From positions 1 to 40,458 of the IMG/VR virus record IMGVR_UViG_3300020220_000127: a DNA stretch of 40,458 nucleotides; one strand, 5' to 3'. A program made the position numbers and the translations under genes. Below are positions 1-40,458 of this stretch, one piece after another. This stretch comes from a virus. The stretch's first letter is position 1. Each line of letters opens with the position of its first letter. The notes beneath the pieces were generated by a model, which saw only the letters and a program-made list of their open reading frames with translations, was not told the origin of the DNA and did not search any database.

Positions 1-1059
1 GTTACGAAGACGACCCTGCCGTGTTCCATTGTTGTCAGCAATACGAGCAGCGTCTCCAAGGGCTCCCATAGGACCCATAGGGTCTACGGTACGTACACCT
101 TGCTCTACTTCTTCAAAGGCGTCGTGGATGCCCAGGGTGGGCTTAGAGAGAGCTTCAGGATCAGTTGCAAGCTTGAGGTCACCAATTTCATCAAGAGATA
201 CTTGATGCTTGATGTCACCACGAGTAACTGGATCGATATTGTCTAGTGCCTTTTGCTGAGCAATGTAAGCCTTGCCTTTGGCATCACGAGCAACCCACCT
301 AGCAAAGCTAATGCCTGCATTAATAAGCTTCGCAGCACCCTCTGCTACATCAAGGACGGCACCAAGGTAGAAGCCTTCTAGGATATTCTTACGACGAATA
401 ACATCGGGTGAATCGCCATCAACAGTAGCGATGTCATTAGATACCCAACCAAAAGCTTGAGGCCAACGCTTCTTAAGAGCACCAAGAGCGTTGTCATCCT
501 TCTCATTTAATGTATTAATAGCATCAACGGCAACACCAGCACCAGAACTCAGACCAGCCTTAGAAAGCCACTGGAAAGCTCGATTATTTCCGATCTGGGC
601 ACCAACACGTGCCTGGGCTGCAGTACCAGCTCTGACACCAGCCTTGGACAATAGTATCGTAGGTACAACAAACGATGAGATCTCTCGAATAGATTGGAAA
701 ACATCGTTTTTAAATGCAGGTATCTTGGGAACCTCTACACCAGGAATCTTGTTAACAAGGTCAATACCGAAGTCAACAATACCAGCAGGTATAGCAAGGG
801 TACCCTCAGTACCAGTTTGCAGGAGGTTGAACTCCTCTTTAGGTTTTTCAGGTTCAGTCTTTGTGGATTGAGACTGTTGCTGTTTGGGTTGAGTAGATCC
901 ACCAGCCGTGGCTGAGTTACCGGATGATTGTTGATCGGGTGAAGGGTTTGGAGCAATGTTGTCCATCATCTCGTTGGCAGGATCATTAGCATCCGCCTCC
1001 CAAATCATCTCTTGAGTAACTGCCTTTGGATCTCTGTACTCTTTAAAAGGATAAGGCAT
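1..1059 (-). CDS. Internal virion protein D, gp16-like, 3' end outside window
   Basis: An open frame begins with ATG at 1059 and runs off the left edge, so only the first 353 residues are visible. They show a charged N-terminus, a Gln/Ser/Pro-rich linker at about residues 38-75, and a Gly/Ala-rich helical region with hydrophobic stretches (about 88-140) and no enzyme motif. It follows the gp13-, gp14- and gp15-like genes, six bases after the last, which is the T7 position of gp16, the largest ejectosome protein. In T7 gp16 carries the lytic transglycosylase; here that domain is in the preceding gene. The assignment rests mainly on synteny. It could instead be a second gp15-like protein. Confidence 0.7.
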   Translation of the reverse strand, partial: MPYPFKEYRDPKAVTQEMIWEADANDPANEMMDNIAPNPSPDQQSSGNSATAGGSTQPKQQQSQSTKTEPEKPKEEFNLLQTGTEGTLAIPAGIVDFGIDLVNKIPGVEVPKIPAFKNDVFQSIREISSFVVPTILLSKAGVRAGTAAQARVGAQIGNNRAFQWLSKAGLSSGAGVAVDAINTLNEKDDNALGALKKRWPQAFGWVSNDIATVDGDSPDVIRRKNILEGFYLGAVLDVAEGAAKLINAGISFARWVARDAKGKAYIAQQKALDNIDPVTRGDIKHQVSLDEIGDLKLATDPEALSKPTLGIHDAFEEVEQGVRTVDPMGPMGALGDAARIADNNGTRQGRLRN

Positions 1060-1065
1060 AGTTAA

Positions 1066-3870
1066 TTACATTCCAATTACTGCACGGGCTCTACGGGACC
1101 ATTCGGCTTCTACTTTGTCGTCATAGGGAAGTGACAACGGCGGAGCAACATCAATTGCAAGACCAAGACTATGATATGAACCCTTGTCGTAGGGACGTAG
1201 CTCTGATGTCACGCGATAACCAAGACTGCGATAAAGAGCAGCTGCCTGTTTACGCATCTCAACGGTTTCAAAAGCAAAGTGCTCGTGATACCTATGACCA
1301 TCGTGATCAGCAGCGTAGTTAGGGTGTGTCTTGTCCCCAGTAACATGCTCGATAACCTTGAACTTGCCACGACCGAGCACACCACTAGACCAGACATCAG
1401 GGTTGTAGCGGTACTTAGCAGCAGCCTTCATTACCTTGGGGAAGTATTCCCTGTTCTCCTGGGACATACGGATAGCACCAGGGCCACTGTTGTAAGCGTA
1501 GATAGCTTCATTTAAGCTGCCACCAAGCTGCTTACGAAGCTGACTTAGGTACTTCGCTGCATACATGATGTCAGCGTTTGCATCTCTACCTGGAGTAATC
1601 TCGGGATGCCATCGAGGCACAATCTGAGCAATACCAGTGGCACCACTATTGTTGTTGTATGCGTTGGGTCTAAAGCCGCTCTCAACTTCGAGAATACCTG
1701 CAAGGATCTCTGGAGGTATGTTGTATTTAGAAGCAGCACGCTGAATCGTCTTGCCGTAACCACCAGGGATGACTTCAGCTCGGAACTGTTTAAATCCTTC
1801 AGGACCACCCATGGCACGCAGCGACCTCATCGGGCTTGGGAACCGATTGATGATCGCTCTTGCACGAGGAGTCATCTCCTCTTCTGCAGCTTGCAATGAG
1901 GGGGGCTTATTGAATTCCGAGAAGCCTAAAGCTTTACGTTGCCGATTAATAATGGTGAAAGGGTCAACACCATACTTGCGGGCAACAGCTTGGATATGAG
2001 GAGGAACAACAAAAAAGCCTGTATTACCGAGAGCGGCGGCTTCTTGCTTTGTAAGGTACAAACCAGGTGAATCGAGAGAGCGGTCAAAACTCATACTTCC
2101 AGGTACAGAGACGCCGTTCTGGGTGTACCCAATCACATGCTCGATGTTCTTCATCCGATGCTGGAATGACTTAACACCTGTCGGCAATAGACCAGGGAAA
2201 AATTTCTCAGCGTCACCAACAAAGAAGCGTTGATTAGAGGCACTCTGTGACTTATCAAAGTATTCGATTGTTTCCTGTAATGCCTGCCCTGCAGCGATAT
2301 CACCATCAGCACCTGCGTTAATCAGTTTGGCAAACTTGGAACGGAAGACGTTCTGAAGTTCAATAACAGCATGTTGAACACGACCGTTGGATGCACGCTG
2401 TGGGTCTGCGACAACGCTTGGCTGGTTAAGGATATGACCCTCGATAGCAGACAAGTACTTGTCAATACCACCAGCCACTTGGTTGCGTGCCTTCTCCTGA
2501 GCCTCAACATCACGCGAGAACTCACGTTGTAAATCAAGAGGAAGGTATCGAATATCCTCTTGGGTGAGTAGACCATACTGAGCTTTAGTCTTGAGGTACG
2601 AACGGATCTTCTCAGCCTCAACAGCCTCAATGGTGTCAGCCTTCAATAGCTCATTAAGTCTGTCACTGCGCCTCTGGAACTTCTCGAACAAAGCTCGCTG
2701 CACTGCTTGTACATCAGCATTGCTAGGAGGGTTGTTGGGGTCGGTGAGATCCTTCAGGGCCTGCTCTTCAGCTTGCTCAAATAGCATCTGCTGATCAGCT
2801 TGGTAGTCGTTCCAGTTAGCACGGGTCTCTTTGTTCTTGATTTCCTCAAGCAGAGCCCATCGCATACCCCAACGCTGACGGTATGACTGGTTTGACTTTG
2901 GATCAACTTCATCACCAAGAGCATCAAGGTTCAGCGGAATACCTGCATCAGATGTCTGCTGAACTAGCTTCTCAAGAAGATTCCACGAACCTGAATTCCC
3001 AAGGGGTCTGCCCTCAGAATCAAGCGTGCTACTGACACGAGTGAACCACTGAGCAAGGGAACCACCACTCAATAGTTCTTCGTTGTATTGATCACGTAAC
3101 TCAGACGACTGGGAGATCGTGTAGTCACGCCGTACCATTGCCATTAACTGGGCCTCAGTCTTCCTCATACCAGGGAAGGTATGTTCATTGAGGAACGCAG
3201 GGTTCATCCCAACAAGGCCACGATCACGGAAGTATTGACTACGTAGGTAGTCGTAGGTAGCAGCAAGATACGTAGGGTTATCCTTTGCTTGAGAAGGGGT
3301 GATGGACGTGCCATCTGGCAGCTTGATTTGAGTAGTACTGTCAGTCATCAGTTTGTCTGACAACCAACTTGAGTACTCCTCTCCAGCAATACGTGCCTTA
3401 CCTTTCAGATAGCCGCGAGCCTTGAAGCCTGTTAGCTGTTTTGTCTGAGTGATGACTTCCGCATCAACACCATTCTTTGTCAAGTCAAGTGCGGTGCTAT
3501 CAATGGCGGAGTCAGCAGCATCCAAGGCCGCTTTGTCTGCTTCATAACGGGCCTGCTGCTCTTCTGGAATACCTTCAGAGTAAGCAAAGGCAAGACCTTC
3601 TTCTTCCTGTTGTTGATTGCGCTTCTCTAGGTCAGCAACCAATGATTTGGATAAAGTTTCTGAGAAAGCACCTAAGGCACGCAGTGAAGCTCCGTACTGC
3701 TCAGCATTGCTGACTTGAGTGTTTGCGTTCTGACGAAGCTGGGTGATGGCATCCGTGAGGGACTGACTCACACGAGAAGCGTTACGAGCTTGTGACTCGG
3801 CATAGTCTGTACGCCTTACAGGGTTAAAGCCTCCACCAGATGCATAACCTTGAAATCCTATTTGTTCCAT
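1066..3870 (-). CDS. Internal virion protein C (gp15-like) with C-terminal lytic transglycosylase and M15-like peptidase domains
   Basis: This 934-residue protein lies in the gp15 position of the ejectosome operon. Residues 1-680 are mostly charged, Gln-rich helix, as expected for a core protein. About 705-810 is an SLT lytic transglycosylase domain: catalytic Glu730 in LEVESGF, then SGATGIAQ and the AYNSGPGA motif. The last about 75 residues resemble M15/VanY-type peptidases, with a HEH element near 862-864 and a SYHSLGLAIDV motif with His900 and Asp907 as likely zinc ligands. Inferred role: part of the ejected tube that also cuts glycan and perhaps peptide cross-links during entry. The SLT call is strong. 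The peptidase call is motif-based and less sure. Confidence 0.85.
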   Translation of the reverse strand: MEQIGFQGYASGGGFNPVRRTDYAESQARNASRVSQSLTDAITQLRQNANTQVSNAEQYGASLRALGAFSETLSKSLVADLEKRNQQQEEEGLAFAYSEGIPEEQQARYEADKAALDAADSAIDSTALDLTKNGVDAEVITQTKQLTGFKARGYLKGKARIAGEEYSSWLSDKLMTDSTTQIKLPDGTSITPSQAKDNPTYLAATYDYLRSQYFRDRGLVGMNPAFLNEHTFPGMRKTEAQLMAMVRRDYTISQSSELRDQYNEELLSGGSLAQWFTRVSSTLDSEGRPLGNSGSWNLLEKLVQQTSDAGIPLNLDALGDEVDPKSNQSYRQRWGMRWALLEEIKNKETRANWNDYQADQQMLFEQAEEQALKDLTDPNNPPSNADVQAVQRALFEKFQRRSDRLNELLKADTIEAVEAEKIRSYLKTKAQYGLLTQEDIRYLPLDLQREFSRDVEAQEKARNQVAGGIDKYLSAIEGHILNQPSVVADPQRASNGRVQHAVIELQNVFRSKFAKLINAGADGDIAAGQALQETIEYFDKSQSASNQRFFVGDAEKFFPGLLPTGVKSFQHRMKNIEHVIGYTQNGVSVPGSMSFDRSLDSPGLYLTKQEAAALGNTGFFVVPPHIQAVARKYGVDPFTIINRQRKALGFSEFNKPPSLQAAEEEMTPRARAIINRFPSPMRSLRAMGGPEGFKQFRAEVIPGGYGKTIQRAASKYNIPPEILAGILEVESGFRPNAYNNNSGATGIAQIVPRWHPEITPGRDANADIMYAAKYLSQLRKQLGGSLNEAIYAYNSGPGAIRMSQENREYFPKVMKAAAKYRYNPDVWSSGVLGRGKFKVIEHVTGDKTHPNYAADHDGHRYHEHFAFETVEMRKQAAALYRSLGYRVTSELRPYDKGSYHSLGLAIDVAPPLSLPYDDKVEAEWSRRARAVIGM

Positions 3871-3877
3871 AGTTTAG

Positions 3878-4642
3878 TTACTTAAATGTATAGGTATTAG
3901 AAGGTAGCATCAACGAGGAGTAGTCCAGGTTTAAGCTTGTACCGAAGGGATCTAGAGCTGGATTATTTGAAGGCAGATTCGCTACATCATTAGCAGAGAG
4001 ACCACTGAAAGCCTGGTAACCAGACACAAGACTCGAACCAATACCACCAATAAGACCAAATACATCTGGTCCCTGCTTAAGTTGAGGTGCAGGGGGTGTG
4101 AAGCCAGGTGTTGGCTTCAACGCAACAGAAGAGTAAGCCTGGTTTTGATAGGACTTCAGCTGGTCACGAATCGATTCAGTGTTTAGCTTGTAGGCATTCT
4201 GAGCAGAATCCAGAGAAGCCTTCGTGGTAGCCATATTGCGCCCAGCGGCAGCTGCAATGGCGTTGTCAATTCGCTGAGCACTCTTACCAGTGGAGCCTGA
4301 AGCAGCAGCTAAGCCCTGACCTTCAAGGGCCTTGGTAACCATCCCTTGAGATTGGAATGCTGCTTGTTGGTAGATCTCATTTAAACGCTGTTGCTCTTGC
4401 ATGTATCCACGAGAAGCAGCCGCGTTAGAATCATTAATTCCTTGTTCGTATTGAACCTTGCGAAGTGAATAGTTATCTAAAGCAGAACGCCAGTCAAGCT
4501 CACGTTGAGCCATCTGGTATTCGTACTGTTTACGGATGGAGTCGTTATAGGCAGCAGTGGATGCTGATTGGGACATGAAGCCACCAATACTGCTAGCAAG
4601 ACCACTAGCTGCCTGAACCCCTGCTACTACGGGAGCACACAC
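3878..4642 (-). CDS. Internal virion protein B (gp14-like)
   Basis: A 254-residue protein in the gp14 position. The N-terminus (MCAPVV, then a Gly/Ala/Ser-rich hydrophobic stretch to about residue 24) resembles the membrane-inserting start of T7 gp14. A long helical Gln/Ala/Tyr-rich region follows to about residue 165, then a Pro-rich tail. In T7 gp14 forms the outer-membrane pore of the ejectosome; the same role is inferred. The start overlaps the end of the gp13-like gene by 38 bases, so the two are probably translationally coupled. No better ATG near the overlap keeps the hydrophobic N-terminus. Confidence 0.8.
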   Translation of the reverse strand: MCAPVVAGVQAASGLASSIGGFMSQSASTAAYNDSIRKQYEYQMAQRELDWRSALDNYSLRKVQYEQGINDSNAAASRGYMQEQQRLNEIYQQAAFQSQGMVTKALEGQGLAAASGSTGKSAQRIDNAIAAAAGRNMATTKASLDSAQNAYKLNTESIRDQLKSYQNQAYSSVALKPTPGFTPPAPQLKQGPDVFGLIGGIGSSLVSGYQAFSGLSANDVANLPSNNPALDPFGTSLNLDYSSLMLPSNTYTFK

Positions 4643-5066
4643 GGCAAAACTCGATAAATGTTAATTGATTAGGACCATAGGTAAGTTCACGTAGGAATCG
4701 AAATCCAAGGAACTGTAGAAGCTTTAGATGAACAGTATTGCGTTTATCAACAATGTTCCACAAAAGAGGCTCTGTACGTGCATCAATAAAACGCTTGGCT
4801 TCTCTTGCAAATGTAATTGGATATTTATGTATGGCTTCAGTGGTGAGCATCCATATAGTGCCTGCTTCACCAACACCTGCAATACCTGCTATCTCACCAT
4901 TGGGGACTGTAAAGTAAACGGAGCTGTCGTGCTGACAAGCCGTTGGTAAAGCAACAAGAGGATCTAAACCATGACCCTCTTGAACTTCACGTCGGTCGTC
5001 AGCACGCAGGTTATTGGCTACGTATACAGCAGCTTCATAGGTAATAGGATGTACAAACTTAGACAC
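4605..5066 (-). CDS. Internal virion protein A (gp13-like), GNAT-like fold
   Basis: A 153-residue protein between tail tube B and the gp14-like gene, where T7 has gp13 (138 residues). The pattern resembles gp13-family/GNAT-like proteins: an N-terminal helix region, a strand segment containing FTVPNGEIAGIAGVG, then helices with ARTEPLLWNIVD and the FLGFRFLREL stretch. In T7 gp13 is needed for virion morphogenesis and host entry. Whether it acetylates anything is unknown. It overlaps tail tube B by 8 bases and the gp14-like gene by 38. The Ser/Gly-rich last residues are in the overlap and may be constrained by it. Confidence 0.75.
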   Translation of the reverse strand: MSKFVHPITYEAAVYVANNLRADDRREVQEGHGLDPLVALPTACQHDSSVYFTVPNGEIAGIAGVGEAGTIWMLTTEAIHKYPITFAREAKRFIDARTEPLLWNIVDKRNTVHLKLLQFLGFRFLRELTYGPNQLTFIEFCRVCSRSSRGSGS

Positions 5067-8000
5067 GCTTATAGTAGCGGTTATTGAAGTCGCCTTCCCA
5101 ACTCATCGAAAGTAACGTAGCTGGAGATGGATGGTCAGATACAAGCTCGATCTGGACGTTGGTATTGCGATCATAGATAGGAACAACCTGCTCCTTTTTA
5201 GGTAAGAAAGCTACCTCATCAGCGAGGTAACCGTCAGGCATAGCGGACTCATACAACTCGGTATAGCTTTCTCTACCTCTGCGTTTAATAATGGTTTCAT
5301 AGACACCAGTCTCACCGAACTGCAACTTAATACGATGCAGTATCAGCGATGATGTCGTGTCTGATCGCCAATCACGACTGGCTGACTGTTTTTGCTTATA
5401 GATTTGTGGGAACAACACACGCATCTTGTACTTGTAACCAAGCATCAGACGAGTGCCACTCCAGTCACCATCAAGGACAGCCCAGGTACCAAGGTTATCT
5501 ACTTCTACACGTACAGCAGCAGCAACACCTTCAGCCTTACCATCCTTTAGGGCATAAGCAACAAGTGACTCATCTTGCTTATAGACAATTGGAATACGGA
5601 AGTAGGTCTCACCAATACGGCCCTTATGAGGATACCATTGGTACTCATCAGGATAAGCAATCCGATAGTTATCAAGATGGATCTGATACTCGGTAGTAGT
5701 ATCGTCAGCAGTGGCAGTCCAAATAGAATCCTTCAAGTCAAAACGTTGGAGGCTAACAACCTGACCCACACCGGGGCTACTACTGAAGTCACTAAGAACA
5801 GCAAAGTATGTGTCCTGCATGATGCAGTGATACAGTAACGTGCCAGAAAGATTCCAATGGAACCAGGCTGACTGAAGGCGTCGCTCTCCATCTTGGAACC
5901 AGCGGTAGCCCCACAGGTCCTTTGTGCCTATAGAGCCAATAAGAAGCATATTGTTCTCTTTGGAGTCAGCAATAGCATCAAGACCCTTGGGGAGGGATTC
6001 AGCAATGACACGGCTCTGCTCGATGACAATCGCATCAGTGCTGGACGGTCGTGCCTGACTGATTTCAAAGAACCGGGAGTTCTTAAGACCATCACTTAAG
6101 AATCCAACAGTTGCCCCCATGCTGATTGGCCGGGTCTTCTGGTTGAATTGGTAGTTGGCTACGGTAGTAATCTTTGCAGTCTCAGGCGTAAGTGTGTCGT
6201 TATCTGTGTAGAACAAGAATTGTTCATTAGCAGAAAATAGCAATAGGCCTGCTGCAGTTTCTACGCCGTCATACAAGATGGCAGGGTACGTGGAACTACA
6301 GGAAATATCGATAGCATCACTAGCAGTGAGAGTCAGAGCTGTCTTAGCCCAGAAGTTAAAGAAGTCGCCTGGCTGTGAAAGGATGATGTTCTCGTTAGAG
6401 AGCAAAGCCAGTCGGTTGCGGTGGAAGAGAATCTTATTGATCTTGTTACCAACAAAGCTTGGTTGGGGATTGGTCGTGTCATCACCAACAAGTCGGTCTT
6501 CCCAATCAATGGGTGTTACGACAAAAGAACCGTCTGACTGACGTACAATCTGATGAGGCAAGGAAGACCAGTTAAAGTAATGATAGCCACCAGGCTCAGC
6601 ACACTCCTCCCATATACCGTCACCATCGTTCCCCTCAAAGGTCGGGGAGAACTTCACCCAATAGTCATCCTCATCCTCAGCAGTGTTAACTACCTTGAGG
6701 ACCATGCCAGCCTTGCACTGAGGTGGTAGTCGTGAAACGTCGTTCACTTCTGCCTGTGCAATGCTAAGCAGCTGAGCTTCAGATGTAGTCAGGTAAAAGT
6801 CTTTGAAAGGACTATTATCTGGATCAGTAGAGCAGTAGATTCCGTTACCAATGATCTCAGTATTGAGCCAGGAAGCTCCTAGGACTGGATCATAGGTTGC
6901 ATCATCAAGAGCATTTTTGATACCATCGAGAATCGTAGATGCATCAATTGTTCCAGTGGAAGCAGTGATGTACTGAGTCACCGGAATATCACCCATATCA
7001 GTAATAGTGGATGTCTTGTCAACAACCAATGTGTACTGACGACTGTTCATGCTGACAGTGATCTTGTCCCCAACTTGCCATCCAGCTCCACCTTGGAGCA
7101 GAGAGACAGAAGTGGTGTACTCACAGTAGTAACCCTCTTGAGGATCATCTACATCCTTAACAACGGACTGACCAATAGTAGATAGTTCAAAGCGTAGTCC
7201 AGTCTTTTGATCTTGTGAATAATCAAAGGTCTCTGTTTCTGTGTACTCACAGAATCCACCTGCTGCGTCATCTCTGTCATCACTCCAGTGAGCATCAACA
7301 ACCTTCAGCTGGGTAACACGGGTAGAAGTTGATGGATTAGCAGTTGGACTTGAGAATAGATTGACTGTGTACTGGCGATTTGCGGCTACCGTCTCAAGCT
7401 TGATATACGCTTCATTAGGCCTGATCTCTGATGCATTATTAGACATCGAGACATTAACTGCCCTATTGGTAATGAACGTATAGTCATTGACCGTCAGTAC
7501 CTGCAGGTCATCACTATTCTCATGAACAAGATAGGATGCATAGTAAAGAGGATCGGGCAGCTCAGGATCAATAGGATCTGTAGGAGGTACCTCGATGACG
7601 GAAGTGCTAGTGGTGTAGTCACCACATTTAGCCATCTCTGCTTCCATGTTGACGATAGCAACATCACGCAAACCTTTCAGCTCATCTAGCTGATTGGTTG
7701 CTGTTTCGATAAGCTCCTCAAGCTCGTCTATCCGATCCTGATCAGCCTGGGAATAGCCAATAGAGTACGAATAGACATCGTAGAGCGTGCTATAACCAAC
7801 AACCAAACCAAAGACAGTAATAGCTTCACCATAGCCGTAGACAGACTCGTCATCTCGTTTCTTCGAGCCGATAGAGTACGTCACATTTTGGGGTGCATTA
7901 ATAGTGATTACCCCAGGCGTACTAAGGGTTGGGTTCTGAGTACCAGCAGGGACCAGAATACCCGTGCCAACCTTGATTGAATTTAGTGTACCAGATACAT

Positions 8001-8535
8001 AGTAATCAGTAATATCGTAGGTCTTAATTCCAGAGAAACTGGTTTCAATCGCTGACAACTCACCTTCGTAACCCTCGAGCTCTGCACGCTTATCGGATAC
8101 TTGTTCTTCGGCATCACGATAGAGGTTAATGCGATAGTTAAGAAGGTCCAGGTCACAACAATCAGTTCCAGTGCAGGTCTCCGTATCAGGCGCTGTAGGA
8201 GTGACTAAGCCGGTGCCAGTGTATCCGTATGGAGTTTGCGAGTACAGGACAATGCGAGGCAGTCCATCAGCTGTAGACCACATCTGAATGGTGCCATTCT
8301 TATTGATCTTTCCTACATATGATTCGCTTGCATCACGGTAATAAGAAAACCACTTACCGTCTGCTGAGGTTGTGAGTGGATTTATAAGACGACCACCAGG
8401 TCGCTTCATCAAACCACTGGTGATATCGGGAACGACATTAAGTGCATCAGAGAGCTGACCAGGAATTTTAAGATCATCTGGCTGGTCTGACATCCCAGCA
8501 ATGTAGTTGGGTATCGTTTGTGAAATGCCTGTCAT
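5059..8535 (-). CDS. Tail tubular protein B (gp12-like nozzle) with large insertion
   Basis: At 1158 residues this is far longer than T7 gp12 (794). The N-terminus has the family signature (a QTIPNYIAGMSDQPD segment, then RPGG), and the β-propeller/nozzle region follows, including DLQVLTVNDYTFITNR near residues 343-358. Between about residues 112 and 330 is an insertion: a Cys cluster (C121, C126, C127), a charged helix (about 129-168), a β-rich segment with many Tyr and Gly, a second charged helix (about 262-303) ending at C304, and an acidic Pro-rich linker. The helices look like antiparallel coiled-coil arms. gp12 forms the tail nozzle and contacts the fibres, so the insertion is probably surface-exposed. 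Its stop overlaps the gp13-like start. Confidence 0.93.
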   Translation of the reverse strand: MTGISQTIPNYIAGMSDQPDDLKIPGQLSDALNVVPDITSGLMKRPGGRLINPLTTSADGKWFSYYRDASESYVGKINKNGTIQMWSTADGLPRIVLYSQTPYGYTGTGLVTPTAPDTETCTGTDCCDLDLLNYRINLYRDAEEQVSDKRAELEGYEGELSAIETSFSGIKTYDITDYYVSGTLNSIKVGTGILVPAGTQNPTLSTPGVITINAPQNVTYSIGSKKRDDESVYGYGEAITVFGLVVGYSTLYDVYSYSIGYSQADQDRIDELEELIETATNQLDELKGLRDVAIVNMEAEMAKCGDYTTSTSVIEVPPTDPIDPELPDPLYYASYLVHENSDDLQVLTVNDYTFITNRAVNVSMSNNASEIRPNEAYIKLETVAANRQYTVNLFSSPTANPSTSTRVTQLKVVDAHWSDDRDDAAGGFCEYTETETFDYSQDQKTGLRFELSTIGQSVVKDVDDPQEGYYCEYTTSVSLLQGGAGWQVGDKITVSMNSRQYTLVVDKTSTITDMGDIPVTQYITASTGTIDASTILDGIKNALDDATYDPVLGASWLNTEIIGNGIYCSTDPDNSPFKDFYLTTSEAQLLSIAQAEVNDVSRLPPQCKAGMVLKVVNTAEDEDDYWVKFSPTFEGNDGDGIWEECAEPGGYHYFNWSSLPHQIVRQSDGSFVVTPIDWEDRLVGDDTTNPQPSFVGNKINKILFHRNRLALLSNENIILSQPGDFFNFWAKTALTLTASDAIDISCSSTYPAILYDGVETAAGLLLFSANEQFLFYTDNDTLTPETAKITTVANYQFNQKTRPISMGATVGFLSDGLKNSRFFEISQARPSSTDAIVIEQSRVIAESLPKGLDAIADSKENNMLLIGSIGTKDLWGYRWFQDGERRLQSAWFHWNLSGTLLYHCIMQDTYFAVLSDFSSSPGVGQVVSLQRFDLKDSIWTATADDTTTEYQIHLDNYRIAYPDEYQWYPHKGRIGETYFRIPIVYKQDESLVAYALKDGKAEGVAAAVRVEVDNLGTWAVLDGDWSGTRLMLGYKYKMRVLFPQIYKQKQSASRDWRSDTTSSLILHRIKLQFGETGVYETIIKRRGRESYTELYESAMPDGYLADEVAFLPKKEQVVPIYDRNTNVQIELVSDHPSPATLLSMSWEGDFNNRYYKRV

Positions 8536-9155
8536 CAGCGTGCAAGTGCTCTATAAGGTTGGAATGATTGATACTCAGTTCCACTTGGTGTACCAAAGAA
8601 TGTATAGTCACCTTGATTACATTCATACTCAAGGCAAGCAGCTCGCGCTTGCACTTCCTGTAGGCCTAGCATCTGGACGAGTTCACGGTTAGCTACCAGT
8701 TGTGCAGCAGCTCTACCAGCAGCTCTGATCGTGATGTAACGCTTGAATACTGAAGGGAGATCTTCAAATATGAACTTCCAGACAACATCAACAGCAAGCT
8801 CACCACTAAACACATCAGTGTGGTTTAGCTTGTCATAAAGCCTTCCATTCCGTTTGACGACATCAGTTGTCCGATAGGTCTGACCTTCACTGATATCAAG
8901 TCGCAGCATATTAGCTGGAATTGCAATGTGACCATCACTATGAGGAACCATACTGAAATGGTTCTCTGTATTAAACACCCAGCCTTCGTTCTGTACGTCA
9001 GTACTGGTCTCTTGCAGCAGTTGATAAATCATTGCAATTTCAGGATTCTCAAACACTAGTGAGGTCACAGGTGCCTGACCGATGCTCCCCAGGATTGAAT
9101 TCACTGCGGAGAGTTCTGTCTCGGTGTCGTAGTTGGGGCGCATAGAAGAGAACAT
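8535..9155 (-). CDS. Tail tubular protein A (gp11-like adaptor)
   Basis: A 206-residue protein (T7 gp11 has 196). Family features are visible: an N-terminal region with LSAVNSILGSIGQAPV, then the QNEGWVFNTE segment and PANMLRLD, and a C-terminal AAGRAAAQLVANRE helix. gp11 forms the dodecameric ring joining the portal to the nozzle. The stop codon shares its A with the ATG of tail tube B (TGATG), indicating coupled translation. It is the first gene after a strong terminator at 9181-9211, so its mRNA comes from read-through or a promoter not recognised here. Confidence 0.93.
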   Translation of the reverse strand: MFSSMRPNYDTETELSAVNSILGSIGQAPVTSLVFENPEIAMIYQLLQETSTDVQNEGWVFNTENHFSMVPHSDGHIAIPANMLRLDISEGQTYRTTDVVKRNGRLYDKLNHTDVFSGELAVDVVWKFIFEDLPSVFKRYITIRAAGRAAAQLVANRELVQMLGLQEVQARAACLEYECNQGDYTFFGTPSGTEYQSFQPYRALAR

Positions 9156-9180
9156 CGTGATATAGATGCTATTTGGACAT

Positions 9181-9211
9181 AAAAAAGGAGGCCAGCACGA
9201 AGCCAGCCTCC
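9181..9211 (-). terminator. Intrinsic terminator after the capsid genes
   Basis: On the minus strand 9211-9187 forms a 10-bp hairpin (GGAGGC paired with GCCTCC, then UG, GU, GC and CG pairs) with a UUCGU loop, followed at once by six U. It lies after the major capsid gene and one small gene and before tail tube A. This is the position of the T7 Tφ terminator, which lowers expression downstream of the capsid gene. Confidence 0.9.
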
Positions 9212-9228
9212 AAAGAAAAAAAGATTAA

Positions 9229-9432
9229 TCAGGTACGAGTGCGTGCCGGAGCATCACACTCAACACCAGGATATGCGAAGCGCAGGTTCTTGGTGTCAGA
9301 GTACACAGTAGAAGCAGACACAGCCGAGCCAAAGCCACGGGTGGTCTTAGCCACAGAGTTGCGGCGTGCAGTGGTGGTAGCAGTAGCGCCAGAGACGCCG
9401 TTGTTACCAGCAGCAGAAGCGAGGTTAGCCAT
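9229..9432 (-). CDS. Small conserved-type protein following the capsid gene, unknown function
   Basis: A 67-residue Ala/Thr/Gly-rich protein, starting MANLASAAGNNG and ending in basic ARTRT. It starts 20 bases after the capsid stop and lies before the terminator, so it shares the most highly expressed late transcript. The stoichiometric position suggests a minor capsid or decoration component, but no known domain is visible and this is inference. No transmembrane segment or signal peptide is seen. Its composition resembles the neighbouring structural genes. Confidence 0.7.
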   Translation of the reverse strand: MANLASAAGNNGVSGATATTTARRNSVAKTTRGFGSAVSASTVYSDTKNLRFAYPGVECDAPARTRT

Positions 9433-9452
9433 CAGTTGTTACCTCTTAAGGA

Positions 9453-10502
9453 TCAGTTAGCAGCCTGCAGCTCGATAGCAGCAGCAGGGTTCAGAGTGCC
9501 AACACCCATGGCAAGACGGCCAACAACGATGTCACCCTGGTACATGGTGCGAACGTCAGAGCCAGTGGTCTGGATGGAGGGGCCGATAGCCTCAACCACA
9601 GCAGCAGCATCCTTGTAGTAGATGAGACCAGCGTGGCTGGTGAAGTCACCGCTGTAGTCGTTGTTCTCACCATCCACACGGGATACAGAACCAGCCATGA
9701 AGGGCAGGTTGTTGGAACGCTTGATGGAGATACCAGCGATCTCATACAGGCCTTCGCCGGTATTCAGCGAACCCTGAGTACCACCCATTTCGCGGTACAG
9801 GATGTTGGTATCAACCTGGGAGATCAGGGCGTAGTACTGACGGGGAGACAGCACAGCAGTACGACCTTGCTTGGGCAGGTTCTTCTCATCGAGAATCGAA
9901 GCAGCCTCAAAGAAGGCGTCAACCAGAGCTTGTGCGCTGTACTCATTACCAACACCCAACTTGATCACAGAACCACCGGGCTCGGGGCCAGGAGCAGCAG
10001 TGATCGGGTGAGCTTCACGAGCAGCCTTAGCAATGGTGCGGAAGATCTTCTTGTCATAAGCTTCAGCCAGAGCGTGGCCGATCTTTGCAGAGATCTCAGA
10101 ACGCAGGCTGTAGTGAGCCAGAGTCTCATCAAGATCATAGACAAAGGCGCTGGACACCAGCAGGTCATCCATCACGATGGTCTTCTCAGCCACAGGAGGG
10201 TTGGAAGAACCAAGGATCGGGGTACCAGGCTGGTGGTAGTCAGCCGTCATACGACCCGTGAAGATGAACTGTGCAGCACGGCCATTCTTTAGAGCACGGC
10301 TTTGAACAGTACCCTTAGCGATACAAGCAGATTCATACGCTTTGATCATCTCGCCGGTAAACAGCTTCAGATAGGTAGCGTACTTGTTGTTATAGTCAGC
10401 ACCACCTTGGGTCAGACCAAGACCAGGAGTCTTGTTGATATTACCAAAGGCAGTGATAGTGGTGTTAGGTGCAACACCAGGATTAGCAGACCAAGTAGTC
10501 AT
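9453..10502 (-). CDS. Major capsid protein (gp10-like)
   Basis: A 349-residue protein, close to T7 gp10A (345). It has the T7-like HK97-fold pattern: an N-terminal arm, then a KYATYLKLFTGEMIKAYE helix, the RALKNGRAAQFIFTGRM stretch near residue 70-85, the VYDLDETLAHYSLRSEI helix, and a GDIVVGRLAMGVGTLNP C-terminal strand. About 415 copies would form a T=7 shell if it is like T7. No slippery site for a gp10B-type frameshift is seen at its 3' end. It is preceded by a 175-base leader with several hairpins and followed by one small gene and a terminator. Confidence 0.95.
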   Translation of the reverse strand: MTTWSANPGVAPNTTITAFGNINKTPGLGLTQGGADYNNKYATYLKLFTGEMIKAYESACIAKGTVQSRALKNGRAAQFIFTGRMTADYHQPGTPILGSSNPPVAEKTIVMDDLLVSSAFVYDLDETLAHYSLRSEISAKIGHALAEAYDKKIFRTIAKAAREAHPITAAPGPEPGGSVIKLGVGNEYSAQALVDAFFEAASILDEKNLPKQGRTAVLSPRQYYALISQVDTNILYREMGGTQGSLNTGEGLYEIAGISIKRSNNLPFMAGSVSRVDGENNDYSGDFTSHAGLIYYKDAAAVVEAIGPSIQTTGSDVRTMYQGDIVVGRLAMGVGTLNPAAAIELQAAN

Positions 10503-10677
10503 TGTAAGAAGAGAAGAAAAAGATTACTTCTCTAACCGGCTAGAAATAATTAGACTTGAATTTTTTTCGGTAAAATTTTTCAGGCTTTACCAAAGGCCTT
10601 CGGCAAAGGGTGTCTCTCGTAAGAGGCCAATGCCAAGAAGAGCCAGGTCCGACTCTGAGGTGCCTGACTCCTATTAG
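10503..10677 (-). promoter_or_regulatory. Structured 5' leader of the major capsid gene
   Basis: Between the glucosaminidase stop and the capsid ATG no ORF is supported, but four inverted repeats are stacked: 10640-10647/10663-10670 (8 bp, one G-U), 10614-10617/10622-10625 (4 bp, UACG loop), 10585-10591/10602-10608 (7 bp, one G-U), and 10510-10516/10527-10533 (7 bp, AGAGAAG with CTTCTCT) just before the start codon. The only Shine-Dalgarno-like string (GAGAAG) is in the last stem, about 25 bases from ATG, so start selection is unusual. A phage RNA polymerase promoter is expected here but was not identified. Confidence 0.6.
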
Positions 10678-11232
10678 TTATGCGTGCTTCCGCATTATGT
10701 CGATTAGCTTCTGACTATATACGGGGTCAGTAGCGTAACCTTCTTGTTTCAAAAGACGAGCACACTCTTCACGAGTCTTGGCTCGGTTAACTCCTTTGTA
10801 ACCTTTGTAGTCTTTATACCACCGAGTCACAAGATAGTTAACGCAATCGAAGGGTGTATCGAAGTCCTTAAAGGAAGCTTGGATAGTCACAGGACCATTC
10901 CCATAATCTTCCCATGTAGTCTTGACAGTACCCTTTCCTTTGATACCAAAGAAGTTATTCTTACCAGAAATAAACTTACCGAAGCCAGACTCAAGTGCCC
11001 ACTGAGCAGCAACGACCTCCGGGAACTTAGCCCCTGCAAGACGTGCTGCTTCGTAGATACCATCCCAGCTGTTGCTGACAAAGGACTCTTCTTTGGGAGG
11101 ATCAGCCCTGTAGAGCTCAGCAAAAGAACTGAGTTGCTGTTCGGTTAATTGATCTTCCAACCACTCCCAAGCCTTACGTTGATGTGTAAGATCTTTGAAG
11201 TAAATGGCTGCATTAGTTAATTTGATGGTCAT
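10678..11232 (-). CDS. Glucosaminidase-family peptidoglycan hydrolase (FlgJ/GH73-like)
   Basis: A 184-residue protein. After a helical N-terminus of about 50 residues comes a glucosaminidase domain: VVAAQWALESGFGKF with likely catalytic Glu81, then NNFFGIKG (92-99) and the FKDFDTPFDCVNYL segment near 121-134, all in the family's usual order. It would cleave the N-acetylglucosaminyl linkage of peptidoglycan. No signal peptide is seen, so it needs a holin for export or is carried in the virion. It follows two small genes and an RlpA-like enzyme, directly before the capsid gene. The start overlaps the previous stop as ATGA. The best guess is endolysin. Confidence 0.85.
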   Translation of the reverse strand: MTIKLTNAAIYFKDLTHQRKAWEWLEDQLTEQQLSSFAELYRADPPKEESFVSNSWDGIYEAARLAGAKFPEVVAAQWALESGFGKFISGKNNFFGIKGKGTVKTTWEDYGNGPVTIQASFKDFDTPFDCVNYLVTRWYKDYKGYKGVNRAKTREECARLLKQEGYATDPVYSQKLIDIMRKHA

Positions 11233-11417
11233 GCTGAAGCAAGGCGCTCCAGACCAACGGGAGTTGTACTATTAGCCTTGAGACCAACAACAGTGCTACA
11301 ATGAGTAACTTGGTTAGCCTTAGATGCTTGATCGTTATAGGGGATGAACCAGCGATCACCGGTTGCATTGACAACATACTCAACAGTGTGAGTACGTGCT
11401 TTAGGATTGAAACCCAT
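11229..11417 (-). CDS. Small protein between the two wall enzymes, unknown function
   Basis: A 62-residue protein with no recognised domain. It contains a strand-rich segment (HTVEYVVNATGDRWFIPYND) that looks like a small β domain, and one Cys. It begins 22 bases after the RlpA-like stop and its stop overlaps the glucosaminidase ATG (ATGA), so it belongs to the same translational unit. No transmembrane helix is seen, so it is not an obvious holin. It could be a wall-enzyme accessory protein, but that is only context. Confidence 0.6.
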   Translation of the reverse strand: MGFNPKARTHTVEYVVNATGDRWFIPYNDQASKANQVTHCSTVVGLKANSTTPVGLERLASA

Positions 11418-11439
11418 GGTTCTGCAAAGTAGGAGTTTG

Positions 11440-11736
11440 TTAGTTAAGTCGAGTAACTTTGACTAATCCAACGCCAGTGCCAGTAAGCCCGATAAGGTCA
11501 GCTGCACCCTTACTGAGATCAAGGTCCCTCCCATGTGAGTAAGGACCGCGATCATTCACTGTAACCGTGGCACAACGCTTGAAGCAGACCTTAAGTCTGG
11601 TTCCAAATGGAAGTGTCTTGTGAGCAGCAGTAAGGTTGTGTTGATTGAATCGAGCTCCGCTAGCCGTTGGGTTGCCATGGAAACCAGGCCCATACCAGCT
11701 AGAGATTACTGACAGAGTAGTTAGAATAGGTAACAT
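11440..11736 (-). CDS. RlpA-like double-psi β-barrel protein (putative lytic transglycosylase)
   Basis: A 98-residue protein that is almost all RlpA domain: SSWYGPGFHG near residue 12, TAAHKTLPFGTRL with His39, VTVNDRGPYSHGRDLDLS with Asp62. His39 and Asp62 match the catalytic pair of bacterial RlpA lytic transglycosylases. The N-terminal dozen residues are hydrophobic (MLPILTTLSVIS) and could be a very short export signal, or simply strand 1. Bacterial RlpA proteins are much longer lipoproteins, so this is a minimal version. It lies between scaffold and capsid genes with a second wall hydrolase downstream. It may act in lysis, or be a host-derived domain reused by the phage. Confidence 0.8.
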   Translation of the reverse strand: MLPILTTLSVISSWYGPGFHGNPTASGARFNQHNLTAAHKTLPFGTRLKVCFKRCATVTVNDRGPYSHGRDLDLSKGAADLIGLTGTGVGLVKVTRLN

Positions 11737-11812
11737 TGATTTAAAGCAAAGGACTTTTATATTGCTTGCTACACAAAAAATCGATTAAACCACGCGCAGA
11801 TTAGTCGATTGG

Positions 11813-12610
11813 TTAGTAGTTCAAATTAGAACGTTCCAGCTTCTCAAAGACATCAGCTCGATAAGCCGGGTCATTGTCATAGCGAGGATCGCTCATAGCA
11901 CGCACTACTTCAGCTTGACTGCGGAAGACATCAGCTTGTGTCTGAGCTGGCTTACCAGAGAACATCCGACCTTCGTAACCATTGACCATTTCAAATTGAG
12001 ATCGAAGACCAGCTACTGCTAATTGGATAGCAGGCAGACTGGCGGAATCAATGATTGAATCGAAAGCTTGGATGTATTCTTGAGGTAGGTTATCGCTAGC
12101 CCAAGAAACAAGTTGGTTGTAACCTTCATCACCACCTGCTAGGTTTTTGATTGTGGTGATGTCAGAAGGACTTAAATCAGCAACAGGTGCGGGTTGCTCA
12201 GCATTTGCCTGCATCTCCATGTACGCCTGTACAAGGTCCGTTGAGTTCATCTCAGCGAACATCTGCATGGTCTCTTCTGACAGAGTGCCATTCTCTGCGT
12301 ACTCTTGAGAGGCATAAGTAATCAACTCAGCAGTAGGGCTGATCGGTTGATCCTCTTCCTCCTCTTGCTGTTCTTCCAGCTCAGCTTCTTCAGCCTCTTC
12401 AGTTTCAGCAGTGGGTTCTTCACGTCCACCTAGTTTGCGTTGGAGTTCGATGTAAGCTTTCTCAAGCTCTTCTGCATCGCGGTACTTACCAGCCAGCAGT
12501 TGCTCTTGCTCTTGAAGAGCTTCTTCTCCACGTGCGAGACTATCGATCTCTTCTGGAGAGAACTCAGCAGCATCTACAGGACTAGGATCATACGTAAGTT
12601 CGGGTGCCAT
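11813..12610 (-). CDS. Capsid assembly scaffolding protein (gp9-like)
   Basis: A 265-residue, strongly acidic protein between portal and capsid genes. It has a Glu-rich central block (about residues 70-92 with runs of EE), predicted long helices, and a C-terminal segment (DPRYDNDPAYRADVFEKLER) like the capsid-binding ends of T7-type scaffolds. T7 gp9 is about 307 residues. It is expected to guide procapsid assembly and leave before maturation. Its start overlaps a small ORF by 23 bases. Confidence 0.88.
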   Translation of the reverse strand: MAPELTYDPSPVDAAEFSPEEIDSLARGEEALQEQEQLLAGKYRDAEELEKAYIELQRKLGGREEPTAETEEAEEAELEEQQEEEEDQPISPTAELITYASQEYAENGTLSEETMQMFAEMNSTDLVQAYMEMQANAEQPAPVADLSPSDITTIKNLAGGDEGYNQLVSWASDNLPQEYIQAFDSIIDSASLPAIQLAVAGLRSQFEMVNGYEGRMFSGKPAQTQADVFRSQAEVVRAMSDPRYDNDPAYRADVFEKLERSNLNY

Positions 12611-12815
12611 TAGTGACTACTTTCAGATTTCCAAGCCCAACTCTTGTTACATAGTCAGAGGATCGGCCAAGAGTTGGAGCGCCGACTTGCTCTTTGGGTG
12701 CATACTTGTTGTCAGCAGACTTTTCCTGAGCTGCTTCCGGCTTACTAACCGGGGGCAGCGGGGGGAGCTTCTGCTTGGGTTGCTTGTTGTTGGGGGTTGC
12801 CTTGGGCTGTTCCAC
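12588..12815 (-). CDS. Small protein overlapping portal and scaffold genes
   Basis: A 75-residue frame overlaps the portal 3' end by 71 bases and the scaffold start by 23. Its first about 25 residues (Pro/Lys/Gln-rich) lie in the portal overlap and may be only a shadow. The remainder (after KSADNKYAPKEQVGAP, with a DYVTRVGLGNLKVVTNG segment) looks like a genuine protein sequence. No ATG, GTG or TTG occurs at a better place, so either the ATG at 12815 or a non-standard start is used. Function is unknown. Position suggests a minor head protein. Confidence 0.6.
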   Translation of the reverse strand: MEQPKATPNNKQPKQKLPPLPPVSKPEAAQEKSADNKYAPKEQVGAPTLGRSSDYVTRVGLGNLKVVTNGTRTYV

Positions 12816-14373
12816 CTAGCATCTCCATAAATTGGGGGTTCTTTGTTGGATCCATCATTGGTGATCCTGCAAACTGACCAGCCTGATCAACCAACGAACG
12901 TTGTGCTGCCATGGACTGAGCTTGCTGCATTTCTTGTTGTAGCTGTTGTGGTGACTTAACCAGATTCAAGACATCAATACCTTGAGCTGCTGCTAAACGC
13001 TTGATAGCTTCAGAAGCATCGATGTATCTGAGGAGTGCATCGGGACCTAAGGTTTGGGAAATAGTCGTTACAAAGTTGGTAAGACTTTCCCTGTCTTGAC
13101 CACGGCCAAGTGCGTTAACACCAGCAACAATAGAAGGACGTACAAGATCTTTCGGGATCTTCGGTAGCTGGTTACTCCGCTGGAGAACAAGCATGATCCT
13201 ATTGAGGTATGGAATAAGGAACTCAACAGTCAACAAAGAGAACAAGCCTCCGAGTTGTTGTTCCAATTCCATCTGTGTGAGCCGTACCTCCTCAGCTGTT
13301 GTACGTTCAGATTGACGGATATTGAGAAGCAGGAATGCTTCACCAATACGTCGTTCAAGATTAGCTGCCATCTCAGCAGCTGTCCTGAAATCTGCAGTCT
13401 TACCAACTTGGATAACGGCTACATCATCAGGACGACCCTGAACAATGGCACCATTACCTGCGTTAGCAATTGTCTGCGGTTTAGTAGTTGAGGATGGTGA
13501 CACAAGGAACACCACCTTTGCAGCTGCTGCAGAGCCTTCTACGAGGGCCTGAGAGAGCGCATCAAGGGACCGTAGATCACCAAGGAACTCTTCAACACGA
13601 CCACGCCCGTAGTTCTCTCCGTCAACAGTATTGAAACGCAAGACCAACCAAGGGCTTGCATTCTTTGGAGCAGTACTCCTGCTGTTGGGAAGGATCTGAT
13701 CGAAAGCTTCCTGATGCCATACCCAACGACCAGAGTTGTCATCAAGTTTGACATAGGTATAAACCTCGACATCATCAGAGTCAGAACCAGTAGTGGTACC
13801 GTTCTGTCCTGCATGATTAGGTTTGGATTCAGGAAGCTCAACACCAAGAACCTTACGGCTGATAAGTTCCTTGGTCACGATCTCAATCACATTGCCATTA
13901 CCATCACGGTTAACAACAAAGCGATTCAAAGGAAAGTTCTTGAGCCCATCCTTACCCATATAGATAAGAGCGTTGCCACCAACAATCAGATGTTTGATAG
14001 CTTGGTGGACAACAACACGATCACTAGATGCTGCAATAACATCCATGATCATACGCTCAATCTTTGAGAAGCTCAGGTCTAACTCACTACGTATCTCAGC
14101 AGGAATTTGAGTGCCTAGCTTCTCATCACGAATCTGTAGCTTAAAGAATGTTGTTTGAGGAGGCAGTAAGGCCAGCATCAACTTAGATGCTAACGTCACC
14201 ACAGCCTTGGCCCCTACTGACTGCCACGGTTGAGGTACAGTAGACCAGACATTCTTCTTACTGACATCATCAGTGATCAGGTAAGGAAGCGTAAGACGAG
14301 AACACTCAATTGCAGTAGTAAGGAATTGAGAGCGTACACCAGCCAATGCACTGTATCTTTCACGTGCATTCAC
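12745..14373 (-). CDS. Portal (head-tail connector) protein, gp8-like
   Basis: A 542-residue protein, near T7 gp8 (536). Visible family features: an early RERYSALAGVRSQFL helix, TLPYLITDD, the SVGAKAVVTLASKLMLALLPP segment near 52-72, a GRGRVEEFLGDLRSLDALSQ segment in the middle, and ERTTAEEVRLTQMELEQQLG near the clip and wing helices. The C-terminus is rich in Gln, Met and Pro. It forms the dodecameric DNA entry vertex and the terminase docking site. It starts within the stop of the preceding small gene (ATGA-type overlap). Confidence 0.95.
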   Translation of the reverse strand: MNARERYSALAGVRSQFLTTAIECSRLTLPYLITDDVSKKNVWSTVPQPWQSVGAKAVVTLASKLMLALLPPQTTFFKLQIRDEKLGTQIPAEIRSELDLSFSKIERMIMDVIAASSDRVVVHQAIKHLIVGGNALIYMGKDGLKNFPLNRFVVNRDGNGNVIEIVTKELISRKVLGVELPESKPNHAGQNGTTTGSDSDDVEVYTYVKLDDNSGRWVWHQEAFDQILPNSRSTAPKNASPWLVLRFNTVDGENYGRGRVEEFLGDLRSLDALSQALVEGSAAAAKVVFLVSPSSTTKPQTIANAGNGAIVQGRPDDVAVIQVGKTADFRTAAEMAANLERRIGEAFLLLNIRQSERTTAEEVRLTQMELEQQLGGLFSLLTVEFLIPYLNRIMLVLQRSNQLPKIPKDLVRPSIVAGVNALGRGQDRESLTNFVTTISQTLGPDALLRYIDASEAIKRLAAAQGIDVLNLVKSPQQLQQEMQQAQSMAAQRSLVDQAGQFAGSPMMDPTKNPQFMEMLGGTAQGNPQQQATQAEAPPAAPG

Positions 14374-14621
14374 AGGTTCAGCCCTCCAGAACTAGATCCA
14401 CTACTACCTGTATTTAGATTGATCCTGAGAGATGATGTTCCTTGATTGGTAAGACCAGCCTTCGACCTACGGCTCTTTGCTGACTTAACACCAGGCGTGT
14501 AGTTGTTCGACTGGAGTGCTTCTGGAGCTGCTGCTGGTTCACTAGGAGGTGTAGGAGCAGCGGGTGCTGGAGCAAGAGGAGGAGGCGGTGGAAGTTCAGG
14601 AACACTTGTATTGAAACACAT
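14370..14621 (-). CDS. Small Pro/Ala-rich protein before the portal
   Basis: An 83-residue low-complexity protein: a Pro/Ala-rich first 35 residues beginning MCFNTSVPELPPPPP, a basic middle (GVKSAKSRRSKAG), and a Ser/Gly-rich tail ending GGLNL with an SLRINL strand. Similar short disordered proteins with a basic centre and an LRI...GLN-type end are common before the portal gene in T7-like phages (gp7.3-like position) and some are virion proteins. The similarity is of composition and place, not proven homology. It is coupled to its neighbours by overlapping start and stop codons on both sides. Confidence 0.65.
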   Translation of the reverse strand: MCFNTSVPELPPPPPLAPAPAAPTPPSEPAAAPEALQSNNYTPGVKSAKSRRSKAGLTNQGTSSLRINLNTGSSGSSSGGLNL

Positions 14622-14809
14622 TAGTCTTCTTCCAATTTCTGTTTAATGTAATCAATGACACTGGCCTGACCTGCGTGATACATAATCTTGGCATAGTCAT
14701 CATTGAAGTTAGGAGTTCTCCACGCGAAGTTCTCCTCAAGATCAGCCACCAATGCCTGCAGCTTTACCCCTACTGACTCAAGCGTACTGAGGGAGATTGG
14801 GGTTTGCAT
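14621..14809 (-). CDS. Small hypothetical protein after the RNR beta gene
   Basis: With the ATG at 14809 the product has 62 residues and overlaps the RNR beta-like gene by 32 bases. A second ATG at 14836 would add nine residues that look like a frame shadow. The protein is helical and acidic, with FAWRTPNFNDDYAKIMYHAG in the middle and IKQKLEED at the end. No domain is recognised. It bridges the nucleotide-metabolism genes and the head genes and overlaps the next start. Confidence 0.65.
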   Translation of the reverse strand: MQTPISLSTLESVGVKLQALVADLEENFAWRTPNFNDDYAKIMYHAGQASVIDYIKQKLEED

Positions 14810-15491
14810 GTTCAAAGAAGGCAGGCATACGGGCACGTTGAGTTTCGATCAAACCTTCGGCTTTACCTGCATACATCAGGCTGTCACTTTGATCCAACCA
14901 AAACTGTTTATCTAGATACTTATTCTCTGACTTCTTGAGGGGTTGCATCACCCAATTAATGGTTGCCTTCCTGAGCTTATCCAAAGAAGGACTGACAGTG
15001 AGACCAAGCTCACGACATACCAAGCTATTCGTTGCAACATGTACTTGCTCATCACGAGAGATGTCGGCACTTACTGTTCGCATTCCAGCGTCACCATTAA
15101 AGCGGAAGAAGGGGAGTAGTACGAAGAAAATCGCACGCTCGGCCACCATCGCTTTGAGGACAGTGTGATCAGGATGCGCGACCCAAGCTTCCCTGAGACG
15201 CATTGCTTCGGCTTCAGCTTTCTCGTCAACGCCGTAAGCGTTTGCGATGTAGCCGAGAGCCAAGTCGTGGTTTTCTTCGTCCCTGATATTGGACAGAAGT
15301 AAATCCCGTGATAACGCTGGAACTTCATTAGCTAGTGCATCCTTAATAAAATCCCCAACGGGGAGTTCCATGTGCCGCAGGGCAAGAGCCCGGAAGATAG
15401 TTTCCTCCGAGCCCTCCTTTACAGCACCGGCTGTGGTCTGAACAGGAGACCACTTACGCTTTCGATTAAAAAGTTTCTGATAGGGATTCAT
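14778..15491 (-). CDS. nrdB: Ribonucleotide reductase beta-like subunit (ferritin-like, no radical tyrosine)
   Basis: A ferritin-like protein of 237 residues from the ATG at 15491, whose A is shared with the RNR alpha stop (TGATG); an ATG four codons earlier exists. Di-metal ligands are in NrdB order: Glu42, Glu72-x-x-His75 (EENH), Glu118, Glu148-x-x-His151 (EQVH). The residue four after the first His, where the radical tyrosine sits in E. coli NrdB (Tyr122), is Leu79. The subunit is shorter than E. coli NrdB (376). It should supply the oxidising equivalent to the alpha subunit by a tyrosine-independent cofactor. Directly downstream of alpha, so one complex is expected. Confidence 0.82.
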   Translation of the reverse strand: MNPYQKLFNRKRKWSPVQTTAGAVKEGSEETIFRALALRHMELPVGDFIKDALANEVPALSRDLLLSNIRDEENHDLALGYIANAYGVDEKAEAEAMRLREAWVAHPDHTVLKAMVAERAIFFVLLPFFRFNGDAGMRTVSADISRDEQVHVATNSLVCRELGLTVSPSLDKLRKATINWVMQPLKKSENKYLDKQFWLDQSDSLMYAGKAEGLIETQRARMPAFFEHANPNLPQYA

Positions 15492-16972
15492 CACTCTCCG
15501 CAATTACAATCAGGTGCAGGGTCATTGAGCAAAGCATCCAAGTAATCATCCACTTCAGACTCATCAAGTGCAGCGTAGGCACTCGACTTATCTTGAGTGT
15601 CACCCATCACTTGGAGGCTGTAATAGAGGGAGGTTTGATCAGAATTCAACCACTCTTCAATGAAGGCTTCGTCATAGATGACCACATCGGACCAACTATT
15701 AAACGAGTACCCGTGAAGAAGTCCCGTAATATTAAGCATCCTTACGATGCCATTAGCCACTTTGAAGTAATCATCCCAGCCAACTTCTGACGCGATCTCA
15801 ACCGAACCGTAGTCGAAGCTCTGGACACCAAAGGTGCCGCTGTCACGGTCAACATGGCGGGCAATAGGAGGAGCGATCTCAGGGCAAGTGGTGTGCCCAT
15901 CAAGATCCTTGTAGCGATAGCTGCACGAGGCAGTCGGTGCAATAGCAAAGGCACGGACCATACCGTTTGCTTTAGCGATCTCTGCAGCTTCTTGGATACC
16001 AGCACGGATCTCGTAAGCCAACACTGCAGCAGGTGTCCGCTCATGGGGCTGGTTGTTGTTGATAGCAGACAATGCCTCACCGAACTGCTTGTAGGTCACC
16101 CCTTGCTGACGGAGCAGGTTGGCCAGCCCAAGCATTCCGAGACCGACCTGGCGATCAACCTCTGGAGTGAGGTATTCACCGCTGTCTCCGACACCAGTTT
16201 TGGCATGGAGCGAGCACAGCTCTGACATTCCGGTACTGAACGCACGTCGAATGTCACTAAATTCACAAGCCCCGAGATTGACATGCTGCAGTAGACAGGT
16301 TCCCCGTGAGGGCAGGTACACTTCCAGGCAAACATTTCCGTGGATACGTTTTCCATACTTGTCAACTTTGGTTTTGTTTAGCCAGATGTCACCACGCTTG
16401 ATGCCAAGGATCAAAGCTTCCTTGACTTCTGCCGTGGCAATATTCCACCAGTGGTAATTAATGTTGACACAGCGTTTAACCCAAGGCAGCTCACTACGAC
16501 TAGCAGTGATAAACTCAAGCAGATCAGGATGGTTAAGATCCAGATGACATACAACTGCTCCATTTTTCCAAACTCCACCACGCCTCAGGATTTCATTCAG
16601 AGTCGAGTAGATCTTGGCAAAAGATACGGGGCCTGATGCAACCAGGCCTTTATCATTTTCCTTTCCTCGGGGCCGGAGCTTAGATAGATGGACTGCAACT
16701 CCCGCTCCATAGCGTAGAGCGTGCGAAACAAATCTCCAAGATGCTTCGATTCCATTGTCACCTTCCATTGTGTCTTCAACAACGAAGACGGTGCAACTCA
16801 CAGGTAGTCGAGATGTCGGATCATCAATCCAACTTTGAACACGGCCAGTACGTGCGATGAGGTCTTTAGTCACAGTAATATCAGACAAGATCAATAAGTG
16901 AGGGTTCGTAGTAGTTCGGTCCTTTGAGGATCTTTCCATCCTCACGACGAATAGGTTTACCGTCTTCTCCAA
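15491..16972 (-). CDS. nrdA: Ribonucleotide reductase alpha subunit, class I-like
   Basis: The frame encodes up to 493 residues and reduces ribonucleotides to deoxyribonucleotides. Catalytic residues are visible: Cys60 (LPVSC), Asn213-x-Cys215-x-Glu217 (NVCLE), Cys226 (GTCLLQHVNLG), an APTASCS loop, and a C-terminal Cys pair at 489 and 491 for re-reduction. The ATP-cone is absent and it is much shorter than E. coli NrdA, as is usual in cyanopodoviruses. The ATG at 16972 would overlap mazG by 92 bases; a TTG at 16888 (8-base overlap) or GTG at 16873 fits better. Related phage genes have often been labelled class II, but the adjacent beta gene argues for class I. Confidence 0.9.
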   Translation of the reverse strand: MEKTVNLFVVRMERSSKDRTTTNPHLLILSDITVTKDLIARTGRVQSWIDDPTSRLPVSCTVFVVEDTMEGDNGIEASWRFVSHALRYGAGVAVHLSKLRPRGKENDKGLVASGPVSFAKIYSTLNEILRRGGVWKNGAVVCHLDLNHPDLLEFITASRSELPWVKRCVNINYHWWNIATAEVKEALILGIKRGDIWLNKTKVDKYGKRIHGNVCLEVYLPSRGTCLLQHVNLGACEFSDIRRAFSTGMSELCSLHAKTGVGDSGEYLTPEVDRQVGLGMLGLANLLRQQGVTYKQFGEALSAINNNQPHERTPAAVLAYEIRAGIQEAAEIAKANGMVRAFAIAPTASCSYRYKDLDGHTTCPEIAPPIARHVDRDSGTFGVQSFDYGSVEIASEVGWDDYFKVANGIVRMLNITGLLHGYSFNSWSDVVIYDEAFIEEWLNSDQTSLYYSLQVMGDTQDKSSAYAALDESEVDDYLDALLNDPAPDCNCGE

Positions 16973-17360
16973 GCTTGCTCATGTTGCTTGCATGGACACG
17001 GTTGTATGCGGTCTGCAGATCCCAGCCAAAGCAAGCAGCCATCTGATGACACACGTACACAAGATCAGCAAGCTCCTTCAGGAGATGCTCTCGTGCTCGT
17101 TTGTTCCTGATGTCTTCCTTCAGATCGAGGTAAGCGTGAGCAACTTCGAGGTGCTCCTCATCGATCAAATTCTGCTGAAGATTCAAAGAGGAAGTCGTCA
17201 GCCCTAGCGGCTGCTCGAACTTGTTCCTGAACTCGTGTGCTGCTGTTTCGTAGAAACTCACGGTGGTTTTCAAGGTAGTGGATGGCTTTGTTGAGATCGT
17301 CGATTGGGTCTGCTGTGGATTTCTTTCCACACCTAGCGATGTATTTGATTGCATTACCAA
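16881..17360 (-). CDS. mazG: MazG-like nucleoside triphosphate pyrophosphohydrolase
   Basis: The MazG helical core is at about residues 60-130 of the longest frame: metal-binding EEHLE (Glu68, Glu69, Glu72) and ELADL (Glu96, Asp99), then GWDLQTAYNRVHASNMSKL and a DGKPIRREDGKILKGPNYY tail seen in phage MazG proteins. It would hydrolyse NTPs or dNTPs to monophosphates, or affect alarmone pools as proposed for cyanophages. The first 33 residues are in a 200-base overlap with the DUF3310 gene and look non-native; a GTG at 17261 (Val34) is a likelier start and still overlaps by 104 bases. The next gene is RNR alpha. Confidence 0.82.
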   Translation of the reverse strand: MVMQSNTSLGVERNPQQTQSTISTKPSTTLKTTVSFYETAAHEFRNKFEQPLGLTTSSLNLQQNLIDEEHLEVAHAYLDLKEDIRNKRAREHLLKELADLVYVCHQMAACFGWDLQTAYNRVHASNMSKLGEDGKPIRREDGKILKGPNYYEPSLIDLV

Positions 17361-17439
17361 GATGGAAACCTAACTCTTGCTCTCGGATGAAGTCTCCGAC
17401 TTTCCAGCTGTTTCCGTAGTGGGTTGGGGAATCGGCCAT
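17158..17439 (-). CDS. DUF3310 protein
   Basis: A 93-residue protein with the DUF3310 signature: SPTHYGNSWKVGDFIRE, then FHLGNAIKYIARCGKK and DDLNKAIHYLENH. The family is widespread in phages next to nucleotide-metabolism genes and is sometimes called nucleotide kinase-like, but its activity is not established. The last 30 residues are in the overlap with mazG and have ordinary composition, so both frames may be translated there. The position between exonuclease and mazG/RNR supports a role in dNTP supply. Confidence 0.85.
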   Translation of the reverse strand: MADSPTHYGNSWKVGDFIREQELGFHLGNAIKYIARCGKKSTADPIDDLNKAIHYLENHREFLRNSSTRVQEQVRAAARADDFLFESSAEFDR

Positions 17440-17621
17440 TGTTTAACGAGGTTTGACACAGTGTTAGTAAGGACAAAATTCTGATGTTGTAGTGCTAGGA
17501 AGACAGTGATCAGATCTTCCTTGCTTGCTTCAGGCAGCAAGTCCTGTAGTCGTCGCATCTTGAACTGTTGCTCCACCGTCATCTCCGTCACCGGAGGTGG
17601 GGGTCCAAAGGATTGGCTCAT
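17370..17621 (-). CDS. Small helical protein after the exonuclease
   Basis: From the ATG at 17621 the product has 83 residues; the frame is open to 17687 but the extra 22 residues look like a shadow of the exonuclease. After a Pro-rich start there is a helical core, MTVEQQFKMRRLQDLL then DLITVFLALQHQNFVLTNTV, and a Ser/Thr/Glu-rich tail. A start at 17582 is also possible and would reduce the overlap with the exonuclease from 92 to 53 bases. The helix pattern suggests an oligomerising protein. No function is assigned. Confidence 0.65.
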   Translation of the reverse strand: MSQSFGPPPPVTEMTVEQQFKMRRLQDLLPEASKEDLITVFLALQHQNFVLTNTVSNLVKQWPIPQPTTETAGKSETSSESKS

Positions 17622-18324
17622 TGGTTTCGTGGTTGAAGTCGGTGTACCGCAGTATCCGCGCGAGACGTGCATTAAGAAGAGCATCATCAGCAGTCATTCC
17701 TCGTTCTTCAAATGTTTGAACAACTGTGTTCCAATTGCACCCGTGTTTGTCGAGCAAAGCATCAGCACGTTTGATGCCAATACCTGGAGCACCTGCATAA
17801 CCATCAGTTTGATCGCCGCTCATCGCTTGGATGAGATGCCAGCGATCACCTTGTTCCTTGGTGATTTCAATCACAGGATTGGTCATGTCAAACAGCAGAC
17901 CAGGGATCTGTCTCATGTCCTTATCAGGACTGCAGATGATGTGGTTACATCCTTGCTCGATAGGATCAGTTGCGTAGATACCAATGGCATCGTCAGCTTC
18001 AAGGTTGTCCACCACCATCGTGGTGTAGTTGTCACCACACCAGTTCAGGAGACGTTTGTAACCACAAGGCTTCTTGCGGTTTCGATGACCTTTGTAACTG
18101 GGGTAAATTTTTTTCCTAAAATTTTTAGGGCTACTGAAGAACAAAATGAAGTCATCAAACATGCCCATGCAGTCAGCAATGGACATCAGCTCGTTCTGGA
18201 ACATCTCCAGAACATCAGAGAAGCGACTCGTGACAACGATCAAGTCATCACCGTAATCGATCTCATCTTCACACGCTGCACACGTTTTGTATGCAATGTA
18301 ATCAGCGTCAATGAGGAGTGTCAT
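17530..18324 (-). CDS. 5'-3' exonuclease (T7 gp6-like, FEN family)
   Basis: A 264-residue protein with FEN-family features: MTLLIDADYIAYK with Asp6, FRKKIYPSYKGHR, NLEADDAIG, SPDKDMRQIPG, and GDQTDGYAGAPGIGIKRA with the helix-3-turn-helix. These give the acidic two-metal site and DNA-binding loop. In T7 gp6 degrades host DNA, removes RNA primers and assists concatemer processing. It is coupled by ATGA to the small basic gene upstream. The last about 20 residues are Gly/Asp/Thr-rich and lie in the overlap with the next gene. Confidence 0.92.
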   Translation of the reverse strand: MTLLIDADYIAYKTCAACEDEIDYGDDLIVVTSRFSDVLEMFQNELMSIADCMGMFDDFILFFSSPKNFRKKIYPSYKGHRNRKKPCGYKRLLNWCGDNYTTMVVDNLEADDAIGIYATDPIEQGCNHIICSPDKDMRQIPGLLFDMTNPVIEITKEQGDRWHLIQAMSGDQTDGYAGAPGIGIKRADALLDKHGCNWNTVVQTFEERGMTADDALLNARLARILRYTDFNHETNEPILWTPTSGDGDDGGATVQDATTTGLAA

Positions 18325-18461
18325 TTCCCTTGACCTCGACGCAACTTCTTTGTTCCCTTTGGCAATGAACGTGTTCCGTTGCCTTGATGGGTGTGCTTGT
18401 ATTTGGCACGGGATTCAAATTGTTTTTTGGCTAGGTTTGTTTTGGATTTAGTTGGGGGCAT
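18321..18461 (-). CDS. Small basic protein upstream of the exonuclease
   Basis: A 46-residue, strongly basic protein (MPPTKSKTNLAKKQFESR..., ending RRGQGK) with its ATG three bases after the preceding stop and its own stop overlapping the exonuclease ATG (ATGA). The charge suggests nucleic-acid binding. No domain is recognised. Tight packing between two nuclease genes supports a real gene. Confidence 0.65.
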   Translation of the reverse strand: MPPTKSKTNLAKKQFESRAKYKHTHQGNGTRSLPKGTKKLRRGQGK

Positions 18462-18464
18462 AAG

Positions 18465-18926
18465 TTAGTCCCAGAAGTTTTCAAGGCCGGGTGGGCAGTG
18501 CCATTTCTTGCAGATAGTGTTTGTACCATTGAGCGATTTCCACCGGCAGCACCAACCGGACAAATCGGTTCCAGTCTGTGGAATGACAATTAAGGGATAT
18601 ATTGGCAGGTTTACTTGAGATGCCTTTTGAGCCCTCCAGCTCCAGCCATACCTGTTGCGTTGATACGCAGCAAGTTTTACATCTACCTCATATATATTGC
18701 CTTGGTACTTAAAGCAGAGATCAGTTTTACCATCACAGCCTGTGTTGCGAAATACGGTTGCTCCTTTTGCCATCAACGCTGCAGTAGCGTATACCTCAGC
18801 AATATCTCCAGCTCTGTTGGGGCTGAAATCAATGAGTGTCAGCCCACGTATTTCCGGTACTAGCTTTAGCGGCGATTGGGATTCGGAGATTGTAATATTC
18901 TCCAGCTTGAGCTGCTGCGAGTTCAA
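18465..18926 (-). CDS. Putative PD-(D/E)XK nuclease
   Basis: The 153-residue frame has a PD-(D/E)XK-like core: RAGDIAEVYATAALMAKG (Glu44), CDGKTDLCF (Asp69), then IYEVDVKLA with Glu80, Asp82 and Lys84, followed by a Tyr/Trp-rich segment. This order of helix-Glu, Asp and D/ExK is that of small restriction- or resolvase-type nucleases. The ATG at 18926 implies a 98-base overlap with the polymerase gene, and the first about 30 residues look less native. A non-ATG start near the polymerase stop is possible. It could trim or resolve DNA alongside the adjacent gp6-like exonuclease. Confidence 0.65.
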   Translation of the reverse strand: MNSQQLKLENITISESQSPLKLVPEIRGLTLIDFSPNRAGDIAEVYATAALMAKGATVFRNTGCDGKTDLCFKYQGNIYEVDVKLAAYQRNRYGWSWRAQKASQVNLPIYPLIVIPQTGTDLSGWCCRWKSLNGTNTICKKWHCPPGLENFWD

Positions 18927-20100
18927 GATTAAACATTAGATTGTCCGCGTGTGCGGGGTTACATTCAAACTGAAGCTCATCATGGACAAATGCCAGTTGA
19001 TCAGCTTCGATATTCAGTTGTTTAATGTTGTCTTGTGCGATGACCATCCATCGCTTAGCAATGACACCAGCTCCTGATTGCAGGAGATAGTTCAGAGCTT
19101 TGTGAGGCCCGTCAACGTTAATCTTTCGTCCATCAATCGAATTGATGTAGCCAGTTGATTGAACCTTTTTCTTGACGGCCTCAACAAGATCGCTAAGACC
19201 TTCAATTGCATTAAGATACGCTTCTCGTATTTCTTTTCCCTTTTGCTTTGCCTTTGCGGGAGAAAGCTGAGGGTCATAGGAAAATCCGATCTTTTCGTTG
19301 CCAGCCCCATAAAGGAAAGCATAGGTAACGGTTTTGACAAGCTTACGACTAATGCCAATCTTGTCGGCATTAACTTGGTGAATGTCGCCATTAAGAAGGA
19401 TCTCCCCATAGCGGCCACCGTCATAGCGACTAAGGTAATGCGCGAACATCCGCAACTCGATGCCGCTAAGATCGGCCCCAACCATGCATAGTCCTGGAGT
19501 TGCTGTGAATAGTCTTCTGAATCTTTCATCAACTGGAACTTGGGCCATATTTGGATTTCGGTGAGCGCAGCGATGTGTGTTAGTAGCAACTGAGCAGTTG
19601 TGATGAATGCGGTTCTTACGAACTAACTTCAACCAGGCATTGGCACCTTCCGATAGCATGCCTAATTGTTTACTTAGTTCAAGACACTGAAAGAACTCAA
19701 GAGCAATCGGCGTACCGATGTCTTTGAGAACTACTTCGTCAATGGTTGCCTTACCTTTATCAGTAAACTGATTAGGTGTCCAACCGTAGAACTCTTTCAT
19801 CACCCACGCAATGTGGTCTCGACTGGTTGGGTTAAGATCCTTGAGGCGCGTAAATGTGCCATCTGTGAAATATCCTCTGGTCGAGTTAGGACGACGAGGA
19901 GTAAACTCGCTTCCCGTAACGAAAGGATGTTTCTGTCTAAGAGATCCTTGCAACGCATCAAGTGCAGATCGAAGTTCGCATTCCAGCTCATGAGCGGATC
20001 GTTCATCGAAGTACCAGCCATGTAGTTCTTGTTTGGTAAGGATTTCAGCAACTCGATGTTCTAACGTGATCCAGTCAGGTATTTTTGGAAGTGATTCCAT
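18829..20100 (-). CDS. DNA polymerase, A-family polymerase domain (separate ORF)
   Basis: From the ATG at 20100 it has 423 residues and carries all polymerase motifs: motif A GADLSGIELR with Asp210, motif B RKLVKTVTYAFLYGAG with Arg252, Lys256 and Tyr260, motif C FVHDELQFE with His373-Asp374-Glu375. The start MESLPKIPDWITLEHRV aligns in pattern with the T7 gp5 junction between exonuclease and polymerase (SLEAVDIEHRAAWLLAKQE). The 3'-5' exonuclease is in the upstream ORF in another frame, overlapping 40 bases. Together they make about 594 residues, versus 704 in T7. It may be a true two-subunit enzyme or result from a one-base indel. Confidence 0.92.
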   Translation of the reverse strand: MESLPKIPDWITLEHRVAEILTKQELHGWYFDERSAHELECELRSALDALQGSLRQKHPFVTGSEFTPRRPNSTRGYFTDGTFTRLKDLNPTSRDHIAWVMKEFYGWTPNQFTDKGKATIDEVVLKDIGTPIALEFFQCLELSKQLGMLSEGANAWLKLVRKNRIHHNCSVATNTHRCAHRNPNMAQVPVDERFRRLFTATPGLCMVGADLSGIELRMFAHYLSRYDGGRYGEILLNGDIHQVNADKIGISRKLVKTVTYAFLYGAGNEKIGFSYDPQLSPAKAKQKGKEIREAYLNAIEGLSDLVEAVKKKVQSTGYINSIDGRKINVDGPHKALNYLLQSGAGVIAKRWMVIAQDNIKQLNIEADQLAFVHDELQFECNPAHADNLMFNLELAAAQAGEYYNLRIPIAAKASTGNTWADTH

Positions 20101-20576
20101 AGTTTGTGTGTGACTTGAAGATCCTGTACGCAATAATCCTCCATGTCTTGTGACCAGTTTTTCCAGTCAGTTTGTTTTGCAAAGCCACCCTTGTATTCAC
20201 CAAGCCGGTAACCATAAGCTTCAAGAGAGTGTCGGCCATAGAGCTGAAGTGGCATATGATCCCAGCTCCTCGTTCTGTCAATCTCAAGAAGGTTAGGGTG
20301 ATACAGACGACTAAGAACTAGCGTGTCAAGAGTTCGTGGTGGAGTGAACCACGGGTAGAACTTTTGAATGACGGGAATGTCGTAATTGATCACGTTCTGG
20401 CCGATGATCGTACAAGCACCTTCCAGCATCGTGATGGCACGAGCAATAGGCTCTTGAGTACCCTCGTCATTGAAGACAAGAGTCTGATTGTTACTAATGT
20501 CCTTGATAGCAACACAGTGGATTGTCGTAACGTTGTTGTACAGGCCGTCTGTTTCGATATCAAAGAGAAGATTCAT
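20061..20576 (-). CDS. DNA polymerase, 3'-5' exonuclease domain (separate ORF)
   Basis: A 171-residue DnaQ-like domain, the first part of a T7 gp5-type polymerase. ExoI FDIETDG has Asp6 and Glu8, exoII is in GQNVINYDIPVI, and exoIII is near DMEDYCVQDLQVTHKLW. It ends with FQKYLTGSR. Its stop lies 40 bases inside the polymerase ORF. It begins immediately after a small gene's stop (TAAATG). The domain would provide proofreading. Inserting one A in the A5 run near 20084 would join it in frame to the polymerase domain. Confidence 0.9.
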   Translation of the reverse strand: MNLLFDIETDGLYNNVTTIHCVAIKDISNNQTLVFNDEGTQEPIARAITMLEGACTIIGQNVINYDIPVIQKFYPWFTPPRTLDTLVLSRLYHPNLLEIDRTRSWDHMPLQLYGRHSLEAYGYRLGEYKGGFAKQTDWKNWSQDMEDYCVQDLQVTHKLWNHFQKYLTGSR

Positions 20577-20741
20577 TTAGTAGACATCATTAGGTTCCCA
20601 GTGTGGATTGACTCCGTAGTGCTCACAGAGGACATCGAAGATAATTTCAGTGGTGATGATGCGATCTTCACCATCAATCTCGCCACGGTCAAACACGGCA
20701 AGCAACATTTCTTCTGTACAAAGAATAATAGTGTTAGCCAT
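20577..20741 (-). CDS. Small acidic protein before DNA polymerase
   Basis: A 54-residue protein (MANTIILCTEEMLLAVFDR..., ending EPNDVY) with ATG at 20741 and TAA touching the ATG of the exonuclease ORF. It is acidic and helical with two Cys and no known domain. Overlap of its start with the previous small gene and direct abutment to the next argue that it is a real member of the replication operon. Confidence 0.6.
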   Translation of the reverse strand: MANTIILCTEEMLLAVFDRGEIDGEDRIITTEIIFDVLCEHYGVNPHWEPNDVY

Positions 20742-20907
20742 CAATCAAATGATTGGGGCGTTTGATGATTGCTTCCATCTCTTGAAGCGTGTCCGCCCGG
20801 TAGGGTTGAGCACGAGCAACCATTTCTGGAGTGGGAGGTTTTGGACGCACAAGGCGTTGGATGTAATTAGAAGTCCGTTGTGGGGTCGAACTCTTGTTCT
20901 GGTTCAT
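20734..20907 (-). CDS. Small basic protein after primase-helicase
   Basis: From the ATG at 20907 it has 57 residues: a basic, Arg/Thr-rich N-terminus and a C-terminal helix with PTPEMVARAQPYRADTLQEM. The frame is open much further upstream, but that part is a shadow of the primase-helicase. The start overlaps the primase-helicase end by 41 bases and the stop overlaps the next gene by 8. Unknown function. Confidence 0.6.
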   Translation of the reverse strand: MNQNKSSTPQRTSNYIQRLVRPKPPTPEMVARAQPYRADTLQEMEAIIKRPNHLIDG

Positions 20908-22456
20908 GTTCGCTAAAACGACAAGTGTCAAGGTCATAAGTAAGCTGACAGCACACGCCAACTTCACCCGTGTATCGATTCTTGAGGACTCGTACAGTTG
21001 TGTTGGAGTTGGTTTGCTGATTTCGCTCAAGTGCAATAACGGCATCACTAAGTTGTGCAATGCTGTGAGAGCCTCGTAATGAACCAAGGTTCACACGTGC
21101 TCCTTCCTCGTGGTTTTGATCACCACTAGGACGACGTAAGTGAGACACAAGGAACAACGAGATGCCGGTCCTTTCGACAAGACTGCGAAGGCGTGTCATT
21201 GTTTGATCAATGACTCGACGTTCGTCACCGTCCAATCCACTTAGCAAAATACTGAGGTGATCAAGGAAGACGATCTTTACGTCAAGACCTTGTGCAAGAT
21301 ACTCCACACGGTTATAAATAACATCGGGATCAAAACTACCGAAGCCATCAAAAAGATAAAGCGGCCAATGTCCAAGGGTTCGGGTGTAGACATCTGTTAG
21401 TTCAGTACGTGAGTGTTCACCAATGTGGTAAGGCTTACCTTCGGCAACGGACATCAGTCCCAGGGCGGTTCGACGGTTACTTTCTTCAAGTGCCAAGTAG
21501 CCAACCCGTTCTCCGTTGTTAAGAAGGTGAGTTGCGAGTTCACGACAGAAGCTGGATTTACCAATACCAGAGCCTGCAGTAATCGTGATAAGCTCTCCAG
21601 CCCTGATCCCGTGTAGCTTCTGTTGGAGTCCTTTGTAGGGATACTCATGAAGACCTTCGTCGTTAGGTTTAAGGATCTGCTCTAAGAGGCTCTTCGCTTC
21701 GACAATACCGTCTGGGCGATATGCGGAAGCGTTCCAGATTGCCTCTTTAATCGCTTGTGCCTTGCCAGCCTGGAGTGCATCGGAAGCATCCTTGAAATCT
21801 GGCAAGTGAGCGATCTTAACCTTGCCTGGTGGTAATGCCCCTGCCGCATCCTTCGCAGCCTGACGGCCTGCGTCGTCATTATCAAAGAAGAGGATAATCT
21901 CCTCATAGCCCTGGAGCCACTCAAGCTGTTTTTGAATCGCTCGTTTGGCCGATTGGGCACCATCCGGTACTGAAACCATCGGCCAGTTCCCCGGATAAGC
22001 TTGATAACACGAAAGAGCATCGAGTTCCCCTTCTGTGATGACAACTCTCTTTCCAGAACTGGAGAATAGCTGCTGTCCAAATAGTTGTCCATCAGGGTTT
22101 GATCCTTCCCATCGGAATGTTTTGTCAGGGGTTTTGACTTTGGCACCAGTACAGGTTCCATCACGTCCGAAGTAATGGAAGAAGAGTTGATTACCTTCTC
22201 GATGTACTCGATACTTACGGCAAGTCTCTTCACTAATACCACGTTTAGGTAGTGGCTCAGCTTGTCCCTTTAGCGGGAACGTCATTCGTTGTCTTTGCGG
22301 TGGGGCAATGTTGAATTCACCAGGCTCCCAATGACCGCACCCAAAGCAGAAGCCGTGGCCATCATCGTAACGAGCAAGGTTGTTTCGACTACCACAAGCA
22401 GGACAAGGTTCGTGTGCGACAAAGTTACTTGTTTCTGTATCGTGAGATGACGGCAT
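20867..22456 (-). CDS. Primase-helicase (gp4-like)
   Basis: A 529-residue bifunctional replication protein (T7 gp4A has 566). The zinc-binding domain has Cys18, Cys21, Cys37 and Cys40 (CPACG and CFGCG). The TOPRIM primase part has TEGELDAL (Glu142) and FFDNDDAGR (Asp192, Asp194). The RecA-like helicase has Walker A GSGIGKS at 295-301, DH at 399-400, and a LFLVSHLRRP segment. The C-terminus is acidic and ends in Phe, like the T7 gp4 tail that binds polymerase. It unwinds the fork and makes primers. A preceding small gene overlaps its start by 32 bases. Confidence 0.95.
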   Translation of the reverse strand: MPSSHDTETSNFVAHEPCPACGSRNNLARYDDGHGFCFGCGHWEPGEFNIAPPQRQRMTFPLKGQAEPLPKRGISEETCRKYRVHREGNQLFFHYFGRDGTCTGAKVKTPDKTFRWEGSNPDGQLFGQQLFSSSGKRVVITEGELDALSCYQAYPGNWPMVSVPDGAQSAKRAIQKQLEWLQGYEEIILFFDNDDAGRQAAKDAAGALPPGKVKIAHLPDFKDASDALQAGKAQAIKEAIWNASAYRPDGIVEAKSLLEQILKPNDEGLHEYPYKGLQQKLHGIRAGELITITAGSGIGKSSFCRELATHLLNNGERVGYLALEESNRRTALGLMSVAEGKPYHIGEHSRTELTDVYTRTLGHWPLYLFDGFGSFDPDVIYNRVEYLAQGLDVKIVFLDHLSILLSGLDGDERRVIDQTMTRLRSLVERTGISLFLVSHLRRPSGDQNHEEGARVNLGSLRGSHSIAQLSDAVIALERNQQTNSNTTVRVLKNRYTGEVGVCCQLTYDLDTCRFSEHEPEQEFDPTTDF

Positions 22457-22634
22457 TAATTAGCTTTTCGTAGATGTCGGCAGTGTTCTGGAAATACGAA
22501 TGCCAATCAGTCAAAGCAGTAGCGATGCAGTCAATAACTTCATCGGGTGTTAGTTCACCAGCTTTGACACACTCCTCTGCTTCACACAAGGTGTCAGCAA
22601 AGAACTCAGTGATGCGCTCTTTGGGGGTCATCAT
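22425..22634 (-). CDS. Small acidic helical protein, unknown
   Basis: A 69-residue protein starting MMTPKERITEFFADTLCEAE. It is all-helical and acidic, with a basic end (SRYRNK). The start overlaps the preceding stop (ATGA) and the stop is 32 bases inside the primase-helicase. Its CVKAGELTPDEVIDCIATAL stretch resembles short DNA-replication accessory proteins of related phages in general character only. No domain is assigned. Confidence 0.65.
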   Translation of the reverse strand: MMTPKERITEFFADTLCEAEECVKAGELTPDEVIDCIATALTDWHSYFQNTADIYEKLINAVISRYRNK

Positions 22635-22780
22635 TGTTGCGTGTGGAAACGTTGAATCAATTCTTCGTAACTATCCAATGCTTCTTCAAAGCCATCAACA
22701 ATGTCATTCGGGGAAGAATGCTTGTCAAGGGCCATAATTAGATTGGTAGCTAGGTCTTTGATCAGCTCTATGTCAACCAT
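22631..22780 (-). CDS. Small acidic helical protein after endonuclease I
   Basis: A 49-residue protein (MVDIELIKDLATNLIMALDK..., ending RFHTQQ). It starts 13 bases inside the endonuclease gene and its TGA overlaps the next ATG. It resembles the following 69-residue protein in being helical, acidic and having a similar D-x-I-V/D-x-I segment, so the two might be related, but the identity is too short to be sure. Unknown function. Confidence 0.6.
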   Translation of the reverse strand: MVDIELIKDLATNLIMALDKHSSPNDIVDGFEEALDSYEELIQRFHTQQ

Positions 22781-23121
22781 TCGATTGGGATACTGTGAAA
22801 GGCACACCAAGGAAAGCCGTGCTTTTCAGCCCACTTGGCATAAGTAGTTTTAGAACCTTTGTAGATTTTGTTATAGGGTGATTGAAATACAAAGCGAATG
22901 TCTAGGTCAGGGTTTTGTTGCTTGACAGCTTTCATCTTCCGACGATCTTCTTCCGTCAGGTGACCCTTGGCTTCAAGGAAGATACCATTGGGAAGAAGAA
23001 AGTCAGGACAATATGTATGCTGTATTTGATAGGCAACTTTATGGCATTCGTATTTGTATTTGACACCCAGGTTGACGAGAAGGTCAGCAACCTTCTCCTC
23101 AAGTCCTGAGCGGAAAGCCAT
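22768..23121 (-). CDS. Endonuclease I (gp3-like Holliday junction resolvase)
   Basis: A 117-residue protein, shorter than T7 gp3 (149) but with its PD-(D/E)XK site: Glu8 or Glu9 in the first helix, CPDFLLP with Asp40, and FLEAKG with Glu50 and Lys52. It then has VFQSPYNKIYKGSKTTYAKWAE, typical of the family. It should cleave branched DNA and host DNA to feed nucleotides to replication. It starts three bases after the SSB stop. Gene order SSB, endonuclease, primase-helicase is as in T7 (2.5, 3, 4). Confidence 0.92.
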   Translation of the reverse strand: MAFRSGLEEKVADLLVNLGVKYKYECHKVAYQIQHTYCPDFLLPNGIFLEAKGHLTEEDRRKMKAVKQQNPDLDIRFVFQSPYNKIYKGSKTTYAKWAEKHGFPWCAFHSIPIEWLT

Positions 23122-23124
23122 AAC

Positions 23125-23694
23125 TTAAAAATCCACGTCAGTTTCAGCCGCAGGTGCAGGGGTCACGTTGGGATCGTCAGCCTTGAAACCTTTGGTTTTG
23201 CCAAAGAGTTCGGCAACATCTTCAGCACCCATATCACCAGTATCAACACCAGCACTGCTGGAAAGACTGATGATCTGGATACCTTTCAACTTAAGACTAG
23301 TGCCATAGGTGACACCATCTTTGAGAATGTAAGGCTTCTGGAAGAAAGCCAGCTTGACAGTCGAACCAGAATAAATAGGAAGTGACGTGTTAGTAATAAC
23401 AGTACCTTCACTATCGACAATGGTTGGCACGTTTTCCTCAGTCCAAGAGAACTTGGCTTTGTACTTACCGTCAGATACTTCCTCCCAAGGTTCAGGCTTG
23501 AGAGTTGCACGCTTCGGATTCTTCAGTTTCGATTCAGCCCACTTGAGAACCTCAGTACGATCCTCTTCAAGCTTTTCGATAACATCATCAGTAAGGATAG
23601 CTGCAAGGGAGTAGCCATACTTACTTGGCTTCATCACAGCCTGGTAACCATCAAGGACAACAGGCTTTTTAGTGACGATAGTTTTGGGGGCCAT
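23125..23694 (-). CDS. Single-stranded DNA-binding protein (gp2.5-like)
   Basis: A 189-residue protein. The OB-fold core is about residues 8-145 with aromatic-rich strands (KFSWTEENVPTIVD, VKLAFFQKPYI, TYGTSLKLKGIQII). The acidic tail ends TDVDF; the terminal Phe is the residue by which T7 gp2.5 contacts polymerase and primase-helicase. The ATG overlaps the RNA polymerase stop (TAATG), so it is coupled to the enzyme that transcribes the class II genes. Confidence 0.9.
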   Translation of the reverse strand: MAPKTIVTKKPVVLDGYQAVMKPSKYGYSLAAILTDDVIEKLEEDRTEVLKWAESKLKNPKRATLKPEPWEEVSDGKYKAKFSWTEENVPTIVDSEGTVITNTSLPIYSGSTVKLAFFQKPYILKDGVTYGTSLKLKGIQIISLSSSAGVDTGDMGAEDVAELFGKTKGFKADDPNVTPAPAAETDVDF

Positions 23695-26027
23695 TAACAG
23701 AAAAAGTAGGTGGATTCAAGGACGGATTCAAGATCGAGATCACCAATTACTGGTGGCTCAGTCTCAGCGCCAATAGCTTCAGCAAAGTCCATAAGTGGAT
23801 TGCTCTGGCTAAAAATTTCGCAGTAGGTTTCCCTGACTACGCGATTGAGGATGCCCATATCTGTGGCTCGGCAAAGTACCGAGTCATGGATCACAGTGAA
23901 TGGAGCATCGAACTTAAGGAATGCTCGATGAAGGATCGAAGCATCAAGGGAGTGGATTAGATTGGGAGCAGTACTGGACTTGTGTCCAAGAACATCTGGA
24001 CCTTTTGGGTAGTCGGCAAGTTTGATCTTGGCCATCCCAAGGATTTCAAGTTCAACACGTTTGAACTCGTACTTGCGTCTATTTTGTTTGACAAGAAAAT
24101 TGGATGGTGTTTGCCAAATCAGATAATCAGCACCACGTTTGAACGCAGCGCCAACTTCTTTCTTGATCCAATCCATAACTTGCATTGGACCTGGAACAAC
24201 CTCATACATTGCTTCCCGAACAGCAGCCACAATTTGTGTCAACTCATCAGGAGTGAACTCAGCACCTTTTTCCTTTAAGGCTTCACGTATGTAAGCCCTA
24301 TTGGAATGCTGAGTTGCGTTGTATGGAATGGTCATCACTGTCCTCTTTGTGACCTTCCGATCAAGAAGAGCAGCTAGATGACTAGGAAGCTTTGGCTTTG
24401 CATGTTCTGCAACTACCTTGTAAGCATCCTGTGGTTGTTCACTTGGAAACACATTGACCAACTTTGCAGTTGATTGATCTCGTGCAAGACCAGCCAGGAT
24501 CTGAAGCCCACTGCACGTTGCATCGACGGCAACAGGCAGGTTTGTCCAACTTCTGGAGCACTCAATGACACAGGCATGGTACTCCTCACAAGCAGCGAGG
24601 AATTGCCATGGCTCATCAGCAACCTCCCAATCAGAGAGATTGCCTAGTGCATCAGTTGCCACTCGAGAAATCAGCTCGTGGTTGGCTGCAACCCAATCCT
24701 GCCGTTCCTGCATTGTTGCTTTGTCCAACCCGTAGGTGGAGGCAACTTCAAACGCCAGCCAGCCTTCAGCCTCAACGGTCATGAAGGCAGGTTCAGCAAA
24801 CTTCAGTAGTGATTTACCAAAGTCTGTGTCTTGTGGGGTGAGGAAGGCCGGAATCGGATAGGTGCGACCTCGATAGTCAAACGACCACGGAAGAAAGAAC
24901 TTGTCCTTCTCCTTGAAGATCTTGACGGTCTCCATTGTCATTCGTGTACGGCAGGACCGTTTGAATGCTGCAGCGTTGTGGTTCATGGCCTCCGCTGCTT
25001 GCCGTCGATACTCGTGCCTGGCCTCCTCGTTGTCCGCAATGTCCCAAGGTTTGTTGGGAAGCGGTAGCTCGATGATCGGTGTGAACTTACCGACCTTGTA
25101 CTGACGCTCCATCAACTCCTCTGCAATCCCAACGATGAACTCATTGAGGGTGTAGGCGGTCTTCTGGAGCTTGTTCAGAAACAGGAGTGGTGTGTTCCCC
25201 TGTATTAGTGTCGGGTCGCCCCTACGAACCATCTCATGGCCGTGCATAACCTCGTTTAAGAGGTAGCCACCAGCCTTGATAGGAGACCAGTCTCGTGGTG
25301 GGACCAACATGGGCCACGCCATTGGAGCGAACATCAACGCATCCTTCATCAGCTCTTCCTTTGTCATGGCAAAGAGAAGGCTGGGAACAATCAACATTGG
25401 TGTGCCGTTGTGGCGTTTGACGGTGACCCGTTCAAACCACCCTGTAGCTTTCATTACACAGTCCAAAAGCCAAGCACCAAGCTTTGCCCTGACCACTGAG
25501 CCCCAGTTGTCCCAGTCATAGTCATGCCGGTTCATTAGTGTCCGGGCGATAGTGGCCTTCTGTTGGGTGCCACAGGAGCTGTGCCAGTAATTGCGCTTGA
25601 TGCGTTCATACAGGTCACGATCCTGTGACTCGTACCAACGGAGCTGTGCCTCCTGCTCCAAAGCTTTGCCAATGGACGTGATCACGTTGGCGATCTCGTT
25701 GGCTCTGTCCTTAGGACTGAACACATGGTCAAAAGTCAGCTTCAACGCAATCGCTGCTGCTGCCTCCGGCTCGATCTCCGCCAAGTACTGGTGGATGGTG
25801 ATGAAGTCCTTGCCGTTGTGTCCTTCGTGGATACGGTTAAGCGTGTCCTGAATGACCGCTGCAACGTCCAGCAAGGCAGCTTGGATGCTTGCTGCGCCGT
25901 AGACACTGGCCGAGGCGTAGCTCTTGTCCTCAAGCTTTCTGGTGTTGTCTAAGAGCCGCTCACGCCCGTAGGCGATGGCTCGTTTTTCCAGCTCAATCTG
26001 TTGCTCCGTCAGAGCAGGAGTTGGCAT
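23694..26027 (-). CDS. Single-subunit phage RNA polymerase (T7 gp1-like)
   Basis: A 777-residue protein (T7 has 883) with all catalytic motifs: FDYRGRTYP at 383-391, motif A VAVDATCSGLQ with Asp502, motif B RKVTKRTVMTIPYN with Arg557, Lys561 and Tyr569, motif C TVIHDS with His714-Asp715. The usual Gly after the motif B Tyr (T7 Gly640) is Asn570. The C-terminus ends YFFC, near the T7 FAFA-type carboxyl end that sits in the active site. The N-terminal promoter-binding domain is shortened, as in cyanophage enzymes. It transcribes middle and late genes. A terminator and the candidate attP separate it from the integrase gene. Confidence 0.96.
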   Translation of the reverse strand: MPTPALTEQQIELEKRAIAYGRERLLDNTRKLEDKSYASASVYGAASIQAALLDVAAVIQDTLNRIHEGHNGKDFITIHQYLAEIEPEAAAAIALKLTFDHVFSPKDRANEIANVITSIGKALEQEAQLRWYESQDRDLYERIKRNYWHSSCGTQQKATIARTLMNRHDYDWDNWGSVVRAKLGAWLLDCVMKATGWFERVTVKRHNGTPMLIVPSLLFAMTKEELMKDALMFAPMAWPMLVPPRDWSPIKAGGYLLNEVMHGHEMVRRGDPTLIQGNTPLLFLNKLQKTAYTLNEFIVGIAEELMERQYKVGKFTPIIELPLPNKPWDIADNEEARHEYRRQAAEAMNHNAAAFKRSCRTRMTMETVKIFKEKDKFFLPWSFDYRGRTYPIPAFLTPQDTDFGKSLLKFAEPAFMTVEAEGWLAFEVASTYGLDKATMQERQDWVAANHELISRVATDALGNLSDWEVADEPWQFLAACEEYHACVIECSRSWTNLPVAVDATCSGLQILAGLARDQSTAKLVNVFPSEQPQDAYKVVAEHAKPKLPSHLAALLDRKVTKRTVMTIPYNATQHSNRAYIREALKEKGAEFTPDELTQIVAAVREAMYEVVPGPMQVMDWIKKEVGAAFKRGADYLIWQTPSNFLVKQNRRKYEFKRVELEILGMAKIKLADYPKGPDVLGHKSSTAPNLIHSLDASILHRAFLKFDAPFTVIHDSVLCRATDMGILNRVVRETYCEIFSQSNPLMDFAEAIGAETEPPVIGDLDLESVLESTYFFC

Positions 26028-26084
26028 AAGAGACTTGTTGGTAGATTCGGGAAATGGACCAGCTCTTCAGGCATACATCTAGAC

Positions 26085-26113
26085 AAAAGAAAAGCGGGCC
26101 GTTTGGACCCGCT
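26085..26113 (-). terminator. Intrinsic terminator between integrase/attP and RNA polymerase
   Basis: On the minus strand AGCGGG pairs with CCCGCT, extended by two more G-C pairs past a bulged base, with a short AAAC loop, then UUUUCUUUU. It would end integrase-side transcripts just before the RNA polymerase gene, so the polymerase needs read-through or its own promoter. If it came from the host, it could also be the former terminator of a tRNA gene. Confidence 0.85.
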
Positions 26114-26142
26114 CTATGCCTTAGACAATCCTCTAGATCGAC

Positions 26143-26183
26143 GAACCTGAAACTAGCGCGTATACCAATTCCGCCACATCCGC
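26143..26183 (-). other. Candidate attP: 5' part of a tRNA-Leu gene
   Basis: Read on the minus strand from 26183, the sequence starts GCGGATGTGGCGGAATTGGT and has the acceptor 5' strand, the D-arm and the anticodon loop TTCAGGT with CAG anticodon of a bacterial tRNA-Leu. It then diverges before the anticodon stem can close, and no T-arm or 3' acceptor follows. The 41-nt segment lies 120 bases after the integrase stop. Cyanophage P-SSP7 has a 42-bp match to its host tRNA-Leu beside its integrase, so this is probably the integration core. Confidence 0.8.
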
Positions 26184-26210
26184 AAGTGTCACAACCTCAA
26201 CGGCTGCAGT

Positions 26211-26274
26211 GGTTTTCAGGGAAGAAAACCGGCTGTGGCTCGGTGTTGGACTCGTGAGAAACGAGGCGTCTCAC
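26211..26274. repeat. Two inverted repeats between integrase and attP
   Basis: Perfect inverted repeats lie at 26211-26217/26224-26230 (7 bp, GGTTTTC with GAAAACC, 6-base loop) and 26254-26259/26269-26274 (6 bp, GTGAGA with TCTCAC). They flank the attP core on its integrase side and could be arm-binding sites or RNA hairpins. No U-run follows, so terminators are unlikely. Confidence 0.5.
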
Positions 26275-26302
26275 CGATGAATGAAGCCTAACACAAGGGG
26301 TG

Positions 26303-27331
26303 TTAGACGCTGGTAGACGGGCTCAAATCCAGCTTCTGCAGGCCTTGGATGGTCATCCAGGCTTGCATCAAATCCTCAAGGCTTGGCACGGCTGGTGATG
26401 CAGTTGTGGGCAATTTGTGGTTGCTTAATGCATCGATGGCGTTTTGTTTGGCCGGGTCCGATACTTTTACATATCGTAACGTTGTTTCGATTTGCTTATG
26501 TCCCATCAATTCCTTGATGGTCAACGGAGCAACGCCTCGCTCGTTGAGCAAGGTGCCAAACGTATGCCTTAACAAATGGGGGCAGTAGCCATCCGGTAGC
26601 TCGATAAACTTACGCACCTTGTTGAAGGCACGTCTGAACTGTTCAGCGTTCTCAAAGTCGCTACCAAACACCAACGCTGAACCCTTACGTCCCTCACAGC
26701 GTCTGACAAAGATGTCAAAGATCTGTTCAGAGATCGGGATGCAACGGTAGTTCTTACCCTTGGTCACAAAGCCATCACGTCCACCAACGTGAATGCGCTT
26801 CTGAGCCAGATCAATGTCCAACACCTGGAGCTTGTTCAGCTCAGCGTGACGCAGCCCTGCATACGCTCTCACCAAGATGTGATCGGAGAGATCGTGGTTG
26901 CAAAAGGGATTGCGTGCTGCTGCTGCCATGTGATGCACCTGGTCTTCGGTGAACCACAACAGCCGGTGTTCCCCTTCCTTTCGCTTTGGAAGCTTACGAA
27001 AAGGGATCTCATCGATCCGACGATTGTCGTGACAATGCGTGAATACAGTACTGATCGTCGCCATCACGCGATTGAGTGTGGATGACGACATATGCCGTTC
27101 ATCCTCCAGCTCAGCAACGATCTGTGCTACTTGGTCCTCATCCATTTTGTTCACCGGAAACGAACGACCACGCATGCTGGTGACATGCCCAGTGTTGATC
27201 CGATAGAACTTCACAGAGGGACCGCTCCGCCAAGTGGGCCGTGTCTCAAACGTGTAGTCGACACACTGCCCCCAGGTCTTAAGATTGACCATAAACAGTC
27301 TCCCAAAATTCACGAGAAATTTGTTCACCAA
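26303..27331 (-). CDS. int: Tyrosine recombinase (integrase)
   Basis: The frame has 342 residues. The catalytic set is complete: Arg161 (AGLRHAEL), Lys near 191-193 (VTKGKN), His252-x-x-Arg255 (HLLRH), His278 (MGHKQ) and the nucleophile Tyr287 (TLRYVKV). An N-terminal SAM-like core-binding region is at about 15-125. An ATG at 27292 (MVNLKTWGQC) is a plausible alternative that avoids most of the 53-base overlap with the regulator gene. With the tRNA-Leu segment downstream it suggests integration into a host tRNA-Leu gene. The C-terminal about 40 residues after Tyr287 are longer than minimal. Confidence 0.93.
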   Translation of the reverse strand: MVNKFLVNFGRLFMVNLKTWGQCVDYTFETRPTWRSGPSVKFYRINTGHVTSMRGRSFPVNKMDEDQVAQIVAELEDERHMSSSTLNRVMATISTVFTHCHDNRRIDEIPFRKLPKRKEGEHRLLWFTEDQVHHMAAAARNPFCNHDLSDHILVRAYAGLRHAELNKLQVLDIDLAQKRIHVGGRDGFVTKGKNYRCIPISEQIFDIFVRRCEGRKGSALVFGSDFENAEQFRRAFNKVRKFIELPDGYCPHLLRHTFGTLLNERGVAPLTIKELMGHKQIETTLRYVKVSDPAKQNAIDALSNHKLPTTASPAVPSLEDLMQAWMTIQGLQKLDLSPSTSV

Positions 27332-27641
27332 GAGGTGTCAAGGACACTACCTTGTCTTGCCCTCGATACTCCTTTGTGATCCAATGAAGACCTGGTTTAC
27401 CCGTCCGTGTTTTATCGTGCAACCAGTTGGTTAAACGAGACACACTGGATTGGTTGTAACCAAGCCCTTGCTCAATTTGTGAGCATTTGATTGGCCCTCC
27501 TGCTGCCGCAATGAACATAAACACACAGAACAATTGTCCGGGCATCTCCTTGGTGGGAACCCGTCGTCTAAGTGTTTCAAAGGCTCGACAAAAGTTCCAC
27601 AGTTCAAGGTCATAAATCGTGATGGTGCGTTTGAGAACCAT
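27279..27641 (-). CDS. MarR-like winged-helix DNA-binding protein, candidate regulator
   Basis: A 120-residue protein with a winged-helix pattern: a helix with PGQLFCVFMFIAAAGGPIKCSQ, recognition helix GYNQSSVSRLTNWLHD, and a wing with a GLHWITKEYRGQDKVVSLTPLGEQI strand pair, typical of MarR-family folds (S/T-x-V-S-R-L and L-T-x-x-G). It is directly upstream of and overlaps the integrase, so it may control integration or act as a repressor. Ligand and operator are unknown. No helix-turn-helix of the CI type is seen elsewhere in the window. Confidence 0.78.
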   Translation of the reverse strand: MVLKRTITIYDLELWNFCRAFETLRRRVPTKEMPGQLFCVFMFIAAAGGPIKCSQIEQGLGYNQSSVSRLTNWLHDKTRTGKPGLHWITKEYRGQDKVVSLTPLGEQISREFWETVYGQS

Positions 27642-27831
27642 GGATGTGGAAGATGTCGAGCCAATCCCAGATTAGCTCAAAACGACCCCAGAACAGCTGA
27701 AGGCATTGTTTAGAACACGAAAACTGTACCTTTCGTGACGCGCAGATCGGTTCCCAACCGACATAGAAGTGAATCCAAGAGAAATAAATAAGGGTCACAG
27801 GATCGGCAGCACTTGCATCGGACTCAGGCAT
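27610..27831 (-). CDS. Small Trp/Cys-rich protein, unknown
   Basis: A 73-residue ORF unusually rich in aromatic residues and Cys (IYFSWIHFYVGWEPI, then CSKQCLQLFWGRFELIWDWL), ending in a His-rich tail. Its ATG overlaps the previous stop and its end overlaps the regulator start by 32 bases. The amphipathic Trp-rich helix could bind membrane or protein. Support is only the tight overlap chain, so it may not be expressed. Confidence 0.45.
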   Translation of the reverse strand: MPESDASAADPVTLIYFSWIHFYVGWEPICASRKVQFSCSKQCLQLFWGRFELIWDWLDIFHIHGSQTHHHDL

Positions 27832-27973
27832 TGTAGCACGCTTGTACTAGCTGGTCATAGGGGCTTGTGTTAAGTTGCATGTCATATGCAAACATTGCAT
27901 GAAGCGATGGGAAATAACACATGTCCTTGCGGTCCATTAGTTCATCAGTTTCCTCAGTGGTGAGTGTGTTCAT
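27824..27973 (-). CDS. Small early protein, unknown
   Basis: A 49-residue protein (MNTLTTEETDELMDRKDMCY..., ending QACYNA). The ATG overlaps the stop of the preceding gene (ATGA), and its TGA overlaps the next ATG by 8 bases. It is acidic, Met-rich and has three Cys-containing or Tyr-containing segments but no domain. Coupling on both sides supports translation. Confidence 0.6.
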   Translation of the reverse strand: MNTLTTEETDELMDRKDMCYFPSLHAMFAYDMQLNTSPYDQLVQACYNA

Positions 27974-28269
27974 GAATCGGCGTTGTAGTTAATGCAGCCA
28001 ATGAAGGCTTGGGTAAGGATGGTCACCTCATCATCAGCAAGATCAGAGTCACGAATACGATCATGAGCTTTTGATTCAAGCTTGTATGCGTATTCCTTAA
28101 GCTTCTTGGTTTTGGGGTTGTAGACACGGACAACGGCACAGTAAGGATCAGGTAAGTTCCAGATCATTACATCCTCCATCACTTCAAAGAAAGTTGGAGT
28201 TTCGATGTCCTCGTCGTCTAGCTTTTGCACCTCCTCCCAGTTGTTGGGGAACGGATCTTTCTTGGCCAT
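27970..28269 (-). CDS. Early hypothetical protein beginning MAKKDPFPNNWEEV
   Basis: A 99-residue acidic protein with a central strand-rich domain (DVMIWNLPDPYCAVVRVYN, then KKLKEYAYKLESKAHDRI). The N-terminal pattern with KDPFPNNWEEV resembles a conserved early protein I associate with cyanopodoviruses, function unknown. The C-terminus overlaps the next ATG. It is one of the more convincing early genes because of its length and composition. Confidence 0.75.
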   Translation of the reverse strand: MAKKDPFPNNWEEVQKLDDEDIETPTFFEVMEDVMIWNLPDPYCAVVRVYNPKTKKLKEYAYKLESKAHDRIRDSDLADDEVTILTQAFIGCINYNADS

Positions 28270-28393
28270 ATGACGGTAATTTAAAGCAACGCTCTAGTTC
28301 CTGGATCGATTCCAGATCGCCCTCACAGTCAACCAGGCATGCATGCAGCATGCTGAATTGACGAGAAAGACGTTGTTGTAACGGTTCAGGCAC
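28184..28393 (-). CDS. Possible small early gene with GTG start, overlapping the next gene
   Basis: The frame gives 69 residues from a GTG at 28393. The first about 41 residues (PEPLQQRLSRQFSMLHACL, then an acidic helix) look native, but the rest lies in an 86-base overlap with the MAKKDPF gene and reads as a basic, Gly/Arg-rich shadow. It might be a real protein with an unconstrained tail, or the remains of a gene whose end was overwritten. Low confidence. Confidence 0.4.
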   Translation of the reverse strand: MPEPLQQRLSRQFSMLHACLVDCEGDLESIQELERCFKLPSYGQERSVPQQLGGGAKARRRGHRNSNFL

Positions 28394-28439
28394 TTAGTAG
28401 TGGCCCTTAGTGTGTGCAACAGCTGTTACTGTCGCGGGA

Positions 28440-28471
28440 GAATAAAAAAGAGAGGCGTTACTTCACGCGCC
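28440..28471 (-). terminator. Weak terminator-like hairpin in the early region
   Basis: On the minus strand a GC-rich stem (GGCG paired with CGCC, or five pairs with a bulge) is followed by UCUCUUUUUU. The stem is short, so it may only attenuate. It lies after two microgenes and before the next early group. A 7-bp inverted repeat at 28491-28497/28509-28515 lies just upstream. The rest of the 210-base gap 28394-28602 shows no gene I can support. Confidence 0.45.
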
Positions 28472-28602
28472 ACAACTCCCCTTGGGCGAGGAGCCACACT
28501 CAACAGCGGTGGCTCGGTGCGTCGTTATGTAGCCGTGATGAGGGCTGCTCCGGCATTGCGTCGGGATCGCTCCCGATGTACATATGATGCCGCAGTTTCT
28601 CT

Positions 28603-28680
28603 CTAAGGCACTCCCTTTGGGACGGTTTCGTGGTCGTCACACAGGCAACGCTTCAACAGGTAGGCGACAAGGTTGTTCAT
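28603..28680 (-). CDS. 25-residue microgene
   Basis: Starting with ATG at 28680 that overlaps the previous stop (ATGA), it encodes MNNLVAYLLKRCLCDDHETV and a few more residues ending KGVP. It has a hydrophobic start, two Cys and a Cys-Asp-Asp-His string that could bind metal. Evidence is only coupling and plausible composition. It may not be a real gene. Confidence 0.35.
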   Translation of the reverse strand: MNNLVAYLLKRCLCDDHETVPKGVP

Positions 28681-28781
28681 GCTGCGTCCCTCTTGTTGAG
28701 AACGCTTTGCAAGACGCTAGAAACGACCCACGAAACAGTGATCGTGAGCTGTTGGGGCTTCCGCAGATGTATTGGTGTCAT
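28677..28781 (-). CDS. 34-residue microgene
   Basis: ATG at 28781 gives MTPIHLRKPQQLTITVSWVV then a short helix ending KRDAA. There is a hydrophobic segment of about 12 residues (LTITVSWVVSSVL). Its stop overlaps the next ATG. The frame is open further upstream across the terminator hairpin, which supports the downstream start. Function unknown; low confidence. Confidence 0.35.
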   Translation of the reverse strand: MTPIHLRKPQQLTITVSWVVSSVLQSVLNKRDAA

Positions 28782-28843
28782 GAGTGGATTAAATTGTGGG
28801 TGCGTCCATGAAATGTCGTAACGTTCTTCCCCAGGGCACACAC

Positions 28844-28888
28844 AAAAAAAAAGCCCCAGGGTGGAACCGAAGTTCCAACCCCAGGGCC
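28844..28888 (-). terminator. Strong intrinsic terminator in the early region
   Basis: On the minus strand a long GC-rich hairpin (about 15 pairs with one bulge; core TGGAAC paired with GTTCCA around a UUCG loop) is followed by nine U. It closes the group of early genes at 29.1-30.9 kb and would stop host or phage polymerase before the 28.8-27.3 kb genes, as the T7 early terminator does further along. Confidence 0.92.
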
Positions 28889-28963
28889 ATAAGCCTGGAT
28901 GCATCCGCGCGGGCCGGAGTGCTGCTGTCTTTAGTTGTGAGCACAGTCTACCATTGCGCCTTG

Positions 28964-29128
28964 TTAGTTTAGTTCGACGTAAACGATGATTTCGTCGTCA
29001 GAATCACCGCAACCACAATCGGCAATTGCTTCTGTTACTGATTCGCTATAATCGCAGGTTTCAATAACGTGCTGCCTTCCATTGATTGTAATAATGACTT
29101 GAGGCGTGACGGAGATGAATGGTTCCAT
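28964..29128 (-). CDS. Small acidic Cys-containing early protein
   Basis: A 54-residue protein: a β-like start (MEPFISVTPQVIITINGRQH) and an acidic end with a DCGCGDSDDE motif and VYVELN. The start is 8 bases after the preceding stop, and the terminator at 28844-28888 follows. The CGCG cluster may bind a metal. No family recognised. Confidence 0.55.
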   Translation of the reverse strand: MEPFISVTPQVIITINGRQHVIETCDYSESVTEAIADCGCGDSDDEIIVYVELN

Positions 29129-29136
29129 GATTTAGC

Positions 29137-29829
29137 TCAAGCGATGGTGCTCTCTACTTTTTTAGCTTGTGTACCGTGTGCTTTGAATGCAACAATACAC
29201 GAACGGTTAGCATCAGCGCAAAGCCTACAGTCAGCACAGGTTTTGTTTGCTTTTGCTTGAGCAGGGCAAACAATGAACATAACACCATTGGTGCACCATG
29301 ATGTAACTTGTGTGTCTTTGGGAACGATACAAACAGCAGGTAAGCCGTGACGGTAGACTTCGACAGCGTGGGCCTGACTGTGGGCGCTGACATTAACTGT
29401 CATTCCCATTTGTGGGGCGGCCTTAATTAACTCACGATTGCCGTAGTGTTCAGTATCGTGGTGAGTATAAGTCCAAGCCTTCAACTTACGCTCACCGCAA
29501 GCATTAGCAATAAGACCTAAAGCGTGGGCGTTGATTGAACCATTGGTGTGCGGTAAGTCTCCTGCTTGGTTGTGTCTGAAACAGCTACCTTCTGGAAGTG
29601 TTTTTAGTGCACTCACGAATGATTCTATATCAAGGCCGCGTGGTTTGTCACTGTATGGGCCCTCGGACACAGCATCCCAGTGTAATCTAAGAGGCCCAGT
29701 CTCTGCATAGCAACCATTGCCAAATAACGGGCAGGATGGTGAGCAACTATCACGAGACGTTGTTGATACTGCAATCGGTCCAGTCTTAGCGTTGCTGGAC
29801 CTCTTTGTTAGGTGATACCAGTGTGCCAT
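29137..29829 (-). CDS. Cys-rich early phage protein (DUF7227-like)
   Basis: A 230-residue protein starting MAHWYHLTKRSSNAKTGPI. It has an N-terminal Cys group (Cys29, Cys33, Cys40 in SCSPSCPLFGNGCYAE), a central RHNQAGDLPH stretch with TYTHHD, and a C-terminal Cys cluster (Cys188, Cys198, Cys201, Cys204, Cys211). The pattern matches what I recall as DUF7227, found in phages and plasmids and of unknown function. The two clusters look able to bind zinc or an iron-sulfur group. It is by far the longest early gene. Context suggests host takeover, but no activity can be assigned. Confidence 0.75.
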   Translation of the reverse strand: MAHWYHLTKRSSNAKTGPIAVSTTSRDSCSPSCPLFGNGCYAETGPLRLHWDAVSEGPYSDKPRGLDIESFVSALKTLPEGSCFRHNQAGDLPHTNGSINAHALGLIANACGERKLKAWTYTHHDTEHYGNRELIKAAPQMGMTVNVSAHSQAHAVEVYRHGLPAVCIVPKDTQVTSWCTNGVMFIVCPAQAKANKTCADCRLCADANRSCIVAFKAHGTQAKKVESTIA

Positions 29830-29867
29830 GGTTTGAGTGAAGTGCTAGGGGCATTTATTGGGGCAAG

Positions 29868-30002
29868 TTAAACACAAAAGAACAGAAGATCGTCTAGGTC
29901 TTCACTGTCGTCTTCATCACGTCCTTGTGATCGTAACGCTTTGAGTTCCCAATAATCTTCTGTCCATTCCGCTTGATCAGGATAGAGATAAGGATTGTTC
30001 AT
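29868..30002 (-). CDS. Small acidic early protein
   Basis: A 44-residue protein (MNNPYLYPDQAEWTEDYWEL..., ending LFFCV) with ATG overlapping the previous stop as ATGA. It is strongly acidic with many aromatics, a composition often seen in small phage inhibitors of host proteins, but that is only a general trend. No domain found. Confidence 0.6.
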   Translation of the reverse strand: MNNPYLYPDQAEWTEDYWELKALRSQGRDEDDSEDLDDLLFFCV

Positions 30003-30223
30003 TTAAACTCACCAGTTGTAGTGAGCTTGAAGCTAGTTACCTTGCGTTGCTGGCTGTAGCGCACAACAACACTAGTACAACCCTCTGCAATTAGTTGTTG
30101 TTTGTTAACTAGGGCTAATTGAATAGAACTAAAGACAAAGTCTTTGTCAGCGTTAAGGTCTGAGAGGATGTCGGCTTTGGTTTTGTAGTCTCTGCCGTAG
30201 GCTGGCAATAGTGTTGGGATCAT
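29999..30223 (-). CDS. Early hypothetical protein beginning MIPTLLPAYGRDYK
   Basis: A 74-residue protein: PAYGRDYKTKADILSDLNAD followed by a β-rich half (VVVRYSQQRKVTSFKLT). The N-terminal AYGRDYK pattern resembles a small conserved protein of cyanophages, function unknown. It is coupled by ATGA on both sides to a tiny membrane peptide gene and to the acidic 44-residue gene. Confidence 0.72.
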   Translation of the reverse strand: MIPTLLPAYGRDYKTKADILSDLNADKDFVFSSIQLALVNKQQLIAEGCTSVVVRYSQQRKVTSFKLTTTGEFK

Positions 30224-30291
30224 TTCCTGGTGAGTGAATAGATAGCAAAGATCAAAGCGATCAAGGCAGGAAGTGGAATCAGATAGGACAT
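30220..30291 (-). CDS. 23-residue hydrophobic peptide
   Basis: ATG at 30291 gives MSYLIPLPALIALIFAIYSL and a short TRK end: one membrane-spanning segment with positive residues after it. The stop overlaps the next ATG (ATGA), which supports real translation. A small membrane peptide, possibly only a translational coupler. Confidence 0.5.
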   Translation of the reverse strand: MSYLIPLPALIALIFAIYSLTRK

Positions 30292-30295
30292 AGGC

Positions 30296-30442
30296 TCAGC
30301 ATGTGGCAGTGGTACCGCTTTGGGCACTGTTTGGCGAAAATGGATCGACGCCAGCAAAGCCGAGCATGGTGATTGTTGAGATCAGGCAAGCGAAACCGCA
30401 GAAGATTGCGGATTCGATGATGGTGCGTTGTTTGTTTGTCAT
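30296..30442 (-). CDS. Small membrane protein, early region
   Basis: From the ATG at 30442 it has 48 residues: a basic start (MTNKQRTI), a membrane helix (IIESAIFCGFACLISTITML), and a Ser/Thr/Pro-rich tail with a last Cys. The frame extends upstream to 30481 but the duplicated leader motif lies before 30442, so the internal ATG is preferred. It is followed 4 bases later by another membrane peptide gene. Confidence 0.55.
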   Translation of the reverse strand: MTNKQRTIIESAIFCGFACLISTITMLGFAGVDPFSPNSAQSGTTATC

Positions 30443-30451
30443 ATGTGGTGG

Positions 30452-30463
30452 GTCCGTGTGATT
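30452..30463 (-). repeat. 12-bp leader repeat, copy 2
   Basis: The minus-strand motif AATCACACGGAC occurs about 10 bases before the ATG at 30442 and again, identically, at 30640-30651 before the ATG at 30633. No Shine-Dalgarno sequence is seen at either gene, so the motif may be a translation signal or an operator. Confidence 0.6.
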
Positions 30464-30465
30464 GA

Positions 30466-30633
30466 TTAAAGATCGGGACATTCTAAATCTGTGAAGATAT
30501 CAACGATGGCAGCAGGGAAGCGATCCTGCAGTTGATCGATGGCATCATCACAAGCATCAAAAGATTGCCAGTCGGTTAGTCGTGTCGCTGTGCCGCATCC
30601 ATCGATGCGAGCTACACAGTAAGTAGTAGGCAT
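30466..30633 (-). CDS. Small acidic early protein
   Basis: A 55-residue protein (MPTTYCVARIDGCGTATRLT, then an acidic helix, ending DLECPDL). It starts right after one copy of the 12-bp leader repeat. Composition resembles a small compact domain with three Cys near the ends. No family recognised. Confidence 0.55.
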   Translation of the reverse strand: MPTTYCVARIDGCGTATRLTDWQSFDACDDAIDQLQDRFPAAIVDIFTDLECPDL

Positions 30634-30639
30634 GGGTAA

Positions 30640-30651
30640 GTCCGTGTGATT
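30640..30651 (-). repeat. 12-bp leader repeat, copy 1
   Basis: AATCACACGGAC on the minus strand, 7 bases before the ATG at 30633 and identical to the copy at 30452-30463. The flanks (TTACCCATG here, CCACCACATATG there) are also similar. Confidence 0.6.
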
Positions 30652-30656
30652 AATGG

Positions 30657-30866
30657 TCAGATCAGATCTTCAACATCAGCAACCTCCCGTAAGTGATCGA
30701 TGAACTGAGCAATTGTGGCAGTAGGAAGGAATCGAATCAGCTCTAAATAGGTGTTCTCTTCTCCTAGTTCTTCAGCTAGGCGAATGGCCGCGCTACGGAT
30801 CTCTGAAGGATCGCGCACTATGTCAGAGAAGAGGGGAGCGGTTGAAGTGTTGGCAGTGGTGAGCAT
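30657..30866 (-). CDS. First early gene, small acidic helical protein
   Basis: From the ATG at 30866 it has 69 residues (a GTG at 30881 would add five). It contains PLFSDIVRDPSEIRSAAIRL and LEELGEENTY-type acidic helices, ending VADVEDLI. It is the gene nearest to the long leader 30882-31341, the place where host polymerase should begin early transcription. T7 has its anti-restriction gene 0.3 here. The acidic helical character is compatible with a DNA-mimic or inhibitor, but this is speculation. Confidence 0.6.
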   Translation of the reverse strand: MLTTANTSTAPLFSDIVRDPSEIRSAAIRLAEELGEENTYLELIRFLPTATIAQFIDHLREVADVEDLI

Positions 30867-30881
30867 GATTACTAAGGGCAC

Positions 30882-31341
30882 GGGTTAGGTAAACAACGAG
30901 CAGCGGTAAAGCTGTGTTGCTTGTGCCAATGGTAGAGTCCAAATCAGTGTCTTAGGCACGGCTTGTCATATTTGTTCACACGTAGAAGGCTTCCGCTTAC
31001 AGATAGCTTCATATTAACAGCCCCCAGATCCCTTGCGCTGCAACGGTTCTCACTATTCTCAATAAGGAATTAGTGGCTGGTTCTGTATCATCACGAACAC
31101 GGTGTGGGTAGATTGATTAACTAACCACACCAAACCAGGGCAAATCGACGAGGGGTATGGGGGGGAGTGCGGCCATGTGCAAACGTTTATATAAGGCAAG
31201 AGAAATTTATAGTGAAATTTCTAAGACCCCTCTATATGCCTCTAGAAGACGCCTCTAAAGACATAAACGTAGAAACACACATAACACGCACTACACACCC
31301 TTTCCTGGACCTTTTAGAGCCCTCTCAGCAACAACTAACTG
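30882..31341. other. Non-coding block before the early genes; probable early control region
   Basis: No supported gene in 460 bases. It holds a perfect 7-bp inverted repeat at 31101-31107/31125-31131, the AT-rich palindrome at 31201-31222, a CGTTTATATAAGGC element near 31184-31197, a G-run at 31156-31166, and three CCTCTA repeats between 31226 and 31257. It would hold host-sigma promoters for the early genes. No clear -35/-10 pair was found. Part of a terminal repeat may lie here. Confidence 0.5.
31201..31222. repeat. AT-rich 8-bp palindrome
   Basis: AGAAATTT and AAATTTCT form perfect arms around ATAGTG. On the minus strand the centre reads TTTCACTATAAATT, sharing CACTATA with the T7 promoter core, which may be chance. 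It could be an operator or promoter element for early transcription. Confidence 0.6.
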
Positions 31342-31983
31342 CTACTGGTTCTCCCACATCGCTTCACAGACATTAGGAACATGGTTATAAAGAAGATCCT
31401 GAACCTGACCAGCAATCACTGCATGCTCCCTTTGTGTACCATTCCCAGTCCTAAGATCACAGTAATGCAACCAAGACCTAATGGTTCCATTCATATAAAT
31501 CCTAGAAGGAGCAGCCAATGGCAACACTTCTCTTGCACACTCTTTAGCTACACCAGAAGACACCATCTCACGATAAAGGTCTTCAGCTTCTGCAAAGTGT
31601 TGTTGAATACGACGTAGGAACACTTGTTTCTGATTCGTATCAAGGTTATCAGTACTGTTCTGACGGTTTTTGTGATCCTGTCGTCTTAGTGCAGGAATAA
31701 CAGGAGTACCAATAGTAGTTACATCAGCATAACGTTGACTGAACTCTTGAAAGGAAAAGCTTCTATGACGAAGGATCTGAGCTGCTATGGATCTTGTTGT
31801 GTTGATTTCTACACACATATTGACCATTTCAAAGGGAGACCAATGTTGATGATCAATAAGGTATTTAATGAGTTTAGCACTGGTCTCAGTGTTTGATTGA
31901 TTAGCTGGATTAGACACTCTAGCCATGTAGCTGATGAGTTCTTCTGCTTTAGGAGTGATGTGGATAAGTGAGACAGAATGCAT
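31342..31983 (-). CDS. thyX: Flavin-dependent thymidylate synthase ThyX
   Basis: A 213-residue protein making dTMP from dUMP with FAD, NADPH and methylene-tetrahydrofolate. The ThyX motif RHRx7S is at residues 72-82 (Arg72, His73, Arg74, Ser82), then QRYADV and late residues MNGTIRSWLHYCDLR with the family's catalytic-site Arg. It lies alone between two non-coding blocks, after the large terminase and far from the RNR/mazG genes, so it is probably near a genome end. It supports dTTP supply independent of host ThyA or ThyX. Confidence 0.95.
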   Translation of the reverse strand: MHSVSLIHITPKAEELISYMARVSNPANQSNTETSAKLIKYLIDHQHWSPFEMVNMCVEINTTRSIAAQILRHRSFSFQEFSQRYADVTTIGTPVIPALRRQDHKNRQNSTDNLDTNQKQVFLRRIQQHFAEAEDLYREMVSSGVAKECAREVLPLAAPSRIYMNGTIRSWLHYCDLRTGNGTQREHAVIAGQVQDLLYNHVPNVCEAMWENQ

Positions 31984-32118
31984 TGATAGTTGTAGTTGTA
32001 GAATTTTAAGTTACAGAAAAGGGATCAGTATCATACGGATGGCCATTCATGGGCCATTCAGATGATCTAGATCCATTCTCCTCTAACCCCAAGTTAGTGA
32101 GCTACTACAGTTATTTAG

Positions 32119-32160
32119 TGATGTCCATTCACCCGCTCACTTCGTTCGCTGAGGACATCA
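32119..32160. repeat. Inverted repeat TGATGTCC / GGACATCA
   Basis: Perfect 8-bp arms at 32119-32126 and 32153-32160 with a 26-base centre that itself has CTCA/TGAG symmetry. The TGTCCAT string at the left arm recurs at the next inverted repeat (32213-32234). Confidence 0.65.
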
Positions 32161-32212
32161 ACTAATTGTGTCAGTTGCTGTTTTTGTGTCATTTTGAGTT
32201 CAGTACTCACAG

Positions 32213-32234
32213 AATGTCCATCCCCAGGGACATT
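32213..32234. repeat. Inverted repeat AATGTCC / GGACATT
   Basis: Perfect 7-bp arms at 32213-32219 and 32228-32234 with an 8-base C-rich loop. It shares TGTCCAT and GGACAT with the repeat at 32119-32160, so the two are related. Confidence 0.65.
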
Positions 32235-32240
32235 GATAGA

Positions 32241-32282
32241 GGAGCTAGTTGTGTCTTACGTCAGTGAGACTCGACTAGCTCC
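32241..32282. repeat. Long inverted repeat GGAGCTAGT / ACTAGCTCC
   Basis: Perfect 9-bp arms with a 24-base centre containing a second GTCT/AGAC pair at 32253-32256/32267-32270. It can form a nested hairpin about 60 bases past the terL stop. No U-run follows on the minus strand, so termination is not the obvious role. Confidence 0.65.
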
Positions 32283-32341
32283 CCTCTTCCCGGTCCCCTT
32301 AATAGTGTCGGGTCGGTCAGATCACTTGCGCTGGAGTGAGT

Positions 32342-34087
32342 CTACAATGAGACCCACCTGGGACAAGAAGTACCGGATTTAGCCCCTCTAGCAGCTCGAC
32401 GTTGCTCTAGGTCAAACCCAAAGCAGAGGTGATCTGTAGCGGCTTGTGGGTCATCCAGGAAGGCTTGTAGGAGGTCATTCCAATCCTCTTGACGACGAGC
32501 CTTGACGGTCTCGTAAGCACTGATGGACATCGCATCAGTGAAGTACTTAACGCCTTGAGCAAGGGAGTCAAGCCGGTCATCATGTTTGACAGCACCCTTT
32601 TCACGGCACATACGGCTCATCTGGTAGAAGAGCATGTAAAGGAGTCTGTCTTCTGGAGGAGCGTCTTTATTGGAGGCGTAGTCCCACTCAACGACACCTT
32701 TGTCAACGATCAGACGGTGTTGGTTAAGGATGGGCTCTAGTGTATCGATGATACGGTCTTCTTTACGGACGTTAGCTCGAACTTCTTCTACGTCTATGGC
32801 TTGTTTGGTTTGGATGAGGTGTTTTTTAAACAGTTCTGCGACGATACCGTCACCGAAGTTTGTTTCGACAACAAGTTTGGAAACGTTATAGCACTTACAC
32901 CCACGAAGGATGTCAAGAAGTGTATTGTCGCTATAACCGTCGCGATACGCTCGTACTTCGTGAACGTAGAGAAAGCCATTCTTTTGTGAGATGTATGTAG
33001 CTGCTGTTTCGTCAGTACCACGACCACTGGGGTCTACGGAGCAGATCGTTTCTGTGTACGGTCCCCATTCACCTTGAAGTTGCATTGGTGAATAGAAGTA
33101 ATCACCCGGTAGGCCAACCGTAGGCAGATCTTTGAGCACATTACGAGGGTCACTGCACCACACCACAGCATCAGGAGCTTGTGTTGGGTTAACAGAGGTG
33201 ATGATGAGGTCACTGAACTTAAGTGGGAACTTCTCAGCGTCACTCAGCGTTGTATCGAGTTGAAACTGAAGCATGAAGTTGCTACGACCCATAGCAGCTT
33301 CACGTTCAAGGAGATCATCACCCTTAAAGCGATCAGGATCTGTTGGTGTCCACTCCTCAACACCCATCTCGATGTCTTCTACGATCTGAGGAGCAAGGAG
33401 TCCTTCGTATTGATTGAGCTTGTCTTTACGTGGGTAGCGTGATGGCCAAACAAACGGGCGGTAGTTACGTTCAGCTAGCTTGCGGTAGATGGTGAAGGTA
33501 GTCTGTGGGGTGCCAAGGTACATGATTCGGGAGTCCTTCTTTGGGGTAAGGATGGACTCTGCCTCAGTACAAAGTTGAAGTAGTTTCTCCCGCATCATCT
33601 CAGTCATTGAGTTACCAGGAACTTCGATGTCATCAAGAATCATTAGGTCTGCACGTGAGCCAGTAAGTTGACCTGTGATACCAACACTCTTGACGGATGG
33701 TGCTTGGTGAGGGCTGCAGTTCACGTCAAAGCTAATCCGTGACCACCGTGCATCATCACTCTTTGGTCTCAAATGTGATAGCCACGGTGTTTCAATGATA
33801 AGCTTCTGAAGGAAGATCGACATGTTGTCTGCCCGTTCTTTTGAGGCAGAAATAATCATGATCTTCTTTTCTGCGTTATTGAAGAGTGTCCACAACACAA
33901 AAGCTCCAGTAATCCAACTCTTACCTACACCACGAAAGGCTTGGATCTGAAGTCGTTTAGGGCCATTCTGAAGGTAGTCAGCAATAGCGTATTGTGCTCG
34001 TGTGGGAGAGGGGAGATCAAGCTGCTGCCACAGAGCTTGTAGAAACAGCTTAAAATCGCCCTGTAAAGCCGCTAGAATATTATTCAC
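32342..34087 (-). CDS. terL: Large terminase subunit (gp19-like)
   Basis: A 581-residue packaging motor. The ATPase part has Walker A FRGVGKS with Lys56, ISASKERADNMS, Walker B LMILDDIE with Asp152 and Asp153. The nuclease part includes CSVDPSGRGTDE and a later Asp-rich HDDRLDSLAQGV segment. T7 gp19 is 586 residues. It cuts concatemers and pumps DNA through the portal. A terminator precedes the gene at 34111-34148, so its own transcript start is probably in the 73-base gap. It is the last structural-block gene before the candidate genome end. Confidence 0.96.
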   Translation of the reverse strand: MNNILAALQGDFKLFLQALWQQLDLPSPTRAQYAIADYLQNGPKRLQIQAFRGVGKSWITGAFVLWTLFNNAEKKIMIISASKERADNMSIFLQKLIIETPWLSHLRPKSDDARWSRISFDVNCSPHQAPSVKSVGITGQLTGSRADLMILDDIEVPGNSMTEMMREKLLQLCTEAESILTPKKDSRIMYLGTPQTTFTIYRKLAERNYRPFVWPSRYPRKDKLNQYEGLLAPQIVEDIEMGVEEWTPTDPDRFKGDDLLEREAAMGRSNFMLQFQLDTTLSDAEKFPLKFSDLIITSVNPTQAPDAVVWCSDPRNVLKDLPTVGLPGDYFYSPMQLQGEWGPYTETICSVDPSGRGTDETAATYISQKNGFLYVHEVRAYRDGYSDNTLLDILRGCKCYNVSKLVVETNFGDGIVAELFKKHLIQTKQAIDVEEVRANVRKEDRIIDTLEPILNQHRLIVDKGVVEWDYASNKDAPPEDRLLYMLFYQMSRMCREKGAVKHDDRLDSLAQGVKYFTDAMSISAYETVKARRQEDWNDLLQAFLDDPQAATDHLCFGFDLEQRRAARGAKSGTSCPRWVSL

Positions 34088-34110
34088 GGTAGGATTGTAC
34101 CTAAATAGAA

Positions 34111-34148
34111 AAAGAGAGGCCCTACAGACGCTCCTGGGGGCCTCTCCG
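34111..34148 (-). terminator. Intrinsic terminator between the repeat-rich gene and terL
   Basis: On the minus strand GAGAGGCCC pairs perfectly with GGGCCTCTC (9 bp, 15-base loop) and is followed by UUUUUCU. It lies 12 bases after the stop of the 326-residue protein. Confidence 0.88.
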
Positions 34149-34160
34149 TGCGTTTATGAA

Positions 34161-35141
34161 TCAGTCGTTGTACCGACGCTTACGGCGGACATACTCATTG
34201 ACCTTTTTCATGTCAGGCTTCTTGTTGGCGTACTTAGAGCCGTCAACCTTGGTCTTAGTTTCGTAGCCAGAGTCCTGACCAAAGTTGCTGCTGAGGTTCT
34301 TAGCCTTTTCGCCTTGTGCGTTGGCCTCACGTTGCTTCATCCGATCACGCAGCTTCATACCGCCGCTATCACTGTCAAGAAGGGGGTTGTTGGACTTGCT
34401 GGTGCCACGACCGGGGTTAAAGTCGTCCCACTTACGACCAGGCATTGCAGGCTTCTGTGGAGTCGTGGAAGCGGTAGAGCGTTGGGTGCCGCTACCGGGT
34501 GCAGATGCTGTGCTGCGGGTGGAGGGTTTGGGAGTAGCGGTATTATTAACGACCTTCAGACGCTCACGTTCTTTAGCAAGTTGCTCATTGCGGTAGTCGT
34601 TGTACTGAGGGCTACCGGTAGGGACGGCATTGCCTTTAGGGGTACGAACTCCGGTGCTGCTGAGCGAAGGATTGGTTGGTTTAGCGTCGGATTTGGTTCG
34701 AGTGCCAGCTGCAGCACCACGCCGAGTGCCTCCAGTTTGAGCGTCGGTCTTTTTATCTAGACCAGTGCGTTCTTTGAACTCGTTCCAACGACGATCACGA
34801 TCAATCATTGCACTGACCTCACCGGCCATAGCCAGAGGTACAACAGCCTTGTTAAGAACACCACCACCAGCTTTAGCAGCAGCTCGAAGGGCAGCAGAGC
34901 TGCTACCAGATCCAGTGCGAGCGAGGGCTCCGCTACCAGATCCAGTGCGAGCGAGGGCTCCGCCTTGTTTACCAGGTGGTAGGGCACGTTGAGGACTACC
35001 AGATCCAGTGGGAGCGAGGGCTCCGCCTTGTTTACCAGGAGGTAATACGTTTTTAGAAGCCTTACGTAGTGCCTCTTGTTGAGCACGGAGTTGGCGTTGC
35101 CTTTGAAGGAAGGAAGGCTGTTTAGATTTCTTAGAGGGCAT
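34161..35141 (-). CDS. Disordered, repeat-containing basic protein, unknown
   Basis: A 326-residue protein with low complexity: a basic start (MPSKKSKQPSFLQRQRQLRA), repeated GGALARTGSGS units at about 38-78 coded by direct DNA repeats, one Ala-rich hydrophobic helix (GGGVLNKAVVPLAMAGEVSAMI) near 92-113, and long Ser/Thr/Pro/Lys stretches to a basic end (VRRKRRYND). Such proteins between the terminases are seen in cyanophages. A role in packaging, the virion or lysis cannot be chosen. The single helix could cross or lie on the membrane. Confidence 0.7.
   Translation of the reverse strand: MPSKKSKQPSFLQRQRQLRAQQEALRKASKNVLPPGKQGGALAPTGSGSPQRALPPGKQGGALARTGSGSGALARTGSGSSSAALRAAAKAGGGVLNKAVVPLAMAGEVSAMIDRDRRWNEFKERTGLDKKTDAQTGGTRRGAAAGTRTKSDAKPTNPSLSSTGVRTPKGNAVPTGSPQYNDYRNEQLAKERERLKVVNNTATPKPSTRSTASAPGSGTQRSTASTTPQKPAMPGRKWDDFNPGRGTSKSNNPLLDSDSGGMKLRDRMKQREANAQGEKAKNLSSNFGQDSGYETKTKVDGSKYANKKPDMKKVNEYVRRKRRYND
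34902..35025. repeat. Direct repeats of about 30 bp, three copies
   Basis: Copies at 34902-34932, 34932-34962 and 34995-35025 share CTACCAGATCCAGTG then GAGCGAGGGCTCCG. The first two are in tandem. The second and third are each followed by CCTTGTTTACCAGG, giving a 63-bp larger unit. All stay in frame, so copy number changes would alter only protein length. Confidence 0.85.
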
Positions 35142-35143
35142 AA

Positions 35144-35473
35144 TTAATTAATCCAAGATAGAATTAGCTGTTCTTTATTGGGGTTCTCACCAAACGTGGC
35201 TCTCATCCATTGGAGCCAGTTTTGACTTCCTTTTGCCTGATTACACTTTCTACAACTTGGCACAAGGTTGTTAGTAAGGTCTTGTCCTCCATAGGTACGT
35301 GGTCGGACGTGATCAAGTGTAAGTTCATTAAGGTCATAAGTTTCTCCGCAATAGACACACTTACAGTCGAAGTGTTCCTTAATAGCTCGACGCCATAGTC
35401 GTTTTGCTTCAGGACTTGTCATTGTTATAAGGTTATGGAGATAGTGATCAGGCGTAGGAAACAGGGGAGTCAT
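35144..35473 (-). CDS. HNH endonuclease
   Basis: A 109-residue protein with a complete HNH domain: CVYCGETY zinc pair, LTLDHVRPRTYGG with the catalytic His, NLVPSCRKCNQAKGS with the second Cys pair. Short HNH proteins near terminase genes can help terminase cut in some phages, or be mobile. It starts right at the previous HNH gene's stop and ends just before the repeat-rich gene. Confidence 0.88.
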   Translation of the reverse strand: MTPLFPTPDHYLHNLITMTSPEAKRLWRRAIKEHFDCKCVYCGETYDLNELTLDHVRPRTYGGQDLTNNLVPSCRKCNQAKGSQNWLQWMRATFGENPNKEQLILSWIN

Positions 35474-35718
35474 TACCGCATTTTGTTTGTCTTACGAGCG
35501 CCTTTGGCACGGTTAGTTTTACGAGGAACAATCTTGAGGTTCTCTCGTGAATTGTTCATCGGGTTCCCATCCTTGTGGTCTACTTCATGGCCATCAGGGA
35601 TGTTGCCCATAGAACGACGTGCTCGGGCTCGACTAGCGTCTTTATCTTTGTTTTTGCGGCGATATGCTTTTAGATACTCAGCACGAGCCTTATACTCTGC
35701 TTTCCAGTCTCGTGCCAT
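35473..35718 (-). CDS. HNH_3-type small homing endonuclease
   Basis: An 81-residue protein with a basic helical start and the HNH_3 core GHEVDHKDGNPMNNSRENLK followed by IVPRKTNRAKGA. This type is typical of free-standing homing endonucleases that move within phage genomes. It overlaps the small terminase end by 29 bases, so it has settled without breaking that gene. The absence of a separate DNA-binding repeat domain suggests a minimal enzyme. Confidence 0.85.
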   Translation of the reverse strand: MARDWKAEYKARAEYLKAYRRKNKDKDASRARARRSMGNIPDGHEVDHKDGNPMNNSRENLKIVPRKTNRAKGARKTNKMR

Positions 35719-35953
35719 TTAAACGACTCCGAACGAGATCAGGATCAATCTTGGGAAGGATGCTGGACAATTGATCTAGTGGGCTGCCTTCCATAGCAAC
35801 ACCAGATATGCTGTTTTTGGCTAGCCAATCACAAGCTGCTTTGAGATCAGCAGTTGTGGCTTCACCACTTTTGATACGGTTAAGCAGTTCTTGTGTGACT
35901 AGGTTGTGGAGTTCGTTGAACTGGTCTTCTGTTGCTTTTCCTTTTCGTGCCAT
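35690..35953 (-). CDS. terS: Small terminase subunit (gp18-like)
   Basis: From the ATG at 35953 it has 87 residues (T7 gp18 has 89). It starts MARKGKATEDQFNELHNLVT, then EATTADLKAACDWLAKNSIS and PLDQLSSILPKIDPDLV, the pattern of gp18-like DNA maturase A. A GTG/ATG eight codons earlier exists but adds residues unlike the family. It recognises the concatemer and recruits the large subunit. The predicted frameshift protein upstream runs 55 bases into it in another frame. Confidence 0.88.
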   Translation of the reverse strand: MARKGKATEDQFNELHNLVTQELLNRIKSGEATTADLKAACDWLAKNSISGVAMEGSPLDQLSSILPKIDPDLVRSRLNGTRLESRV

Positions 35954-36218
35954 GGTGCTGTTAAAGAAATAGACCAACCTTCTTCACCAAAGGTACCGAC
36001 CTCAGTGAAGATAGGTTGATCTATAGTTGACGGGGGAAGATTAAGTTCTTCGATAGCCTGAGTTACAGCTTCCTCAGCCTTTACTTTTTTGGCTTAATGG
36101 CGTTCAGAGCCTGGAGGATAAGCTGGATGATGCTGTTTGACTTCAACGGGGTGAGTGCGATTACTTCGCTAGCAGCAGCAACAATGATCCAAAAGATAGC
36201 AGATTCAAAGATAACCAT
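35899..36218 (-). CDS. Predicted -1 frameshift product of the small membrane protein gene
   Basis: The 0-frame gene at 36081-36218 ends CCA AAA AAG TAA. The heptamer A AAA AAG (36090-36084) is in the correct phase for -1 slippage. The -1 frame is open from there to TAG at 35899-35901, adding 61 residues to make 106. The added part begins VKAEEAVTQAIEELNLPPST, continues with FTEVGTFGEEGWSISL, and has no ATG, GTG or TTG before the terS start region, so it cannot easily be a separate gene. A 5-bp CTGAG/CTCAG stem starts six bases after the slip site. This is a sequence-based prediction. Confidence 0.6.
36081..36218 (-). CDS. Small membrane protein, holin-like candidate
   Basis: A 45-residue protein with one membrane helix (FESAIFWIIVAAASEVIAL), a turn, a second amphipathic helix (SIIQLILQALNAI) and a basic end KPKK. 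It sits just before the small terminase, where T7 has its holin gene 17.5. It may form the lysis pore together with the next upstream membrane/coiled-coil protein. The gene ends in a slippery site and stop, and probably also yields a longer product. Confidence 0.65.
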   Translation of the reverse strand: MVIFESAIFWIIVAAASEVIALTPLKSNSIIQLILQALNAIKPKK

Positions 36219-36220
36219 GA

Positions 36221-36460
36221 TTAGTGAGGGGTAGTGTTAGTAAGAATGGCATCTAGCTTAGTCTCAATTCGACTCATACGCCCTTCAAGCTTGTTCATGG
36301 CGGTTTCTAAGTCGTGTTTCGAGACGTAGTATTGAGCAATGCGGAGTTCAACTCCGTCAATGCGTCTATCAGCGTCAGCGATGCGTGAACTGACGCGATT
36401 AAAAAGGACAAAAGCCCCAGTTATAAGAGCTAGACCTGCAGACACACTGGCTTCTACCAT
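36221..36460 (-). CDS. Membrane-anchored coiled-coil protein (lysis or spanin-like candidate)
   Basis: A 79-residue protein with an N-terminal membrane helix (VSAGLALITGAFVLF, about 6-20) followed by a heptad-patterned helix (IADADRRIDGVELRIAQYY, then LETAMNKLEGRMSRIETKLDAIL). A short membrane anchor with a long coiled coil resembles phage inner spanins or holin-like proteins. It is upstream of the holin-like gene, two bases away. Function is inferred from form and place only. Confidence 0.6.
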   Translation of the reverse strand: MVEASVSAGLALITGAFVLFNRVSSRIADADRRIDGVELRIAQYYVSKHDLETAMNKLEGRMSRIETKLDAILTNTTPH

Positions 36461-36466
36461 TACGGA

Positions 36467-36610
36467 TTAGCCTCCTGGTTGTGTGTACATTCCAACCTCT
36501 ACAGTGCGGCACTCCCAGGTGTTGAGAGCAGCGTGGTAGATGCAAACCTTATCTTCATGGAAGAAAACATCTTGGTCTTGAGCACCACCAGGAAACGGGA
36601 TTTCTGACAT
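36467..36610 (-). CDS. Small hypothetical protein in the tail/lysis junction
   Basis: A 47-residue protein (MSEIPFPGGAQDQDVFFHED, then ALNTWECRTVEVG). The segment YHAALNTWECRTV resembles short sequences after collagen-like or fibre modules that contain a data-rich W..C pattern (compare TYDADTNTWAVGEV in the 404-residue fibre protein), so it may be a fibre accessory protein. It begins 11 bases after the preceding stop. Unknown function. Confidence 0.55.
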   Translation of the reverse strand: MSEIPFPGGAQDQDVFFHEDKVCIYHAALNTWECRTVEVGMYTQPGG

Positions 36611-36621
36611 AGGTAGTACTC

Positions 36622-36963
36622 CTATTCAAACGGGAACTGGTAACCGACAATCGACATGACACCAGAGTCAATACGGTTGAGCTCAGTATTAACGTCTGCA
36701 GGTGTACCAGGATAGGTACGAATACTACGAAGATCGTTCCTGTACTGAATTAGTGCAGTAGCCGTAGGGCTCCCAGCGGTGACGTATGGAAGCTCCCAAT
36801 CAATCTTTTCTCTGATGGCGAGTGCTCGTTTCTTGAGCTTGGTAGCGATGTCCGTTGTAGCTTCTGCTGCTGTCATCTTGGGAGGAAGCAACGCCTCCGC
36901 ATCAGCCTTGTAGGTTGAGTTCAGTGCAAAAGCTGCATCGCCTTCTAGATAGAAGTTACTCAT
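36622..36963 (-). CDS. Hypothetical tail-fibre accessory protein
   Basis: A 113-residue helical protein with MTAAEATTDIATKLKKRALA, then IREKIDWELPYVTAG and ALIQYRNDLRSIRTYPG. The W...YR..LR pattern is like the C-terminal part of many tail-fibre assembly proteins. It is coupled to the preceding collagen-like fibre gene by ATGA overlap, so a role in folding or attaching that fibre is likely. Confidence 0.6.
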   Translation of the reverse strand: MSNFYLEGDAAFALNSTYKADAEALLPPKMTAAEATTDIATKLKKRALAIREKIDWELPYVTAGSPTATALIQYRNDLRSIRTYPGTPADVNTELNRIDSGVMSIVGYQFPFE

Positions 36964-38174
36964 GCGACTTTATCTTTAGTTTGATATGGAATCACTTGGA
37001 AACGTACCGGATAGGAAGTGACACGTGTATTACCCCAGTTAGCTGCAATAGTGAATGCAAGTAAATTGAAGGTAACAACAGCACCTTTGCTAAAGGCGAT
37101 ATTGAAGATCTTGGTGTACGGAAGTGTGCTTGTCCTTTTGTCAACCGTGGTGGCATTCCACGGACACGTGATATTATGTGTAGGAGCCAAGATCATTGTT
37201 GTTGACGTATCAGCAGAGTCATTGCGATACGTGGCATTAGTTAATGTCAGCTCATACTGCAAGTATGCTCTGAATGCATACAGGTCTTCATTGGTATAGT
37301 TAAGACCAGGCTGCATGGTGGTAGATGCAAACATGTAGCACAAAGCTGCATCTGCCTCTGCAGGCATCGTTATCTGGTGCGTAAGCGGAGCAGAATTGGT
37401 GGAATTGGAACGAAGAAGATATTCAGTACCGGCTGCAGAACCAGCAGCACCAGTAAGTACAGAGGTAACAAAATTACCATTACCATCGATATCAGCCATG
37501 CGGAAGCTGATCGGCTCGTACATCAGGTTATAGCCGTATGTTTCAAGCGGTGTCGTCTCTAGGTTGACATCAACAATGCCAGACTGCAGAGTACCATCAT
37601 CAAGGATGGATAAGCCCCTGCCAACCTTGATACCACCTAGTGTTGTCTCAGTAGCGACAGGGAGAATCGTTTCACCAGCAGGTCCCTTAAGGTTAGCAGT
37701 AGTAAATGTTAGACCATCATTGCTGAGGAAGGTGATTCGGTATTGATTGTTGGCAGTAGAGACTGCCGTTCCGTACCAGCCATTGCCATTAGTACCATTT
37801 GTCCCGTTGGTACCATTGGTTCCAGGAACGCCCTGTGTACCCTGTGGACCTTGAACAGGACCTCCAAGGTTGTACCAAGTAGTACCATCCCAGAAGAACA
37901 GAAGGTTGTCGTTAGTTACAAGCCAGAAGGTATTTGGGTCAGCATCGTTCGGAAGATCTACTTGTGCTTCAACAACACCAGCTACGTTTACACCTTCACC
38001 AGGGTCACCCTTAGGTCCAATAGGTCCCGTAGGACCAGTAGGCCCAGGAACACCTGGGTAAGTAGGAACCTCACCTACAGCCCAGGTATTAGTATCTGCA
38101 TCGTAAGTAGCAAGTAGATTATCACGAACTACAATGTCACCATCAGCTGGATTAGCAGGGAATTGAAAGCTCAT
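36960..38174 (-). CDS. Collagen-like tail fibre/adhesin
   Basis: A 404-residue protein. It starts with a MSFQFPANPADGDIVVRDNL domain, and has collagen-like Gly-X-Y repeats at about 42-58 (PGVPGPTGPTGPIGPKGDPG) and again near 108-130 (GPQGTQGVPG then repeated TNG), separated by a short W-rich domain (FWLVTNDNLLFFWDGTTWYN). The C-terminal about 190 residues form a β-rich domain with many Thr/Asn. Gly-X-Y repeats give trimeric stalks, so this is a trimeric fibre, probably for host binding. Its end overlaps the accessory gene. Confidence 0.82.
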   Translation of the reverse strand: MSFQFPANPADGDIVVRDNLLATYDADTNTWAVGEVPTYPGVPGPTGPTGPIGPKGDPGEGVNVAGVVEAQVDLPNDADPNTFWLVTNDNLLFFWDGTTWYNLGGPVQGPQGTQGVPGTNGTNGTNGTNGNGWYGTAVSTANNQYRITFLSNDGLTFTTANLKGPAGETILPVATETTLGGIKVGRGLSILDDGTLQSGIVDVNLETTPLETYGYNLMYEPISFRMADIDGNGNFVTSVLTGAAGSAAGTEYLLRSNSTNSAPLTHQITMPAEADAALCYMFASTTMQPGLNYTNEDLYAFRAYLQYELTLTNATYRNDSADTSTTMILAPTHNITCPWNATTVDKRTSTLPYTKIFNIAFSKGAVVTFNLLAFTIAANWGNTRVTSYPVRFQVIPYQTKDKVA

Positions 38175-38188
38175 AATAAATATGTAAG

Positions 38189-38722
38189 TTAAATAAGGCT
38201 GCCAGAAGCCGCTTGATCAGGCGGTAGGTCAACATTGATAACATCCCCCACAGGATCAACCGGAGGGGTACTGAAGGGGCTTGTAGGCCACGGAAACAAA
38301 CCACTAAAGTCTTGGGTAATGACCATACACAACTCATCAGTAGAAGTTGTATTTTTGATCATGGTCTCTCGATCATCTGAACGATCACGAACAGCTGTGC
38401 GGTAATCAAGAACAGCTTGAGGTACAGCCTTGCCTGTCTCAGTTTGACGAACGATGTACCAGTCGTATGGGTTAAGGAGACTACCAGCAGTCATTTTAGT
38501 GGTTCCAACCCACTGCTTAACAAGCTCTGTATGATGCTTAGGGTTGTTTACACCCCAATAGAAGCGTTGATCATAAAAGGGCTCTTCTGGGGCCTCTGTA
38601 ATGCCAATGGCGGCTCGTTCTTCAGGAGATGCAAGGCGAAGCCAGTTGGCAGGATATTGAATGCCATCGTGGGTAAATGCCACGTCTGGACTTATAGGGT
38701 TTCCATTAAGAATAAACATCAT
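38189..38722 (-). CDS. Hypothetical fibre accessory/chaperone protein
   Basis: A 177-residue protein between two fibre genes. It has an N-terminal β part with YPANWLRLASPEERAAIGI, a motif common in phage fibre-associated proteins (residues about 24-42), a helix with FYDQRFYWG, a SLLNPYDWYIVRQTETG segment, and a Pro-rich end. The similarity to tail-fibre assembly proteins is by pattern. It may attach to or help fold the upstream fibre. Confidence 0.65.
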   Translation of the reverse strand: MMFILNGNPISPDVAFTHDGIQYPANWLRLASPEERAAIGITEAPEEPFYDQRFYWGVNNPKHHTELVKQWVGTTKMTAGSLLNPYDWYIVRQTETGKAVPQAVLDYRTAVRDRSDDRETMIKNTTSTDELCMVITQDFSGLFPWPTSPFSTPPVDPVGDVINVDLPPDQAASGSLI

Positions 38723-38734
38723 GTATCTCCATAG

Positions 38735-40458
38735 TTAACGAGCACGAGCCAGGGCAAATGGCGATTCAGCGAAGGCGGCGTAGATAAATGTGTCGTTTGT
38801 GTTAAGGCCGTAGCTTGCATTAGCAACGCGGATAGCGAATCCATTTGAGAGAATATCCACTTTGTTGTATCCCTCACCAACATTCTCAGCAGCCGACTTG
38901 TCAGCTTGCAGTGACTTGTCTGTGACATTGTATGTGTCACGCACTGAATCAAAGATTTTCCAGTTATCTGTGGATGAAGTCTTCTTAATAAGAACGAACC
39001 GAGGTCTAAATCCACAATAAATGAACGGACCTGATGTTTCTGTTTGGCCATTGCCGGTGTATCTGCCGAAGGCGCTATAACCCGCGACTGGGGCGAAGCA
39101 GTAAGAGACGTAGGTGCCAGTATTTGCGTTTGTATTGGTAGCAGTCCCAACACTGAATACTGTGCTTGTGGGTGATGTGCTATTCCAGTATGTAGCGCCT
39201 GATGCCTCCGCAGCGCCTGAATTTAAGATAAGGTAGTTTGTCGCAGCAATGCCGGTGTGCCAAACAGCCCAGTCGCCAGTTGTGTTCCTGCGTTTAACAA
39301 TCGCCATCTGAGGCGCAACGCCGAGCCCATGACCGATGGTTGCATTTGCTCCAGTGCCCGTAAAAGTGACGACAGAGAACCCTGCGCTTGCATTAGCCCG
39401 CACCTGACTGCTAATTGATCCTGCGGTGTTAGCTACCGTGCTACTGCCTGCGTCCCAGCACCAGCCTGCATATGTCGCCGCGTTGTAATTAACTTCCGCC
39501 TGTGTGCCGAGCGTAAAGCCGTTGCTGTTAAACGCTGTTAAGCCATTGTCGCTTGTGACTTCGGCATCTGTGGTGTTTGACTCAAGGCGTGCCTGGGCGC
39601 CACGCACTGCGTCGTAGAGCGCGTGATCTGTTACGGAAGAGCGTGACTTAATCCAAACAAGATCAGGGCTAAAGCCGAGTGTGCTGGTAGGTGTCAGCGT
39701 GGAACCAGTGCCGGTGTAGGTCACCACATCCATCACCGTGCGGGGTTTGGTGATTGTGGGCGTCGGCAGGTTGGCGGTGCAGAGTGCCTTGAAGCCCGAG
39801 GGTGCTTGATAACTGAAACTGCGTTGGCCGAAGTTGCAATCATGCACATTAGATCCAAGGCCGCTGGATGACGCTGGAACTATTGCAGTGCCAGTAACAG
39901 AAGTCTGTGACGGATTTGAGTTAGTGGCAGGGTTTCCACTCGCAAACCAAGTACCGTTTTCGCCGTACCAGATCCTACCTAAATCAGCGTCATAAGCGAC
40001 CATGACAATGTTGCCAGACGCACCAGAGAAGCTGCCATATGAAGTGGTTGCCCCGTTGTGATATACACGACTTGGAGCGTTAATAATTGCCCATCCATTT
40101 GCTGTTCCTCCAAGGTTAGCAGGCGAAGCAGCTCCAATGTTGTAGACACCAACACGTGGATTTGCTGCTGTTGTTAACGTGACTTCCCAGTACCATTTAC
40201 CAGAAGTCATTGCAAAAGTACCGACAGCAGGTGTAGGGGAGGAAGTGCTTACGGTGAGATTACCGTTGCTAAGTGTGCCCCCACCTAAGCCAAGTGGATT
40301 TAACGTGCAATAGTTGCCTCTCACAGTTCCACCAGCGCCTGTGTCGGTGCCGTAGTTCGTGGGACTATCGACGAGGGAATCGTTGCCTGCTCCAGCAGTG
40401 ACGGACAGGTTGTTCGGCGTCCAGTTATTCCCGTTGCCAGAAGTGTCCTTCCCTAGTG
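38735..40458 (-). CDS. Tail fibre protein with SPRY-like domain, 5' end outside window
   Basis: The frame is open to the right edge, giving about 573 visible residues; an internal Met is not the start. Early residues include GNGNNWTPNNLSVTAGAGN and DSLVDSPTNYGTDTG, a hallmark of phage fibre proteins with SPRY domains. A SPRY-like domain follows (SGKWYWEVTLTT, PRVGVYNIG, DLGRIWYGENGTWFASG). After that come three diverged copies of a β module of about 100 residues, each with a P-x-hydrophobic-V-x-IK-x-R/K pattern followed by an aromatic or D-containing strand. It fits gp17 position. It likely binds the host surface. Confidence 0.85.
   Translation of the reverse strand, partial: LGKDTSGNGNNWTPNNLSVTAGAGNDSLVDSPTNYGTDTGAGGTVRGNYCTLNPLGLGGGTLSNGNLTVSTSSPTPAVGTFAMTSGKWYWEVTLTTAANPRVGVYNIGAASPANLGGTANGWAIINAPSRVYHNGATTSYGSFSGASGNIVMVAYDADLGRIWYGENGTWFASGNPATNSNPSQTSVTGTAIVPASSSGLGSNVHDCNFGQRSFSYQAPSGFKALCTANLPTPTITKPRTVMDVVTYTGTGSTLTPTSTLGFSPDLVWIKSRSSVTDHALYDAVRGAQARLESNTTDAEVTSDNGLTAFNSNGFTLGTQAEVNYNAATYAGWCWDAGSSTVANTAGSISSQVRANASAGFSVVTFTGTGANATIGHGLGVAPQMAIVKRRNTTGDWAVWHTGIAATNYLILNSGAAEASGATYWNSTSPTSTVFSVGTATNTNANTGTYVSYCFAPVAGYSAFGRYTGNGQTETSGPFIYCGFRPRFVLIKKTSSTDNWKIFDSVRDTYNVTDKSLQADKSAAENVGEGYNKVDILSNGFAIRVANASYGLNTNDTFIYAAFAESPFALARAR

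Follow-up and report, generated by a model that had tools for sequence, protein, structure and literature searches.

Among tailed phages, the best-known cases of conserved frameshifting are tail-assembly chaperones and some capsid and tail proteins, the tail-chaperone heptamer of lambda being GGGAAAG. In Escherichia coli dnaX, frameshifting produces a shorter protein and relies on a strong stem and, upstream, on a Shine-Dalgarno-like element. As for lysis in cyanophages, most holins have, to our knowledge, yet to be identified. The PRFect paper (PMC10885494), a recoding review (PMC5009743), the GeneTack survey (PMC3711429), and reports on phiCbK (PMC3556154) and KL1/AH2 (PMC3483164) place the described phage frameshifts in tail-chaperone, tail-tube and capsid genes. 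Tail-chaperone heptamers include AAAAAAC in phiCbK and GGGAAAC in Colossus (PMC3556154). In the 10A/10B genes of T7 and T3, according to the recoding review, a -1 frameshift near the stop codon gives an extended minor form (PMC5009743). Among lysis genes, dual-start holins have been described in SPP1, where 24.1/24.1* and 26/26* are holin/antiholin genes like the lambda S105/S107 type, and two-component holins are represented by gp24.1/gp26 of SPP1 and XhlA/XhlB of PBSX (PMC6316719).

The window, by which we mean the whole stretch of DNA analysed, is a virus record of 40,458 bp; its genes for the major capsid, nozzle, capsid assembly and TerS proteins are of the T7-like cyanophage type. Sequence comparison makes it very likely that one small gene on its minus strand gives rise to both a short and an extended membrane protein through a programmed -1 frameshift. 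The parts of this gene and its immediate neighbours are as follows.

36218..36081, minus strand: 0-frame ORF of 45 codons plus TAA, encoding a small membrane protein (the short form), PHROG 22542
36090..36084, minus strand: slippery heptamer A_AAA_AAG, in phase and directly before the 0-frame stop
36084 to 35899, minus strand: -1-frame extension of 61 codons plus stop, which fused to the short form gives a 106-aa long form
36058..36077, minus strand: weak candidate stem CUGAG/CUCAG of 5 bp, 6 nt downstream of the heptamer
35690..35953, minus strand: terS (terminase small subunit), Pfam PF11123 (E 1.3e-17), PHROG 891
36221..36460, minus strand: upstream neighbour, a 79-aa protein, PHROG 12220 (unknown function)

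The 0-frame ORF translates as MVIFESAIFWIIVAAASEVIALTPLKSNSIIQLILQALNAIKPKK and its 3′ end reads CC[A AAA AAG]TAA, or CCA AAA AAG TAA by codons, while the -1-frame extension translates as VKAEEAVTQAIEELNLPPSTIDQPIFTEVGTFGEEGWSISLTAPWHEKEKQQKTSSTNSTT. The preceding -1-frame stop begins at 36096, and ATG, GTG and TTG are absent from the -1 frame between 36084 and 35899. An earlier note on this DNA had claimed a 45-codon ORF ending in A_AAA_AAG_TAA with the heptamer in phase, followed by 61 open -1 codons devoid of these start codons; re-reading of the minus strand bore out both claims, and the note, which gave no strand, was otherwise accurate in its description. The extension overlaps the start of terS (35953) by 52 coding nt.

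The 0-frame product matches the PHROG 22542 profile (E 1.3e-18), with residues 3-45 aligned to positions 6-48 of 49, and is also related to PHROG 15106; both models cover the 0-frame part alone, and the fused 106-aa protein gave zero Pfam matches above the curated cut-off. Judged from hydropathy, the short form has a hydrophobic helix at about residues 7-23 (mean hydropathy 2.1) and an amphipathic helix at about 29-42, and ends in lysines. The 79-aa neighbour consists of an N-terminal hydrophobic stretch and then a charged coiled-coil-like region; it adjoins the cassette and takes no part in the frameshift. Elsewhere on the minus strand of the window, two small HNH-endonuclease-like ORFs follow terS (35144-35718), and the DNA polymerase may be split (18829-20576), with 20061-20576 matching a polymerase/exonuclease part and a 434-aa ORF (18829-20133) directly after it.

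With the fused 106-aa protein as tblastn query, close relatives of the gene were retrieved, and scans of IMG/VR added the wider family, which brought the loci where the 0-frame protein can be recognised to 274 (209 distinct). Two-piece matches to the fused protein were obtained in Synechococcus phages 7B11-B, WH11-B and S-B28, and near-identical genes occur in IMG/VR; these isolates and the IMG/VR orthologues all carry CCAAAAAAGTAA together with a conserved -1 frame, which in S-B28 stays open across an in-frame insertion in the extension. The A run, on whose length the earlier note had made its claim depend, is not a sequencing error: identical CCAAAAAAGTAA was read independently in the genomes of three isolates and again in IMG/VR contigs. 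The records of 7B11-B and WH11-B list the 0-frame ORF as a hypothetical protein, and that of S-B28 leaves it unannotated. The terS region of 7B11-B also holds several endonuclease VII genes, one of them inserted before terS. Taken as a whole, the frameshift family spans cyanophages of the T7-like podovirus (window included), siphovirus and uncultured groups, and the isolates S-CBS1, S-CBS3, KBS-S-2A and S-EIV1 are among its members.

A canonical X_XXY_YYZ heptamer is present in phase in 168 of the 209 distinct homologues, ending 0, 3 or 9 nt before the stop. The types represented are A_AAA_AAG (147), G_GGA_AAG (15), A_AAA_AAC (4), C_CCA_AAG (1) and A_AAA_AAA (1). As background, an in-phase canonical heptamer lies in the last codons of 20 of 5237 other ORFs from the same loci, and 3/5237 ORFs combine one with a -1 frame open for at least 45 codons. 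Ten different amino acids occur among the homologues at the position before Lys-Lys/Asn. Where the codon before Lys-Lys is four-fold degenerate, its third base is A in 84/84 clusters vs. 20% elsewhere in the same genes (binomial p 5e-59, a value that ignores relatedness). These codons cover seven amino acids (Ala, Gly, Pro, Thr, Val, Ser and Leu), and because all of them end in A, the heptamer appears to have been maintained repeatedly. Switches of type from A_AAA_AAG to G_GGA_AAG, A_AAA_AAC or C_CCA_AAG leave slipperiness preserved. Together, these comparisons indicate that the heptamer is conserved at the nucleotide level independently of the amino acid.

Heptamer and -1 frame are both kept in every close relative and in about 160 more distant distinct genes, which is the joint conservation that the earlier note had proposed as a check. 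We also looked for homologues that keep the 45-residue protein without the slippery site and the -1 frame; genes lacking the extension almost always lack the heptamer as well (L144-L152, L160 and L283 are without both). Most of the heptamer-less genes (31) belong to the related 65-aa PHROG 15106 type of T7-like cyanophages and have no such extension. In the cases read, the “open -1 frames” of these 31 genes open where the following gene starts or close to it, for example at an ATGA overlap with an endolysin-like start, and they were left out of the extension count. Inspection by eye showed that L175 does carry AAAAAAG, missed by the automatic search through start trimming, and that L213 is the sole homologue to combine the extension with a non-canonical GGG AAA AAG. 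In L137 and L321 the heptamer is present and the -1 frame is merely short and unrelated. The 0-frame gene of L283 ends in KPKSNEEGK, and past its stop the remaining forward frame runs on for 77 open codons.

Across 19 non-overlapping pairs, substitutions in the extension numbered 154/97/389 at the first/second/third codon positions in the -1 frame, and the pooled pN/pS was 0.21, a pattern indicating that the extension is under strong purifying selection. Among homologues the extension is about 40-110 aa long (61 in the window) and mostly polar, and it closes on a conserved short C-terminal motif that reads LGGPMSIHAPWRRD in siphovirus-type members, FGEEGWSISLTAPW in the window and LHIRSPW in others (SISLTAPW, SIHAPW and LHIRSPW are examples of such endings). 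An AlphaFold model of the extension, built from 32 homologues, was of low confidence (pLDDT 65, pTM 0.24).

Other genomes seem to carry the extension as a protein of its own, because its region has a weak match to stand-alone T4-like cyanophage proteins (PHROG 6464, E 0.004). These proteins (T4-GC 410, PHROG 6464; S-CRM01 g111) share the region of its C-terminal motif. In three members of the frameshift family, a hypothetical gene annotated from an internal start probably represents the frameshift gene's second half.

L156:1267-1662: stand-alone homologue of the extension, T4-like cyanophage
L157:1267-1653: stand-alone homologue of the extension, T4-like cyanophage
L158:1273-1809: stand-alone homologue of the extension, T4-like cyanophage
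L155:1282-1647: stand-alone homologue of the extension, T4-like cyanophage
L159:3186-3353: S-CBS3 gp22, extension annotated as a separate hypothetical gene
L162:2671-2907: S-EIV1 AHV82131.1, extension annotated as a separate hypothetical gene
L164:2659-2871: S-CBS1 gp23, extension annotated as a separate hypothetical gene

In S-CRES3 the two halves are separate genes, the extension being ATG-started, and a non-slippery GGGTAAG stands at the site. Between these halves (gp116/gp115, L161:2683-3126) lies a GC-rich hairpin followed by a T run, resembling an intrinsic terminator. A scan of genome contigs gave two matches, both in metagenome-assembled bins, and yielded no cellular home for the family.

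From this sequence evidence, the gene almost certainly uses programmed -1 ribosomal frameshifting. Most ribosomes would reach the 0-frame stop and release the 45-aa short form. At CC[A AAA AAG]UAA, some ribosomes would slip one base back with both their P-site and A-site tRNAs and read on in the -1 frame, appending a tail of about 40-110 residues (61 here); the short form and the C-terminally extended form would then share one membrane part. We favor tandem tRNA slippage because the heptamers are varied yet canonical, no -1 start is conserved, and the 0-frame stop is always close by.

Averaged over the family, the RNA downstream of the heptamer is more stable than its shuffled versions, with a mean z of -1.05 (n=105), compared with -0.30 for a control stretch. 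The 5-bp stem that the earlier note placed six bases downstream is there as described, but with a z of -0.16 it is no stabler than shuffled sequence, and one of its pairs is lost in the close relative L085. An upstream Shine-Dalgarno-like element was found in 1/105 family members and is absent from the window, where no strong stimulator was found. Long hairpins begin about 6-8 nt downstream of the heptamer in L098 and L102. The one in L102 (~2654-2715), about 6 nt after the heptamer, is long and very stable (-33 kcal/mol, z -7.9) and would make a good model site.

Transcriptional slippage on the A run, by which mRNAs of altered length would supply the extension, could draw on the six A's running in the window and the nine in a few members (AAA AAA AAG). 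It is rendered very improbable by the homologues with G_GGA_AAG or C_CCA_AAG, which outside the heptamer triplets contain no run of four or more identical bases and carry the same extension, and by the fact that A runs have not grown longer within the family. Alternatively, the extension might be a separate gene, translated from a non-AUG start of its own or by termination-reinitiation at the 0-frame stop, as could be supposed from the ATG-started homologous domain of S-CRES3, the annotation of S-CBS3 gp22 from an internal ATG, and the in-frame start codons of some members. No start codon, however, is conserved in position among members; ATG, GTG and TTG are missing from the -1 frame not only of the window but of L085, L086, L088, L102, L130 and L142; and separate initiation leaves unexplained why the in-phase heptamer is kept while the amino acids vary. 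We judge this account just as improbable as transcriptional slippage. The probability that a neutral open -1 frame follows the A run by chance, or through sequencing error, is close to negligible: AAAAAAG is fairly common given A-rich codons and the ORF is short, but some 160 distinct genes conserve the site, purifying selection acts on the -1 frame, and the background is the 3/5237 given above. A tail-assembly chaperone was also considered for the identity of the gene and is ruled out by context, the next gene being terS in the window, or mostly endolysin in relatives, and not a tape measure.

The neighborhood of the putative frameshift gene bears on what its two products may do. Within 1.5 kb of the relatives' homologues, the next gene encodes an endolysin in 112/159 and terS in 20, and the endolysin mostly starts where the extension ends. 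A TM-coiled-coil protein, analogous to the 79-aa neighbor in the window, lies upstream in 101/158 relatives. Lysozyme, glucosaminidase, C39-like and M15 types were all found near the homologues examined, and since the catalytic type varies, the association is with lysis as such. In cyanosiphoviruses the gene stands immediately upstream of the endolysin, which makes a lysis role of the products probable. The gene that follows in the window is terS, and no endolysin was recognized among the subset of its proteins that was scanned. The frameshift-less PHROG 15106 relatives adjoin the endolysin, with an ATGA overlap in S-SRP01 and a lysozyme/endolysin nearby in S-CBP1 and P60; this small membrane protein is a candidate holin for T7-like cyanophages.

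L329:1501-1698: S-SRP01, PHROG 15106-type gene beside the endolysin
L327:2501-2698: S-CBP1, PHROG 15106-type gene beside the endolysin
L328:2001-2231: P60, PHROG 15106-type gene beside the endolysin

It is conceivable, if rather unlikely, that the frameshift is real and both products work in packaging or virion assembly, at the membrane and close to terminase, instead of in lysis. Such a role would fit with terS following and overlapping the gene in the window and 20 relatives, and with the stand-alone homologues of T4-like cyanophages adjoining gp3 and uvsY, not lysis genes. It fits poorly with the endolysin that comes next in most relatives, and with the PHROG 15106 relative that overlaps or neighbors the endolysin in T7-like cyanophages. 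Proximity to terS is in itself no argument against lysis, because in T7 the holin gene 17.5 stands just before the terS gene 18. For the frameshift products as lysis proteins, we lean slightly towards a short form acting as holin-like lysis effector and a rarer long form as its modulator, either a timer/antiholin or an adaptor to another lysis protein. A holin/antiholin-like pair had been suggested in the earlier note as one of two possibilities, and it finds partial support: the endolysin directly downstream in most relatives speaks for it, and the terS neighbor in the window does not. More tentatively, and with somewhat less than even confidence, we propose a lysis system, widespread among cyanophages, whose ratio of holin-like short form to tailed modulator would be set by frameshifting and not by two starts. 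If this is true, lysis timing would be tied to translation in a photosynthetic host.

In the accessible part of the literature on phage frameshifts and dual-start holins, mostly open-access papers, we found no description of this gene, in agreement with the earlier note, which knew of none in these phages; a frameshift gene of the cyanophage lysis cassette is likely new. As far as those sources extend, no frameshift gene with such conservation in both podovirus- and siphovirus-like cyanophages, and with a place mostly in the lysis cassette, appears to have been described. Database records of this protein hold just its short half or else a second half with the wrong start (S-CBS3 gp22, S-CBS1 gp23, S-EIV1). 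Cyanophage lysis gains a concrete candidate with a built-in two-product ratio, and the two heptamer types on homologous genes provide a natural test set for comparing how slippery sites behave on cyanobacterial ribosomes.

The gene resembles several described systems without coinciding with any of them. With tail-assembly chaperones of the lambda gpG/gpGT type it shares a conserved -1 frameshift, canonical heptamers and a C-terminally extended minor form; those chaperones, however, are soluble and encoded upstream of the tape measure, whereas here a 45-50-aa membrane protein is encoded beside endolysin or terS, and no sequence similarity was seen. Its heptamer A_AAA_AAG is identical to that of E. 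coli dnaX, but the frameshift would give a longer protein here, and neither dnaX stimulator is evident in the window. The 10A/10B genes of T7 and T3, as described in the review, are likewise genes of T7-like phages with an extended minor form made by -1 frameshifting near the stop, and differ in being major capsid genes with another slippery site and a long-range stimulator. PHROG 15106-type genes differ from the frameshift family in having neither heptamer nor extension. Two-component holins similarly pair a coiled-coil-type membrane protein with a small helical membrane protein beside the endolysin; no sequence similarity to them was detected, the coiled-coil protein here has its TM segment at the N-terminus, and one partner carries the putative frameshift. 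As in dual-start holin/antiholin genes, a single gene of the lysis cassette would yield two versions of a small membrane protein, but while dual-start forms differ at the N-terminus through a second start, the two forms here would differ at the C-terminus through a tail encoded by frameshifting.
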